Assembly: GCF_001422885.1 (NCBI RefSeq) | Contig: NZ_LMMZ01000001.1 | Span: 686,565 to 750,564, forward strand | Origin: Methylobacterium sp. Leaf104 | GTDB lineage: Bacteria; Pseudomonadota; Alphaproteobacteria; Rhizobiales; Beijerinckiaceae | Direction: 5' to 3' | DNA length: 64,000 nt | Shown: positions 1-64,000 of the stretch, piece by piece | Numbering within the stretch: the stretch's first letter is position 1 | Layout of the letters: the number at the start of each line of letters is the position of its first letter | Notes under the pieces: generated by a model | The model's input: the letters and a program-made list of their open reading frames with translations, nothing else | Told to the model about the DNA's origin: nothing | Database searches by the model: none | Made by a program: the position numbers and the translations under genes

Positions 1-675
1 CGCACAGGTCTCGGAGGCGAGGATGTAGCGGCCATCGAGCTCGCCGAGCACCAGGGGGCGGATGCCCAGGGGATCGCGGGCGCCGATGAGCTTCTTGTTG
101 GTCAGGGCCACGATGGCGTAGGCGCCCTCGATCTGGCGCAGGGCCTCGGTGAAGCGCTCGACGATGCGCGGCGCCCGGGAGCGCGCGGCGAGGTGCAGGA
201 TCACCTCGGTGTCGGAGGTCGACTGGGTGATCGCGCCGTCGCGCACGAGGTCGCGGCGGATCGACAGGGCGTTGGTCAGGTTGCCGTTATGGGCGACGGC
301 GAGGCCGCCGCTGGCGAGCTCGGCGAAGAGCGGCTGCACGTTGCGCAGGATGGTGCCGCCGGTGGTGGAGTAGCGGACGTGGCCGATGGCGGCCGGGCCT
401 TCGAGATGCTCGATGGTCGAGCGGTCCGAGAACGAATCGCCGACGAGGCCGGGCCGGCGCTCGGAATGGAACACGGCACCGTCGAAGGAGACGATGCCGG
501 CCGCCTCCTGGCCGCGATGCTGCAGGGCGTGCAGGCCGAGGGCGACGATGGCGGAGGCATCCGGATGTCCGAAGATGCCGAAGACGCCGCACTCCTCGCG
601 CAGCGTATCGCCGTCGCGGTCGAGCCCGTCCACGACCTCGACGGGGGGGCGGGCGCTCGACTTGGCTACAGACAT
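1..675 (-). CDS. purF: Amidophosphoribosyltransferase, N-terminal part (runs off window)
   Basis: Catalyses the first committed step of purine synthesis: glutamine-dependent conversion of PRPP to phosphoribosylamine, in the cytoplasm. The frame stays open from the ATG to base 1, giving 225 codons of the glutaminase half (the family is about 480-500 residues). The N-terminal nucleophile cysteine is Cys29 in REECGVFGIFG; the first 28 residues would be the cleaved propeptide. HALQHRGQEAAGI, HVRYSTTG and AVAHNGNLTNA, the Ntn-glutaminase signatures, follow in order. The ATG is preceded by AGGGAA. cvpA lies 108 nt upstream on the same strand, the classical cvpA-purF arrangement. The PRPP-binding domain is outside the window. 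Confidence 0.95.
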   Translation of the reverse strand, partial: MSVAKSSARPPVEVVDGLDRDGDTLREECGVFGIFGHPDASAIVALGLHALQHRGQEAAGIVSFDGAVFHSERRPGLVGDSFSDRSTIEHLEGPAAIGHVRYSTTGGTILRNVQPLFAELASGGLAVAHNGNLTNALSIRRDLVRDGAITQSTSDTEVILHLAARSRAPRIVERFTEALRQIEGAYAIVALTNKKLIGARDPLGIRPLVLGELDGRYILASETCA

Positions 676-783
676 GATGATGTCGTTCCCTGCTTGGCCC
701 CGCACGAATCCCCGCCCAGGCACCGTCAGATGACCGTCATGTAATCGGCCTTCGCGCCGCAACCAAGCGCGCGGCGACGCAGG

Positions 784-1389
784 TCAGCGTCGCGGGGCGG
801 GCGTGGCTGGCGCCTCGGTGCGGCGCTGGGCCGGGATTTCGCCCTCCGGCGGCTCGACGGGGTCGGCCGGCGCCTCGCCCTTCGGCTTCTTGAACTGCTT
901 GAGCAGACCTTCCGGATTCTCCGGCAGCTGCGCCACCAGGGCGTCGCCGGACTTCTCCAGCATCGGGCGGCTGCGGGCCTCCGAGGCCCAGGGCGGCATC
1001 TTGCCCTGCACCAGCCAAGCCAGGAACACCCAGCCGATCACGCAGATCAGGAAGCCGCGGCCGGCCCCGAACAGGAAGCCCAGCGACCGGTCGATCGCGC
1101 CGATGCGCGAATCGAGGATCATGTCCGACACCTTCACGGTGATGATGGACACCACGATCAGCGTCACGAGGAAGATCGCGGCGATCGAGGCCACCAGGGC
1201 GACGGTGGCGTTCGTCACGTGCTGGCTGACGGTGGGCAGCAGCAGCGGATGGAATTTCCAGGCGATGGCGGCGGCCGCGACCCAGGCGATGATGGCGAGC
1301 ACCTCGCGGGTCGCACCGCGCACGGCAGCCAACAGCGCCGAGACCACGACGATACCCAGCACGACGAGATCGAGAACGGAGAACGGCAT
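784..1389 (-). CDS. cvpA: CvpA family membrane protein
   Basis: 201 residues with about four hydrophobic segments (roughly residues 5-25, 30-50, 63-85 and 103-127) followed by a Pro/Glu/Ala-rich cytoplasmic tail. The order LDLVVLGIVVVSALLAAVRG then GAIDRSLGFLFGAGRGFLI matches the CvpA family, inner-membrane proteins originally linked to colicin V production and often encoded just upstream of purF, as here. The molecular function of CvpA is not settled. The C-terminal 45 residues are low-complexity and longer than in E. coli CvpA. Confidence 0.88.
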   Translation of the reverse strand: MPFSVLDLVVLGIVVVSALLAAVRGATREVLAIIAWVAAAAIAWKFHPLLLPTVSQHVTNATVALVASIAAIFLVTLIVVSIITVKVSDMILDSRIGAIDRSLGFLFGAGRGFLICVIGWVFLAWLVQGKMPPWASEARSRPMLEKSGDALVAQLPENPEGLLKQFKKPKGEAPADPVEPPEGEIPAQRRTEAPATPAPRR

Positions 1390-1554
1390 CTCTGACGATT
1401 GTCACTTCATGGGGCGGAGCGGCGACGATGACCGGATCGTGCGGCTTCCCCCGGCCGCGGCCCTGTATATCCTGCGGAAACTCGGCCGTCACCCTGGCGT
1501 GAAGGCCCAATCCCGCCCGGGTTCAGCGCCTGTTCCCGGCGGCCCGAGGATGAC

Positions 1555-2244
1555 ATGACCGCATCGCCGCGCGTTTCCGGACGGCAATACCTCGTGCCCA
1601 TCGCGGGGTTGTTCAGTGGTGTGCTGATCGTCTCGCTGATCCTGGCCGGCAAGATCGTCTCCTTGGCCGGCCTCACCTTCAGCGCGGCGGTGATCGTCTT
1701 CCCGCTCTCCTACCTGTTCGGCGACATCCTCACCGAGGTCTACGGCTATGCCAGCGCCCGACGGGTCGTGTGGGCGGGGTTCGCGGCGCAGATCGTCTGG
1801 ATCGGGAGCTACACGATCGCGGCGGCGCTTCCGCCGGCACCGTTCTGGCCGCATCAGGCCGCCTTCGAGGCCGTGCTCGGCGCGACGCCGCGCCTGGCGC
1901 TCGCCGGCATGGCCGCCTACCTCGTCGGCGAATTCGCCAATGCCTACGTGCTGGCCAGGCTGAAGCTGCGCTTCGCCGGCGCCCATCTGGCGGCGCGGCT
2001 CGTCGCCTCGACGGTGTTCGGGCAGGCCCTCGATACCGCCCTGTTCGTGACGATCGCCTTCGCGGGAACGTTCGCGGCGGCGGACCTGATCCGCATCGGG
2101 CTCAGCGCTTGGGTCCTCAAGGTGCTCTGGGAAATCGTCGCCCTGCCCCTGAGCCTGCCCCTGATCCGCTGGCTGAAGCGGCAGGAGGGCGAGGATGCGG
2201 ACGACCGCGACACCGACTTCAACCCGTTCCGCCTGAAGGCCTAA
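1555..2244 (+). CDS. yhhQ: Queuosine precursor transporter (YhhQ/VUT family)
   Basis: 229-residue integral membrane protein with about six hydrophobic helices. FPLSYLFGDILTEVYGY near residues 43-59 is the hallmark of the YhhQ/VUT_1 family, which imports preQ0/preQ1 for queuosine tRNA modification. The C-terminal tail is charged (KRQEGEDADDRDTDF). It is transcribed away from cvpA, and its stop codon overlaps the stop of the convergent radA by 4 nt. A preQ1 riboswitch would be the expected control, but I could not recognise one in the 165 nt upstream. Family assignment is firm; the substrate is inferred from the family. Confidence 0.88.
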   Translation: MTASPRVSGRQYLVPIAGLFSGVLIVSLILAGKIVSLAGLTFSAAVIVFPLSYLFGDILTEVYGYASARRVVWAGFAAQIVWIGSYTIAAALPPAPFWPHQAAFEAVLGATPRLALAGMAAYLVGEFANAYVLARLKLRFAGAHLAARLVASTVFGQALDTALFVTIAFAGTFAAADLIRIGLSAWVLKVLWEIVALPLSLPLIRWLKRQEGEDADDRDTDFNPFRLKA

Positions 2245-3677
2245 TCGTCGTCGCCGTAATCGGGCGGGTTGTGGCTGCGCCGCTGGGCGCCCCGGCGCGG
2301 ACCGCTGCTGGCGATGCCCGCGACCATGTCGGCGATGTGGCGCAGGGCCTCCGTCGACAGGGCATGGTCGCCGCCCTCGCCGCGGCCCTGCGGAGTCACG
2401 GCCTTGGCGAAGCCGAGCTTCAGGGCCTCCTTGAGCCGGGCCGGTGCCTGCGCCACCGGGCGGACCGCCCCGGAGAGGCCGATCTCGCCGAAATAGACGG
2501 TCTCGGGCGGCAGCGTCGCCCCGGACAGGGACGAGACCAGGGCCGCGGCGACCGCGAGGTCGGCCGCCGGCTCGGAGATGCGCAGGCCGCCCGCCACGTT
2601 GAGGTAGACGTCGTGGGTGCCCAGGCGAATGCCGCCATGGGCCTCCAGCACGGCCAGCACCATCGACAGGCGGTTCGGGTCCCAGCCGACCACGGCCCGG
2701 CGCGGCATGCCGAGGGAGGAAGGGGCGACGAGGGCCTGGATCTCCACGAGCAGGGGCCGCGTGCCCTCCATGCCGGCGAAGACCGCGGTTCCGGGGGCGG
2801 CGTGGTCGCGCCCCGCCAGGAACAGGGCGGAGGGATTGGGCACCTCGGCGAGCCCGCCATCGGTCATCTCGAACACACCGATCTCGTCGGTGGGACCGAA
2901 GCGGTTCTTCACCGCGCGCAGGATGCGGAAATGGTGGCCCTGGTCGCCCTCGAAGGAGGCGACGGCGTCGACCATGTGCTCGACCACGCGCGGGCCGGCG
3001 ATCTGCCCGTCCTTGGTGACGTGGCCGACGAGGATCACCGCCGTGCCGGTGGTCTTGGCGAAGCGGATCAAGGTCTGGGCGGAGCCGCGCACCTGCGTGA
3101 CCGTGCCGGGGGCGGATTCCACCGTCTCGGTCCACATCGTCTGGATCGAGTCGATGATCGCGAGGGCCGGGGGCCGTCCCTGCGACAGGGTCTCGACGAT
3201 GTCCTCGACGTTGGTCTCGGCCGCGAGCTCCACGTTCGCCGAGGACAGGCCGAGTCGCTCGGCGCGCAGGCGCACCTGCGCCACCGCCTCCTCGCCCGAG
3301 ATGTAGACCACGCGCTCGCCGGTGCGGGCCATGGCGGCGGAGGCCTGCATCAGGAGGGTCGACTTGCCGATGCCGGGATCGCCGCCGAGGAGGATCACCG
3401 AGCCGCGCACGAAGCCGCCGCCGGTGACGCGGTCGAGTTCGTTGATGCCCGAGGGGATGCGCGGGGCCTCCTTCACCTCGCCGGTCAGGCCCTCGAGGGC
3501 GAAGACCCGGCCGCGGGCGCGGCTCGGGCGCGTCTTGACCGGCCCGGATTGCGGGCCGGTGGCGCCGGTCTCCTCGACGATGGTGTTCCAGCCGTTGCAG
3601 GCCTCGCAGCGGCCGCGCCAGCGATTGTAGACCGCCCCGCAGGACTGGCAGACGAAGGTCTGTTGGATCTTGGCCAT
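2241..3677 (-). CDS. radA: DNA repair protein RadA
   Basis: RecA-like ATPase that promotes branch migration and processing of recombination intermediates. The protein is 478 residues, usual for the family. A four-cysteine zinc finger lies at residues 10-27 (C10, C13, C24, C27). The Walker A motif GGDPGIGKST is at about 98-107, and the RadA-specific KNRFG motif is near residue 255. A Lon-protease-like C-terminal domain with LNVAGGLRISEPAADLA and the serine region follows. The last 20 residues are basic then acidic. It is convergent with the yhhQ gene and 49 nt downstream of alr on the same strand. Confidence 0.96.
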   Translation of the reverse strand: MAKIQQTFVCQSCGAVYNRWRGRCEACNGWNTIVEETGATGPQSGPVKTRPSRARGRVFALEGLTGEVKEAPRIPSGINELDRVTGGGFVRGSVILLGGDPGIGKSTLLMQASAAMARTGERVVYISGEEAVAQVRLRAERLGLSSANVELAAETNVEDIVETLSQGRPPALAIIDSIQTMWTETVESAPGTVTQVRGSAQTLIRFAKTTGTAVILVGHVTKDGQIAGPRVVEHMVDAVASFEGDQGHHFRILRAVKNRFGPTDEIGVFEMTDGGLAEVPNPSALFLAGRDHAAPGTAVFAGMEGTRPLLVEIQALVAPSSLGMPRRAVVGWDPNRLSMVLAVLEAHGGIRLGTHDVYLNVAGGLRISEPAADLAVAAALVSSLSGATLPPETVYFGEIGLSGAVRPVAQAPARLKEALKLGFAKAVTPQGRGEGGDHALSTEALRHIADMVAGIASSGPRRGAQRRSHNPPDYGDDD

Positions 3678-3726
3678 CGCGATTCCGCTGGAAGGGACGA
3701 TCCGACGCCGCCCCGTCAGGCAGGTC

Positions 3727-4839
3727 TCAGGCGTCGTGTCCTGTCACATAATGGCGAACATAGCGAGAACCCAGCCCCGTCAGGATCTCGTAGCCGATGG
3801 TGCCGGCGGCCCGCCCGACGGCGTCGACGTCGAGCCCCTCGCCGATCAGCGTGGCGGTCGCGCCGCGCCGCACCTCCGGCGCGTCGGTCACGTCGATGAT
3901 GATGAGATCCATCGAGATCAGCCCGAGGATCGGACAGCGCACGCCATCCACCAGGGCGACCCCGCGTCCGCTCGCCGCGCGCGGATAGCCGTCGGCGTAG
4001 CCCATCGACAGGGTCGCCAGCCGCCGCGGCTCGGGCGCCCGCCAGCGGCCGTTATAGCCGCAGGTCTCGCCGGGAGCGACGTCCCGGATCTGCGCGAGCC
4101 GCGCCTCCAGGCGCACCACCGGCCGCATCGGGTTGGGCTTCCACGGCGTCGGGTTGCCGCCGAACAGGGCGTAACCGGGCCGCAGGAGGTCGTGATGCGC
4201 CGCCTCGCCGAGGAAGATCCCGGAGGAATTGGCGAAGGAGCCCGGGACACCGGGAAAGGCGGCCCGAACCCGGGTGAAATCGGCTATCTGGCGCGCATTG
4301 ACCGGATCGCTCGCCAGTTCCGCGCTGACGAGGTGGGTCATCAGCAGGCCGATGCCGGCCTGTCCGATCAGCGGATCACCCGAGAGCGCCAGGGCCTCGG
4401 GCAGGCAGAGGCCGAGGCGGTTCATCCCGGTATCGACGTGCAGGGCCGCCGGGAGGGTCCGTCCGGCGGAGCGCGCCAGGGCCGCCCATTCGGCGAGTTC
4501 GTCCCGGCTGCCGAGGACGGGGCGCAGGTCGTGCGCGACGAGCGTCGGACCGAGGCCGGGCAGCAGGCCGTTCAGCACGTAGATGGTGGCCCCGGGCAGG
4601 ACCGCCCGCGCCTCGACCCCCTCGCCGAGATGCGCCACGAAGAACGTCCGGCAGCCGGCCGCCCACAGGACCGGCACGACCCGGGCGAGGCCGCAGCCAT
4701 AGGCGTCCGCCTTGACCACGGCGGCACAGGCCGCCTCGGGCGCCTGGGCGCCGAGTCGTCGCCAATTCTCGGCGATGGCCGAGAGATCGATGGTCAGGCG
4801 GGCGCCGTGGGTCGCTGGCTGTTCGATCGTCCGATCCAT
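3727..4839 (-). CDS. alr: Alanine racemase
   Basis: PLP enzyme that interconverts L- and D-alanine for peptidoglycan. With the start chosen (MDRTIEQ) it has 370 residues, normal for the family. The PLP lysine is K43 in [10 protein letters not shown], and the second catalytic base is Tyr262 in [16 protein letters not shown] and a [17 protein letters not shown]-terminus also fit. The frame is open for another 23 codons upstream (to 4908), but that part is unlike Alr N-termini. A GTG three codons earlier (VNEMDRT) is an alternative start. It lies between radA and dnaB, all on the minus strand. Confidence 0.94.
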
Positions 4840-5128
4840 TTCATTCACTGCGCGGCCATCCGACGGCGGCACCGCGCGCGCACATGGCAAGCCATAGCAC
4901 ACCGGCACTCCGGGGCGCCGACGGCGAGCCCGGAATCCAGAGCCGCCGACGGCGGGAAGCGTCGAACACCCTGCGTTTCCGGATCCCGGGCGCCGCTTCG
5001 CGGCCCCGGGACGGCGTGGCGTCTCGACGAGGTCAGAGCCTGGCGTCGTTCAACAGGATCCCGCCGCTTCGGACAATGTCCCGGCTTCGTCCGAGGCACG
5101 GAAGATCATCGATCCGGGAGCCGCCGGC
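4840..5128. repeat. Intergenic region with two REP-like palindromes
   Basis: This 289-nt gap between dnaB and alr has no convincing gene. It holds two GC-rich imperfect inverted repeats. The first is around 4903-4939: TCCGGG...CCCGGA arms with CGCC/GGCG inner arms. The second is around 4985-5015: TCCCGGG/CCCGGGA arms, a bulged C, GCCGC/GCGGC arms and a TTC loop. The first resembles the short dispersed extragenic palindromes common in Rhizobiales genomes; calling them REP elements is an inference from one window. Confidence 0.4.
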
Positions 5129-6616
5129 CTACATCTGCTCCGGCAGGCGATCGGATTGCGCGAGGTTCGAGAAGCGCGTGATGTTGGCGTCGAACTGGAG
5201 CTCGACCGTGCCGGTGGGGCCGTGGCGCTGCTTGCCGAGGATGACCTCCGCCTTGCCGTGCACGCGGTTCATCTCGGCCTCCCAGGCGAAGAACTCTTCG
5301 GTGCCTTCGCGGGGCTTCTTGTTGTTGACGTAGTATTCCTCGCGGAACACGAACATCACCACGTCGGCGTCCTGCTCGATGGAGCCCGATTCACGCAGGT
5401 CCGAGAGCTGCGGGCGCTTGTCCTCGCGGTTCTCGACCTGACGGGAGAGCTGCGACAGACCGATGATCGGCACGGCGAGCTCCTTGGCCAGCGCCTTCAT
5501 GCCGGTGGTGATCTCGGTCATCTCCTGCACGCGGTTGTCGCTGCGCTTGCCCGAGCCCGAGAGCAGCTGCAGGTAGTCGACGATGAGGAGATCGAGGCCC
5601 TTCTGCCGCTTCAGGCGGCGGGCACGGGCGGCGAGCTGCGCGATCGAGATGCCGCCGGTCTGGTCGATGTAGAACGGGATGGTCTGCATGTCCCGGGCGG
5701 CATCGGTGATCTTGTAGAACTCCGCCGGCTGGATGTCGCCGCGGCGGATCTTGTAGGACGGCACGCCCGATTGCTCGGCGATGATACGGGTGGCGAGCTG
5801 CTCGGCCGACATTTCGAGGGAGAAGAACCCGACGATGCCGCCGTTCACGGTCTTCACGACGCCGTCGGGCCCCTTCTCGCCCTGGTAGGCCTTGGCGATG
5901 TTGAACGCGATGTTGGTCACGAGCGAGGTCTTGCCCATGGCCGGGCGGCCGGCGAGGATGATGAGGTCGGACGGCTGGAGGCCGCCCATCTTGGCGTCGA
6001 GGTCGGACAGGCCGGTGGCGATGCCCGAGAGCTTGCCCTCGCGCTGGTAGGCCTTGGCGGCCATGTCGACGGCGGTGGTGAGCGCCTCGGAGAACTTCTG
6101 GAAGCCGCCGTCGTACTTGCCCGATTCGGCGAGCTCGTAGAGCCGCCGCTCCGTCCCCTCGATCTGGTCGCGGGGGGAGGATTCGACGGGCGCCTCGTAG
6201 GCGCCGTTGACGAGGTCCTCGCCGATGGTGATGAGCCGGCGGCGGATGGCGAGGTCGTAGATGGTGCGGCCGTAATCGCCGGCATTGATCACGGTGGTGG
6301 CCTCGGCCGCGAGGCGGGCGAGGTACTGCATCACCGTCTGGCCGCCGAGATCGGCATCGCCCAGGTAGGTCTTCAGGGTGATCGGCGTGGCGAGCTTGCC
6401 GGCCTTGATGAGCTGCGCCGCGACCTCGAAGATCTTGCGGTGGACGTCCTCCATGAAGTGCTCGGGCAGGAGGAAGTCCGAGATCCGGTAATAGGCGTCG
6501 TTGTTCACCAGGATCGCGCCGAGCAGGGCCTGCTCGGCATCGATGTTGTGGGGCGCGACGCGGAATTCCTGCGCGACGGGCTGAAGGTTGGCCGTCAGGG
6601 CGTTGGGCAGGGCCAT
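5129..6616 (-). CDS. dnaB: Replicative DNA helicase
   Basis: Hexameric helicase that unwinds DNA at the replication fork. From the ATG chosen the protein has 495 residues. The N-terminal primase-interaction domain includes [15 protein letters not shown] at 22-36; the RecA-like ATPase domain has Walker A GRPAMGKT at 223-230 and [10 protein letters not shown] as Walker [18 protein letters not shown], typical of the C-terminus, follows. A GTG 33 nt upstream (6649) would add 11 residues; neither start has a strong Shine-Dalgarno. There is no intein: the Walker A and Walker B regions are uninterrupted. Confidence 0.96.
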
Positions 6617-6801
6617 GGGCTGATTCGAGGCTCCGACTCGTCGATTCACACGTCCGCGCGGTGGTCCGCCGCCGCGCGTCGCTATCGCCCGACCATGGCG
6701 CCGGCATGGTTAGCCGAACCTTAGCCGATTCGCGCTTTGCGGCCTGGCGTCCCGTCATGGCCGCCCGCCGGGGCGGGGCGGGCCGGGGACCGGTCGCGGA
6801 A

Positions 6802-6831
6802 ACGCCCGCCATCCTCGCGGATGACGGGCGT
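6802..6831 (-). terminator. Terminator-like hairpin downstream of rplI
   Basis: Inverted repeat with ACGCCCG/CGGGCGT outer arms, one mismatch, CATCC/GGATG inner arms and a TCGC loop, 76 nt past the rplI stop in the direction of transcription. On the minus strand it is followed by a short TTT, so it could be a weak intrinsic terminator of the rpsF-rplI operon. Assigned from base pairing by eye only. Confidence 0.45.
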
Positions 6832-6906
6832 CCATGCTGGAACAAACGAGGAACTAGTCAACCGCTAAGGGCGGTCATCCCCATTGTTCACCGACCTGTG
6901 ACGCGA

Positions 6907-7470
6907 TTACTCGCGGTCGTCGCCGGCCTCGGCGAGGGCGGCGCCGACCTCGAGGCCGAGGTCGTCGAGGTTGAACGCCTCACGCTCGGTGGTCGACTCG
7001 CCGCGGGCCTGACGCTCGGCCTCTTCCGGCGAACGGGCGACGTTGACCGTGATGCTGACCTCGACCTCGGGGTGCAGCACGACCGGAACGGTGTGCAGGC
7101 CCAGGGTCTTGATCGGCTGGTTGAGGGCGAACTGGTCGCGGCCCACGGAGAAGCCGTCGGCGGTGACGACCTCGGCGAGGTCGCGGGTCGAGACCGAGCC
7201 GTAGAGCACGCCGGTCTCGCCCGACTGGCGGATCAGCACGAAGCTCTTGCCCTCGAGGGTCTCGGCGACGGACTGCGCCTCGGACTTCCGCTCGAGGTTG
7301 CGGGCCTCGAGCTGGGCACGCTGGGTCTCGAAATGCTTCTTGTTGCCTTCGGTGGCGCGCAGGGCCTTGCCGCGGGCGAGGAGGAAGTTGCGGGCGTAGC
7401 CCGGCTTCACGTTCACGGTCTCGCCCATCTGGCCGAGCTTGGCGACGCGCTCGAGGAGGATGACTTCCAT
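6907..7470 (-). CDS. rplI: 50S ribosomal protein L9
   Basis: Binds 23S rRNA near the L1 stalk. The start [30 protein letters not shown] is the L9 signature, followed by the connecting helix and the C-terminal domain. The protein is 187 residues, about 40 longer than E. coli L9, because of an acidic tail rich in Glu and Ala, a common alphaproteobacterial feature. AAAGGACCTAGACC before the ATG provides a good ribosome-binding site. It is the last gene of the rpsF-rpsR-DUF2232-rplI string. Confidence 0.97.
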
Positions 7471-7499
7471 GGTCTAGGTCCTTTGGTCTGCGGGGAGGG

Positions 7500-8513
7500 T
7501 CAGGGTCGTCCGGCCGCGTCGCGGGGACGGCGGCGGTCGAGGGCGGTATCGGCGATGCCGAACAGGGTCAGGGCGAGGAGGGCGACGCCCTGGGTGAAGA
7601 AGAGGATCAGGTAGAGGCCGAACAGGAGGGCGAGGCGCCCGGGCCGGCCGCGGCTGCGGTCGTGGAAGGCGGCGAGGCCCTGGATCGCGAAGGCGGCGCT
7701 GAGCGCCCCCGCCACGGCGATGCCGAGCACGCCCGGATAGCCCGGCACCAGCCCGAGCAGCATCGCGCCCGCCAGCACGGCCATCACGCGACGCGGCATC
7801 ATCGTCGCGGCGAGGTCCGGCCAGGGGCGGAGCAGGCGCCCGGAGATGCGCACGATGCGGGCCGCCGCCCAGAGGTAGAAGGTCAGCAGGACCGTGAGGC
7901 CGTGGGTGGCCAGGCCCGGTGCGATGGCGGCCAGCGCGTTGGCGACCTCGGTCCGGGTCGCCTCGGCGGGATCCTGCGGAGCCGGCTCGGCCGGAGCCTC
8001 GGCGCCGGACTCGGGAGCGGCCGGCTTCGGAATCGAAGCGCCCGGATTGGCGGCGCGGTCGACCCGGACCTGGATCAGCGTCCGGGTCATGCCCCGCAGC
8101 TGGGACTGGAAGGTCTCGTAGTTCGGTGCGGCGATCACCGCGATGGCGACGAAGGCGAGGCCGGCCGTCCCGGCGGTCCAGGCGAGCAGGCGCCCGGTCG
8201 GGTACCATTCCATCGTCCCGTCGGCGTTCGCGCGGCCGAGCAGGGCCAGATAGGCGAGCCACCAGGCGGGCAGGGCGAGATAGGCGAAGAAGCCGAGGCC
8301 GAGGAAGGGCTGCACCACGAGGGCGAGGGCCAGCGCGCCGGTGACGGCGGCGACCAGGGCGGCCCGGTGGCTCCAGCCGAGCCCCACGATCAGGATCGGG
8401 AGCGGGGCGAGCAGGTAGAGCAGGATCGCGAGCGCCGTCGCCTTCAGCAGGACGCCGAAGAGGAGGGCGGAGACGAGGCCCGCGCCGATACCGATGCCGA
8501 GAAACTGTGTCAT
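7500..8513 (-). CDS. DUF2232 multi-span membrane protein
   Basis: 337 residues with about eight hydrophobic segments, N-terminal TQFLGIGIGAGLVSALLFG and a C-terminal TM cluster ending in an Arg-rich tail. It matches the DUF2232 (YybS-like) family, which in alphaproteobacteria sits between rpsR and rplI exactly as here. Function unknown. A Pro/Ala/Glu-rich soluble loop lies around residues 150-190. The ATG at 8513 was preferred over an in-frame TTG one codon upstream. The 29-nt gap to rplI suggests cotranscription. Confidence 0.8.
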   Translation of the reverse strand: MTQFLGIGIGAGLVSALLFGVLLKATALAILLYLLAPLPILIVGLGWSHRAALVAAVTGALALALVVQPFLGLGFFAYLALPAWWLAYLALLGRANADGTMEWYPTGRLLAWTAGTAGLAFVAIAVIAAPNYETFQSQLRGMTRTLIQVRVDRAANPGASIPKPAAPESGAEAPAEPAPQDPAEATRTEVANALAAIAPGLATHGLTVLLTFYLWAAARIVRISGRLLRPWPDLAATMMPRRVMAVLAGAMLLGLVPGYPGVLGIAVAGALSAAFAIQGLAAFHDRSRGRPGRLALLFGLYLILFFTQGVALLALTLFGIADTALDRRRPRDAAGRP

Positions 8514-8634
8514 CAATCCCGCTGTCCCACTGTCCCGTTCCGGGCAGGGTTAGAGGCGAACCTTGGCGCCCCAACGACTCCCGGCACCCGTTCAGCAGGG
8601 CCGGTACGAATGCGCATGCCGGGCACGCGCCGGT

Positions 8635-8663
8635 GCCCCGGTCCGGAAGGCCCGGACCGGGGC
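8635..8663. terminator. Strong hairpin between rpsR and the DUF2232 gene
   Basis: Perfect 12-bp inverted repeat, GCCCCGGTCCGG and CCGGACCGGGGC, with a 5-nt loop, starting 9 nt after the rpsR stop. No U-tract follows on the minus strand, so it may attenuate, protect the rpsF-rpsR mRNA 3' end, or terminate with Rho. Confidence 0.55.
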
Positions 8664-8671
8664 GATCGTCG

Positions 8672-8959
8672 TTACTTGATCACGTAGGGGAGGAAGCCGA
8701 GGAAGCGGGCGCGCTTGATCGCCTGGGCGAGCTCGCGCTGCTTCTTGGCCGACACCGCCGTGATGCGCGACGGCACGATCTTGCCGCGCTCGGAGACGTA
8801 GCGCGACAGGAGCTTGACGTCCTTGTAGTCGATCTTGGGCGCGTTCGCGCCCGAGAAGGGGCAGGTCTTCCGACGACGGAAGAAGGGGCGGCGTCCGCCG
8901 CCCGCACCACCACCAGCTCCGCCAGCGGCGGGCGCACCGGGTCCAGCACCAAATGCCAT
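8672..8959 (-). CDS. rpsR: 30S ribosomal protein S18
   Basis: Pairs with S6 on the platform of the small subunit. The core [12 protein letters not shown]... and [18 protein letters not shown] then [28 protein letters not shown] is canonical. The 95-residue protein carries an extra glycine/alanine/proline-rich N-terminus of about 20 residues ahead of the S18 core. It begins 3 nt after the rpsF stop, so S6 and S18 are translationally coupled. Confidence 0.97.
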
Positions 8960-8962
8960 GAC

Positions 8963-9442
8963 TTAAGCCTCCCCGCCGAAGCTGCGCTCGGGGCGGTCAC
9001 CCCGGTCGCCGCGGTCACCCCGGTCGCCGCGATCGCGGTCGCCGCCGAATCCACCACCACCGCCGAAGCCCTCGTCGTCACGACGACGGCCGCGCTCACG
9101 ATCCTTGCGGTCGTCGCGGTCGCGCTTCTGCATCATCGCCGACGGCTCGGACTCGAGCTCTTCGACGCGGACGGTCATGAAGCGGAGGACGTCCTCGGAG
9201 ATCTGCATCTGGCGCTCCATCTCGGCGAGCGCCGCCGGGGGGGCGTCGACGTTGAGGAGCGTGAAATGCGCCTTGCGGTTCTTCTTGATGCGGTAGGCGA
9301 GGGACTTCACGCCCCACATCTCGATCTTCTCGACCTTGCCGCCATTGGCTTCGATGACGCCCTTGTAGGTCTCGACCATGGTCTCGACCTGCTGGGCCGT
9401 CACGTCCTGGCGCGCCAGGAAGACGTGTTCGTAGAGAGGCAT
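8963..9442 (-). CDS. rpsF: 30S ribosomal protein S6 with Arg/Gly/Asp-rich tail
   Basis: 159 residues from [15 protein letters not shown], the standard S6 start, preceded by GAAGGG; an upstream in-frame start at 9523 lies in the leader and was rejected. Residues 1-100 form the S6 fold ([20 protein letters not shown]). The C-terminal 50 residues are highly charged, ending in glycine-rich and repeated Gly-Asp-Arg units. This tail is much longer than in E. coli S6 and is encoded by a short tandem DNA repeat. First gene of the rpsF-rpsR-DUF2232-rplI operon. Confidence 0.95.
8994..9029. repeat. Two exact 18-bp tandem repeats inside rpsF
   Basis: CGGTCACCCCGGTCGCCG occurs twice back to back (8994-9011 and 9012-9029), followed by a degenerate third unit. 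It encodes the Gly-Asp-Arg repeats of the S6 C-terminal tail, so copy number could vary without shifting frame. Confidence 0.8.
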
Positions 9443-9754
9443 TAACGGGCCCTTCATATCCAAAGGGACCCGACGGCACGGTGAACGTGCGGGAAAGGGA
9501 GCGTCGGGCCGGTTCACACGCAATCGCCCGGCGCCAAGCCCTTCGAGCCGTTTGAAGGCCCGAGCGGTTGATCGAAGGCGGAGACACGGGACGACGGGAA
9601 AACCCTCTTCAGGGTCAAGCCCTGTGCCGATGGAACCGGCACCGTCCGTTCAGCCCCCAGCCGGAGCGAACGCGAGGGGTGGCGCATAAACGAGTCGGCC
9701 GGGATTGGCAAGGCGGCCCGGGCCTCGGGAACGGCCCGACCCGCCCGCCGGAAC
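9443..9754 (-). other. rpsF leader / intergenic region
   Basis: 312 nt between the LprI-like gene and rpsF without a convincing gene. The part nearest rpsF holds a two-stem hairpin (listed separately). The distal part contains GC-rich short inverted repeats, but I recognise no specific element in it. Confidence 0.5.
9469..9508 (-). promoter_or_regulatory. Two-stem RNA hairpin just upstream of rpsF
   Basis: In the minus-strand transcript a perfect 7-bp stem (CCCGACG with CGUCGGG) stacks on a 5-bp stem (GCACG with CGUGC, loop UUCAC), leaving an 11-nt one-sided bulge on the 5' side. It ends 27 nt before the rpsF ATG. Position and shape fit an autoregulatory S6:S18 binding leader, which is known for this operon in many bacteria; I could not confirm the family's consensus bases. 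Confidence 0.5.
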
Positions 9755-10189
9755 CTATGGCGCACAGGACAGATCGCCGCCCGGGCATGTCAGCTGACGG
9801 CGCAGCTCCGTGGTCCGCGCCCGTGTCAGGCCGAGCCGGCAATCGCCGACGAGGTAGGGCGCGAGGGTGCCGTTGTTGGCGAGATCGACGGTGTCGTAGC
9901 CGGTGCGCAGATCGCATTCCCGGTCGCGGAAGGCGATCCAGGCCCGCTCGGCCGCCACCAGGTTCCGCTTCCCGTTGGTGTCGAGCCGGTCGTTCAGCGT
10001 CCGATAGACTTGGTTCAGGTCGACGTCCGCGGCCTTCAGGGCATCCGCGAGACAGAGCGTCCGATCGACCTGCGTCGGGCGCATCGTGCAGGGATGGGGC
10101 TCGCCCGCGGGGGCCGGAGCGGAACATCCGATCAGCCCCAGCGCGACGAGGCCCAGGCCCCGCGCCGCGCGTTCGAATACTCGACTCAC
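9755..10189 (-). CDS. LprI-like (DUF1311) lipoprotein
   Basis: 144 residues from a GTG start that overlaps the stop of the upstream PepSY gene (GTGA). The N-terminus has a hydrophobic stretch ending in the lipobox-like LIGC, so Cys22 would be lipidated. The mature part contains the DUF1311/LprI pattern: LNQVYRTLNDRL, then LVAAERAWIAFRDRECDL, with paired cysteines. Some family members inhibit lysozyme, but the function is otherwise unknown. The open frame continues upstream to 10279, but that part overlaps the PepSY gene and lacks a signal sequence. Confidence 0.72.
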   Translation of the reverse strand: MSRVFERAARGLGLVALGLIGCSAPAPAGEPHPCTMRPTQVDRTLCLADALKAADVDLNQVYRTLNDRLDTNGKRNLVAAERAWIAFRDRECDLRTGYDTVDLANNGTLAPYLVGDCRLGLTRARTTELRRQLTCPGGDLSCAP

Positions 10190-10449
10190 TTGTCGGGCTT
10201 CTCCGAGAGGATCGCGCCGGTTTTCGGGTCGGCATGGAACTGCATCTTCACGCCGTTCTTCACGCCCTCGCCCTCCCAATGGCCGTCATCGGCCTCGAAC
10301 TCGGTGATGCTGGTGTACCCGGCGGCCATCAGCTTCTGCTTGACCTGACCGGCCGGCATCCAGTCGGCGCCCGGCGTATCGGCCAGGGCGAGGCCGGCCG
10401 GGCCCGTGCTGAGGGCGAGCGCGAGGAGGAGCGTCGAGAATCGGTTCAT
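10186..10449 (-). CDS. PepSY-domain periplasmic protein
   Basis: 87 residues: a signal peptide (MNRFSTLLLALALSTGPAG, cleavage after ALA) followed by one PepSY-like module, VKQKLMAAGYTSITEFEADDGHWEGEG, ending with the usual DPKTGAIL strand. PepSY modules are small periplasmic domains thought to inhibit peptidases or bind ligands. An ATG three codons upstream (10458) is an alternative start. It is translationally coupled to the LprI-like gene. Confidence 0.72.
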   Translation of the reverse strand: MNRFSTLLLALALSTGPAGLALADTPGADWMPAGQVKQKLMAAGYTSITEFEADDGHWEGEGVKNGVKMQFHADPKTGAILSEKPDK

Positions 10450-10515
10450 GGGGTCCATCCGTCGGGTCGGCGTTTTCCGATCCAACGGGTCGCGAAAAAT
10501 CCGGTTCCGGGCCGG

Positions 10516-11271
10516 TCAGGCCGCGTCGCCCGCGAAGATCGCGGCGATCTCGGCCTCGCCGAGGACACGGTGCGCCCCGGGCGCCAGGTCGTCCGGCAGG
10601 CCGAGCCCGCCGACGCGGTCGCGGTGCAGGGCGGTGACGTGGTTGCCCAGCGCCGCGAACATCCGCCGGACCTGATGGTAGCGCCCCTCGTGCAGGGTCA
10701 CCACCGCGCCGGTCTCGCCCTCGGCTTCGAACTCCACCGGCAGGAGCGGCTTCTCCTCGCCCTCCAGCATCAGCGTGCCGGAGGCGAGGGCCGCGCCCTC
10801 GCTGCCCGTCAGCGGGCGGTCCAGGGTGACGCGGTAGCGCTTGGCCACGTTCGCCTTCGGGGCGATGATCCGGTGCAGCAGGGCGCCGTCGTCGGTCAGG
10901 AGCAGGAGCCCGGAGGTCTCCTTGTCGAGGCGGCCGACCGTCGAGAGGGCGGGGTCGCGCCGGCGCCAGCGCTCGGGCAGCAGGCCGTAGACGAGGGGAC
11001 CCGCCTCCTTGTGCGAGCAGGTGACGCCCAGCGGCTTGTGCAGCATCAGGGTCAGGCCGGGCGGCGGGTCGAGGGGGGCGCCGTCGACGGTCATCCGCTG
11101 CGCGAGGTCCGGCGTGACCGGGATGCGCCGGTCGGCGTCGCGCAGGGCCGCGCCGTCGAGGACCACGAGTCCGGCACGGGTGAGGAGCGCGATCTCACGG
11201 CGCGAGCCGTAGCCCATGTTGGCGAGCAGCCGGTCGAGGCGCAGCTGCGGGATCTTGGCCGGCCGCGTCAC
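10516..11271 (-). CDS. rsuA: RsuA-family 16S rRNA pseudouridine synthase
   Basis: 251 residues. The N-terminal S4-like RNA-binding domain (RLDRLLANMGYGSRREI) is followed by the catalytic core with GRLDKETSGLLLLT; Asp116 is the catalytic aspartate. GRYHQVRRMFAALGNHV is the conserved C-terminal motif. This is the RsuA branch, expected to modify uridine 516 in 16S rRNA; RluE/RluF-type specificity cannot be excluded. The GTG start overlaps the stop of the upstream methyltransferase gene (GTGA), so the two rRNA-modification genes are coupled. Confidence 0.88.
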   Translation of the reverse strand: MTRPAKIPQLRLDRLLANMGYGSRREIALLTRAGLVVLDGAALRDADRRIPVTPDLAQRMTVDGAPLDPPPGLTLMLHKPLGVTCSHKEAGPLVYGLLPERWRRRDPALSTVGRLDKETSGLLLLTDDGALLHRIIAPKANVAKRYRVTLDRPLTGSEGAALASGTLMLEGEEKPLLPVEFEAEGETGAVVTLHEGRYHQVRRMFAALGNHVTALHRDRVGGLGLPDDLAPGAHRVLGEAEIAAIFAGDAA

Positions 11272-12188
11272 CGGCGCGCCTCATAGATCTTGTAGCCGCC
11301 GGCCGAGGCCCGCAGCTCCACGCTCTTGAAGGCCGCCTTCAGGGGCGCCTCGTAGGGCAGGTGGGTGTTGGCGGTGAGCCAGAGGCTGCCCCCCGGACGC
11401 AGGGCTTCCGCCGCCCGGCCGATGAAGGCCTGGCCGAGGGCCTGATCCTCGGCCCCGCCATCGTGGAAGGGCGGGTTCATCACCACGAAGTCGAGGCGCG
11501 CGAGGCCGAGGCCGCCGGCGCGGATGTCGGCCCAGCGCAGGGTGGCGCGCGGATCGCTGACGTTGCGCGTGGCCATCTCGATGGCGCGCCGGTCGAGGTC
11601 GATCAGCGTCAGGGCCGTCACCTTCGGGGAGTTCAGGACGGCCCGGGCCAGGATGCCGAGGCCGCAGCCGAAATCGGCGCCGCTGCCGGCGAGCGGCGGC
11701 AGGTTGGCGAGGAGGAGGGCGGTGCCTGGGTCGAGGCGGTCGTAGGAGAAGATCCCGGCCTGCGTGCAGAGGGCGAGGTTGTCGATGTGGCGCGGGCCGC
11801 CCTCGTGGAGGGCGTCCTCGAGACCGGCGACCGCCTCCGGACGCATGGCGACGCAGATCCGGTGATGGCGCCGCGCCTCCTCCTGGACGGTGCAGCCGAA
11901 GCCGGTGATCTCCTTGGCGAGGCGGCTGCCGCCGCGATCCTTCGGCGCCAGCGCCGTCAGGCGCCCGCCCGGCCGCAGGGCCTTCAGCCCGAGCGCCAGC
12001 ACGTAGCGCCGCTCGATCGTCCCGGCCGGCGCCAGCACGTCGAGGCGCTCCAGGCTCGCGGGCGCCAGATCCTCGAGGCGGGCCGCCCCGGGGCTCAGGG
12101 GTGAGACTTGCGCCGCGTGCGGGGGCACCTCCACCAGTTCCAGGGGCGGCGCGCCGTAGACGGCTTCCGAGACAGGCATGGTGGACAT
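11268..12188 (-). CDS. RsmC-like class I methyltransferase
   Basis: 306 residues. The C-terminal half has the SAM-binding motif ADFGCGLGILA (171-181) and the N2-guanine signature NPPF (238-241, in DFVVMNPPFHDGG). The N-terminal half is a degenerate methyltransferase-like domain lacking NPPF, the two-domain plan of RsmC/RlmG enzymes that methylate rRNA guanine N2. The target (16S G1207 or 23S G1835) cannot be decided from sequence by eye. Coupled to the downstream rsuA-type gene. Confidence 0.8.
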   Translation of the reverse strand: MSTMPVSEAVYGAPPLELVEVPPHAAQVSPLSPGAARLEDLAPASLERLDVLAPAGTIERRYVLALGLKALRPGGRLTALAPKDRGGSRLAKEITGFGCTVQEEARRHHRICVAMRPEAVAGLEDALHEGGPRHIDNLALCTQAGIFSYDRLDPGTALLLANLPPLAGSGADFGCGLGILARAVLNSPKVTALTLIDLDRRAIEMATRNVSDPRATLRWADIRAGGLGLARLDFVVMNPPFHDGGAEDQALGQAFIGRAAEALRPGGSLWLTANTHLPYEAPLKAAFKSVELRASAGGYKIYEARR

Positions 12189-12315
12189 CGTAACGGGATC
12201 CGGCGCGACGGCGCGCGCGCCTCGACGGCTCAGGGCGTGACAGGAAATCGGGAGGCTCGGCCAGCGCGCGACAAGAATCGCCGCGGCGTCGATCTCCCTT
12301 TCTCATAGCCCATGC

Positions 12316-13314
12316 TCAGCCGCGCGGGAACTCCAGACCCATCTCCCGGTAGCGCGCCGGATCGTCCGCCCAGTTCTCGCGCACCTTGACGTGCAGGAAG
12401 AGGTGCACCGTCTGCTCGGCCGCTTCCGCGATCTCGTGGCGGGCCGCCTGGCCGATGGCCTTGATGGTCTGGCCGCCCTTGCCGAGCACGATGGAGCGCT
12501 GGCTCTCGCGCTCCACGAAGATCGTCTGCTCGATCCGCACGGAGCCGTCGGGGCGCACCTGCCACTGGTCGGTCTCGACGGTGGAGCGGTAGGGCAGCTC
12601 TTCGTGCAGGCGGTCGTAGAGCTTCTCGCGGGTGATCTCGGCGGCCAGCATCCGGATCGGCGCGTCCGAGACCTGGTCCTCCGGGTAGAGCCAGGGGCTC
12701 TTCGGCATCATGCCGGCCAGCGTCGTCTTCAGCGCCTCGATGCCGTCGCCGTTGAGCGCCGAGACCATGAAGGTGTGCTGGAACGGGATCCGCTCGTTCA
12801 GGGAGGCGGCCAGGGCCAGCAAGCGGTCGCGCGGGATCAGGTCGATCTTGTTGAGGATCAGCACCTTGGGGCGCTTCACGTCCGGCAGCTTGGCCAGGAT
12901 CGCCTCGACCTCCTCGGTCACGCCCTTGCGGGCGTCGATGAGCAGGCAGACGGCGTCGGCATCCGAGGCGCCGCTCCAGGCCGAATGCACCATCGCGCGG
13001 TCGAGGCGCCGTTTCGGCGCGAAGATCCCGGGCGTGTCGACGAGGATGATCTGCGCGGTCTCGTGCATGACGATGCCGCGCACCAGGGCGCGGGTGGTCT
13101 GCACCTTGCGCGAGACGATCGAGACCTTGGTGCCGACGAGGCTGTTCAGCAGGGTCGACTTGCCGGCATTGGGAATCCCGATCAGGGCGACGAAGCCCGC
13201 GGTGGTGTTCTCCGGCATCGTCACCGCGGGCAGCGGCTGCAGCGGCGGCGGGGCGAAGTCGTCGTCGCCGTCGAAATCGTCGTCGGGCACATCGACGTCA
13301 GGCATCTGGGGCAT
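12316..13314 (-). CDS. era: GTPase Era
   Basis: Essential GTPase that binds 16S rRNA and helps 30S maturation. With the ATG at 13314 it has 332 residues and an acidic N-terminal extension of about 38 residues (MPQMPDVDVPDDDF...). G1 is GIPNAGKST (46-54), G3 VDTPG and G4 NKID, and the C-terminal KH domain contains VLGKGGQTIKAIG. The start overlaps the end of rnc by 17 nt; an ATG at 13305 is a plausible alternative. The frame continues far upstream only as a shadow of rnc. Confidence 0.95.
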   Translation of the reverse strand: MPQMPDVDVPDDDFDGDDDFAPPPLQPLPAVTMPENTTAGFVALIGIPNAGKSTLLNSLVGTKVSIVSRKVQTTRALVRGIVMHETAQIILVDTPGIFAPKRRLDRAMVHSAWSGASDADAVCLLIDARKGVTEEVEAILAKLPDVKRPKVLILNKIDLIPRDRLLALAASLNERIPFQHTFMVSALNGDGIEALKTTLAGMMPKSPWLYPEDQVSDAPIRMLAAEITREKLYDRLHEELPYRSTVETDQWQVRPDGSVRIEQTIFVERESQRSIVLGKGGQTIKAIGQAARHEIAEAAEQTVHLFLHVKVRENWADDPARYREMGLEFPRG

Positions 13315-14101
13315 GTCCTTCGGCGACGTCCGCCGACGTCTCCTTGGTTCGTGAGGGATGGGGGCCGGTGATCTCGCGCTCCAGCACGAGGCGGGCGGCC
13401 TCCTGCTCGGCGAGACGCTTCGAGGGGCCGACGCCGATGCCGGCCTCCAACCCCTCGACGCGCACGGCGATGTGGAACACCGGCGCGTGGTCGGGCCCGG
13501 AGCGGTCGACCACGTCGTAGACCGGGATCGGCAGGGCACGGGCCATCGCCCATTCCTGCAGGGCCGACTTGGCGTCGCGGCCGCGCGGGGCCGCCGTGTC
13601 GGTGTCGGGGGTGAAGGCGGCGTTGACGATCCCCTTGGCGACCTCGTAGCCGGCATCGAGGAACACGGCGCCGAGGATCGACTCGCAGACGTCGGCGAGG
13701 ATGGTCTGGTTGCGCCGCCCGCCGCTCTGGACCTCGCCGGGGCCGAGGGCGAGGTGCGGGCCGACGTCCCAGGCGGTGGCGACGGCGGCGCAGGTCTCGC
13801 GCCGGACCAGGCCGGCCAGGCGCCGCGAGAGCTCGCCCTCGTCGGCCTGCGGGAAGGCCGCGTAGAGCAGGTCGCCGATGGCGAGGCCGAGGACGCGGTC
13901 GCCGAGGAATTCCAGGCGCTGGTAGCTGCCGAGGCGGCCGTTGCCGCCGGCCTTGCTCACGTGGGTGAGCGCCTGGGCGAGCAGCTTCGGGTCGGCGAAG
14001 GCGTGGCCGATCCGGGCCTCGAGCACCGCGAGGTCGGGCTTCGGACGGGGCGCGCGCCGCGCCCGGCTGGAGGGACGCGCCTCTTCGGTCACAATGCGCA
14101 A
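13298..14101 (-). CDS. rnc: Ribonuclease III
   Basis: 267 residues. The catalytic domain carries QRLEFLGDRVLGLAI, the RNase III signature, and the second metal-binding set in LADVCESILGAVFLDAGY. The C-terminal double-stranded RNA-binding domain starts near DAKSALQEWAMA and ends around residue 245. The 20-residue basic N-terminal extension is extra relative to E. coli. It starts 4 nt after the lepB stop; the order lepB-rnc-era is conserved across proteobacteria. Confidence 0.96.
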   Translation of the reverse strand: MRIVTEEARPSSRARRAPRPKPDLAVLEARIGHAFADPKLLAQALTHVSKAGGNGRLGSYQRLEFLGDRVLGLAIGDLLYAAFPQADEGELSRRLAGLVRRETCAAVATAWDVGPHLALGPGEVQSGGRRNQTILADVCESILGAVFLDAGYEVAKGIVNAAFTPDTDTAAPRGRDAKSALQEWAMARALPIPVYDVVDRSGPDHAPVFHIAVRVEGLEAGIGVGPSKRLAEQEAARLVLEREITGPHPSRTKETSADVAEGHAPDA

Positions 14102-14105
14102 CGTC

Positions 14106-14906
14106 CTAGTGGATGGTCGTGAACAGCCGGTTCCAGCGCACCTTCGCCGGCCAGTTCCAGATCTGCCACGCCGGCGTGCCTTCGTCGATGGAGAAGAAGA
14201 TCATCTCGGCGCGGCCGACGAAGTTCTCGAACGGCACGAAGCCGACATTGGCCAGATCGCGCGAATCCGTCGAGTTGTCGCGATTGTCGCCCATCATGAA
14301 GAAGCGGCCCTGCGGCACGGTGTAGGGCTCGGTGTTGTCCCAGTAGCCGTTGTCGCCGTCGCGCTCGATCACCCGGTGGGTGACGCCGTTGGGCAGGGTC
14401 TCGAGATACTGCTCGGCCTTGGCCTGCTCGCCGTAGGGGCCGGTGGTCTCGAAGGGCGCGATCTTCTCGCGCTTCACCGGCACGTCGTTGATGTAGAGCA
14501 GCCCGGCCTTCATCTGGACCTTGTCGCCCGGCAGGCCGATGACCCGCTTGATGTAGTCGGTGGAATTGTCCTTCGGCAGCTTGAACACCGCGATGTCGCC
14601 GCGCTTGGGCTCGGCCGCCCAGATCCGTCCATCGGCCGTGAAGGGCAGGTACTCGCTCAGGGGCAGGGAGTATTTCGAGTAGCCGTAGGAATATTTCGAG
14701 ACGAACAGGTAATCGCCGATCAGAAGCGTCGGGACGAGGGAGCCCGAGGGAATGTTGAAGGGCTGAAAGAGCAGCGTGCGCACCACGAGGGCGATCAGCA
14801 GCGCCTGTCCGCCGACCTTCAGCGTCTCCTTGATGCTCGCCCAGGTGCCGGTGTCGGCAGCCTTGAGGTCATGCTTGGTCTGCTGGTCCACGCGGGCACG
14901 TTCCAT
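14106..14906 (-). CDS. lepB: Signal peptidase I
   Basis: 266 residues from the ATG at 14906. A hydrophobic segment (residues about 32-48) precedes the catalytic serine, Ser56 in PSGSLVPTLLIGD. The general base is Lys120 in YIKRVIGLPGD, and FFMMGDNRDNSTDSR is box E. Only one clear N-terminal membrane helix is visible, as usual for alphaproteobacterial LepB. The open frame extends upstream across acpS but is a shadow there. Confidence 0.95.
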   Translation of the reverse strand: MERARVDQQTKHDLKAADTGTWASIKETLKVGGQALLIALVVRTLLFQPFNIPSGSLVPTLLIGDYLFVSKYSYGYSKYSLPLSEYLPFTADGRIWAAEPKRGDIAVFKLPKDNSTDYIKRVIGLPGDKVQMKAGLLYINDVPVKREKIAPFETTGPYGEQAKAEQYLETLPNGVTHRVIERDGDNGYWDNTEPYTVPQGRFFMMGDNRDNSTDSRDLANVGFVPFENFVGRAEMIFFSIDEGTPAWQIWNWPAKVRWNRLFTTIH

Positions 14907-15022
14907 CTGGCTGCCATCTCCGGATCGACGCTGGCACCCGGATTCCGGGCGGCTTCCGTCGTCGACGGTCGACCGGCGGCATAGACCATGCGGAAAGGCG
15001 CCGCAACGCGGGGCCTCGTCGG

Positions 15023-15436
15023 CTAAGACTCCGTCGTGCTGTCCGGCACCGCCTCGATGATCACGAACGCCTGAGCCATGGGCGGGTCGTCCGTGAGGGT
15101 GACGTGCAGCTTCGGCACGTGTCCGGCGGGCGTCATCGCCGCGAGATGTTCGGCCGCCGCCCCCGTGAGGCGGAGGGTCGGGCGGCCGCCCGGCAGGTTC
15201 ACCACCTCCATGTCGCGCCAGAACACGCCCCGGGCGATGCCGGTGCCCAGCGCCTTGGCGCAGGCCTCCTTGGCGGCGAAGCGGCGGGCGTAGGACGGCG
15301 CCCGCGCCGCGCGCGCATCGCACTTGGCGCGCTCGCCCTCGGTGAAGACCCGGTGGGTGAAGCGCTCGCCGTAGCGCTCCAGCGACTTCTCGATCCGGCG
15401 GATGTCGCAGAGGTCGGAGCCGATGCCGAGAATCAT
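15023..15436 (-). CDS. acpS: Holo-[acyl-carrier-protein] synthase
   Basis: 137 residues. Transfers 4'-phosphopantetheine from CoA to acyl carrier protein. [16 protein letters not shown] at the N-terminus (metal ligand Asp8) and [14 protein letters not shown] (Glu57) are the two AcpS signatures. Its ATG overlaps the pdxJ stop by 4 nt (ATGA). The operon order pdxJ-acpS-lepB-rnc-era is typical of Rhizobiales. Confidence 0.95.
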
Positions 15437-16194
15437 GCCCGGGCCGCCGCCATCGCGGCACGCATGTCGCGGATCGCCTGGGGCAGGCCGACGAAGATCG
15501 CCTCGCCGATCAGCGCGTGGCCGATGTTGAGCTCGGCGATCTCGGGCAGGGCCGCCACCGCACCGACGCTGTCGAGGGCGAGGCCGTGGCCGGCGTGGAT
15601 CTCGAGGCCGATCCCGGCCCCGTAGGCGGCCGCCCGGGCGATCCGATCGAGTTCGTGCGCCGTGCGCTCTGCGTCGCCCTCGGCCACCGCCTCGCAGTAG
15701 CTGCCGGTGTGGAGTTCGACCACCGGCGCCTCCAGGCGACGCGCCGCGTCCATCACCGCCTCGTCCGGCTCGACGAAGAGCGAGACCCGGATGCCAGCCT
15801 CCGACAGGCGGGCGATGCGGGGCCGGAGCGCATCGTGGCCCCCGACGATGTCGAGGCCGCCCTCGGTGGTGCGCTCCTCGCGCTTCTCCGGCACCAGGCA
15901 GGCCGCGTGCGGCTTCAGGCGAATCGCCAGCTCGATCATCTCGTCGGTGGCGGCCATCTCGAAATTGAGCGGCACCGTGAGGATGCGCGCCAGCGTCTCC
16001 ATGTCGGCGTCGCGGATGTGCCGGCGGTCCTCGCGCAGATGCGCCGTGATGCCGTCCGCCCCGGCCGCGACCGCCTCGCGGGCGGCCCGGATCGGATCCG
16101 GCGCGCTGCCGCCGCGGGCGTTCCGGACGGTCGCGACGTGGTCGATGTTGACGCCGAGCCGGAGGCGGCGCGGCCGGGAGGCGGGGGAGGACAT
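15433..16194 (-). CDS. pdxJ: Pyridoxine 5'-phosphate synthase
   Basis: 253 residues from [27 protein letters not shown]. Forms pyridoxine 5'-phosphate from deoxyxylulose 5-phosphate and 3-amino-2-oxopropyl phosphate. [28 protein letters not shown] and VELHTGSY are the active-site signatures, with IHAGHGL near the C-terminus. The substrate precursor DXP also feeds dxr in this window. A longer frame to 16476 exists but starts before the conserved N-terminus. Confidence 0.95.
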
Positions 16195-16288
16195 CGAGGC
16201 GGACTCCGGACACGAACCTGCGCCCTGACGGAACGGCGCACGCGCCCCTACATAGGCGAGGCGGGGCTTCAGGGGGATACGGCGCGCG

Positions 16289-16663
16289 ATGGGATTTCTC
16301 GACGGACTGCTCGGCCACGGCAGCGACCTCACGCCCGCGGAGGTGAACGAGCAGATGGCCGGCATCCTCACCGAGGGCGAGCCGGTCCAGGTCGCCTTCC
16401 GGCTGATCCGCGACCTCATCGTCTTCACGGACCGCCGCCTGATCCTGGTGGACAAGCAGGGCATCACCGGCCGCAAGGTCTCGTACCTGACCGTGCCCTA
16501 CCGGGCGATCACCGCGTTCTCCGTGGAGACGGCGGGCAGCTTCGATCTCGATTCCGAACTCGCGATCTGGGTGTCGGGCCGGGCCGAGCCGATTCGCAAG
16601 ACCCTGAAGCGGGGCGCCAACATCCTGGGCATCCAGCAGGCGATCGCGGCGTCGATTCGCTGA
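16289..16663 (+). CDS. PH-domain (bPH) protein
   Basis: 124 residues. After a short N-terminal helix, residues 25-115 match the bacterial pleckstrin-homology family: [42 protein letters not shown] and [10 protein letters not shown]. Such proteins are cytoplasmic and of unknown function. It is transcribed divergently from pdxJ (94 nt apart) and precedes rpsB, from which it is separated by 215 nt containing a candidate promoter, so it is probably its own unit. Confidence 0.75.
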
Positions 16664-16732
16664 TGTGGGTCGGTCCCGGGGCGGACAGCGCCGGAACCGA
16701 TCAGCCGGCTTCAGGAACGTGGTCCATGAATC

Positions 16733-16761
16733 TTGCCTCGGCGGCCGGCCTCTGTTAAGGC
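16733..16761 (+). promoter_or_regulatory. Candidate promoter of rpsB-tsf
   Basis: TTGCCT (16733-16738) and TAAGGC (16756-16761) are separated by 17 nt, a plausible housekeeping promoter that would start the rpsB transcript about 110 nt before the ATG. Inferred by eye. Confidence 0.4.
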
Positions 16762-16786
16762 CCCGCCCATTCCACACGCGGAGCCG

Positions 16787-16806
16787 GCCTCATGCCTGAA
16801 TGAGGC
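16787..16806 (+). promoter_or_regulatory. Hairpin in the rpsB leader
   Basis: Perfect 7-bp stem GCCTCAT/ATGAGGC with a 6-nt loop, between the candidate promoter and rpsB. Leaders of rpsB are bound by S2 in several bacteria; whether this is such a site is not shown here. Confidence 0.4.
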
Positions 16807-16878
16807 GTTTCCGGTGGTCGTCGTCCCTCGGGCGCGATCGCTTCCTCCGCGGCGGTATCAACCGGAGAGTACAAAGAC

Positions 16879-17946
16879 ATGGCCGTTGATTTCACCATGC
16901 GTCAGCTTCTCGAGGCCGGCGCCCACTTCGGACACCAGGCCCACCGCTGGAACCCGAAGATGCAGTCCTACATCTTCGGGACGCGCAACAACATCCACAT
17001 CATCGACCTCGCCCAGACCGTGCCGGCCCTCCACCAGGCCCTGCAGGCGGTGAGCGACACCGTCGCAAAGGGCGGTCGCGTCCTGTTCGTCGGCACCAAG
17101 CGCCAGGCGGCCGACACCATCGCCGAGGCGGCCAAGCGCTCGGCCCAGTACTACGTCAACTCCCGCTGGCTCGGCGGCATGCTGACCAACTGGAAGACCA
17201 TCTCGGGCTCGATCGCGCGCCTGCGCAAGGTCGACGAGACCCTCGACGGCGGGGCCCAGGGCCTCACCAAGAAGGAGCGCCTGATGCTGGCCCGCGAGAA
17301 GGATAAGCTCGAGAAGGCGCTGGGCGGCATCAAGGACATGGGCGGCGTACCGGACCTGCTGTTCGTGATCGACACCAACAAGGAGCAGCTGGCGATCAAG
17401 GAGGCCCAGCGCCTCGGCATCCCGGTCGCGGCCATCGTCGACACCAACTGCAACCCGGACGGCATCACCTACGTCGTGCCCGCCAACGATGACGCCGGCC
17501 GCGCCATCGCCCTGTACTGTGACCTGATCGCCCGCGCCGCCATCGACGGCATCTCGCGCGGCCAGGGCTCGATGGGCGTCGATCTCGGCGCCTCCGAGGA
17601 GCCGGTCGCCGAGGAGCTGCCGGCCAACGACGACGCGGCGACCTCCGTCGAGTCGGGCTCGGTCAACCAGGCCGACGTCGCCGCCCTCGTCGAGTCCACC
17701 GAGCACTTCGAGCTGCTCTCGGCGCCCCGCGGCGCGCCCGACGACCTGTCGAAGCTCCACGGCGCCGGCCCGCAGATCGTGCAGAAGCTCAACGAGGCGG
17801 GCATCTACCACTACTGGCAGCTGGCCTCCATGAGCGCCGACGACGTCGCCAAGGTCGATGCCGACCTCAAGCTGAACGGCCGCATCGTCCGCGACGGCTG
17901 GGTCGACCAGGCCCGCGGCTTCGTCGAGGCCGCCGCCGCGGCCTGA
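16879..17946 (+). CDS. rpsB: 30S ribosomal protein S2 with C-terminal extension
   Basis: 355 residues, about 110 more than E. coli S2. The core ([54 protein letters not shown]) is canonical. Residues about 235-280 are acidic linker; residues about 285-350 form an added helical domain ([39 protein letters not shown]) resembling helix-hairpin-helix modules. Such extensions are seen in other Rhizobiales S2 proteins; their role is unknown. Confidence 0.97.
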
Positions 17947-17955
17947 TCCTGCTTC

Positions 17956-17977
17956 GGCGGCCCGTCATCGGGCCGCC
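17956..17977 (+). terminator. Hairpin after rpsB (first of two)
   Basis: Perfect 9-bp stem GGCGGCCCG/CGGGCCGCC with a TCAT loop, 10 nt after the rpsB stop. No U-tract. Probably an attenuator or RNA-stability element between rpsB and tsf. Confidence 0.5.
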
Positions 17978-18000
17978 ATCGCCAGATCGGACATTGCTTC

Positions 18001-18036
18001 CTGAAGCCCGGCGCTTGTCCTGAGCGCCGGGCTCAG
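18001..18036 (+). terminator. Hairpin between rpsB and tsf (second)
   Basis: 11-bp perfect stem AGCCCGGCGCT/AGCGCCGGGCT with a 7-nt loop, extended by CTG/CAG after a bulged A. Followed by no U-tract. Together with the preceding hairpin it could lower tsf transcription relative to rpsB. Confidence 0.5.
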
Positions 18037-18131
18037 TCGCTTCAAAGACTTACCCCTCAAGAAACGTCGGCTCTCCGCAGGCTTCCCCGCAGGAAGGCTC
18101 GGGCTCCGACAGGACACGGAAAGGACCCGCC

Positions 18132-19055
18132 ATGGCCAACATCACCGCCGCACTGGTGAAAGAGCTCCGCGAGAAGACCGGCGCGGGCATGATGGACTGC
18201 AAGGGCGCGCTCAACGAGACCGACGGCGACATCGAAGCCGCGGTCGATTGGCTGCGCAAGAAGGGCCTCGCCAAGGCCGCCAAGAAGGCCGGCCGGGTGG
18301 CCGCCGAGGGCCTGGTCGCCGTCGAATCCGCCGGCCACCACGCCGCGATCGTCGAGGTGAACTCCGAGACCGACTTCGTCGCCCGCAACGACAGCTTCCA
18401 GGCCTTCGCCCGCGAGGCCGCCAAGCTCGCCCTGAACACCGACGGCACGCTGGAAGGCCTCGAGGCCGCCACGTTCCCCGGCGCCTCGACCACGGTCAAG
18501 GAGAGCCTCGCCAACCTCATCGCCACGATCGGCGAGAACATGACCCTGCGCCGCGTCGCCAAGCTCGACGTGACCAAGGGCGTGATCGCCTCCTACGTCC
18601 ACGGCCAGGTGGTCGAGGGCCTCGGCAAGATCGGCGTGCTCGTCGCGCTGGAATCCGAGGGCGACGTCGAGGTGCTCTCCACCCTCGGCCGGCAGATCGC
18701 CATGCACGTCGCCGCCACCAACCCGGTGGCGCTCGACGCCGCCGGCGTCGACCAGGCGACCCTCGACCGCGAGATCAACATCCTGCGCGAGAAGAACGTC
18801 GGCAAGCCCGAGAACGTGCTCGCCAAGATCGTCGAGAGCGGCCTGAAGAGCTACTACAAGGAGGTCACCCTCCTGGAGCAGCCCTTCGTGCATGACGGCT
18901 CCAAGACGATCAGCCAGGTCCTGAAGGAGGCCGAGGGCAAGGCCGGTGCGCCGGTCAAGCTCACCGCCTTCGTGCGCTACGCCCTGGGCGAGGGCATCGA
19001 GAAGGAAGAGGCCCCCGATTTCGCCTCCGAGGTGGCCGCCGCCGCCCGCGGCTGA
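18132..19055 (+). CDS. tsf: Elongation factor Ts
   Basis: 307 residues. Nucleotide-exchange factor for EF-Tu. The N-terminal UBA-like domain contains [19 protein letters not shown]; the EF-Tu contact TDFVARN is near residue 80. Length and order of the core and dimerisation domains are normal. Separated from rpsB by 185 nt with two hairpins, and from pyrH by two further hairpins. Confidence 0.97.
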
Positions 19056-19068
19056 GCCTATCCCGCCC

Positions 19069-19105
19069 GGTTCCTGCCGCTCCGGGACGGAGCCGGCAGG
19101 AAACC
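19069..19105 (+). terminator. Hairpin after tsf (first of two)
   Basis: GGTTCCTGCC pairs with GGCAGGAA(a)CC and GCTCC with GGAGC around a GGGAC loop: about 15 bp with two single-base bulges, 13 nt after the tsf stop. Likely transcription terminator or attenuator, without a U-tract. Confidence 0.55.
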
Positions 19106-19120
19106 ATCGAATTGTCAGGA

Positions 19121-19148
19121 GGGGCGGTGGCAGCGATGCCGCCGCCCC
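19121..19148 (+). terminator. Hairpin after tsf (second)
   Basis: 12-bp stem (one U-G pair) between GGGGCGGTGGCA and TGCCGCCGCCCC with a GCGA tetraloop, 15 nt after the previous hairpin. The pair separates tsf from pyrH. Confidence 0.55.
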
Positions 19149-19239
19149 TCGACGTTCCGGCCTCCCTTGGGCTAGACACCCCTCCGCTTCCGATTGGCTC
19201 CCCGACCTGATCCAGGCCGGGTTAGAGGGGACTGGCTCG

Positions 19240-19962
19240 ATGCCGGAGACCACACCGTTTCGCCGCGTCCTCGTGAAACTCTCCGGCGAGGCCCTGGCCG
19301 CTCCCGACGGGTACTGGCTGCACCCCCCGACCCTGGCCGGCATCGCCGACGACATCGCCCGGACCCGCGAGGCGGGCGTGCAGATCGCCCTGGTGGTCGG
19401 CGGCGGCAACATGATCCGCGGCGCGCGCATCTCGGCCGCCGGCTGGATCGACCGCGCCACCGGTGATTCGCTCGGCATGATGGCGACGGTCATGAATTCC
19501 CTGGCCCTGGAGACGGCCCTGAATGCCGCGGGTGTTCCGGCCCGCACGATGTCGGCGGTGTCGATGCCGACCATCTGTGAGACCTATGCCCGCCAGCCCG
19601 CCCTGCACCACCTCGACAAGGGACAGGTGGTCGTCCTCGCCGGAGGCACCGGCAATCCGTACTTCACGACCGACACCGCCGCCGTCCTGCGGGCGGCCGA
19701 GCTGCGCTGCGATGCCGTCCTGAAGGCGACGCAGGTGGACGGCGTCTACTCCGCCGATCCCAACCGCGACCCCACCGCGACCCGTTACGATCGCCTGACC
19801 CATGACGAGGCCATCGCCCGCGATCTCAAGGTGATGGACACCGCCGCCTTCGCACTCGCGCGCGAGAGCCGCCTGTCGATCGTCGTCGGCTCGGTCCATG
19901 CGCCGAGCTCGATCCTGGCGATCCTCACCGGAGCCGCTCCGGCCACCCAGGTCGTCCCGTAA
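19240..19962 (+). CDS. pyrH: UMP kinase
   Basis: 240 residues from MPETTPFRRVLVKLSGEAL. Phosphorylates UMP to UDP. VLVKLSGEAL, IALVVGGGNMIRG, GDSLGMMATVMNSLAL and GGTGNPYFTTDTAAVLRAAEL are the amino-acid-kinase and PyrH-specific motifs. The frame extends upstream to 18946 as a shadow over tsf. frr normally follows pyrH closely; here a BLUF gene intervenes. Confidence 0.96.
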   Translation: MPETTPFRRVLVKLSGEALAAPDGYWLHPPTLAGIADDIARTREAGVQIALVVGGGNMIRGARISAAGWIDRATGDSLGMMATVMNSLALETALNAAGVPARTMSAVSMPTICETYARQPALHHLDKGQVVVLAGGTGNPYFTTDTAAVLRAAELRCDAVLKATQVDGVYSADPNRDPTATRYDRLTHDEAIARDLKVMDTAAFALARESRLSIVVGSVHAPSSILAILTGAAPATQVVP

Positions 19963-20130
19963 GTTGCCTTGCCGGCGCTCGGTCGGCAGGTGTCGCTTCC
20001 CGAGCGGTGAAGTCTCCGGAAGTCGCCGCGGCCTTCCGTCCGAGGCCGATCAGAATTTGTTGAGATCTTTCGGATGTGCTGTCGCATCGAACCGCCTGCG
20101 ATCAGGTGGTACGGTCGCTGAGCACGGTCG

Positions 20131-20607
20131 ATGTCTCTCTCGCAGATTGTCTTCTACAGTCACAACCTTCTGACGTTGCACGGGGGGACTCTGCGCGACA
20201 TGGTGCGGGACATCCTCGCCTCGTGCAGTCGCTACGACCGCGCCTCCGGCTTCACCGGCGCATTGGTCTTCAACGAGAAGTTCTTCCTCCAGGCCATGGA
20301 GGGAGACGCGGTCGCCCTGTCGGACCAGCTCTGGACTCTTGCGGCCGATAGCCGCCACAACGGAATGGTGCTGATCGCGGCGCGGACGATCGAGCAGCGG
20401 GACTTCCGGGGCTGGACCGTCGGCTATGCCGGACATTCCGAACCCCTCGACACCCTCTACCTCCGCTACGGTCCCAAACCGCAGCTCGACCCGACCCGGA
20501 TGTCGCTGGCCGGCGCCGTCGGCCTCCTGCGGGCCTTCACCGAAGTCGAGGGAAACCACTTCGTGCAGCGCTCCGGCCCCGCGGTTCCCGCCGCGGCCAA
20601 GGCGTAG
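20131..20607 (+). CDS. BLUF-domain photoreceptor-like protein
   Basis: 158 residues. Residues 4-98 align with the flavin-binding BLUF fold: start QIVFYSHN (Tyr9), ASGFTGALVFNEKFFLQAMEG (the FLQ glutamine and EG are kept) and the Trp of FRGWTVGY. However, the RNN segment that precedes GITG in typical BLUF domains (Asn31/Asn32 in PixD) reads RYD here, so the flavin-contacting Asn is replaced by Asp. About 50 residues follow with no recognised output domain. Short BLUF proteins usually signal by protein contact. It has its own 168-nt upstream gap and sits between pyrH and frr. Confidence 0.82.
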   Translation: MSLSQIVFYSHNLLTLHGGTLRDMVRDILASCSRYDRASGFTGALVFNEKFFLQAMEGDAVALSDQLWTLAADSRHNGMVLIAARTIEQRDFRGWTVGYAGHSEPLDTLYLRYGPKPQLDPTRMSLAGAVGLLRAFTEVEGNHFVQRSGPAVPAAAKA

Positions 20608-20756
20608 CCGGCAGGGCGGCCGAGGGCGTGAAAGCCTTTCCTGCCCAAACGGCGTGAACGCCATTTGCGACCTACTGGATTTTGGTTCATTGAGGCCCAC
20701 GAACGGGCCCCGGCGGCCCGACCCATTCCCTCAAGTTCGCGTCGGGATAGTCCAGC

Positions 20757-21323
20757 ATGGCAGCCATTCCAGAATTCGACCTGAATGACATCAAGCGTCG
20801 CATGCAGGGCGCCGTGGCTTCGCTCAAGGGGGATCTCGGATCGCTCCGCACCGGCCGGGCGACGCCCAGCATCCTCGATCCGATCCAGGTCGATGCCTAC
20901 GGCGCGATGATGCCGATGGCCCAGGTCGCGACCGTGAGTGTGCCCGAGCCGCGCCTCCTCAGCATCTCGGTCTGGGACCGCGGCATGATCGGCGCCGTCG
21001 AGAAGGCGATCCGCGAATCCGACCTCGGCATGAACCCGCAGACCGAGGGCCAGACGATCCGCCTGCGCGTTCCGGAAATGAACGAGCAGCGCCGCAAAGA
21101 GATGGTCAAGGTCGCGCACAAGTACACCGAGGAGGCGCGGGTCGCCGTCCGCCACGTGCGCCGCGACGGGCTCGACCATCTCAAGAAGCTCGAGAAGGAC
21201 GGCGCCATCAGCGAGGACGACGAGAAGCGTCAGGCGGGCGAGGTCCAGAAGGCCACCGACCAGTTCATCGCCGAGATCGACGGCGTGCTCGCCGCCAAGG
21301 AGAAGGAGATCATGCAGGTCTGA
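20757..21323 (+). CDS. frr: Ribosome recycling factor
   Basis: 188 residues, typical length. Releases ribosomes from mRNA after termination together with [24 protein letters not shown] and the C-terminal [21 protein letters not shown] match the RRF signature; the whole protein is the expected long three-helix bundle plus small beta domain. uppS starts 29 nt downstream. Confidence 0.97.
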
Positions 21324-21351
21324 GTTCCCGTATCGGGGATCGGGACCACGT

Positions 21352-22218
21352 GTGATCGGCACGAGTGACGGTTGGGGGAGAAGCGCGTTGGGTCGCTCAG
21401 AAGGCGCGCGTCAGATCGAGGCGGCGAGGGTGCACGGCACGGAGGCCACGCTGGGCGTATCGGACGCCGCGGTGGTCTACCCGGGCACGGCCGTGCCCGC
21501 CGTCGCGCCGGCGCCGGCCCATGTCGCCATCATCATGGACGGCAACGGCCGCTGGGCCGCCGGCCGCGGCCTGCCCCGGGTCGAGGGCCACCGGCGCGGC
21601 GTCGAGGCCGTCCGGCGGGCGGTGCGCTCCGCCATCGAACTCGGCGTGCGCTACCTGACGATCTACAGCTTCTCCTCGGAGAACTGGCGCCGCCCGCCCG
21701 CCGAGGTCGCCGATCTCATGGGCCTGATGAAGCTCTTCGTCCGCCGCGACCTGGCGGATCTGCACGGCAACAACGTCCGCATCCGCATCATCGGTGCGCG
21801 CGAGGGTCTTCCGGCGGACATCGCGGGCCTGCTCGACGAGGCCGAGCAGCGCACCCGGGCCAATACTGGCCTGACCCTGATCGTGGCCTTCAACTACGGC
21901 GGCCGCCAGGAGATTCTCCGCGCCGTCCGCACGCTCGCCCGGGCCGTGGCGGCCGGGACGCTGGCGCCCGACGCGATCGACCTCGACGTCCTCACGGACG
22001 CCCTCGACACCACCGGCATCCCGGACCCGGACCTCGTGATCCGCACCTCCGGCGAGCAGCGCCTGTCGAACTTCCTCACCTGGCAGACGGCCTATGCCGA
22101 GTACGTGATCGTGCCGGAGTTCTGGCCGGACTTCGACCACGCCGCTTTCCGCGCCGCCATCGACGAATACCATCGCCGCGACCGTCGCTTCGGCGGCCTC
22201 AGCGGCAAGGCCGGCTGA
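21352..22218 (+). CDS. uppS: Undecaprenyl diphosphate synthase
   Basis: Makes the C55 lipid carrier for peptidoglycan and O-antigen from farnesyl diphosphate and IPP. 288 residues from a GTG start; catalytic Asp63 in [17 protein letters not shown], substrate motif [10 protein letters not shown] and C-terminal [20 protein letters not shown]. About 45 residues precede the conserved start, so translation may begin at a later codon. cdsA follows 2 nt after the stop. Confidence 0.94.
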
Positions 22219-22220
22219 TC

Positions 22221-23084
22221 ATGGCGCCCGGAGAGGCGGCTCCCGCCTCGCAACGCGGCCTCTTCGCGGGCCGCGAGTTCCAGGCCCGGCTGGTGTCGGC
22301 GATCCTGCTCGGGGCCATCGTGCTCTCGGCCCTGGTCCTCGGCGGCTGGCCCTTCGCGGTGATCTGGCTCGCCGCCGGCATCGTGTTCGCGGCCGAATGG
22401 ATCGGCATGAGCGCGGTGGCGCCCCGGCGCCTCGTGCTGGCGCTGACGGCCGCCACCCTATTCGGCCTCGTCCTGTGCCTGCACGGCGACGCGGGGCCCG
22501 GGACCACCCTGGCGGTCGGCGCGGTCGGCGCCGTCCTCGTGGCGGTCGCGGCGCGCGGCGGCGCCGGCCGGGCTCGTGCCCTGGCGGGCCTCGCGAGTTC
22601 GGCGGTGATCGCCCTGGTGCCGGCGGCCCTGCGCGACGATCCCGCCCTCGGCATCCTCGGCCCGGCCTGGATGTTCGCGGTGGTCTGGTCCACCGACATC
22701 ATCGCCTACTTCACCGGCCGGACCTTCGGCGGTCCCAAGCTGATGCCGCGGGTCAGCCCGAAGAAGACCTGGTCCGGCGCCCTCGGTGGCCTCGTCGCCG
22801 GCACGCTGGCCGGTGTCGCCCTGGTGATGGTCGCGCGCGACCATGGCTGGAGCGACCTCGCCACCACCTCGCTCGCCGCGGTCGCCCTCGTGAGCGCCGT
22901 CGCCTCGATCCTGAGCCAGGGCGGGGACCTCGTGGAATCCGCCCTGAAGCGCCATTACGGCGTGAAGGATTCGGGCCGTGCCATTCCCGGCCACGGCGGC
23001 GTGATGGATCGCCTCGACGGCTTCTTCGCCGTGGCCGTCCTGGCCGGCTTCTATCTCATCGCCCGCCGCTTCGTGGCGGCCTGA
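22221..23084 (+). CDS. cdsA: Phosphatidate cytidylyltransferase
   Basis: 287 residues, about eight membrane helices. Forms CDP-diacylglycerol, the precursor of all phospholipids. SPKKTWSGALGG and the C-terminal signature KDSGRAIPGHGGVMDRLDG carry the catalytic acidic residues, and WSTDIIAYFTGR is also conserved. Starts 2 nt after the uppS stop, and dxr follows after 12 nt. Confidence 0.94.
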   Translation: MAPGEAAPASQRGLFAGREFQARLVSAILLGAIVLSALVLGGWPFAVIWLAAGIVFAAEWIGMSAVAPRRLVLALTAATLFGLVLCLHGDAGPGTTLAVGAVGAVLVAVAARGGAGRARALAGLASSAVIALVPAALRDDPALGILGPAWMFAVVWSTDIIAYFTGRTFGGPKLMPRVSPKKTWSGALGGLVAGTLAGVALVMVARDHGWSDLATTSLAAVALVSAVASILSQGGDLVESALKRHYGVKDSGRAIPGHGGVMDRLDGFFAVAVLAGFYLIARRFVAA

Positions 23085-23096
23085 AGGACCCTTCCG

Positions 23097-24260
23097 TTGC
23101 TGACCGTCACCATCCTCGGCGCCACCGGCTCCATCGGCCAATCGACCATCGACCTGCTGCTGCAGCATCCCGACCGCTTCCGCATCGGCGGTCTCGTGGC
23201 GGGCCGGGACGTCGCGGCCATCGCCCGGCTCGCCGGCAACCTCCAGCCCGACTTCGTCGCCCTGGCCGACGAAGCCGCCGGCCCCGCCCTGCGCCAGGCG
23301 CTGGCCCATACGACGATCCGAAACGGGGCCGGAGAGGCCGCCGTCCTCGAAGCGGTCGCCCGCGACGCCGATATCGTCGTGGCGGCGGTGAGCGGGGCCG
23401 CCGGCCTGCGCCCGACGCACGAGGCGCTGAAGCTCGGCCGCACCGTGGCGCTGGCCAACAAGGAGAGCCTGGTCTGCGCCGGCGACGCCTTCATGCGCGA
23501 CGCCAAGCGCTACGGTGCCACCCTGCTGCCGGTGGATTCCGAGCACAATGCCCTGGCCCAGGCGCTGGGAGACGGCCGCCTCGACGACGTTTCGAAGATG
23601 ACGATCACGGCCTCGGGCGGCCCGTTCCGGACCTGGACCCGCGAGCGCATCGCCGCCGCCTCGCCCACGGAGGCCGCCGCCCACCCGACCTGGTCGATGG
23701 GCATGAAGATCAACATCGATTCGGCCTCCCTGATGAACAAGGGGCTCGAACTGATCGAGGCCCACCACCTGTTCGCCCTGGAGCCGGAGCGGCTCGACGT
23801 CATCGTCCATCCGCAATCGATCGTGCACGGCCTCGTCTACTGGCGCGACGGCGCGGTGACGGCGGGCCTCGCCATGCCGGACATGCGGGTGCCGATCGCC
23901 CATTGCCTCGGTCTCGGCGAGCGCCTGACGATCGCCCGCGGGCGCCATCTCGACCTCGCCGCCGCCGGCAGCCTGACCTTCGAGGCGGCCGACGAGGCGC
24001 GTTTTCCGTGCCTGCGCATCGCCCGGGCGGCGCTGGCCGCCGGCGGGGCCGCTCCGACCGTGATGAACGCCGCCAACGAGATCGCGGTGGCGGCCTTCAT
24101 CGCGGGGGCGATCGGCTTCTACGGCATCGCCGATCTCGTCGAGCGCGCCTGCGAGCACTTCGCCGGCCTGTATCGGACCGCGCCCGAGGACGTCGACGAG
24201 GCCCTGGCCATCGATGCCGAAGTCCGCCGCTGGAGCAGCCAGGCCGTCGCGGCGGCCTGA
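23097..24260 (+). CDS. dxr: 1-deoxy-D-xylulose 5-phosphate reductoisomerase
   Basis: 387 residues; makes MEP in the non-mevalonate isoprenoid pathway. The start codon is TTG, preceded by GAAGGACC. NADPH-binding LGATGSIGQST (7-17), LANKESLVCAG, the metal/substrate segment PVDSEHNA and KINIDSASLMNKGLELIEAHHLF are present. The pathway supplies both undecaprenyl carrier (uppS next door) and the geranylgeranyl chain of bacteriochlorophyll. rseP normally follows dxr; here an efflux module is inserted. Confidence 0.95.
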   Translation: MLTVTILGATGSIGQSTIDLLLQHPDRFRIGGLVAGRDVAAIARLAGNLQPDFVALADEAAGPALRQALAHTTIRNGAGEAAVLEAVARDADIVVAAVSGAAGLRPTHEALKLGRTVALANKESLVCAGDAFMRDAKRYGATLLPVDSEHNALAQALGDGRLDDVSKMTITASGGPFRTWTRERIAAASPTEAAAHPTWSMGMKINIDSASLMNKGLELIEAHHLFALEPERLDVIVHPQSIVHGLVYWRDGAVTAGLAMPDMRVPIAHCLGLGERLTIARGRHLDLAAAGSLTFEAADEARFPCLRIARAALAAGGAAPTVMNAANEIAVAAFIAGAIGFYGIADLVERACEHFAGLYRTAPEDVDEALAIDAEVRRWSSQAVAAA

Positions 24261-24301
24261 ACTGGATCCACCGGTATCGCCGCGGCGCCCGGAGCCACCC
24301 G

Positions 24302-24952
24302 TCAGGGGTCCGGGCTGTAGCCGGCCAGGAACACCCGCACGGCCTCGCCGACATTGTGCTCGATCTCGCTCTGCGCGACGCCGTCGCCGGCATTGAACAG
24401 CAGCCGGGTCAGGAGTCCGGCCTGGCAGATCTGCAGGAACTGGCGCGCGGCGAGGTCGGTGTCGGCCGGGCGCAGGCGCCCCGCCGCGACCTGGGCGTCG
24501 AGATAGGCGGCGAGCCGCGTCGTGCCCTGCACCGGCCCCGCCTCGAAGAAGGCCTGGCCGAGGCGCGGGAACTTCTCGCAGGCGCCGATGACCATCCGGA
24601 TCAGCGTGACGTGCTCGGGCCGGATCATCTCGGCGAGGTAGCTGCGTCCCAGGCGCGTGAGCACGCCGCGCATATCGGGATCGTCGGCATCGAGCCGGAA
24701 CAGCACCTCGGCGAGTCCGCGCTTCTCCGCGAGCGTGAGGGCCTCGAAGAGGGCTTCCTTGCTGTCGAAGTAGACGTAGAGGGTCCCCTTCGAGACCCCC
24801 GCCGCCTTGGCGATCTCGCCCATGCTGGCGCCATCGAATCCCGACGCCATGAAGACCGCGCGCGCGCCCTCGAGGATCTGGCGACGCTTGTCGGTGTCGG
24901 GTGATGTGCGTTCCCGCGCATCGCGGGTGGCTTCGGCGGTCGACATGGCCAT
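24302..24952 (-). CDS. TetR/AcrR-family repressor of the EmrAB-type pump
   Basis: 216 residues from MAMSTAEATRDARERT. The helix-turn-helix (about residues 22-68: RRQILEGARAVFMASGFDGAS, MGEIAKAAGVSKGTLYVYFDSKEALFEAL) is typical TetR. The C-terminal ligand domain fits AcrR-like regulators (IGACEKFPRLGQAFFEAGP). It is divergent from the EmrA-like gene; the 121-nt gap contains two identical palindromes that are probably its operators, implying autoregulation and repression of the pump. The open frame upstream to 25246 is a shadow. Confidence 0.9.
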   Translation of the reverse strand: MAMSTAEATRDARERTSPDTDKRRQILEGARAVFMASGFDGASMGEIAKAAGVSKGTLYVYFDSKEALFEALTLAEKRGLAEVLFRLDADDPDMRGVLTRLGRSYLAEMIRPEHVTLIRMVIGACEKFPRLGQAFFEAGPVQGTTRLAAYLDAQVAAGRLRPADTDLAARQFLQICQAGLLTRLLFNAGDGVAQSEIEHNVGEAVRVFLAGYSPDP

Positions 24953-24961
24953 GATCCTGAT

Positions 24962-24980
24962 TGACCGAACGGTTCGGTCA
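24962..24980. promoter_or_regulatory. TetR operator, copy 1
   Basis: TGACCGAACGGTTCGGTCA, a perfect 9+1+9 palindrome, 9 nt upstream of the tetR start codon. An identical copy lies 66 nt away. Its left end forms TTGACC, which could serve as a -35 box for the pump promoter. Confidence 0.85.
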
Positions 24981-25027
24981 TAATATCTGAGTGTGCCGGG
25001 CCGCACCAGAGTTCGCGGCTCGAAAAA

Positions 25028-25046
25028 TGACCGAACGGTTCGGTCA
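25028..25046. promoter_or_regulatory. TetR operator, copy 2
   Basis: Second exact copy of TGACCGAACGGTTCGGTCA, 27 nt upstream of the EmrA-like start codon. On the minus strand it begins TTGACC, a possible -35 box for tetR. Paired sites let the repressor close both divergent promoters. Confidence 0.85.
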
Positions 25047-25073
25047 ATCCCTTGCGAGAGCCGGATCGACGCC

Positions 25074-26309
25074 ATGAGTTTGCGCGAGGACGACGGATTT
25101 CGGGCCGAGCCGGCCCTGGTCGACGAGGGTGCGCCGAGCGGATCGACGTCCCCACCCCAGGCGGCCGTGACGACCGCGCTAAGAACGCCCGCGCTCATCG
25201 CGGCGGCACCGGCCGAAGCTTCGCCCAAGCCGCGGCGGACGCGCAAGCTCGTTCTGGCGACGCTGCTTCTCGCCGCCCTCGGCGGCGGCGCCTACAAGGC
25301 CCATGATTGGTGGACGGTCGGGCGCTTCTTCGTCAGCACCGACGACGCCTACGTGCAGGCCGACATCTCGGTCCTGGCCGCGAAGGTCCCGGGTTACCTC
25401 GCCGCCGTGCCGGTCGTGAACGGGCAGCTGATGCGCAAGGGCGACGTGATCGCCCGGCTCGACGACGGCGATTATCGCCTGGCCGCGCAGGCCGCGCACG
25501 ACAAGCTGGCGACGCAGCAGGCGGCCATCGCCCGCATCGCCCGGCAGGTCGAGGCCGCCCAGGCGCAGATGCTCCAGGCCTCGGCCCAGATCGACGCCAA
25601 CAAGGCCGACGCGGTGCGCGCCGCGGCCGACTATGCCCGCCAGCAGCAGCTCGAGAAGGTCGACTTCGTCGCCAAGGCGCGCATCGAGCAGGCGCGGGCC
25701 GACCGTGATCGCACCGAGGCTGCGGTGAAGGGGGCGGAGGCCTCCCTCGTCGCCATGCGGGCGAATGTCGAGGTGCTGCGGGCGCAGGGCAAGGAGGCGG
25801 AAGGCTTGGCCGCCGAGCTACGGACGGCCGAAGCGCGGGCCGAGCGGGACCTCGACTTCACGACGATCCGGGCGCCGTTCGACGGGGTGATCGGCAACAA
25901 GGCCGTGGAGGCCGGGGCCTACGTCTCGCCGGGCTCGCGCGTCGCGGCCCTGGTGCCCCTGGAGAGCGTCCGGATCGACGCCAACTTCAAGGAGACGCAG
26001 GTCGAGCGCATGCGTCCGGGCCAGCGCGTCCACATCGCGGTGGACGCCTATCCGAACCGGGACATCGTCGGCGAGGTCGAGTCGCTGTCGCCCGCCTCCG
26101 GCTCGGTCTTCAGCCTGCTGCCGCCCGACAACGCGACCGGCAACTTCACCAAGATCGTCCAGCGCCTGCCGGTGCGGGTCCACGTGCCGGCGGACGTGGC
26201 CCGCGAGGGCATCCTGCGCCCCGGCCTCTCCGTGACGGTCCGGGTCGATACCCGCGAGGGTTCGGAGGCGGCCGGAGACGACCGCGTCCGCACGGCTTCC
26301 CGGCGCTAG
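25074..26309 (+). CDS. HlyD/EmrA-type membrane fusion protein
   Basis: 411 residues. Cytoplasmic N-terminus of about 55 residues, one membrane helix (KLVLATLLLAALGGGAYKAH region), then the periplasmic biotinyl-lipoyl half-motifs (STDDAYVQADISVLAAKVPG and FTTIRAPFDGVIGNKAVEAG) separated by a coiled-coil hairpin rich in Ala/Gln/Arg (about 145-240). This is the EmrA/VibE subfamily, which links a DHA2 transporter to an outer-membrane channel. The EmrB-like gene starts 15 nt downstream. Confidence 0.92.
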   Translation: MSLREDDGFRAEPALVDEGAPSGSTSPPQAAVTTALRTPALIAAAPAEASPKPRRTRKLVLATLLLAALGGGAYKAHDWWTVGRFFVSTDDAYVQADISVLAAKVPGYLAAVPVVNGQLMRKGDVIARLDDGDYRLAAQAAHDKLATQQAAIARIARQVEAAQAQMLQASAQIDANKADAVRAAADYARQQQLEKVDFVAKARIEQARADRDRTEAAVKGAEASLVAMRANVEVLRAQGKEAEGLAAELRTAEARAERDLDFTTIRAPFDGVIGNKAVEAGAYVSPGSRVAALVPLESVRIDANFKETQVERMRPGQRVHIAVDAYPNRDIVGEVESLSPASGSVFSLLPPDNATGNFTKIVQRLPVRVHVPADVAREGILRPGLSVTVRVDTREGSEAAGDDRVRTASRR

Positions 26310-26324
26310 GACCAGGATCCGCAG

Positions 26325-27905
26325 ATGGCCGCCACAGCCGCCCTCGGACCGGCCGCACCGGCCATCGAGCCGCCACTCGACCGCCGCCGCATGGTGGCGT
26401 TCGTCTGCATGGTCTTCGGGATGTTCATGGCGATCCTGGACATCCAGATCGTCTCGGCGTCGCTGGCCGAGATCCAGGCCGGCCTCTCGGCCTCGGGCGA
26501 CGAGATCCCCTGGGTCCAGACCAGCTATCTCATCGCCGAGGTGATCTCGATCCCGCTTTCCGGCTTCCTGTCGCGGGTGGTCTCGACGCGCTGGATGTTC
26601 GTGATCTCGGCCGGCGGCTTCACGCTGATGAGCCTGATGTGCGCCACCTCGACCTCGATCAACGAGATGATCGTCTGGCGCGCGGCGCAGGGCTTCATCG
26701 GCGGCGGCATGATCCCGACGGTATTCGCATCCGCCTTCACGATCTTTCCGCCCTCGAAGCGCTCCATCGTCTCGCCGATGATCGGCCTCGTGGCGACCTT
26801 GGCCCCCACGATCGGGCCGACGGTGGGCGGCTACCTCACCGACCTGTTCGACTGGCACTGGCTGTTCCTCATCAACGTCGTGCCGGGGATCTTCGTCACG
26901 GTGTCGACCTACCTGCTGGTCGACTTCGACGAGCCCAACCTCGCCCTGTTCAAGCGCTTCGACTGGTTCGGCCTCGTCTTCATGGCGCTCATGCTCGGCT
27001 GCCTCGAATACGTGCTGGAGGAGGGGCCGAACCACGACTGGCTCGCCGACGAGGCGGTGTTCGCCTGCGCGGTCGTCTGCCTGACCGCCGGCCCGGCCTT
27101 CTTCTACCGCGCATTCACGGCCGCCGAGCCGATCGTCGACCTGCGCGCCTTCTCCGACCGCAACTTCGCGGCCGGCTGCATCTTCAGCTTCGTGCTCGGC
27201 ATCGGCCTCTACGGACTCACCTACCTCTACCCGGTCTATCTCGGGCGGGTGCGCGGCTACTCGGCGCTGCAGATCGGCGAGACGATGTTCGTCTCGGGCC
27301 TCTGCATGTTCGCCACCGCGCCGATCGCCGGACGCCTCTCGGGCAAGGTCGACCCGCGCCTGATGATGGGGCTCGGCTTCCTGGGCTTCGCCACCGGCAC
27401 CTGGATGGTCACCGGCCTGACCAAGGACTGGGATTTCTGGGAGCTCCTGGTGCCGCAGATCCTGCGCGGCTGCTCGCTGATGCTGTGCATGATCCCGATC
27501 AACAACATCGCGCTGGGCACCCTGCCGCCGGCCCGGATGAAGAACGCCTCCGGCCTCTACAACCTCACCCGCAACCTCGGCGGCGCCGTCGGCCTCGCGC
27601 TCATCAACACCGTGCTCAACGACCGCTGGGACCTCCACCTCGCCCGGCTGCACGAGCGCTTCACCTGGACCAACACGGCCGTCCTCGAGCGGCTGGAGAT
27701 GACGCGCCGGCAATTCGAGGGGCTCGGCGGCAATGCCGACGCGATGGCGCTGAAGGCGATGATGAACACCGTGCGCCTGCAGGGGCTGGTGATGAGCTTC
27801 ACCGACGTGTTCCTGGTGCTGACCTTCCTGTTCGTGGCCATGGCCTGCGCCGTGCCCTTCATCCGGCGGCCCCGCGGGGCGGCGGGCGCGGGCGGCGGGC
27901 ACTGA
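26325..27905 (+). CDS. DHA2-family drug:H+ antiporter (EmrB-like)
   Basis: 526 residues, about 14 membrane helices, the DHA2 major-facilitator plan. FGMFMAILDIQIVSASLAEIQ in helix 1 and PWVQTSYLIAEVISIPLSGFL in helix 2 are the family pattern; GGGMIPTVFAS and APTIGPTVGGYLTD mark helices 4-5. With the preceding fusion protein it would form a tripartite efflux pump; no outer-membrane TolC is encoded nearby. Substrates unknown. Confidence 0.92.
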   Translation: MAATAALGPAAPAIEPPLDRRRMVAFVCMVFGMFMAILDIQIVSASLAEIQAGLSASGDEIPWVQTSYLIAEVISIPLSGFLSRVVSTRWMFVISAGGFTLMSLMCATSTSINEMIVWRAAQGFIGGGMIPTVFASAFTIFPPSKRSIVSPMIGLVATLAPTIGPTVGGYLTDLFDWHWLFLINVVPGIFVTVSTYLLVDFDEPNLALFKRFDWFGLVFMALMLGCLEYVLEEGPNHDWLADEAVFACAVVCLTAGPAFFYRAFTAAEPIVDLRAFSDRNFAAGCIFSFVLGIGLYGLTYLYPVYLGRVRGYSALQIGETMFVSGLCMFATAPIAGRLSGKVDPRLMMGLGFLGFATGTWMVTGLTKDWDFWELLVPQILRGCSLMLCMIPINNIALGTLPPARMKNASGLYNLTRNLGGAVGLALINTVLNDRWDLHLARLHERFTWTNTAVLERLEMTRRQFEGLGGNADAMALKAMMNTVRLQGLVMSFTDVFLVLTFLFVAMACAVPFIRRPRGAAGAGGGH

Positions 27906-28089
27906 CGGGCGCGATCCGCCACCCGAAGCGGGCCCGGCTCTTTACCCTGTCGCCGGGAAAGCGGGGACGGGCCCGCGCACGGCGCCCCTGCGACCCCAAA
28001 TCCGGCGCGGACGGTTTGCGTTCGCGTCCACCGCATCCGATCTGCTACAGCGGAGCAACGGCCCCGGGGGAGGCCGAGAGGATCGACCA

Positions 28090-29250
28090 ATGGACTTCCT
28101 GAACGCCATGGGCGGCACGGCGAGCGGTTTCTTCGGCGCCGTGATCCCCTTCCTGATCGTGCTGAGCATCGTCGTCTTCGTGCACGAGATGGGACATTTC
28201 CTGGTCGGCCGCTGGTGCGGCGTCGGCGTCCACGCCTTCTCCCTCGGCTTCGGACCGGAACTGTTCGGCTTCAACGACCGCCACGGGACGCGCTGGAAGC
28301 TCTCGGCGATTCCCCTCGGCGGCTACGTCAAGTTCCACGGCGATGCCAACGGCGCCAGCGTCCCCGACCCCGAGGCCGTGGCGCGGATGACCCCGCAGGA
28401 ACGGGCGACGAGCTTTCCGACGCAGTCCCTGCCCAAGCGCGCCGCCATCGTGGCCGCCGGGCCGATCGCCAACTTCATCCTCGCCATCGCGCTCTTCTCC
28501 GGCGCTATCTATTTCGGAGGCCGCTACGAGACGCCGGCCCGCGTCGAGGCGGTGATGCCCGACAGCGCCGCCGCCCGCGCCGGCTTCCAGCCCGGCGACG
28601 TGATCCGCGCCATCGGCGGATCGCGGGTCGACAGCTTCACCGACATGCAGCGCACGGTCTCGGGCGCGGCCGGCTCCAGCCTCACCTTCACGGTCGAGCG
28701 CGCCGGCGAGACGCGCGAACTCGTGGCCGTTCCGGAGCGCAAGGAGGACGTGACGCCCTTCGGCCGCCATCGCTTCGGCCGCCTCGGCATCCAGGGGCCG
28801 AAGGCCAACGAGGCCAAGCTCGTCCATTACGGCCCGCTGCAATCCCTCGGCCTCGGCACCTACGAGACCTACTTCGTGGTCGACCGGACCATCGACTACA
28901 TCGGCAAGCTGGTCACCGGGCGGGAATCACCCGACCAGCTCTCCGGCCCGATCGGGATCGCCCGGGTCTCCGGTGCGGTCGCCCAGAGCGGCGGTCTCGG
29001 TGGCCTGATCGGGCTGATCGCGCTGCTCTCGGTCTCGATCGGCCTGCTCAACCTCTTCCCCGTTCCCCTGCTCGACGGTGGGCACCTGCTGTTCTACGCC
29101 TTCGAGGCGGTGCGCGGCCGTCCGCTCAGCGAGCGGGCCCAGGAGATCGGTTTCCGGATCGGCCTCGCCCTGGTCCTGTTCCTCATGCTGTTCGCGGCCT
29201 GGAACGACATCCTCAATCTCGGCGCCTCCTGGGGTGCGCGCGGGACCTGA
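28090..29250 (+). CDS. rseP: Site-2 protease RseP
   Basis: 386-residue intramembrane zinc metalloprotease. Zinc motif HEMGH (32-36) in the first helix, a single PDZ domain (about 140-205, with DSAAARAGFQPGDVIRAIGG), and LDGGHLLFYAFEAVRGR carrying the third zinc ligand. Cleaves membrane-bound anti-sigma factors after a first cut. Alphaproteobacterial versions have one PDZ rather than the two of E. coli, as here. Upstream of bamA as usual. Confidence 0.95.
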   Translation: MDFLNAMGGTASGFFGAVIPFLIVLSIVVFVHEMGHFLVGRWCGVGVHAFSLGFGPELFGFNDRHGTRWKLSAIPLGGYVKFHGDANGASVPDPEAVARMTPQERATSFPTQSLPKRAAIVAAGPIANFILAIALFSGAIYFGGRYETPARVEAVMPDSAAARAGFQPGDVIRAIGGSRVDSFTDMQRTVSGAAGSSLTFTVERAGETRELVAVPERKEDVTPFGRHRFGRLGIQGPKANEAKLVHYGPLQSLGLGTYETYFVVDRTIDYIGKLVTGRESPDQLSGPIGIARVSGAVAQSGGLGGLIGLIALLSVSIGLLNLFPVPLLDGGHLLFYAFEAVRGRPLSERAQEIGFRIGLALVLFLMLFAAWNDILNLGASWGARGT

Positions 29251-29573
29251 GCGGCGCCTGGGAATTCCGGGGACGGTCCCGCTTCGGGACACGCAAAGGC
29301 CTCGATCTTAACCACAATCGGCCTCGCGCGCGGAACCCCCGGGTTTCGCGCGCAACCGTTTGTTGACCCTGTTCGGCGATCGGTCCGGGGCGTTAAGTGA
29401 CCGGAAGGCCACGTCTCCCCAAAATCCCCAGTGAGCGGGACCCCCCGGCGTTTGCTTAACGGGGGAATCCCGATAGAAGCTGAGCTTGGGACCAGGTGTC
29501 AGGACGTCCGGAAAACGGGCGCCTGGCTGCGGGTGCAAACTCGCGCTGAAGATATAAAGAGACGGGCGATTAC
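29251..29573 (+). other. rseP-bamA intergenic region
   Basis: 323 nt without a gene. It contains a strong hairpin (29326-29353, listed separately), a second small hairpin GTCCCG/CGGGAC near 29275-29290, and an AT-richer tract with GATATAAAGAG just before bamA. It probably contains the bamA promoter, but no -35/-10 pair stands out. Confidence 0.4.
29326..29353 (+). terminator. Terminator-like hairpin after rseP
   Basis: 12-bp stem: GCGCGCG/CGCGCGC, a G-U pair and AACC/GGTT, with a CCCG loop, 75 nt after the rseP stop. Followed by AACCGTTTGTTG, a weak T-rich stretch. Could separate the rseP unit from bamA. Confidence 0.5.
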
Positions 29574-32135
29574 ATGATGTCGATGACGGGGAAGCGCCGG
29601 CGTAAGTCGGCGGAACAGACCATCGTCCTAGTCGCCGCGGCGGCCGCTGGCCTCGTTCTCGGTGGAACCGCCCAGGCGCAGCAGATCGTCGTCCAGGGGA
29701 ACAAGCGTGTCGATGCCGACACCATCCGGTCCTACGTAACCGGGACCGCCTCCGGATCGCCCGAGGAAGCCCGCCGCAACCTGCTGGCGAGCGGCATGTT
29801 CTCCGACGTAAAGGTCTCGCGCAGTGGCGCCAGCACCGTCGTCAGCGTCCGCGAGAACAACCTCATCAACCGGGTGGTGTTCGAGGGCAACAAGAAGATC
29901 GAGAAGGCCACCCTCGAGGGCGAGGTCGAGGCCAAGGCGCGCGGCGCCTTCAGCGAGGCCGTGGTCCAGGCCGACATGCAGCGCATCAAGGAAGTCTACC
30001 GCCGGGCCGGCCGCGGCACCGCGAAGGTGACCTTCCGGACGGTGGACCTGCCGAACGGCCGCCTCGACGTGATCTACGTCATCGAGGAAGGCGACAAGAC
30101 CGGCATCAAGGCGATCAACTTCGTCGGCAACAACGCCTACTCGGCATCCAAGCTCCGCGAGCTGATGTCTTCGTCGGAGATGAACTTCCTCAGCTTCATC
30201 AAGACTTCGGACGTCTACGATCCGGATCGCATCACCAACGACCTCGACATCGTCCGGCGCTACTACCTCAAGAACGGCTACGCCGACTTCCGCGTCATCA
30301 ATGCCGATGCCCGCTACGTCGAGGGCGAAGGTGACGCCGGCTGGGTCATCACCGTCACCGTCGAGGAAGGCGAGCAGTACCGCGTCGGCGCGGTGGCGAT
30401 CGATTCCCGCCTGCCGGGCCTCGACACCCAGGTCCTCGACGGCGAGATCCGCGCCCAGGTCGGCGACGTCTACAACGCCGAGGACGTGGAGCGCACGCTC
30501 AACGGCGTGACCAACCAGGTCGGCCGCCAGGGCTACCCCTTCGCCCAGGTGCGTCCGACCGGCCAGCGCGACCGCGCCACCCACACCGTGGCCCTCGGCT
30601 TCGTGGTCGAGGACGGCCCGCGCGTCTACGTCGAGCGCATCAACATCCGCGGCAACACCCGCACCCGCGACTACGTCATCCGGCGCGAGCTCGATATCAC
30701 CGAGGGCGATGCCTACAACCGGGTGCTGACCGACCGGGCCGAGCGTCGCCTGAACGGCCTCGGCTTCTTCAAGAAGGTGCGCTTCTCCAACGAGCCGGGC
30801 TCCTCGGCCGACCGCGTGATCATCAACATCGATGTCGAGGATCAGCCCACGGGCTCGTTCTCGGTGGCGGGCGGCTACTCCACCCAGGACGGCATCATCG
30901 GCGAGGTTTCGGTCTCGGAGTCGAACTTCCTCGGTCGCGGCCAGTACGTCCGCGTGGCGGGCACCGGCGGTCAGTACTCGCGCGGCTTCGACTTCTCGTT
31001 CACCGAGCCGTACTTCCTCGGCTACCGTCTCGCCGCCGGCTTCGACGCCTTCTACAAGTACAGCGACCAGACCCGCTACTCGCGCTACGAGACCACGGTC
31101 TATGGCGGCCAGCTCCGCGTCGGCCTGCCGATCACGGAAGAGTTCGGCATCACGATGCGGTACTCGCTCTACAACACCGAGCTCAAGGTCCCGAACACGG
31201 TCAAGCGGCCGTACAACGACTGTTCGAACCCGATCCCCGGCTATACGCTGCTGACGAACGGGACACGCGCGACGGGTGCGGCGGGCGAGTTGGCTGCCTA
31301 CCCGGCCTGTGCCTTCGACGGCGAAGCTTCGATCGCGCTCAAGGGTTCGCAGGGCAGCACGCTGACCTCGCTCGCCGGTCTGACGCTCGCCTACTCGACC
31401 CTCGACAACCTGGGTTCTCCCCGCAACGGCCTCTACGCCGAGCTGAAGCCCGATGTCGCGGGCCTCGGCGGCGACTCGAAGTTCTTCCGCGTGACCGGCG
31501 ACGCCCGGTACTACAAGGAGCTCTACGAGGACGTGGTCGGCTTCGTCCGCTTCCAGGGCGGTCACATCACGGCGCTGAACGACCAGCCGCTGCGCATCAC
31601 CGACCAGTTCTTCCTCGGCCCGTCGCTGGTCCGCGGCTTCGCGCCCAACGGCATCGGCCCGCGCGACGTCGGCATCAGCGACAGCCGTTCGAACGCCATC
31701 GGCGGCTCGACCTACTTCGGCGGAACCCTCGAAGTTCAGTTCCCGCTCCCCGGCGTGCCGCGGGACCTCGGCCTGAAGGGTGCGGTGTTCGCCGACGCCG
31801 GTACGCTGTTCGGCTATAACGGCCGCACGCAGTTCAACGTGAACGGCGACGCCTTCATCAACGGCATCGCGCCGGGCGGAGCCTGTAACTTCAACCAGAA
31901 CACCATCGGCGTCGAACCCGAATGCGTGAACGTTCGCGACAAGATGACGATCCGCTCCTCGGTCGGTGCGTCGATCCTGTGGAACTCGCCGCTCGGTCCG
32001 ATCCGCTTCGACTACGCCTACGCCCTCTCGAAGGACGAAGGCGTGAAGGCCTACGATGCGACCGGCAACTTCCTCGGCCGCGTCGGCAAGGATCAGCTGC
32101 AGGCCTTCCGGTTCTCCGGCGGCTCGCGGTTCTGA
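29574..32135 (+). CDS. bamA: Outer-membrane protein assembly factor BamA
   Basis: 853 residues. A positively charged start and hydrophobic segment ending in AQA give a signal peptide (about 1-36). Five POTRA repeats follow to about residue 450 (e.g. INFVGNNAYSASKLRELMSS, RINIRGNTRTRDYVIRRELD), then the 16-strand barrel, with VRGFAPNGIGPRD as the conserved lid-loop motif (VRGF). The last residue is Phe, the outer-membrane sorting signal. The neighbours rseP and lpxD are the usual ones. Confidence 0.96.
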   Translation: MMSMTGKRRRKSAEQTIVLVAAAAAGLVLGGTAQAQQIVVQGNKRVDADTIRSYVTGTASGSPEEARRNLLASGMFSDVKVSRSGASTVVSVRENNLINRVVFEGNKKIEKATLEGEVEAKARGAFSEAVVQADMQRIKEVYRRAGRGTAKVTFRTVDLPNGRLDVIYVIEEGDKTGIKAINFVGNNAYSASKLRELMSSSEMNFLSFIKTSDVYDPDRITNDLDIVRRYYLKNGYADFRVINADARYVEGEGDAGWVITVTVEEGEQYRVGAVAIDSRLPGLDTQVLDGEIRAQVGDVYNAEDVERTLNGVTNQVGRQGYPFAQVRPTGQRDRATHTVALGFVVEDGPRVYVERINIRGNTRTRDYVIRRELDITEGDAYNRVLTDRAERRLNGLGFFKKVRFSNEPGSSADRVIINIDVEDQPTGSFSVAGGYSTQDGIIGEVSVSESNFLGRGQYVRVAGTGGQYSRGFDFSFTEPYFLGYRLAAGFDAFYKYSDQTRYSRYETTVYGGQLRVGLPITEEFGITMRYSLYNTELKVPNTVKRPYNDCSNPIPGYTLLTNGTRATGAAGELAAYPACAFDGEASIALKGSQGSTLTSLAGLTLAYSTLDNLGSPRNGLYAELKPDVAGLGGDSKFFRVTGDARYYKELYEDVVGFVRFQGGHITALNDQPLRITDQFFLGPSLVRGFAPNGIGPRDVGISDSRSNAIGGSTYFGGTLEVQFPLPGVPRDLGLKGAVFADAGTLFGYNGRTQFNVNGDAFINGIAPGGACNFNQNTIGVEPECVNVRDKMTIRSSVGASILWNSPLGPIRFDYAYALSKDEGVKAYDATGNFLGRVGKDQLQAFRFSGGSRF

Positions 32136-32180
32136 CCCGGAGCGCTGCCTCCTTTCGGGGAGGCGGCGCGTTGTGACGGC

Positions 32181-33239
32181 ATGTCAGATCCGATCTTCTT
32201 CTCCGCGACCACCACCCTCAGCCTCGGCGCCATCGCCGAGGCTGCTGGCGTTCCGCTTCCCGACGGCGCGAACCCGGCGGGCGTGATCACCGGCGCCGCG
32301 CCGCTGGAATCCGCCACGCCGCAGGACGTCGCCTACATGGACAATGCCCGGTACGGCGACGCGCTCGCCGCGACGCGGGCCGGGATCTGCCTCGTCTCGC
32401 CGCGCTTCGCCCCGAGGGTTCCGGTCGAGACCGTGGCCCTGGTCCTGCGCGACCCCTACCGGATCTATGCGGGCCTGCTGGCGCGCCTGCATCCGGAGGC
32501 GATGCGGCCGGGCTCGCTCTTCGGGGCCGCCGGCGTCGCGCCGGGGGCGCATATCCATCCGGAGGCCCGCCTCGAGCCCGGTGTGCAGGTCGATCCCGGC
32601 GCCGTCATCGGTCCCGGAGCGGAGATCGGTTCCGGGACCGTGATCGGCCCGAACGCCAGCATCGGCCCGCAGGTCCGGGTCGGGCGCGACTGCAGCATCG
32701 GCGCCGGCGCCACCCTGACCCACGCCCTCCTCGGCAACCGCGTCATCGTCCATCCGGGTGCGCGCCTCGGCCAGGACGGGTTCGGCTTCGCCATGGGCGC
32801 GGGCGGGCACCTGAAGGTGCCGCAGATCGGCCGCGTCATCGTTCAGGACGATGTCGAGATCGGCGCCAACACGACCATCGATCGCGGCGCCAGCCGCGAC
32901 ACGGTGATCGGCGAGGGGACCAAGATCGATAATCTGGTGCAGATCGCCCACAACGTCGTCATCGGACGCCACTGCGTCATCGTCTCGGGCGTCGGAATCT
33001 CCGGCTCGACCACGCTGGAGGATTACGTCGTCCTCGGCGGCCAGGTCGGCGTCGTCGGCCACCTGCGCATCGGCATGGGCTCGCAGATCGCCGGGTCGTC
33101 GAACGTGAACCGGGACGTTCCCCCGGGCAGTCGCTGGGGCGGAACCCCGGCCAAGCCGGTTCGGGCCTGGTTCCGCGAATTGACCACGCTGGCCCGCCTG
33201 GCCGAGCGGTCCACCGGCGGGGACGAGCCCAAGGCCTGA
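32181..33239 (+). CDS. lpxD: UDP-3-O-(3-hydroxyacyl)glucosamine N-acyltransferase
   Basis: 352 residues; third enzyme of lipid A synthesis. The N-terminal uridine-binding domain (to about 105) is followed by left-handed hexapeptide repeats ([20 protein letters not shown] and others). The catalytic His is in [17 protein letters not shown] short C-terminal helix follows. 45 nt after bamA; its stop lies 3 nt from the stop of the convergent Crp-type gene. Confidence 0.95.
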
Positions 33240-33242
33240 GCC

Positions 33243-34652
33243 TCAGCCGAGCGGGTGCCGGTCCTCCAGGTGAAGGTAGTCGCCGCCGAAGCCGGCGAGC
33301 GCCTTCAACCCGGCGGGGTCGCGGATGACGAGCATCCCGGCGGTCTGCGCGACGAAGCCGCGGCCGGTGAGATCCTGGATCGCCCGGGTCACGTGCACGC
33401 CGGAGAGGCCGGTCGCGTCCGCCAGGTCGGATTGCGAGAGGGGCAGCGCGAAGCCCTGCGGACCTGCCAGCCCGACGACCGCGAACCGGGCCTGCAACTC
33501 GCAGAGGAGATGGGCGAGCCGCTCGATCGGCCCGCGCGACCCGAGACCGACCAGCCATTCGCGCAGGGTCGCTTCGTCGACCAGGGCGGTCTTGCGCAGC
33601 GCCGCCGCGATGTTGGGATGGTTGCGGGTCAAGTCGAGAACGGTCGAACGGTCGAGCTGCGCGATCCGCCCCTCCGTCAGGGTCATGATGGTGTGATCCA
33701 TCCGGCTGAGCAGGGCGACGTCGAGGTCGCAGAAATCGCCCGGCAGCAGGAAGGCGGTCACCTGCCGCCGTGCCGCACCGATCCGTCGATAGCGGCAGGC
33801 CACCCCCTCCATCATCAGGAACACCCCGCCGGGACGGTCGCCCTCGCGGATCAGGTCCGTCCGGGCCGGCACCGCGACCGCATTCTCGGTGAGCTGTCGC
33901 AGGTGTTCGCGATCGGCGGCGGAGAGCGGCACGAAGCCGTGAAGCTTGCAGATGAACGGATTGGCCGCAGACTCCGCCCTGGCGGATGGGCGCGCCGCGC
34001 GGACGGACCTCGCCAGCGGAGGGGGCCGGGGCCCGTCCGGGGCCTTGAGGGCGAGGACCAGCAGTCCGGCGAATTGCTCCAGGATCCGCACATCCTCCCC
34101 GTCGAAACGGGCGGTCACGTCGTGGTGGATGGCCCACAGCACGCCGAGGGCCTGGCCGGCGCTGTCGCGCAGGGGCGTGAACAGGCCTTCGAGCAGGGGC
34201 GCGCGCACATCGTCCGTGAGCCCGGCGAAGGGACGGCTCACGAGGATCGTGGCGCCCGCCGCGATACAGCTGCGGCCCGCATCGAGATCGGGGGGAAGGC
34301 GCAGGCCGGTCTGGTCCGCGACAAGGCCGGCGACGCGGCGCCAGACCAGCGCCCCGGAATCCGGCTCGACGAGACTGAGACCGGCCGAGCCGCATCCGCA
34401 GAGCCGAAGGACCGCGTCGAGGAGGGTTCGCCCGGCCGCATCCGGGTCCGGGACCAGGCAGGGCGCGATCTCGGCCAGGGCCTCCGCCATGGCGCCGACA
34501 TCCGTCGGCTTGGCCGGGCGTTCGGCGAGACGATCGGAGATGATGACATCGCCGGGCCGGAGAGCCTGAACGTTGTTGTCCGTCGAGACGCGGCTGTTTC
34601 CTGATCCCACGGTTTCGCTGCGGGCGAGCCGATCCATATCAGACGAAACCAT
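33243..34652 (-). CDS. GAF-cNMP-HTH transcriptional regulator (Crp/Fnr superfamily)
   Basis: 469 residues, twice the size of ordinary Crp. Residues about 55-205 look like a GAF sensor domain (LLDAVLRLCGCGSAGLSLVEPD, FTPLRDSAGQALGVLWAIHHD). Residues about 245-365 form the cyclic-nucleotide-binding-like beta roll (LIREGDRPGGVFLMMEGV), and about 370-450 the Crp helix-turn-helix (LSQSDLADATGLSGVHVTRAI). There is no FNR-type N-terminal cysteine cluster. It interrupts lpxD-fabZ on the opposite strand. Ligands and targets are unknown; the domain call is by eye. Confidence 0.8.
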   Translation of the reverse strand: MVSSDMDRLARSETVGSGNSRVSTDNNVQALRPGDVIISDRLAERPAKPTDVGAMAEALAEIAPCLVPDPDAAGRTLLDAVLRLCGCGSAGLSLVEPDSGALVWRRVAGLVADQTGLRLPPDLDAGRSCIAAGATILVSRPFAGLTDDVRAPLLEGLFTPLRDSAGQALGVLWAIHHDVTARFDGEDVRILEQFAGLLVLALKAPDGPRPPPLARSVRAARPSARAESAANPFICKLHGFVPLSAADREHLRQLTENAVAVPARTDLIREGDRPGGVFLMMEGVACRYRRIGAARRQVTAFLLPGDFCDLDVALLSRMDHTIMTLTEGRIAQLDRSTVLDLTRNHPNIAAALRKTALVDEATLREWLVGLGSRGPIERLAHLLCELQARFAVVGLAGPQGFALPLSQSDLADATGLSGVHVTRAIQDLTGRGFVAQTAGMLVIRDPAGLKALAGFGGDYLHLEDRHPLG

Positions 34653-34960
34653 CAGGTCTTGTTCTCGGCAAGGGAAGTCGTCGGATGAATGCCGTCGCTG
34701 CGTCGGCTCGATTGCATTCTGGGGCGAGCCGCGGCAACGTCAAGCTCGACGCGGTTTTACTGGCGCGTTAGCCTGCGCAGAGCGTCGAAAACGTGGCGAT
34801 CGGTCACTCCGCTTCGCTCGCCGGGACGGCCCGATCGCGTGGCATTCATGCCTGAGGGCTTGCATCCGCGGTCCTTCTGCCGAATGAAGGCGCATCCTCC
34901 AGGTCTGACGGCGAACGGGAACGAGGCGGGGCGGCGGGGGCGCCGACGCGCAGTAGGGTA
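34653..34960. other. Divergent intergenic region, Crp-type regulator / fabZ
   Basis: 308 nt between two divergent genes. It must carry both promoters, but I see no clear box pair or operator. A 90-codon open frame across it is arginine-rich and unlikely to be a gene. Confidence 0.4.
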
Positions 34961-35434
34961 ATGCAAGCGATGAACGACATGCCGCGTGAACTCGGCTCGG
35001 CTGACATCCAGAAGGTTCTGGAACTCCTGCCGCACCGCTATCCCTTCCTGATGATCGACCGGATCATCGAGATCGACGGCGACCGGAGCTGCGTCGGGAT
35101 CAAGAACGTCACGATCAACGAACCGCAATTCACCGGACACTTTCCCGGCCTGCCGGTGTTCCCCGGCGTCCTGCTGATCGAGGGCATGGCCCAGACCGCC
35201 GGCGCCATCTGCTGCCGGCACATCATGGGCGACGACCTGCGCGCCAAGCAGGTGTTCTTCATGACCATCGACAAGTGCAAGTTCCGCAAGCCCGTCGTAC
35301 CCGGCGATACCGTCCGCTACCACATGACGAAGATGAATCACCGGCGCACCATGTGGTGGTTCCGCGGCGAGGCGCGGGTCGACGGCACCCTGGTCGCCGA
35401 GGCCGAGATCGGCGCGATGCTGGTGACCGAGTGA
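34961..35434 (+). CDS. fabZ: 3-hydroxyacyl-[ACP] dehydratase FabZ
   Basis: 157 residues, hot-dog fold. Catalytic His60 in [13 protein letters not shown] and Glu74 in [13 protein letters not shown], with [13 protein letters not shown] near the N-terminus. Dehydrates hydroxyacyl-ACP and balances fatty acid with lipid A synthesis; FabZ-LpxA adjacency is conserved. The first ATG was used; the ATG three codons later is equally possible. Its stop overlaps the GTG start of lpxA (GTGA). Confidence 0.95.
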
Positions 35435-36243
35435 GCACCGCCGCGCAGATCCACCCGAGCGCGGTGATCGAGGACGGCGCGACCCTGGGCGAGGGGGTCC
35501 GGATCGGTCCGTTCTGCCATGTCGGCCCGGCCGTCACTCTCGGGGCAGGCTGCGAGCTGGTCAGTCACGTGGTGGTGGCGGGCCAGACCACGATCGGTCC
35601 CCGGACGCGCCTCTATCCCTTCGCCTCCATCGGACATCCGCCGCAGGACCTGAAGTTCAAGGGCGAGGCCTCGACCCTCACGATCGGCGCCGATTGCCTG
35701 ATCCGCGAGGGCGTGACCATGAATCCCGGCACGGCCGGGGGCGGGCTCGAGACCACGGTCGGCGACAACTGCACCTTCCTCGCCAATTCCCATGTCGGCC
35801 ATGATTGCCGCGTCGGGGACGGCGTCGTGTTCTCCAACAACGTCATGCTCGCCGGCCATTGCAGCGTCGGCGATTACGCGATCCTCGGCGGCGGCGCCGC
35901 GGTGATCCAGTTCGCGCGCGTCGGCGCCCACGCCTTCGTCGGCGGCCTGTCCGGCCTGGAGAACGACTGCATCCCCTACGGGATGGCACTCGGCAATCGC
36001 GCCTACCTGTCGGGCCTGAACATCATCGGCCTGCAGCGGCGTGGTTTCGCCCGGGAGGACATCCACACCTTGCGCCGGGCCTATCGCCTGCTCTTCGCCA
36101 ACGAGGGCACGCTGATGGAGCGCCTGGAGGACGTCGCCGCGGAGTTCGAGACCCACGCGGCCGTGGCCGAGATCGTCGCCTTCATCCGCGCGGGCGGCAA
36201 GCGTTCGCTCTGCACCCCGCGCGAGACGCCGAGCGCGGCTTGA
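35431..36243 (+). CDS. lpxA: UDP-N-acetylglucosamine acyltransferase
   Basis: 270 residues from a GTG start; first enzyme of lipid A synthesis. Hexapeptide repeat helix in residues 1-190, catalytic His124 in [11 protein letters not shown], and RRGF in the C-terminal helical part. Followed by lpxI with a TTGA overlap. The four-gene chain fabZ-lpxA-lpxI-lpxB is fully overlapped and surely one transcript. Confidence 0.95.
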
Positions 36244-37154
36244 GCGCGAATCCGGCGCCGGCCGCACGCATCGCGCCCGCCCCGGCGGCGCTGGTCCTGG
36301 TGGCGGGTGCCGGCCGCCTGCCCGCGCTCGTGGCCGCCTCCCTCGACCGGGCGGGACGCCCCTTCCGGGTGCTCGCGATCCGCGGCTTCGCCGAACGGGC
36401 GATGCGCGCCCGCGCGGAGGCCACCGTCGACCTCCTCGACATCGCCGGCATCCTGGCGATCCTCGAGGCCTGGGGACCGGTGAGCGTGGTCCCGGCCGGC
36501 GGCGTGTCCCGGCCGAACCCGGCCGCCATCCTCAACGCCGCCGCGGCCCTGCGAAACCGCGACGCCCTGAAGGCCATCTCGGGCGGAGGCGACGACCGCC
36601 TTCTGCGCGGCGCGCTGGCGCTCCTGGAGGACCACGGTCACGGCGTGGTCGGCGTGCACGACGTCGCGCCCGATCTCCTCAGTCCGGAGGGCCTGCTCGG
36701 CCGGCACGCGCCCGATACCGCGGCGCGCGAGTCCATCGCCACGGGGCGGTCCCTGCTGGCGGCCCTGTCGGATTTCGACGTCGGCCAGGCGACCGTAATC
36801 GTCGGGCAGCGGGCTCTGGCGGTCGAGGGGCCGGAGGGGACCGACCGGATGCTGGCGCGGGCGCGGATGCTCGGTCGCCGACCCTTCGGCTACGGCAGCG
36901 CCCAGGCCGGCACCGTCCTGGTGAAATGCGCCAAGGCCGGCCAGGACCTGCGCGTCGACCTGCCGGCGATCGGCCCGCGCACGGTCGCCAACGCGGCGGC
37001 GGCGGGCTGTGCCGGCCTGGCGATCCAGGCCGGCTTCACCCTGATCATCGACCGTCCGGCCACGATCGCGGCCGCGGACCGGGCGGGCCTGTTCCTCCTC
37101 GGCCTGGGCGCCGAAGCGGGCGGGCCGGAGGCCAGCACGGGATCGGATTCATGA
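36240..37154 (+). CDS. lpxI: UDP-2,3-diacylglucosamine pyrophosphatase LpxI
   Basis: 304 residues from a TTG overlapping the lpxA stop. Matches the LpxI (DUF1009) family, which replaces LpxH in alphaproteobacteria: LVLVAGAGRLPALVAA near the start, GDDRLLRGALALLEDHGHGVVGVHDVAPDLL, and the catalytic-domain VGQRALAVEGPEGTDRML and VLVKCAKAGQDLRVDLPAIG. Hydrolyses UDP-diacylglucosamine to lipid X for LpxB, which is encoded next. Confidence 0.93.
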   Translation: MSANPAPAARIAPAPAALVLVAGAGRLPALVAASLDRAGRPFRVLAIRGFAERAMRARAEATVDLLDIAGILAILEAWGPVSVVPAGGVSRPNPAAILNAAAALRNRDALKAISGGGDDRLLRGALALLEDHGHGVVGVHDVAPDLLSPEGLLGRHAPDTAARESIATGRSLLAALSDFDVGQATVIVGQRALAVEGPEGTDRMLARARMLGRRPFGYGSAQAGTVLVKCAKAGQDLRVDLPAIGPRTVANAAAAGCAGLAIQAGFTLIIDRPATIAAADRAGLFLLGLGAEAGGPEASTGSDS

Positions 37155-38323
37155 GCGAACCGCGCAGCGAGCGGACGGTCTGGCTGGTGGCGGGCGAGGA
37201 TTCCGGGGATCAGCTCGGCGCCAAGCTGATGCGCGGCCTGCGCGAGCTCTCCGATCGGCCGATCCGCTTCGGCGGGGTCGGCGGCGAGGCCATGGCGGCG
37301 GAGGGGTTCGCCTCCCTGTTTCCCATCGATGACGTGGCGGTGATGGGCTACCTGCCGGTAGCCGCCCGCCTGCGCACCCTGCTGCGGCGCATCCGCCAGA
37401 CCGTGCGCGACGTCGTCGAGGCCCGGCCGGACGTCCTCGTCATCATCGACAGTCCCGGCTTCACCCATGCGGTCGCCTCCCGGGTGCGCAAGCGGATGCC
37501 GGATCTGCCCATCGTCGACTACGTCTCGCCGAGCGTCTGGGCCTGGCGTCCATGGCGGGCGGCGAAGATGCGGCCCTTCATCGATCACGTGCTCGCCCTG
37601 CTTCCCTTCGAGCCGGAGGCGCACCGTCGTCTGAACGGACCGGCCTGCACCTATGTCGGCCACCCGCTGATCGAGCGGCTCGCCGAGCTGCGGCCGAGCG
37701 GCGCCGAGGCCGAGGCCCGCATGGCCGGGCGCCCGGTGCTGATGATCCTGCCCGGGTCGCGCCGCTCCGAGATCGAGCGCCTGATGCCGGTCTTCGGCGC
37801 GACCCTGGCGCGGCTCACGGCGCGCTTCGGACCGATCGAGGCGGTCCTGCCGGCCGTCACCCGGCACAGGACCTTGATCGAGCGCCTCGCCCTCGCCTGG
37901 GACGGCCCGGTCACCCTCGTCCATGGCGAGGCGGCCAAGTACGCCGCCTTCCGCCGGGCGCGGGCGGCGCTCGCGGCCTCCGGCACCGTCACGCTGGAAC
38001 TGGCCCTGGCCGGCGTGCCGATGGTGGTCGCCTACAAGGTCTCGCGGATCGAGGAGGCGGTGGCCCGCCGCCTCATCCAGGTTCCCACGATCGTCCTGCC
38101 GAACCTGATCCTCGGCCAGAACGCCATGCCCGAGTTCATTCAGGCCGAGTGCACCGCTCCGCGCCTCGCCGACGCCGTCGCACCGCTGCTCGCGGGCGAG
38201 GCGGCGCGGGAGGCGCAGGTGGCCGCACTCGCCCGCATCGACAGCCTGATGCGCCTGCCCGACGACGACCTGCCGAGCCGCAGCGCCGCCCGCATCGTCC
38301 TCGCCGCCCGCCGCGCGGCCTGA
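37151..38323 (+). CDS. lpxB: Lipid-A-disaccharide synthase
   Basis: 390 residues, GT19 glycosyltransferase. VWLVAGEDSGDQLGAKLM at the start, YVSPSVWAWRPWRAAKMRPFIDHVLALLPFEP and LPGSRRSEIERLMPVF are diagnostic; the end LASGTVTLELALAGVPMVVAYK type pattern is also present. Condenses lipid X with UDP-diacylglucosamine. Starts with ATGA overlapping the lpxI stop and is the last gene of the chain; the convergent DUF805 gene ends 4 nt further on. Confidence 0.95.
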   Translation: MSEPRSERTVWLVAGEDSGDQLGAKLMRGLRELSDRPIRFGGVGGEAMAAEGFASLFPIDDVAVMGYLPVAARLRTLLRRIRQTVRDVVEARPDVLVIIDSPGFTHAVASRVRKRMPDLPIVDYVSPSVWAWRPWRAAKMRPFIDHVLALLPFEPEAHRRLNGPACTYVGHPLIERLAELRPSGAEAEARMAGRPVLMILPGSRRSEIERLMPVFGATLARLTARFGPIEAVLPAVTRHRTLIERLALAWDGPVTLVHGEAAKYAAFRRARAALAASGTVTLELALAGVPMVVAYKVSRIEEAVARRLIQVPTIVLPNLILGQNAMPEFIQAECTAPRLADAVAPLLAGEAAREAQVAALARIDSLMRLPDDDLPSRSAARIVLAARRAA

Positions 38324-38327
38324 GCGC

Positions 38328-38771
38328 TCACGGCGCGCGGGGGTCCGGGCCGTAGCGGTTGGCGCCCGGGCTCCCGGACCGGACGACCGTCTCGACGAAG
38401 AACCATACGAGGAAGCCGAGCATCGCCAGCACCAGGGCGATGACGGGGAGGGGATGGGTGTCCACGGCCCGCTCCAGGGGCAGCACGCTCACGGCCTCCG
38501 CCACGGCATAGGCCGCGAGCCAGAGGCCGCTGCGGTTCCGGTCGTGCAGGCGCCGGATCGTCTGGATCGCGAGCGCGGCCAGGACCGGCAGGATGCCGGC
38601 GACCGCGAGAAATCCCGCCCAGCGCAGGCCGAGGCTCGCGAGCCAGATGCCGAGGCAGAGCAGCCCGAAGCCGAGGAGGAGCGTCCGGATCAGGCGCTGC
38701 CGATAGGCCGGTGCGGCGAGCCGCCCGCGCGGATCGTAGAGGGCGAGGGCGGCACGGAGGCGCGGCGTCAC
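38328..38771 (-). CDS. DUF805 membrane protein
   Basis: 147 residues with about four membrane helices. The IRRLHDRNRSGLW motif and the C-terminal GSPGANRYGPDP are the DUF805 signature; function unknown. The GTG start overlaps the hrpB stop (GTGA), so it is coupled to hrpB. The longer open frame upstream is a shadow of hrpB. Confidence 0.82.
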   Translation of the reverse strand: MTPRLRAALALYDPRGRLAAPAYRQRLIRTLLLGFGLLCLGIWLASLGLRWAGFLAVAGILPVLAALAIQTIRRLHDRNRSGLWLAAYAVAEAVSVLPLERAVDTHPLPVIALVLAMLGFLVWFFVETVVRSGSPGANRYGPDPRAP

Positions 38772-41269
38772 GGACCCCTCGGCTTCACCCGCCGGGTCGG
38801 CGGTTCGGCGATTGGATCCTCCGGCCAGGGATGGCGCGGGTAGCGCCCGCGCATCTCCGAGCGCACGGCGCTCCACGATCCGCGCCAGAAGCCCGGCAGG
38901 TCGCGGGTGATCTGGATCGGCCGCGAGGCCGGCGAGAGCAGGTGCAGCACCAGCGGGATGCGCCCGGCGGCGATGCTCGGGTGGCGTTCGAGCCCGAACA
39001 GCTCCTGCACCCGCACGGCGAGCACCGGCCCCCCCTCGGCATCGTAGTCCAGAGCGATCCGCGACCCGGTGGGCACCTCGACATGGGTCGGCGCCTCCGT
39101 GTCGAGCCGGGCGCGCAGGGTCCAGGGCAGCAGCGCCTGGAGGGCCCGCGCCAAATCGTCGGCGTTGATCGCGTCGAGGCTGGTGCGCCCGACGATCTCG
39201 GGGGCCAGCCACGCCTCGATCGTGCCCAGGAGCCGGGCGTCGGAGAGGTCCGGCCAGGTCTCGGGATCGGCCTCGCGCAGGAAGCGCAGGCGGGCGCGCC
39301 ACTGGGTCAGGTCCGGTGTCCACGGCAGGACCTGGAGGCCGATCTCGGCGACGCTCCGCGCCAGGATCTCCGCCGAGGTGAGGTCCGCCGGCACCGGCAG
39401 GGTGCGCTCTCCCAGGGTCAGGGACCCGAGGCGCCGCAGGGACCGGGCACGCAGGGCGCGCACGGTCCGGTCGAAGGCGACCTGCGTCGCGGCCTCGATC
39501 GTTTGTCCGAACAGGGCCTCGATCGCCTCCAGGCTGATCGGGGCCGCCGCGAGGATGCGTCCCTGGGCGGCGGTGCCGGTGATGTCCGCGACCACGAGGA
39601 ACGGCTCGCGGGCCAGGGCCGAGGCCGCGTCGACCTGCCCGGCCCGTCCGTTGGCCATCACGAACTCGCCGTCGCGGCCGCGGGCCCGCGCGACGCGGTC
39701 GGGATAGGCCAGGGCGAGGAGCGGCCCGGCCTCGCTCATGTCGAGGCCGGCGGGCGCGCCCGCGCGCCGGGCCGCGAAACCCTCCGCCTGCCGTGCCCAG
39801 CCCTGGGCGAGGCGGCGCATGTCCGCGGCCCGCTGGGCGCGGTCGCGGGCGAAGCGCTCGGCCCGCTGGGCGACGTCGGTGTCGTCACCGCCGAGTCCGC
39901 GCTCGACCAGCACCGCCGCGAGATCGGCCGCCGCGCGGGCCGTGCCGTATCCCGCCGCGCCGACGACCATGCGGGCGAGGCGCGGCGGCAGGGGCAGGGC
40001 GCGCAGGGCGCGGCCGGTCTCGGTCAGGCGGCCATCCGCCTCGATCGCGCCGAGGTCGCGCAGCATCGCCCGCGCTTCGGCCAGGGCGGGGGCGGGGGGC
40101 GCGTCGAGGAAGGCGAGCGTCGCGGGATCGGAGACGCCCCAGGCGGCGCAGTCGAGGACCAGGCCCGAGAGGTCGGCGGCCAGGATCTCCGGGCGGGTGA
40201 AGGGCTCGAGGGCGTTGGTGGCCGCCTCCGCCCAGAGGCGGTGGCAGAGGCCCGGCTCGGTGCGGCCGGCACGGCCGCGGCGCTGGTCGACGGAGGCGCG
40301 CGAGGCCCGCGCGGTGACGAGGCGGGTCAGGCCGAGGCCGGGCTCGTAGACGGGCACGCGCGACAGGCCGGAATCGACGACGATGCGCACGCCCTGGATG
40401 GTCAGCGAGGTCTCGGCGATGCTGGTGGCGAGCACGACCTTGCGACGACCCGCCGGCGCGGGGGCGACGGCCCGGTCCTGCTCGGCCGGTGTCAGCGCGC
40501 CGTAGAGCGGCGCGACCTCGGTGGCCTCGTCGACCCGGTCCGCCAGCAGCGCCGCGACCCGGCGGATCTCGCCCTGGCCCGGCAGGAAGGCGAGCACCGA
40601 GCCGGGATCGGCGCGCAAGGCCCGCAGGATGGCCTCCGCCATCACGTCCTCGATCCGCCGGTTCGGGTCGCGGTCCCAGTACCGCGTCTCGACCGGGTAG
40701 GCGCGTCCCTCCGACTCGATCACCGGGGCCGCGCCGAGGAGCCCGGCGACCCGGGCGCCGTCGAGGGTCGCCGACATCACGAGGAGGCGCAGGTCCTCGC
40801 GCAGGGCGCCCTGCGCGTCGAGGGCGAGGGCGAGGCCGAGATCCGCGTCGAGGGAGCGCTCGTGGAATTCGTCGAAGAGGACCGCGCCGATGCCGGTCAG
40901 CTCCGGATCGTCGAGGATCATCCGGGTGAACACGCCCTCGGTGACCACCTCGATCCGGCTGCGGCCCGAGATCTTCGAGCCGAGGCGGACCCGCAGGCCG
41001 ATGGTGTCGCCGACCAGCTCGCCGAGGGTGGCGGCCATGCGCTCGGCCGCCCCGCGGGCGGCGAGGCGGCGCGGCTCCAGCAGGACGATCTTGTCGGACG
41101 GCCGCAGCCAGGGCGCATCGAGGAGGGCCAGCGGCACACGGGTGGTCTTGCCGGCGCCCGGGGGGGCGACGAGCACGGCGGCGGGGCCGGCCGCGAGCGC
41201 CGCGCGCAGGGCCGGAAGGGCGGCCTCGATGGGCAGGTCGGATACGGCGACGGGGGCGGGATGGGCCAT
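38768..41269 (-). CDS. hrpB: ATP-dependent helicase HrpB
   Basis: 833 residues. DEAH/RHA-type helicase: Walker A PPGAGKTT (36-43), motif II DEFH (133-136), SAT motif in VMSATLDGARV, motif V in SIAETSLTIQGV and motif VI DQRRGRAGRTEPG, followed by the HrpB-specific C-terminal region (ending WPEDPIAEPPTRRVKPRG). In some bacteria HrpB processes mRNA; the exact substrate here is unknown. The DUF805 gene is translationally coupled downstream, and map is divergent 159 nt away. Confidence 0.94.
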   Translation of the reverse strand: MAHPAPVAVSDLPIEAALPALRAALAAGPAAVLVAPPGAGKTTRVPLALLDAPWLRPSDKIVLLEPRRLAARGAAERMAATLGELVGDTIGLRVRLGSKISGRSRIEVVTEGVFTRMILDDPELTGIGAVLFDEFHERSLDADLGLALALDAQGALREDLRLLVMSATLDGARVAGLLGAAPVIESEGRAYPVETRYWDRDPNRRIEDVMAEAILRALRADPGSVLAFLPGQGEIRRVAALLADRVDEATEVAPLYGALTPAEQDRAVAPAPAGRRKVVLATSIAETSLTIQGVRIVVDSGLSRVPVYEPGLGLTRLVTARASRASVDQRRGRAGRTEPGLCHRLWAEAATNALEPFTRPEILAADLSGLVLDCAAWGVSDPATLAFLDAPPAPALAEARAMLRDLGAIEADGRLTETGRALRALPLPPRLARMVVGAAGYGTARAAADLAAVLVERGLGGDDTDVAQRAERFARDRAQRAADMRRLAQGWARQAEGFAARRAGAPAGLDMSEAGPLLALAYPDRVARARGRDGEFVMANGRAGQVDAASALAREPFLVVADITGTAAQGRILAAAPISLEAIEALFGQTIEAATQVAFDRTVRALRARSLRRLGSLTLGERTLPVPADLTSAEILARSVAEIGLQVLPWTPDLTQWRARLRFLREADPETWPDLSDARLLGTIEAWLAPEIVGRTSLDAINADDLARALQALLPWTLRARLDTEAPTHVEVPTGSRIALDYDAEGGPVLAVRVQELFGLERHPSIAAGRIPLVLHLLSPASRPIQITRDLPGFWRGSWSAVRSEMRGRYPRHPWPEDPIAEPPTRRVKPRGP

Positions 41270-41428
41270 CACGTTGCTGGTGACGCGATCCGGCGCGATC
41301 CGCAAGCCGCGGCGCTGCCCCGGAGGAACGCGGCTTCGTCCAGGTGCACCAGGTCGGCTATGGGTTTTCCGACGGAAGCGAACGCGCGAGCGGCCGGCCT
41401 CTCCGGGCGGCCCTTGAGGGACAGCGAC

Positions 41429-42178
41429 ATGACGGTAGCGGGTGAGGACGACCTGGCGGCACTGAAGCGGATCGGGCGAATCGTCGCCACCACGCTGGAG
41501 GCAATGGGCGGGGCGATCGAGCCCGGGATGACCACGCTGGAGCTCGATGTGATCGGGCGCCGGCTCCTGGAAGCCGCCGGCGCCCGTCCGGCGCCGGAAC
41601 TGGCCTACGGCTTTCCCGGCGCCACCTGCATCAGCGTCAACGAGGAGATCGCGCACGGCATCCCGGGGCCGCGCCGTATCAACCCGGGCGACCTCGTCAA
41701 CATCGACGTCTCCGCGGAGAAGAACGGCTACTTCGCCGATACCGGCGCCTCCTTCCCCGTGCCGCCGGTGACCCGGGCGGTCGAGCGGCTGTGCAAGGAC
41801 GGACGGCGGGCCATGTGGACCGGCCTGCGCCAAGTCGGCACCGGCAAGCCGATCGCGGCCATCGGCCAGGCGGTCGGGGCCTTCGCGCGCCGGAACGGCT
41901 ACACCCTGGTGCGCAACCTCGCCAGCCACGGCGTCGGCCATTCCCTCCACGAGGAGCCGACGGAGATCGCCACCTGGCCCGACGCTTCCGAGCGGCGGAT
42001 CGCGACGGAGGGCCTGGTCTTCACCGTGGAGCCCTTCCTCTCCCTCGGCGCCGAATTCGCCGAGGACGGCGACGATCCCTGGACCCTCTACAGCCGGCCG
42101 AACGCGCTCACGGTCCAGTACGAGCACACGGTGGTGGCCACCCGAAACGGCCCGCTCATCATCACCATGGCCGGGTGA
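41429..42178 (+). CDS. map: Methionine aminopeptidase, type I
   Basis: 249 residues. Metal ligands are present: Asp93 (NIDVSAEKNGYFADTG), Asp104, the His of HGVGHSLHEEP, Glu of FTVEPF and Glu of QYEHTVV; substrate His76 is in EEIAHGIPG. Removes N-terminal Met from nascent proteins. The N-terminal zinc-finger extension of actinobacterial forms is absent. Its surroundings do not suggest an operon, so it may be a second, non-lpx-linked copy or the only one. Confidence 0.94.
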   Translation: MTVAGEDDLAALKRIGRIVATTLEAMGGAIEPGMTTLELDVIGRRLLEAAGARPAPELAYGFPGATCISVNEEIAHGIPGPRRINPGDLVNIDVSAEKNGYFADTGASFPVPPVTRAVERLCKDGRRAMWTGLRQVGTGKPIAAIGQAVGAFARRNGYTLVRNLASHGVGHSLHEEPTEIATWPDASERRIATEGLVFTVEPFLSLGAEFAEDGDDPWTLYSRPNALTVQYEHTVVATRNGPLIITMAG

Positions 42179-42248
42179 CCCGGCGTCGCGCATCCCGACA
42201 TGCGGAGGGCAGGCCGTGGCGAGCGGGATCGCCCGCCGATGCGACCGA

Positions 42249-43124
42249 TCAACCGGTCTTCAGGCGCCGGAACGTATAGGCTACGAACACGTCGGGCGGC
42301 GGCGCGTTGCCGCTGAACTTGCCGGCATAGATGCCCATCTTGAGATAGGAGCCGGTCAGCTGCTGCCGCCCGGGGAGCGCGTCCTTCAGGAGATCCACGT
42401 ACTCGTATCCCGTCGGTCCGCTGAAGTCGCAGACCGGCCGTCCATTGAGCAGGAACCGGATCCGTCCCGCATCGCCGTGACCGTCGGTCGCCTCCAGCGA
42501 GAAGCTGTGCTCGACGCCGAAGGCGAAGGGCGCCGATCCGAAGATCCGCATCGGCGAGAAGGTCCGCTGCTCGCCCTTCCCGGTCTCGCCGCGCGCCCGC
42601 AGGACCGGTTTGCCCGATCGATCCAGGCTCAGGTCGACCGCGAACAGGGGCGAGGCCATCGCGAATTGGCCGTTGGACCGGACCGGGTCGGCCTGGTGGA
42701 TCTGGAGGAACGAGCACCAATCCGTCCCGGTGATCCGGCTGGCCCGGTCGACCGTGACCGCTCCGGAGAACCGGATGGGTTCGCCCTTCGCGTAGCGCTG
42801 CTGGCCGCAGAGTTCCGCGCGGATCTTCCGGGGCGGATCGAAACTCGCGCGCTCGCCGGTCCTGGCGGCGAACCGCACCATGTCGGCGTCGTTCACCGAA
42901 ACCCCACCGGGCGCGCCGGTCTGGGCCTGCCATTTCTGGCCCGCCAGGGTGACGAAGGCGTTGTTGTCGACCGCTCGGTACCCGCTGGAGGACGGCCCGT
43001 TCGCCGCTGTCGCCCGCGCCGCCGGCTCGGCCGGGCCGACGGCCTTTCCCGAGGCTGCCACGGCGTCCGTGATGCCGATCAGCGTCGATGCTGCGGCAAG
43101 AACGTCTCTCCTGCTCAAGGTCAT
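42249..43124 (-). CDS. Tat-exported polysaccharide-lyase-like protein (heparin lyase I fold)
   Basis: 291 residues. The N-terminus has a twin-arginine signal (TLSRRDVLAAASTLIG) with likely cleavage after VAA, so it is exported folded. The mature part resembles the heparin-lyase-I/alginate-lyase-like jelly-roll family (CSFLQIHQADPVRSNGQF, KMGIYAGKFSGN near the C-terminus). No catalytic residues can be assigned with certainty. It is isolated, convergent with map and downstream of a cytochrome gene on the same strand, from which it is separated by 339 nt. Confidence 0.62.
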   Translation of the reverse strand: MTLSRRDVLAAASTLIGITDAVAASGKAVGPAEPAARATAANGPSSSGYRAVDNNAFVTLAGQKWQAQTGAPGGVSVNDADMVRFAARTGERASFDPPRKIRAELCGQQRYAKGEPIRFSGAVTVDRASRITGTDWCSFLQIHQADPVRSNGQFAMASPLFAVDLSLDRSGKPVLRARGETGKGEQRTFSPMRIFGSAPFAFGVEHSFSLEATDGHGDAGRIRFLLNGRPVCDFSGPTGYEYVDLLKDALPGRQQLTGSYLKMGIYAGKFSGNAPPPDVFVAYTFRRLKTG

Positions 43125-43463
43125 GCCGACGTCCCCGCTCGAGGCCGTGAACCCCGGCGAGATGACCGGGTTTCTCCGTGCGTTCCTCCTTCCTGATGCA
43201 AGACATTGTCCGAACTTTGAAAAATCCTCCGGCCGTCCCGGGGCGTGACCGCGGTCCGGCAGCTGCGATCTGCCACGATGGAGCGACGGGGACGGGCCGT
43301 CGCCGTCCTGCGGACCGATCCGGTCCGGTGTCCGGCCTCTCGGGTCGCGGCGCGTCTCTTTGCGAAACGTGTCGTGTCTGCCGCCGCCACGCGAACGCCG
43401 GCTTTCGTCCGAGGCCCGGCGACGGCCGGGTCGACACCGCGGGCGACGGCCCGCGCGATCCGA
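43125..43463 (-). other. Intergenic region, lyase-like gene / cytochrome gene
   Basis: 339 nt without a credible gene. A 7-bp hairpin CGCGGGC/GCCCGCG with a GACG loop (43438-43455) lies 8 nt after the cytochrome stop in its transcription direction and may end that unit. The rest presumably carries the promoter of the lyase-like gene (a strong AGGAAGGAGG stretch lies about 65 nt before its start), but no box pair is clear. Confidence 0.4.
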
Positions 43464-45029
43464 TCACGGCGTCGGCGTCGTGCCCATGCCGGCGGCTTTG
43501 CGCTCGGGATTCTTCAGCTGCGCATAGGTGATGCTGGCGAAGCTGCCGATCACGGCGTGCCAGCCGGCCTTGTCGTAGCGCGTATCGTTCCGGCCCGCCT
43601 TGCAGAAGGCCGTGGTCAGCCCGTTGACGATGTCGTCGCCCTTGGCGTCCGGAACGGCCGCCTTGATCTTCGGCAGCAGCGCGTTGACCGTCGGGATGAA
43701 GTTCTCGGGATCGAGGCCGGCGAGGCTCTGCGCCGCGCCCGAATCGGCCACCGCCTTGGCGATGTCCGGCTGAGCGATCTCGGCACAGGGCGCGGTGCCA
43801 GCCAGCATGGTCTCGGTCGCCTTGCGCGCGGTGGCGACGATGCCGCGCTCGCTGATCACCGGGGCGGCGTTGCCCCAGGCGTTGCGGACGTAGTCGGTGA
43901 CGTCGGCCACCTCCTGGTCCGTCATGCCGGCGCCGATGGCCGGCATCGGTGCGTAGCCGTTCTGGGCCGAGAGGCCGCCGAGGATCACCCGGATCACCGT
44001 CTCGGGTCCCTGCGCCTGCACCGAGGTGTTGCCGGCGAGCGCCGGGATCGCGCCCTCGACGCCCTTGCCGTCCGGCTTGTGGCAGGAGGAGCAGTAGCTG
44101 AGATAGGTGGCGGCGCCCGGCGCGTCCGCCTGGTTGAAGGCCTGGATGTCCTTGACCTTGTAGCTCTCCTTGGCCTTCTGCGTGCGCAGGTAGGCCACCA
44201 TCGCCTTCAGGTCCGCGTCGGTCATCTTCGACAGCGATTCCTCGATGGTCTGGCGCATCGGGCCGGCCGCGACGCCCGGCTGGTTCCCGGGGGCGGCGCC
44301 GGTCTTCAGGTAAGTCACGACCTGCTCGTCGCTCCAGCCGCCGATGCCGGTGTGATCGTCGGGCGTGATGTTGGGCGCGTACCAGCCGTCGATGACGCCG
44401 CCGCCGAGCTTGCCGGCCAGGCCGCTGTTGCCGACGATCTTGTTGGCGTTGTGGCACATGCCGCAATGGCCGAGCCCCTCGACGAGGTAGCCGCCGCGGT
44501 TGACCTCGGCGCTCGCCTGCGGGTCGGGCTGGAACTCGCCGGCCGTGAAGAAGGCGGTCCGCCAGGTGATGAGCGCGGTGCGGATGTTGAAGGGGAACGG
44601 GATCTCGGAGGGCTTGCGCGGCTCGTGCACCGCCGGCAGCGACTTCAGGTAGGCGAAGATCGCGTCGGAATCGGCGCGCGTGACCTTGGTGTACCAGGCG
44701 AAGGGGAAGGCCGGGTAGAGGTAGGAGCCGTCCTTGGTGATGCCCTCGTGGAAGGCCCGGTAGAAGTCGTCGGCGCTCCACTTGCCGAGGCCGGTCTCCG
44801 GGTCCGGGGTCAGGTTCGGCGTGCGGATCTTCCCGATCGGCGTGTTGAGCACGTAGTTGCCGGCGAAGGGCTTGCCGTCCGGCGCGGTGTGGCAGGCGAC
44901 GCAGTCACCGGCGGTCGCGAGGTACTCGCCGCGCTTGATCAGGTCGGCGTCCTGTGCCGAGACGCCGTGGGCGCCCAGTCCGAGAACGAGGCCGGCCCCC
45001 AGACGGAGAGCGGTACGGCGGTATTCCAT
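43464..45029 (-). CDS. Triheme cytochrome c (alcohol dehydrogenase subunit II-like)
   Basis: 521 residues with a cleavable signal peptide (cleavage near VSAQ). Three heme c sites: CVACH (43-47), CGMCH (189-193), CSSCH (313-317). Each begins a cytochrome c domain, with TPIGKIRTPNLTPDPETGLG in domain 1, the plan of the membrane-bound alcohol/gluconate dehydrogenase cytochrome subunit. About 110 residues after the third domain have no heme and are unusual. No dehydrogenase gene is adjacent; instead it ends the bchG-bchP-tspO string (33 nt from the small membrane protein gene), so an electron-transfer role linked to photosynthesis is possible but unproven. Confidence 0.85.
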   Translation of the reverse strand: MEYRRTALRLGAGLVLGLGAHGVSAQDADLIKRGEYLATAGDCVACHTAPDGKPFAGNYVLNTPIGKIRTPNLTPDPETGLGKWSADDFYRAFHEGITKDGSYLYPAFPFAWYTKVTRADSDAIFAYLKSLPAVHEPRKPSEIPFPFNIRTALITWRTAFFTAGEFQPDPQASAEVNRGGYLVEGLGHCGMCHNANKIVGNSGLAGKLGGGVIDGWYAPNITPDDHTGIGGWSDEQVVTYLKTGAAPGNQPGVAAGPMRQTIEESLSKMTDADLKAMVAYLRTQKAKESYKVKDIQAFNQADAPGAATYLSYCSSCHKPDGKGVEGAIPALAGNTSVQAQGPETVIRVILGGLSAQNGYAPMPAIGAGMTDQEVADVTDYVRNAWGNAAPVISERGIVATARKATETMLAGTAPCAEIAQPDIAKAVADSGAAQSLAGLDPENFIPTVNALLPKIKAAVPDAKGDDIVNGLTTAFCKAGRNDTRYDKAGWHAVIGSFASITYAQLKNPERKAAGMGTTPTP

Positions 45030-45062
45030 GGCGTCTCTCCGGGTCTGTGGGGTCGGGGGCGG

Positions 45063-45380
45063 TCAGGCGCGCGTGTCGCGGGGTTCGCGAAGGCGGACGG
45101 ACGAGGCGGGAAAGGCGGGGCGGCCGAGGCGCAGGGCCATCTCGGTGACGTGGGCCAGCCCGGCCAGGGCGAGGCATCCGGCGATCACGGTCCAGCCGGC
45201 GCTGGTCAGGGCACAGCGCAGCGCCAGCATCAGGGCCGCGCCGGAGGTCAGGTTGCACAGGAGCGCGAGCGGCCAGGTGCCCCGGCTCCGACGGCTCCAG
45301 AGGATCAGCCCCAGCGCCTCGATCGCGACGAGGACCAGGATGGCATCGACCAGGTGACCGCTGGCAAGCAGTGCCTCCAT
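45063..45380 (-). CDS. Small membrane protein of unknown function
   Basis: 105 residues, about three hydrophobic helices (roughly 8-28, 35-55, 62-82) and a basic soluble tail. I do not recognise the family. It starts 3 nt after the tspO stop and is followed by the cytochrome gene, and codon use is like its neighbours. Probably cotranscribed with tspO. Confidence 0.7.
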   Translation of the reverse strand: MEALLASGHLVDAILVLVAIEALGLILWSRRSRGTWPLALLCNLTSGAALMLALRCALTSAGWTVIAGCLALAGLAHVTEMALRLGRPAFPASSVRLREPRDTRA

Positions 45381-45383
45381 CGC

Positions 45384-45881
45384 TCACGCGCTCCGGAACG
45401 GGCCGTTGAGGCGGACGATCGCCCGGTTCAGGCAGGCGGCGACCCCGACCCAGACGAGGTAGGGCAGCAGGAGGAGGGCAGCCATCCCGTGCACGCGCCC
45501 TGTGACAATGATGAGCACCCCGATCGAGAGCCAGAGGAACAGCACCTCGACGAAGGCCCAGTCGGGACGGCGCAGGCGGAAGAACAGGCCGCTCCAGGCG
45601 ATGTTGAGGACGGCGTTGACCGCGTAGGCGACCACCAGGGCGGTGCGGGCCGACGCACTCGCATCGGCGTTCCAGGCGAGCACGGCCGAGACCGCCGTCA
45701 GCGTGAAGATCGTGGTCCAGACCGGGCCGAAGGCCCAGTCCGGCGGCTTCCAGGCGGGGCGCCGCAGGGCCTGGTACCAGGGTCCGGTGGTGGTCAGGAG
45801 CCCGCCCGCCAGCGCCACGAGGATCGCCGCCACGGCCGCGATGGCGGCCGGTCCCCAGCCCCCCGCTCCGTCGAGGGTCAT
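45384..45881 (-). CDS. tspO: TspO/MBR-family protein
   Basis: 165 residues, five membrane helices. PWYQALRRPAWKPPDWAFGPVWTTIF is the TspO/CrtK signature, followed by NIAWSGLFFRLRRPDWAFVEVLFLW. In Rhodobacter, TspO sits in the outer membrane, binds tetrapyrroles and tunes photosynthesis gene expression in response to oxygen. Its ATG overlaps the bchP stop by 4 nt (ATGA), so it is coupled to bacteriochlorophyll synthesis. The longer upstream frame is a shadow of bchP. Confidence 0.92.
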   Translation of the reverse strand: MTLDGAGGWGPAAIAAVAAILVALAGGLLTTTGPWYQALRRPAWKPPDWAFGPVWTTIFTLTAVSAVLAWNADASASARTALVVAYAVNAVLNIAWSGLFFRLRRPDWAFVEVLFLWLSIGVLIIVTGRVHGMAALLLLPYLVWVGVAACLNRAIVRLNGPFRSA

Positions 45882-47074
45882 GGCGAGACCCAGCGGAACA
45901 GGTGCGCGAGATCCTTGAAGAAGATCCGCGCATGGGCCGCGGGCTTGGCCCGGACCAGCTCCTTGTTCATGTACGAATCCCAGGTCAGCTGCTGCACGTC
46001 GCGGTCCCGGCAGATCGAGACGAAGCGCTCGCGCAGGCCGTCGTTGCGGTACCAGACCGCCTGCATGATCCGCAGAATCAGGAAGACCCGCCCGTGCAGG
46101 CGCATGAAGCTGCGCCGCGCCCCGGCGAGCGCCCGGGCCTGCCCCGTCGCGAGGAAGGTCTGGGCCGCCTCCGCGGCGAGGCGGCCGCCGAGCATGGCGT
46201 AGTAGATGCCTTCGCCCGAGGCCGGGGCCACGATGCCGGCGGCGTCCCCGGTCAGGAGGACGTCGCGGCCGTTGTCCCAGCGGCGCAGGGGCTTCAGGGG
46301 GAGGGGGGCACCCTCGCGCCGGACAGTCTCGCCGCCTTCGAGGCCGGTGGAGGCGCGCAGCGCCCGGATCGCGCCGCGCAGGGAGAAGCCCTTGCGGGCG
46401 CTGCCGGTGCCGATGCTCACCGTGTCCCCGTGCGGGAAGACCCAGGCGTAGAAGTCGGGCGAGAGCTTGCCCTGGTAGTAGACGTCGCAGCGGGTCGCCT
46501 CGACGTCGTGGGGGCCCGCCTCCGGCAGCCGGACGATCTCGTGATAGGCGAAGACCTGCCGCATGGCGGCGTGGCCGGGGATCTCCGCCCGGCCGACGGG
46601 GGAACTCGCCCCATCGGCGCCGATGACGAGCCGCGTCCGCGCCGCGCGGGGAAAGCCGTCCTGGAGGTAGTGCACGTAGGCGCCCTCCGCGTCGCGCTCG
46701 ATGTGGCGGAAGGTGGCGGGCCGGAGCACCGCGCCGGCCGCGGCCGCACGCTCCCGCAGCCACGGGTCGAAGTCGGCCCGGTCGACCATGCCGACGAAGC
46801 CGTCGCCGATCGGCATGTCCACCCGCTTGTCCTTGGGCGAGACCATGCGGGCCGAGCGGATGCGGGCGACAAGGAGATGGTCGGGGATGGCGAAGTCGCG
46901 GATCAGGCGGGGCGGGATCGCGCCGCCGCAGGGCTTGATCCGTCCGGGCTTGTCGAGGAGCAGCACGCGCCGTCCGCTCCGCGCGAGGTCGGTGGCCGCC
47001 GTCGCGCCGGCCGGGCCGCCGCCCACCACCACTACGTCGTAGGTCTCGAGGTCGGTGTCCCGGACGGCAGCCAT
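45878..47074 (-). CDS. bchP: Geranylgeranyl reductase
   Basis: 398 residues. FAD-binding VVVVGGGPAGATAA (14-27) and the second FAD motif DVLLTGDAAGIVAPASGEGI are present, with KPCGGAIPPRLI typical of ChlP/BchP. Reduces the geranylgeranyl tail of bacteriochlorophyll to phytyl. Start at MAAVRDTDLETYDVVVVGGG; an upstream frame to 47326 is a shadow. It begins 4 nt after the upstream transporter stop. Confidence 0.93.
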   Translation of the reverse strand: MAAVRDTDLETYDVVVVGGGPAGATAATDLARSGRRVLLLDKPGRIKPCGGAIPPRLIRDFAIPDHLLVARIRSARMVSPKDKRVDMPIGDGFVGMVDRADFDPWLRERAAAAGAVLRPATFRHIERDAEGAYVHYLQDGFPRAARTRLVIGADGASSPVGRAEIPGHAAMRQVFAYHEIVRLPEAGPHDVEATRCDVYYQGKLSPDFYAWVFPHGDTVSIGTGSARKGFSLRGAIRALRASTGLEGGETVRREGAPLPLKPLRRWDNGRDVLLTGDAAGIVAPASGEGIYYAMLGGRLAAEAAQTFLATGQARALAGARRSFMRLHGRVFLILRIMQAVWYRNDGLRERFVSICRDRDVQQLTWDSYMNKELVRAKPAAHARIFFKDLAHLFRWVSP

Positions 47075-47078
47075 GATC

Positions 47079-48422
47079 TCACCTCGTGGAAAGCGATGCC
47101 TCGAACGACGAAGGGCGGCGCAGGCCCCGCGGCACCTGCGTCGCCGGGGCGTGGGCGATGCGCAGGGCGAGGGCGGCGGCGAGCACGAAGAGCAGCGCCT
47201 CGGCGGCGAACACGCTGGCATAGGCGTCGACGACCCGGGGCGTGACGAGGCGGGCGAGGTCCACCGCGACCGTGCCGAGGAAGCCGCCGGCCCCGAAGGC
47301 CACGCCCTGGGCCGCGCCCCAGACACCCATCCGGGTGCCGCGCTCGGCCTCGCCGCCGGCCCCGGCCAGCGCCATCATCGAGCCGATGGCCGCCACCGCG
47401 AAGATGCCGTTGAACAGGCCGAGGGCGAAGACCGGCACCCGCAGGGGGAAGTCGGCGCCCGCGAGGCCGCCGCCGGCGATGGCGAGGAGCGCGATGCCCG
47501 AGCCGACGCAGCCCAGCGTGGTCCAGACCTTGAGGGAGCCGAGCACCGGACCGCCGATGCCCATGGTGACGCCCGCGACCGTGAGCATGCCGGCGAGCAC
47601 GCCGCCGTGCTGCAGGCCCGCGAGCTTGGTGGTCACCCCCGGCGTCATCGCGAAGACGAGGCCGGCGAAGGGTTCGAGGATCAGTTCCTGCGCGCTGTAG
47701 GCCAGCATCGCCATGAAGATGAAGATCGTGAAGCGCCGGGATTCGGGCTCGGCCCAGACCCGTGCCAGCACCTCGCGAAAGGGGCGCTTCTCGGCCGCGT
47801 CGGTGCCGGCCGACGGGCGCGATGCCGGCTCGACGCCGCGCAGAGCGAGGGCGGCCAGCGTGAACGCGACGAGGGAGACCGTGCCGGAGACCGCGACCAG
47901 CCGTGCGCCCGAGAAGGGATCGAGGAAGTGCCCGGCCAGGGGCGCGGTGATGGCGAAGCCCGCGATCATCATCACCCAGACCACGGTGGCGGCGGCCCCG
48001 CGGCGGCGCGCGTCGACGCCGGTGGCGAGCAGCACCAGCAACGAGGTCCCGGCGGCGCCGGCGCCCATGCCGACGGTGAGAAACGAGAGCACCGCCAGGG
48101 CAAGGCCCGCATTCTGGTGCGTCTCGGCGAGGGCGGTGGCCACGGCGGCGCCGAAGCCCCCCAGCGCCAGGGCCGCCATGCCGCCGATGATCCAGGGCGT
48201 GCGCCGGCCGGTGCGGTCGGAGCCGTAGCCCCAGCGCGGGCGCAGCAGCTGCACCGCGTAGTGCAGGGCGATGAGTCCACCCGGCACGATCGCCGGGAGG
48301 GCGAGTTCCACCACCATCACGCGGTTGATGGTCGAGGTCATGAGGACCACGACGGCGCCGAGCGCGGTCTGCACGAGGCCGAGCCGGACGATGGCGAGCC
48401 AGCCGAAGGACGGGTTCGGCAT
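47079..48422 (-). CDS. PucC-family (BCD) transporter
   Basis: 447 residues, 12 helices. RVMVVELALPAIVPGGLIALHYAVQ, RPRWGYGSDRTGRRTPWIIGG and the AQELILEPFAGLVF motif are those of the Bch2/PucC/LhaA family, a major-facilitator branch associated with assembly of light-harvesting complexes and bacteriochlorophyll delivery. Its position between bchG and bchP matches the Orf428/Bch2 member. Its start codon shares one base with the bchG stop (TGATG). A second member of the family is encoded at 60812-62230. Confidence 0.88.
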   Translation of the reverse strand: MPNPSFGWLAIVRLGLVQTALGAVVVLMTSTINRVMVVELALPAIVPGGLIALHYAVQLLRPRWGYGSDRTGRRTPWIIGGMAALALGGFGAAVATALAETHQNAGLALAVLSFLTVGMGAGAAGTSLLVLLATGVDARRRGAAATVVWVMMIAGFAITAPLAGHFLDPFSGARLVAVSGTVSLVAFTLAALALRGVEPASRPSAGTDAAEKRPFREVLARVWAEPESRRFTIFIFMAMLAYSAQELILEPFAGLVFAMTPGVTTKLAGLQHGGVLAGMLTVAGVTMGIGGPVLGSLKVWTTLGCVGSGIALLAIAGGGLAGADFPLRVPVFALGLFNGIFAVAAIGSMMALAGAGGEAERGTRMGVWGAAQGVAFGAGGFLGTVAVDLARLVTPRVVDAYASVFAAEALLFVLAAALALRIAHAPATQVPRGLRRPSSFEASLSTR

Positions 48423-49306
48423 CACGGACCTCCCTGGACGAGGGGCCGCAGGGCGAAGGCCGCCACCAGCATGCCGAGCACGTAGAGGGTGGTGCCGGTG
48501 CCGTTGTACCAGGCGGCCCGCTCGCGGGGCGCGGCCAGGAGGCGGCGCATCAGGACGAACTGCCCGAGCAGCAGGACGCCGATCACCGTGCCGTGCCAGA
48601 GACGGTTCCAGGCGAACAGGCCGAGGATGACGGCGACCTGCGGCACTGCCATGACGAGGCAGGCGAGGCGGGCGGCGCCCAGGGTGCCGAGCTGCACGGG
48701 CAGGGAGCGGATACCGGTGCGGCCGTCGCCCTCCACCGACTTGAAGTCGTTGAGGGTCATGATGCCGTGGGCACCGACCGAGTAGAGCAGCGCCACGAGG
48801 AGCACCCGCCAGTCCGGAACGGCGGCCGCCATCACGGCGGCCCCGGTGAACCAGGGCAGGCCCTCGTAGCAGAGCGCGACCGCCGTGTTGCCCCACCAGC
48901 CGTTGCGCTTCAGGCGCAGCGGCGGCGCGCTGTAGATCCAGGCCAGAACCAGGCCGAAGAGGGCGGCGCCGAGAATCCACGGCCCCAGGGCCGCGGCGAC
49001 GAGGAGAGACAGGAGGGTCCAGCCGAAGGCGACGTAGAGGCCCCATCGCCCCGGCATGCGGCCGGAGGGTATCGGCCGGTGCGGCTCGTTGATCGCGTCG
49101 ACGTGGCGATCGTACCAGTCGTTGACCGCCTGCGAGGTGGCGCAGACCAGGGGACCGGCCAGGATCACGCCGGCGGCGATGACCGGCCATTGTCCGGAGG
49201 GCGAGGCCCCGGAGGAGACGACGCCGCAGGTGAAGGCCCACATCGGCGCGAACCATGTGATCGGCTTCAGAAGCTCGACGAGGGCGCTGGGTGCAGGCGT
49301 TGCCAT
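48422..49306 (-). CDS. bchG: Bacteriochlorophyll synthase
   Basis: 294-residue UbiA-family prenyltransferase with about nine helices. The first Asp-rich motif is NDWYDRHVDAINEPHRPIPSGR (62-83) and the second AHGIMTLNDFKSVEGDGRTGIRSLP, both diagnostic of ChlG/BchG. Esterifies bacteriochlorophyllide with geranylgeranyl diphosphate. The ATG has no Shine-Dalgarno in the 20 nt before it, and a PpsR-type site and TTGACA box lie 32-49 nt upstream, so the transcript may have almost no leader. Confidence 0.94.
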   Translation of the reverse strand: MATPAPSALVELLKPITWFAPMWAFTCGVVSSGASPSGQWPVIAAGVILAGPLVCATSQAVNDWYDRHVDAINEPHRPIPSGRMPGRWGLYVAFGWTLLSLLVAAALGPWILGAALFGLVLAWIYSAPPLRLKRNGWWGNTAVALCYEGLPWFTGAAVMAAAVPDWRVLLVALLYSVGAHGIMTLNDFKSVEGDGRTGIRSLPVQLGTLGAARLACLVMAVPQVAVILGLFAWNRLWHGTVIGVLLLGQFVLMRRLLAAPRERAAWYNGTGTTLYVLGMLVAAFALRPLVQGGP

Positions 49307-49313
49307 GGAGACG

Positions 49314-49343
49314 ACGCTAGATTTTCACACCCGCGAGTGTCAA
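49314..49343 (-). promoter_or_regulatory. Candidate bchG promoter
   Basis: Minus-strand TTGACA (49343-49338) with TAGCGT (49319-49314) 18 nt further. The transcription start would fall at or next to the bchG start codon (49306). The 11-nt string CTTGACACTCG is shared with the bchF promoter in the same orientation relative to the gene. Confidence 0.4.
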
Positions 49344-49355
49344 GTTTGATTTACA
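49338..49355. promoter_or_regulatory. PpsR/CrtJ-type operator upstream of bchG
   Basis: TGT-N12-ACA (TGTCAAGTTTGATTTACA), exactly the spacing known for PpsR/CrtJ operators. Read on the minus strand it ends in TTGACA, the -35 box of the candidate bchG promoter, so binding would block RNA polymerase. A flanking ACAC-N6-GTGT (49327-49340) overlaps it. Confidence 0.7.
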
Positions 49356-49439
49356 ACATTGTCGTGAGCCGGGACGGTCCGGGAAATATATTGCCGATCG
49401 GGAAGGGGGTCGGCGCGTCGCGCACCCACCTGCGAAGCG

Positions 49440-50885
49440 TCACGCCTCGTCGGTGACGTCCCGTGCGTCGAGGTCGCCGATGCCGTAGCGATGCATCTTG
49501 GCGTAGAGGCCCTGCCGGCTCAGGCCGAGCATCTCGGCGGCCGAGGCGCGGTTGTCGCGGGTGATCCGCAGGGCGGCCTCGATGCAGAGACGCTCGATGA
49601 GATCGGTCGATTCGCGCACGAGGTTCTTCATCGAGACGCGCCCGACGAGCTCGGTCATCTGCTCGACCGACCGAGGCAACTCGCGGCCGCCGGACACGGC
49701 CGCCGCCCGCCGGGGGGTGGCGCGAAGGGTGAAGCCGATGCAGGGCTGACTGCCGCCCGTCACCGAGACGGCGGCCACCTCCACGTCCTCGAGATTGCCG
49801 TAGGCCCCACGGATGTGTGTCGGGAAGTGGCGGACGGAGCCGTGCTGGACCAGCGTCGCGAACAGGGCCGCGGCCTCCGATTCCTCGCGCCCGATCCAGT
49901 TGTCCAGCGGCTGGCCGCGAACCTGCTCCTCGGTCGCGAGCTGCACCAGATCGAGGAAGGCCGGGTTGGCCATGAGCACGCGCCGGGACTGGTCGGTGAC
50001 GACGAAGCCCTCCGGCAGGTTCCGGAGGACATCGAGGGCGCCGGCACCGGTGCGGGCCGCACCGGTCTCCACCGGCTCCGGCGAGGCGAGGCGCAGGAGG
50101 ATGCTGGTGGCGTTCTCCTGACGGAACAGCGAGGCGGAAACCCGCACCGCGCCGCGCCCGTGCCCGAGCTTGGCTTCGAGGTCGGCGGCCTGCCCGGTCA
50201 CCCGGAGGCCCGCGAACAGCGCTTCGAGGTCGCGGGCGCCGACCGCGTCGAACAGGTCGACGGCGTCCTGACCGACGATCCGCTTCTCGGCGCGTCCGAT
50301 GAGGCGGGAGGCGGCCGGGTTCACCTCGGTGACCCGCCGCGTCGCGGCGTCGACCACGAGGACAGGCTCCGATCCGAGCTGGAACAACAGGCGGTAGCGG
50401 GTCTCGGCCCCGCGCATGCGCAGGTAATCGCGCTCCAGCGCCTGCTGGGTCTCCGCCAGGGTCCGCTGCAGCGACGCCATCGCGCGCAGGTTTCGGCCGA
50501 GGACGAGGATCTGCCCGTCCTTCGCCAGCCGCATCGCGGCGTAGCGGACGGGCAGGTCGGTGCCGGTCGGTGAGACGTGGTTGACCTGGCGCCAGCGCGT
50601 GACCGCGTTGGGGGCGGCATCCTTGAGGAGGGCGGCGATCTTCGGGCGGCTCTCGACCGTCACCGTGTCGACCCAGGGCCGGCCCAGCCAGGTCTCGCAG
50701 CCCTCATCCGCCAGGTCGGCGCTGCCGAAGGTCGCTTCCCGGATCACACCTTCGCCGTCGATGACCAGGGACAGGTCCGTCGCGGCAGCCACCAGCAAGC
50801 CCGCCGCTTGCGCGTCGAGGGGGCCGAGTGACTTTTGAAGCGCCGCGAGCGCGTGGCTCGTGGCAGGAAGCGCCAGGCTGGTCAC
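49440..50885 (-). CDS. ppsR: Photosynthesis repressor PpsR/CrtJ
   Basis: 481 residues. N-terminal domain (about 20-145), a Q-linker helix (about 145-165), PAS domain 1 (about 165-280, LFQLGSEPVLVVDAATRRVTEVNPAA), PAS domain 2 (about 285-400, LRNLPEGFVVTDQSRRVLMANPAF) and a C-terminal Fis-type helix-turn-helix (RASAAEMLGLSRQGLYAKMHRYGI). Cys434 sits just before the HTH, as does the redox cysteine of Rhodobacter PpsR. Represses bch/crt/puc genes under oxygen. It lies 133 nt upstream of bchG and 71 nt downstream of ppaA. Confidence 0.93.
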   Translation of the reverse strand: MTSLALPATSHALAALQKSLGPLDAQAAGLLVAAATDLSLVIDGEGVIREATFGSADLADEGCETWLGRPWVDTVTVESRPKIAALLKDAAPNAVTRWRQVNHVSPTGTDLPVRYAAMRLAKDGQILVLGRNLRAMASLQRTLAETQQALERDYLRMRGAETRYRLLFQLGSEPVLVVDAATRRVTEVNPAASRLIGRAEKRIVGQDAVDLFDAVGARDLEALFAGLRVTGQAADLEAKLGHGRGAVRVSASLFRQENATSILLRLASPEPVETGAARTGAGALDVLRNLPEGFVVTDQSRRVLMANPAFLDLVQLATEEQVRGQPLDNWIGREESEAAALFATLVQHGSVRHFPTHIRGAYGNLEDVEVAAVSVTGGSQPCIGFTLRATPRRAAAVSGGRELPRSVEQMTELVGRVSMKNLVRESTDLIERLCIEAALRITRDNRASAAEMLGLSRQGLYAKMHRYGIGDLDARDVTDEA

Positions 50886-50956
50886 GGGTCACCACGTCTG
50901 GATGTGGTCGGGCAGGTCGGATCGGGAAGGGAGGCTAACTCGATCGGGTACGTCTT

Positions 50957-51841
50957 TCAGCAGGGTCTGACGGGCAGATCAAGCAGGCATTCTGCGACGG
51001 ACAGGGCCGAGCGGGCGTCGCCCGCGCTCGCGTCGGCGCCGACGCGCCGGAAGCTGTCGGGATTCGCCGCGAAGGCTGGACCTCCAACCATCACCCGAAG
51101 CGCATCGTTCCGGGAATTTCGGCGCAACGCCGCCACGGTCTCGATCATGGTCGGGAACAGGGTCTCGCAGGCGAGGGACAGGCCGACGATGTCGAACCAT
51201 TCCTCGCGGATGCACCGGAGGCTGTCCTCCTCCGGCTGCGAGACCGTGCAGGTGACGGACCAGCCGGCCTCGCGGAAGAACTGCTCCACGACCGTCAGGC
51301 CAAACCTGTGGGAATCTCCGGGGCAGGGCAGCAGCAGGATCTTCCGGTTGACGGGCGGGGCTTCCGGCTCGTTGCGGAAACGGCTGGTGACCTCCCGCAT
51401 GATCCGCTGAAGCCGGCCCATCGCGCGCGTGACCTCGACGAAGTCGCAGAGGTCCTCCTCCCACAGGGTGCCGAGGTGGCGGGCGGTCGGCGCCAGGAGA
51501 TCGAGGAGAAGGCTGTCGGTCCCGAGGCCGCTCGCCAGGAGATCGGCGAGCCGATTCTCAAGGTCGTCGCCGGCCGGATCGAGCATGAGGGCCGTGAAGG
51601 CCGCGATCTGCTCCTCGCTCGGCAGCACGTCCGTGGGCGCGGGAGCCGGTTCGATCCGGTGGGCGAGCATCAGGCGCGGAATGATCTCGGATTCGACGAC
51701 GCGCGCGAGGTCCCGCTGCAGGCGGATCGCCTGCCCGAACACCGCGAGCTGCGCACTGATCCCAGCCTCGCACAGGTCCGCGACATCCCGGCTGGATGGT
51801 TCGTAGCGCAAGCGATCACCGAATTGCCTCACATCATCCAT
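50957..51841 (-). CDS. ppaA: PpaA/AerR-type cobalamin-binding antirepressor
   Basis: 294 residues from an ATG with a strong GGGAGGG site. The C-terminal half is a B12-binding Rossmann domain: DSHRFG (176-181) is the DxHxxG motif whose His178 would ligate cobalt, and VGLSLACETLFPTM and VMVGGPAF follow. The N-terminal half is helical (LAPTARHLGTLWEEDLCDFVEVT). AerR/PpaA binds CrtJ/PpsR in response to light and oxygen; the next gene is ppsR. Divergent from bchF. Confidence 0.9.
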   Translation of the reverse strand: MDDVRQFGDRLRYEPSSRDVADLCEAGISAQLAVFGQAIRLQRDLARVVESEIIPRLMLAHRIEPAPAPTDVLPSEEQIAAFTALMLDPAGDDLENRLADLLASGLGTDSLLLDLLAPTARHLGTLWEEDLCDFVEVTRAMGRLQRIMREVTSRFRNEPEAPPVNRKILLLPCPGDSHRFGLTVVEQFFREAGWSVTCTVSQPEEDSLRCIREEWFDIVGLSLACETLFPTMIETVAALRRNSRNDALRVMVGGPAFAANPDSFRRVGADASAGDARSALSVAECLLDLPVRPC

Positions 51842-52034
51842 TGGTCCCTCCCAATGTGGCTGACGGCTTTGTGTCGGTTCGATCTTGCGCGTCGAATTCC
51901 GGGACGTCTGAGCACACGCCTCAGTACCCCGGCGCCGGGGAGGGACAGCTTTGCCGGTCCCTGCAATGAAGCTGCACGATACGCTCGAAATGCGCTTTAT
52001 CAATACGACGACTATAACTATTTTGCATTCAATC

Positions 52035-52068
52035 TGTCATCAGCTTTTGACGTAAAGCTGGCTTGACA
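52035..52068. promoter_or_regulatory. Two overlapping PpsR near-sites upstream of bchF
   Basis: TGTC-N10-GACG (52035-52052) and CGT-N12-ACA (52051-52068) each miss the TGT-N12-ACA consensus by one base and share the CG between them; the second ends in the TTGACA box. Paired adjacent sites are usual for PpsR. Confidence 0.45.
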
Positions 52069-52091
52069 CTCGTGGACCGCCTTCCTAACCT
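52063..52091 (+). promoter_or_regulatory. Candidate bchF promoter
   Basis: TTGACA (52063-52068) and TAACCT (52086-52091) with 17-nt spacing, about 60 nt before the bchF ATG. The -35 box lies inside the second PpsR near-site. Confidence 0.6.
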
Positions 52092-52149
52092 CCCTTCAAC
52101 GAGACCCGGCGACCTGGTCGCAAGGGGCTCCGAAAGGGGGGCGGACAGC

Positions 52150-53942
<1,793 letters not shown>

Positions 53943-53946
53943 CGCG

Positions 53947-55498
53947 ATGCAGCTCACGCTCTGGACCTACGAGGGGCCTCCGCATATCGGGGCCATGCGG
54001 ATCGCCACCGCGATGAAGGGCCTGCACTACGTGCTGCACGCCCCGCAGGGCGACACCTACGCCGACCTGCTCTTCACCATGATCGAGCGGCGCGACGCCC
54101 GCCCGCCGGTGACCTATACCACCTTCCAGGCCCGCGACCTCGGCGCCGACACCGCCGCGATCTTCCAGGATGCCGTGGCGCAGGCCTACGAGCGCTTCCG
54201 CCCGGACGCGATGATCGTCGGCGCCTCCTGCACCGCCGAACTGATCCAGGACGATCCGGGCGGCCTCGCCCGCGCCCTCGACCTGCCGATCCCGGTGATT
54301 CCCCTGGAGCTCCCGGCCTACCAGAAGAAAGAGAACTGGGGCGCCTCGGAGACCTTCTACCGGCTGGTCCGGGCGCTCGCCGGCGGCACGCCGACGCCCC
54401 GCACGGAGCGCCGCCCCCTCTGCAACGTCCTCGGCCCGACGGCCCTGGGCTTCCGCCACCGCGACGACCTCGTCGAGATCACCAAGATCCTCGGGGGCCT
54501 CGGCATCGACGTGAACGTGATCGCCCCGCTCGGCGCGACCCCGGCCGATCTCGGACGCCTCGGCGCGGCCGACTTCAACGTCGTGCTCTATCCGGAGATC
54601 GCCCGCGCCGCCGGCCTGCACCTCCAGAAGACCTTCGGACAGCCGATGGTCGAGACCGTCCCGATCGGCGTCCGGGCCACCCTCCGCTTCGTCGAGGAGG
54701 TGTCCGCCGCCGCAGGGGTCGACCCGGCGCCGGTGCTCGACGGCGCGCCCTCGCGCCTGCCCTGGTACTCGCGCTCGGTCGATTCGACCTACCTCACCGA
54801 CAAGCGCGTCTTCATCTTCGGCGACGCCACCCACGCGCTGGCCGCCGCCCGGATCGCCGCCACCGAGCTCGGCTTCCGGGTGGTGGGTCTCGGCACCTAC
54901 ACCCGGGAATTCGCCCGCGAAGTCCGGGCCGAGGCCGCGCTCCACGGCATCGAGGCCACGATCACGGACGATTACCTCGACGTGGAAGCCGCCATCCAGG
55001 CCGCCCAGCCGGAACTGGTGCTCGGCACGCAGATGGAACGCCACATCGCCAAGCGCCTGGGGCTGCCCTGCGCGGTGATCTCGTCCCCGATCCATGTCCA
55101 GGATTTTCCCGCCCGGCACTCGCCGCAGATGGGGTTCGAGGGCGCCAACGTCCTGTTCGACACCTGGGTCCATCCCCTGATGATGGGCCTGGAAGAGCAC
55201 CTGCTCGGCATGTTCCGCGAGGATGTCGAGTTCCACGGCGCGGCCGCGCCCTCGCACCTGCCCCGGCACGGCACCGAGGCGGTCGCGGTCGCCGGAGAGG
55301 CGCCCGGCCCGGCTGAACCACCCGTCGCCGCCGATGCCCTTTCCGCTCCGGCCGGACCGATCATCCTCACCTGGGCCACGGAGGCCGAGAAGGAACTCAA
55401 GAAGATCCCGTTCTTCGTGCGGGGCAAAGCCCGCGCGAACACCGAGCGCTTCGCGCGGGAACGCGCCCTGCCGCTCATCACTCTCGAGACCCTGTACG

Positions 55499-55524
<26 letters not shown>
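53947..55524 (+). CDS. bchB: Dark-operative protochlorophyllide reductase, subunit B
   Basis: 525 residues. Asp36 ([12 protein letters not shown]), the unusual aspartate cluster ligand of BchB, and a Cys96 ([12 protein letters not shown]) are present. The C-terminal ~50 residues ([28 protein letters not shown] region) form the light-independent reductase C-terminal domain. The bchH start lies within its last 26 nt. Confidence 0.95.
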
Positions 55525-60099
<4,575 letters not shown>

Positions 60100-60113
60100 G
60101 CGGGCGCCGCACC

Positions 60114-60815
60114 ATGACCTCGCACAGCTACGCCGCCCGCCGCTCCCAGCTCACCACCTACTTCGACCGCACCGCCGTCGAGGCCTGGGCGCGCCTGACC
60201 TCGGACGCGCCGGTCTCGAAGATCCGCGCCACCGTGCGGGCCGGGCGCGACGCCATGCGGGCCAACCTCCTGTCCTGGCTTCCCGCCGACCTCACGGGCA
60301 GGCGCCTGCTCGATGCCGGCTGCGGCACCGGAGCGCTCAGCCTGGAGGCCGCCCGCCGCGGCGCCGAGGTCGTCGCCATCGACGTCTCGCCGACGCTGAT
60401 CGGGCTCGCGCGGGAGCGCACCACCCTGTCGGGGCCGGGGCGCATCGACTTCCGGGTCGGCGACATGCTCGATCCCGCCCTCGGCCGCTTCGACGTAGTC
60501 GTCGCGATGGATTCGCTGATCCACTACGCCACGCCCGACATCGTCCAGGCCCTGGCGGCCCTGGCGGCGCGGACCGATGACGGGATCCTGTTCACGGTGG
60601 CGCCGCGCACGCCGCTCCTCACCCTGATGCACATGGCCGGCCGGGCCTTCCCACGCGGCGACAGGGCGCCCGCCATCGTCCCCGTCGGCGAGGCGGATCT
60701 GCGCCGGCGCGTGGCCGCGGAGCCGGCCCTGGCCGATATCCGGATCGGCCGCGCACACCGGGTGAACAGCGGATTCTACCTGTCCCAGGCCTTCGAACTC
60801 CGGCGGGCGCCATGA
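60114..60815 (+). CDS. bchM: Magnesium protoporphyrin IX methyltransferase
   Basis: 233 residues. SAM motif I is LLDAGCGTGALSLEAARRG (65 onward), and the N-terminal TYFDRTAVEAWARLTSDAPVS and C-terminal RAHRVNSGFYLSQAFELRR are typical of BchM, which methylates Mg-protoporphyrin. Its stop overlaps the lhaA start (ATGA). Confidence 0.94.
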   Translation: MTSHSYAARRSQLTTYFDRTAVEAWARLTSDAPVSKIRATVRAGRDAMRANLLSWLPADLTGRRLLDAGCGTGALSLEAARRGAEVVAIDVSPTLIGLARERTTLSGPGRIDFRVGDMLDPALGRFDVVVAMDSLIHYATPDIVQALAALAARTDDGILFTVAPRTPLLTLMHMAGRAFPRGDRAPAIVPVGEADLRRRVAAEPALADIRIGRAHRVNSGFYLSQAFELRRAP

Positions 60816-62230
60816 CCCGCCTCGGCGCGTCCATGGCCCGCGCGATCCAGCGCGTCGGCCCCGGCTTCCTGCCCTTCGCCGACGCGGCGACGGCGGAACT
60901 GCCCATGGGGCGCCTGCTGCGGCTCGCCCTGTTCCAGGTCACGGTCGGCATGGCCGCCGTGCTCCTCATCGGCACGCTCAACCGGGTGATGATCGTCGAG
61001 CTGGCGGTCCCGGCCTGGATCGTCGCCGTGATGCTGTCGCTGCCACTGATCTTCGCGCCGTTCCGCGCGCTCGTCGGGTTCCGCTCGGACACCCATCGCT
61101 CGGTGCTGGGCTGGCGCCGGGTGCCCTACATCTGGTTCGGCACGCTGCTGCAGTTCGGCGGGCTGGCCATCATGCCCTTCGCCCTGCTGATCCTGTCGGG
61201 CGACACCACCGGGCCGGCCTGGCCCGGCCACGTGGCCGCTGCGCTCGCCTTCGTCATGGTGGGGGCCGGCCTCCACACCACCCAGACCGTGGGCCTGGCG
61301 CTGGCCACCGACCTCGCCCCGGCCCATGCCCGGCCCCGGGTGGTGGCGCTCCTCTGCGTCATGCTGCTGGCCGGCATGGTGGTGAGCGCCGTCGCCTTCG
61401 GGCTGCTGCTGGCGGATTTCTCGGCCCTGCGCCTGATCAAGGTGATCCAGGGCGCGGCGCTCCTCACCGTCGTGCTCAACGGCATCGCCCTGTGGAAGCA
61501 GGAGCCGCGCTCGCCCAGCCGCACGGCGCGCGAACTGCCCCGGCCGGGCTTCTCGGAATCCTGGGCGCTCTATGCCGGCAAGGGCCGGGCGCGCCGCCGC
61601 CTCGTCGCCACCGGGCTCGGCACGGCCGCCTTCTCGATGCAGGACATCCTGCTGGAGCCCTATGGCGGGCAGATCCTGCACCTGCCGGTGGCCGCTACCA
61701 CGGCGCTGACCGCGCTGCTGGCCGCCGGCGGCGGCCTCGGCCTCCTCATCGCGGCCCGCTGGCTCGACCGGGGCGGCGACGCCTTCCGGGTCGCGGCCTC
61801 CGGCGCGGGGGTTGGCATCGCGGCCTTCTCGGCCGTGGTCTTCGCCGCGCCGCTGGATTCCGCCCGCCTGTTCGCGGTCGGCGTCGCCCTGATCGGCCTC
61901 GGCGGCGGCCTGTTCGCCCACGGCACGCTCACGGCCTCCATGGCCAAGGCCGGCCCCGAGGATACCGGCCTGGCGCTCGGCGCCTGGGGCGCCGTCCAGG
62001 CGAGCGCGGCCGGCCTCGCCATCGCGGCCAGCGGCATCCTGCGCGACCTCGGCGCGCATCTGGCCGAATCCGGACATCTCGGCGAGGCGCTGAACCTGCC
62101 CTCCACCGGATACCTCATCGTCTACCACATCGAGATCGCGCTGCTGTTCGCGACGCTGCTGGCCATCGGCCCGCTCGTCCGCGCCGAGAGCCGCGCGCCT
62201 CTTCCTCGATCCTTGCCCCGCTCAGCCTGA
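60812..62230 (+). CDS. lhaA: Light-harvesting 1 assembly protein LhaA (PucC family)
   Basis: 472 residues, 12 helices. GTLNRVMIVELAVPAWIVAVMLSLPLIFAPFRALVGFRSD and GWRRVPYIWFGTLLQFGG are LhaA hallmarks, with the AFSMQDILLEPYGGQIL motif. Needed for LH1 assembly in Rhodobacter. Between bchM and puhA, its conserved position. It is the second BCD-family member of this window. Confidence 0.92.
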   Translation: MTRLGASMARAIQRVGPGFLPFADAATAELPMGRLLRLALFQVTVGMAAVLLIGTLNRVMIVELAVPAWIVAVMLSLPLIFAPFRALVGFRSDTHRSVLGWRRVPYIWFGTLLQFGGLAIMPFALLILSGDTTGPAWPGHVAAALAFVMVGAGLHTTQTVGLALATDLAPAHARPRVVALLCVMLLAGMVVSAVAFGLLLADFSALRLIKVIQGAALLTVVLNGIALWKQEPRSPSRTARELPRPGFSESWALYAGKGRARRRLVATGLGTAAFSMQDILLEPYGGQILHLPVAATTALTALLAAGGGLGLLIAARWLDRGGDAFRVAASGAGVGIAAFSAVVFAAPLDSARLFAVGVALIGLGGGLFAHGTLTASMAKAGPEDTGLALGAWGAVQASAAGLAIAASGILRDLGAHLAESGHLGEALNLPSTGYLIVYHIEIALLFATLLAIGPLVRAESRAPLPRSLPRSA

Positions 62231-62242
62231 AGGAGACCGGCC

Positions 62243-63019
62243 ATGCCGAGAGGTGAAATCACGGGCTACGTCGACGTCGCGCAGGTGGTCCTCTACGCGT
62301 TCTGGATCTTCTTCGCCGGCCTCGTCTTCTACCTGCGCCGCGAGGACCGCCGCGAGGGCTACCCGCTCGAATCCGAAGCCGCCCGCGGCCGGGCGATGCC
62401 GCCGGATCCGTTCCTGATCCCGTCGCCGAAGGAATTCCTCCTCTCCAACGGCCACGTGAAGCACGCGCCCCAGACCGGCGAGCGCACCCCCTGGAACTAC
62501 CGCGGCCACAAGCACGAGGTCTGGCCGGGCGCTCCCCTGGAGCCCGACACCGACGGCCTGCACGACGCCATCGGCCCCGGCTCCTACGCCGACCGGGAAA
62601 GCAGCCACGACGAGACCTGGAACCGCGAGAAGCGCATCGTGCCCCTGCGGGTGGCCGACCACTTCGTGGTCCACGAGCTCGGGCCGAACCCCATCGGCAT
62701 GTCGGTGTTCGGGGCCGACCGGCAGGTGGCCGGCACGGTGAGCGACCTCTGGGTCGACCGGGGCGAGTCGATGGTGCGCTACTACGAGGTCGAGCTCGGG
62801 GCCGGCGGCCGGCGGGTGCTGATGCCCGCCACCTTCTGCCGGACCGGCCGCTTCTCGCAGAAGGTCACGACCGAGGCGCTGCTGGCGCACCAGTTCGCCG
62901 ACATCCCCACCACCAAGGATCCGGATTCGGTCACCCTCAACGAGGAGGAGCGGATCATGGCCTTCTTCGGCGGCGGCACCCTCTACGCGACCCCCACCCG
63001 CCAGGAGGCCATCCTGTGA
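62243..63019 (+). CDS. puhA: Photosynthetic reaction centre subunit H
   Basis: 258 residues. One N-terminal membrane helix (VAQVVLYAFWIFFAGLVFYLRREDRREGYPLE, about 9-40) and a cytoplasmic domain with the conserved VPLRVADHFVVHELGPNPIGM and WVDRGESMVRYYEVEL. It caps the L-M dimer (pufLM lie elsewhere). Follows lhaA after 12 nt, and its stop overlaps the GTG of puhB. Confidence 0.96.
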   Translation: MPRGEITGYVDVAQVVLYAFWIFFAGLVFYLRREDRREGYPLESEAARGRAMPPDPFLIPSPKEFLLSNGHVKHAPQTGERTPWNYRGHKHEVWPGAPLEPDTDGLHDAIGPGSYADRESSHDETWNREKRIVPLRVADHFVVHELGPNPIGMSVFGADRQVAGTVSDLWVDRGESMVRYYEVELGAGGRRVLMPATFCRTGRFSQKVTTEALLAHQFADIPTTKDPDSVTLNEEERIMAFFGGGTLYATPTRQEAIL

Positions 63020-63702
63020 GCCGGTCCACCGAGCGGCCCGCGCCGCACCTCCCCGCCAACGCCTTCGATGCACCGCCCGGCCTGCCGGCCCCGCTGCCGG
63101 CCGGCGAGCATATCCTCTGGCAGGGCCGCCCCTGCGGCTTCGGCATCGCCTTCCGGGCGCTGCATCTCACCCTCGTCGGTGTCTGGTTCGCCGGGCTCGC
63201 CCTCTGGGCGGCGCTCCCGGCGGCCCTGTCCGGACGGACGCTGGAGGCCGCGTCCCTGGCGCTGCCCACCCTGGCGATCGGAACCGGCGCGGTTCTGCTC
63301 CTGGCCCTCCTCGGCTGGCTCTCGGCCCGCACCACCACCTACACCATCACCAACCGCCGCGTGGTCATGCGGGTGGGCATCGCCCTGCCGATGACCCTGA
63401 ACCTGCCCTTCGCCCTGGTGGAGGCGGCCGGCTGCCACCTCTACGGCGACGGCAGCGCCGACCTGCCCCTACGCCTGCGCCCGGGCAACCGCATCGCCTA
63501 CCTGCACCTCTGGCCGCATGCCCGGCCCTGGCACGTCAACCGGCCCGAGCCGATGCTGCGTACGGTCGCGCAGGGCGGCGAGGTCGCCAAGATCCTGGCC
63601 CGTGCCCTCGCGGCGCACCGCGAAGTGCCGGAGGAGGTGGCCGGACCCATCGTGCTGCGGCCGCGCGTGGCACCCGGTCCCCGTCTCGCGACGGCGAGCT
63701 GA
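63016..63702 (+). CDS. puhB: Reaction-centre assembly protein PuhB
   Basis: 228 residues from a GTG overlapping the puhA stop. LPAGEHILWQGRPCGFGIAFRALHL, a pair of hydrophobic helices (about 53-105) and TTTYTITNRRVVMRVGIALPMTLNLPF identify the PuhB family (bacterial PH-like domain). In Rhodobacter PuhB helps assemble the reaction centre. The partial puhC follows after 4 nt. Confidence 0.92.
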   Translation: MSRSTERPAPHLPANAFDAPPGLPAPLPAGEHILWQGRPCGFGIAFRALHLTLVGVWFAGLALWAALPAALSGRTLEAASLALPTLAIGTGAVLLLALLGWLSARTTTYTITNRRVVMRVGIALPMTLNLPFALVEAAGCHLYGDGSADLPLRLRPGNRIAYLHLWPHARPWHVNRPEPMLRTVAQGGEVAKILARALAAHREVPEEVAGPIVLRPRVAPGPRLATAS

Positions 63703-63706
63703 TCCG

Positions 63707-64000
63707 ATGAACCCGCATCCCCTCGCACGGACCGCCGGCCGCACCTCGCGAGGCCTCGTCGCCGGGGTCGGCCTCCTCGTCGCCTTCGTGGTCCTGGCCA
63801 TCACGGTCGGCCGGGTCGAGAGCGTCGGCCTCACGCGGATGGAGCCGGCCCGGCCGGTTCAGAGCCTGGCCCTGCGGGTGGACGATGCGGCGGACGGTTC
63901 GATCGCGCTGCGGGACGCGGAGCGGGGCGACCTCGTCGCCACGGTCCGGCCGGGGGAGGACAACTTCATCCGCGCCACCCTGCGGGGCTTCGCGCAGGGC
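63707..64000 (+). CDS. puhC: Photosynthetic complex assembly protein PuhC, N-terminal part (runs off window)
   Basis: 98 codons visible from ATG to the window edge. A basic N-terminus, one membrane helix (VAGVGLLVAFVVLAITVGRVESVG, about 18-42) and the start of a periplasmic domain (VDDAADGSIALRDAERGDLVA) match PuhC, a membrane-anchored factor for LH1/reaction-centre assembly encoded after puhB. The remainder is beyond the window. Confidence 0.85.
   Translation, partial: MNPHPLARTAGRTSRGLVAGVGLLVAFVVLAITVGRVESVGLTRMEPARPVQSLALRVDDAADGSIALRDAERGDLVATVRPGEDNFIRATLRGFAQG

Follow-up and report, generated by a model that had tools for sequence, protein, structure and literature searches.

The analyzed window is a 64,000-nucleotide stretch of contig NZ_LMMZ01000001.1 of Methylobacterium sp. 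Leaf104, in which a gene for a short BLUF-fold protein is located between pyrH and frr (Table 1). The open reading frame, the Pfam match, and both flanking genes confirm the original prediction of a BLUF-like gene at this site. The protein matches the Pfam BLUF profile over positions 2 to 91 of 92 (E value, 2.2e-16; 60.2 bits against a cut-off of 25), a whole-domain match above the curated cut-off that places it in the BLUF family. No second Pfam domain was found beside BLUF, and an NCBIfam scan of five BLUF proteins at an E value of 0.01 returned no match. The phmmer comparison with structures recovered 3mzi (E value, 8e-11) and 2hfn (E value, 2e-10). The gene is separated from pyrH by 168 bp and from frr by 149 bp, and a scan of positions 19900 to 20800 revealed neither a sigma-70-type promoter nor a terminator. 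The assumption that the organism is phototrophic is a fair one, since a search of its genome for the photosynthetic reaction-centre family gave two matches. The same genome encodes another BLUF protein on contig C6 (L042:1874-2374, plus strand), in which Tyr8, Asn32, and Gln50 are present but Trp91 is replaced by Phe and Met93 by Thr (PixD numbering).

Table 1. Features of the pyrH-frr locus and codons of the flavin pocket in the window
Feature	Coordinates	Strand	Basis
pyrH, UMP kinase, upstream flank	19240..19962	+	Pfam AA_kinase, E 2.5e-38
Phe8-type BLUF-fold protein gene, 158 aa, ATG start	20131..20607	+	Pfam PF04940 and phmmer matches
Codon Phe8, at the photoactive Tyr (Tyr8 PixD, Tyr21 AppA)	20152..20154	+	alignments
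Codon Cys32, at PixD Ser28/AppA Ser41	20224..20226	+	alignment
Codons Tyr35-Asp36, at PixD Asn31-Asn32	20233..20238	+	alignments
Codon Gln54, at the conserved BLUF Gln (Gln50 PixD, Gln63 AppA), kept	20290..20292	+	alignments
Codons Trp95 (kept), Thr96, Val97 (PixD Met93 replaced)	20413..20421	+	alignments
Conserved block 5' of frr, with or without the BLUF gene	20656..20756	+	alignment of 10 loci
frr, ribosome recycling factor, downstream flank	20757..21323	+	Pfam RRF, E 5e-66

Three residues of the BLUF photocycle are absent from the window protein. Phe8 replaces the photoactive Tyr on beta1 (Tyr8/Tyr21 in PixD/AppA), Asp36 replaces the Asn that hydrogen bonds the flavin C4=O (Asn32/Asn45), and Val97 replaces the relay Met on beta5 (Met93/Met106); Thr occupies the position of PixD Arg65. 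The conserved Gln (Gln50/Gln63) and the semiconserved Trp (Trp91/Trp104) are present as Gln54 and Trp95, and the FLQ and GW motifs that the original prediction had pointed out are both there. The same prediction read the Asn31/Asn32 pair of PixD as Tyr-Asp before G-I-T-G. Tyr35 and Asp36 do align at these positions, but the motif that follows is G-F-T-G, and the pair as such is not conserved among BLUF proteins, as the counts below show. No other Asn aligns at the flavin position. The N terminus of the protein (QIVFYS) aligns gaplessly with RLIYSS of PixD and with LVYYS of nearby BLUF proteins, which argues that the adjacent Tyr9 is not the photoactive Tyr; the phmmer alignment to AppA is less clear here, as gaps displace the first strand. 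The best phmmer hit, 3mzi, has Phe at position 8 in the alignment, and it is taken here as the published Y8F mutant of PixD. An AlphaFold2 model from a six-sequence input (mean pLDDT, 42.7; pTM, 0.34) was too poor for an assessment of the pocket.

The residues that define the canonical domain were counted in a phylum sample of 31 BLUF sequences, taken from the 30 best-scoring loci in 398 genomes and thus biased to canonical BLUFs. Tyr8, Asn32, Gln50, Trp91, and Met93 (PixD numbering, here and below) were each found in 31/31 sequences, with Asn at position 31 in only 11, Tyr at position 31 in one, and Cys at position 28 in four. A second alignment of 88 BLUF rows was assembled from genus, order, and class searches; as the queries were the window protein, the Phe8-type alignment A1 (Phe at the photoactive Tyr position in 10/10 rows), and Pfam BLUF in the window's own genome, Phe8 rows are overrepresented in it. 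Hits below 55 bits (among them the remnant in G060 and a BLUF fragment of L002), identical or contained sequences, and sequences with more than three X (L095) had been dropped beforehand. The 88 rows comprise 53 with Tyr8, 33 with Phe8, one with Leu8, and one decayed remnant with a gap at position 8 (L015, from G047), which was excluded from the tree. Asn32 is present in 53/53 Tyr8 rows versus 1/33 Phe8 rows, the latter having Asp (16), Ser (11), Thr (3), Glu (1), Cys (1), or Asn (1) at this position. The Phe8 rows also carry Val93 (30/33) and Tyr31 (27/33), and their Gln position is occupied by Gln (23), Glu (9), or Tyr (1). Cys28 is found in 3 of the 53 Tyr8 rows. Asp32 in a Tyr8 BLUF, sought as a counterexample to the altered-site idea, was seen in none of the 53 Tyr8 rows and none of the 31 sequences of the phylum sample.

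A maximum likelihood tree, from which columns 8, 28, 31, 32, 50, 65, and 93 had been left out, separated 32 of the Phe8 rows, together with the Leu8 row, from all others by a strongly supported branch (99/97), although the tree contains several long branches, including clade member L093 (Phe8, Cys32, Tyr50, and Leu93), and many of its deeper forks are weak. This clade was found here solely in the order of the window genome (Hyphomicrobiales). Its 33 rows share Phe8 (32/33), Val93 (31/33), Trp91 (33/33), and Cys28 (22/33), and none has Asn32; position 32 is Asp, Ser, Thr, Glu, or Cys. The Gln50 position holds Gln (22), Glu (10), or Tyr (1), position 31 holds Tyr (28), His (2), Leu (1), Asn (1), or Glu (1), and the basic residue at position 65 is mostly lost (1 Arg and 6 Lys). 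Gly39, Glu53, Gly54, Asp69, Arg71, Arg86, and Trp91 are invariant. When the clade was compared with 25 of the 53 Tyr8 rows, hand-chosen as near relatives, the most diverged columns were 8, 32, and 93 (Jensen-Shannon divergence, 1.00, 1.00, and 0.95), the value for column 8 being partly circular because rows were sorted by that column, which does not apply to columns 32 and 93. One Phe8 row, L064, falls outside the clade and has Asn32, the Gln, and the Met unchanged. A topology that unites L064 with the clade was not rejected (p-AU, 0.062), so that separate losses of Tyr8 in the clade and in L064 are likely without being certain. Since relatives of the window protein have Ser or Thr at position 32, the alignment indicates that Asp is not the defining event of this family.

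Relatives of the window protein are patchily distributed. The A1 search matched 62 of 397 genomes of the order at an E value of ≤1e-20, a figure that includes Tyr8 relatives, and 5 of 289 genomes of a class-wide sample at 1e-18, namely the window genome, one further genus member, and three others that are all Tyr8. Within the genus, an intact gene is present in 10 of 111 genomes (E value, ≤1e-25), among them Methylobacterium sp. Leaf125 (L117), Leaf108 (L011), and isolate RYN_510 (L006), and it is flanked by pyrH and frr at all 10 loci (L005 to L011 and L117 to L119). The same gene order, with an open reading frame, was found in Methylobacterium bullatum.

A different context predominates in the family coded f11, which contains Oryzibacter and Pleomorphomonas genomes and is called the Pleomorphomonas family here. 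A1 matched 17 of its 20 genomes at 1e-25, Tyr8 relatives counted in, and 11 loci lie between purQ and purL. Nine of these 11 have Glu at the Gln position, and Gln is kept in Oryzibacter and Pleomorphomonas. The purQ-purL Phe8 group (L047 to L050, L052 to L055, L120, L038, and L039) ends in a Pro-rich stretch and a short conserved tail around ETI[KR][VI]V, which is possibly a binding peptide. In three genera of this family (genomes G156, G193, and G449), Phe-type and Tyr-type BLUF copies are neighbours. The Tyr-type neighbour in G156 is the sole one of the three to keep Tyr, Asn, Gln, and Met; that in G193 has Gly for Gln and Leu for Met, and that in G449 has Leu for Met. A NUDIX hydrolase gene adjoins the tandem pair in G156 and G193 (L078 and L096). 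Other BLUFs of the family (L066, L070, L072, and L058) combine Tyr8 and Asn32 with Gly at the Gln50 position. In other genera, the neighbours of clade members include uvrB with catalase, kdpD, a PAS/GAF protein, a cytochrome bd oxidase, and a chemotaxis receptor, and a general tie to nucleotide genes is weakened by these unrelated genes. A scan of viral contigs found one locus, encoding a Tyr-type BLUF (L227).

The insertion site was compared across the genus, where pyrH was found in 110 of 111 genomes. One hundred of these 110 genomes lack an intact BLUF gene, and the stretches downstream of pyrH were compared together for 99 of them and separately for G060. In 85 of the 99, frr starts 101 to 709 bp after pyrH, which bears out the original prediction that the two genes are usually adjacent and are split here. 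No frr was found within 1.5 kb after pyrH in the other 14 (for example, L167 and L214; the stretch in G098 is cut by a contig end), and the adjacency seems to have been rearranged in these 14 Methylobacterium genomes. Frameshifted BLUF remnants remain in the pyrH-frr gap of G047 (L189) and G060 (L040), and G062 (L180), whose pyrH is 99% identical to that of the window, has a possible piece of the 3' end of the gene. These remnants indicate that the BLUF gene was formerly commoner in this part of the genus and has been lost more than once; having been lost in relatives, it is dispensable. The block preceding frr aligns with that of the BLUF-less genomes G054 and G001 at 87% and 91% identity over 143 and 147 columns running into frr. 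It is thus probably frr's own upstream region, left undisturbed by the insert. Because its conservation does not depend on the presence of the BLUF gene, the insert need not disturb frr, and disruption of a pyrH-frr operon by the insert was discarded as a reading on this ground.

Where retained, the gene is constrained. Among the 10 Methylobacterium orthologues, dN/dS was 0.08 to 0.45 over the 44 of 45 pairs whose dS was below 1.5, values that are rough because dS is near 1 in many pairs. The mean pN/pS was 0.32 for the BLUF gene versus 0.11 for pyrH and 0.13 for frr. These ratios indicate that the protein is under purifying selection in Methylobacterium, less constrained than the products of pyrH and frr. 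Decay of a photoreceptor gene whose active site has escaped selection is therefore very improbable: although remnants persist in G060, G047, and possibly G062, and just 10 of the 111 genus genomes have it intact, the reading frame is open in all 10 and in M. bullatum, dN/dS is below 1 even if above that of pyrH and frr, and the same replacement residues, Phe8 (32/33) and Val93 (31/33), recur across families.

On the best reading of these data, the window protein would retain a conserved BLUF fold while having lost the photocycle, and it may be fixed in a single signalling conformation. Published work on canonical BLUFs bears on each of the altered residues. PMC5899715 describes Gln50 and Asn32 as strictly conserved and binding the flavin C4=O, and Tyr mutation as abolishing the red shift; it also reports PixD Y8F as locked in the light-signalling conformation and M93A as functionally locked into the signalling state. 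According to PMC4630285, the BLUF Asn had not been the subject of any available functional study by 2015. The loss of Tyr8, Asn32, and Met93 together in one clade points to a light-blind protein, and it is probable that the window protein lacks a BLUF photocycle. The replacements of Tyr8 by Phe and of Met93 by Val, which the original prediction missed, matter more than the Asn pair. Its proposal that an altered flavin site changes or abolishes the photocycle is thus partly supported by the alignments, which strengthen it through these two further exchanges and do not sustain its emphasis on Asp.

The sequences show that this clade of short BLUF proteins exchanged Tyr8 for Phe, Asn32 for Asp, Ser, Thr, or others, and Met93 for Val, while the Trp, the residues of the fold, and in most members the Gln were kept. 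Without the Tyr, proton-coupled electron transfer along FAD, Gln, and Tyr would be blocked and light switching lost, and the core and C-terminal helices may be held in one conformation, perhaps a lit-like one, from which the protein would engage partner proteins constitutively, in the manner of other short BLUFs once switched. As a whole, this account of a light-blind BLUF-fold member with its photoactive Tyr exchanged, a fixed conformation, and a constitutive partner has, in our judgment, a slightly better than even chance of being right. The fixed, perhaps lit-like, conformation is a more tentative element; it is suggested by the engineered Y8F and M93A forms of PixD, an argument that transfers the behaviour of mutants of a single, distant protein. 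The loss of Asn32 and, mostly, of the basic residue at position 65 argues against FAD binding by the window protein, and the several other conserved residues that remain argue for it. The adjacency of Tyr- and Phe-type copies in three genera, together with the tree, suggests that the Phe-type BLUF probably arose by duplication of a Tyr-type gene. A further step would regard the clade as a natural family of BLUF pseudo-photoreceptors, duplicated and stripped once of Tyr, Asn, and Met, which would serve as constitutively lit-like subunits, either pairing with a photoactive partner or taking its place. We consider this extension rather unlikely, as the picture of a photoactive partner is weakened by the alterations in the Tyr-type neighbours of G193 and G449. 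The family still retains the gene in clade members that have Glu for Gln.

Two other explanations accept a functional protein and differ on what its pocket does. The protein might remain a photoreceptor by another route, with Trp95 or Tyr35 donating an electron to flavin and a conformational change ensuing without the usual red shift. Potential donors exist, as Trp91 is retained throughout the clade and Tyr occupies position 31 in most of its rows; PMC10799861 describes quenching of the flavin by electron transfer from Trp in YnF mutants, and PMC4630285 notes that weak light signalling persists in some variants devoid of the Tyr or Gln. However, AppA Y21F, in which Trp still quenches flavin, is stated in PMC10799861 not to be photoactivatable, and Tyr31 is neither present in all clade rows nor absent from ordinary BLUFs (1/31). 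With Met93, Asn32, and mostly Arg65 lost as well, and Gln missing from one subgroup, such a route is quite improbable. Alternatively, the pocket could have been co-opted for a different ligand, for example a nucleotide or flavin in a given redox state, which would make the protein a metabolite-responsive regulator. The loss of the flavin-binding Asn32 and of most Arg or Lys residues at position 65 is consistent with this, as are the nucleotide-gene neighbours (pyrH at 10/10 Methylobacterium loci and purQ-purL at 11 loci of the Pleomorphomonas family) and the NUDIX genes beside two tandem BLUF pairs. Yet the neighbours elsewhere are unrelated, a nucleotide context in two lineages may be due to chance, and Asp69, Arg71, Glu53, and Gly54 stay invariant in the clade; ligand reuse is thus unlikely, and a light-blind BLUF fold is the reading we prefer.

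Such a light-blind family would have consequences for how BLUF proteins are annotated and studied. A bare Pfam BLUF label counts these proteins as light sensors, although it is the Tyr-Gln-flavin switch that defines BLUF domains. A published census pattern that is based on the pairing of Tyr and Gln (PMC4844311) does not match the window protein; it drops 23 of the 33 Phe8 rows, passes the other 10 through chance residues, and misses 3 of the 53 Tyr8 rows. No natural Tyr-less, Asn-less, or light-insensitive BLUF appeared in the titles and opening abstracts of the open-access literature, searched partly by exact phrase, and by sequence the window clade appears to be an altered BLUF family that departs from the canonical domain at Tyr, Asn, and Met. 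With these three positions changed together, the clade offers a natural test of the separate roles of residues in flavin binding, switching, and signal transmission. Should the proteins be trapped in a lit-like state, they could help to identify the output partners of short BLUFs. Under the pseudo-photoreceptor extension, the locking reported for the Y8F and M93A forms of PixD would have become fixed in nature.

Among known systems, the nearest in the tree are the Tyr-type short BLUFs of the same order (for example, L065, L067, and L071), which are single-domain proteins of similar length and, unlike the window protein, keep Tyr8, Asn32, Gln50, and Met93. PixD (Slr1694) and Tll0078 share with it the fold family, the length class, and the places of the Gln and Trp. 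The PixD match spans residues 1 to 130, and Tyr8, Asn32, Met93, and Arg65 of PixD correspond to Phe, Asp, Val, and Thr. The BLUF domain of the antirepressor AppA shares the fold (39 bits by phmmer) and has Tyr21, Asn45, Gln63, Trp104, and Met106 along with extra domains, whereas the window protein keeps only the Gln and Trp of these in a single domain; by analogy, an AppA-like antirepressor action of the window protein is a possibility.
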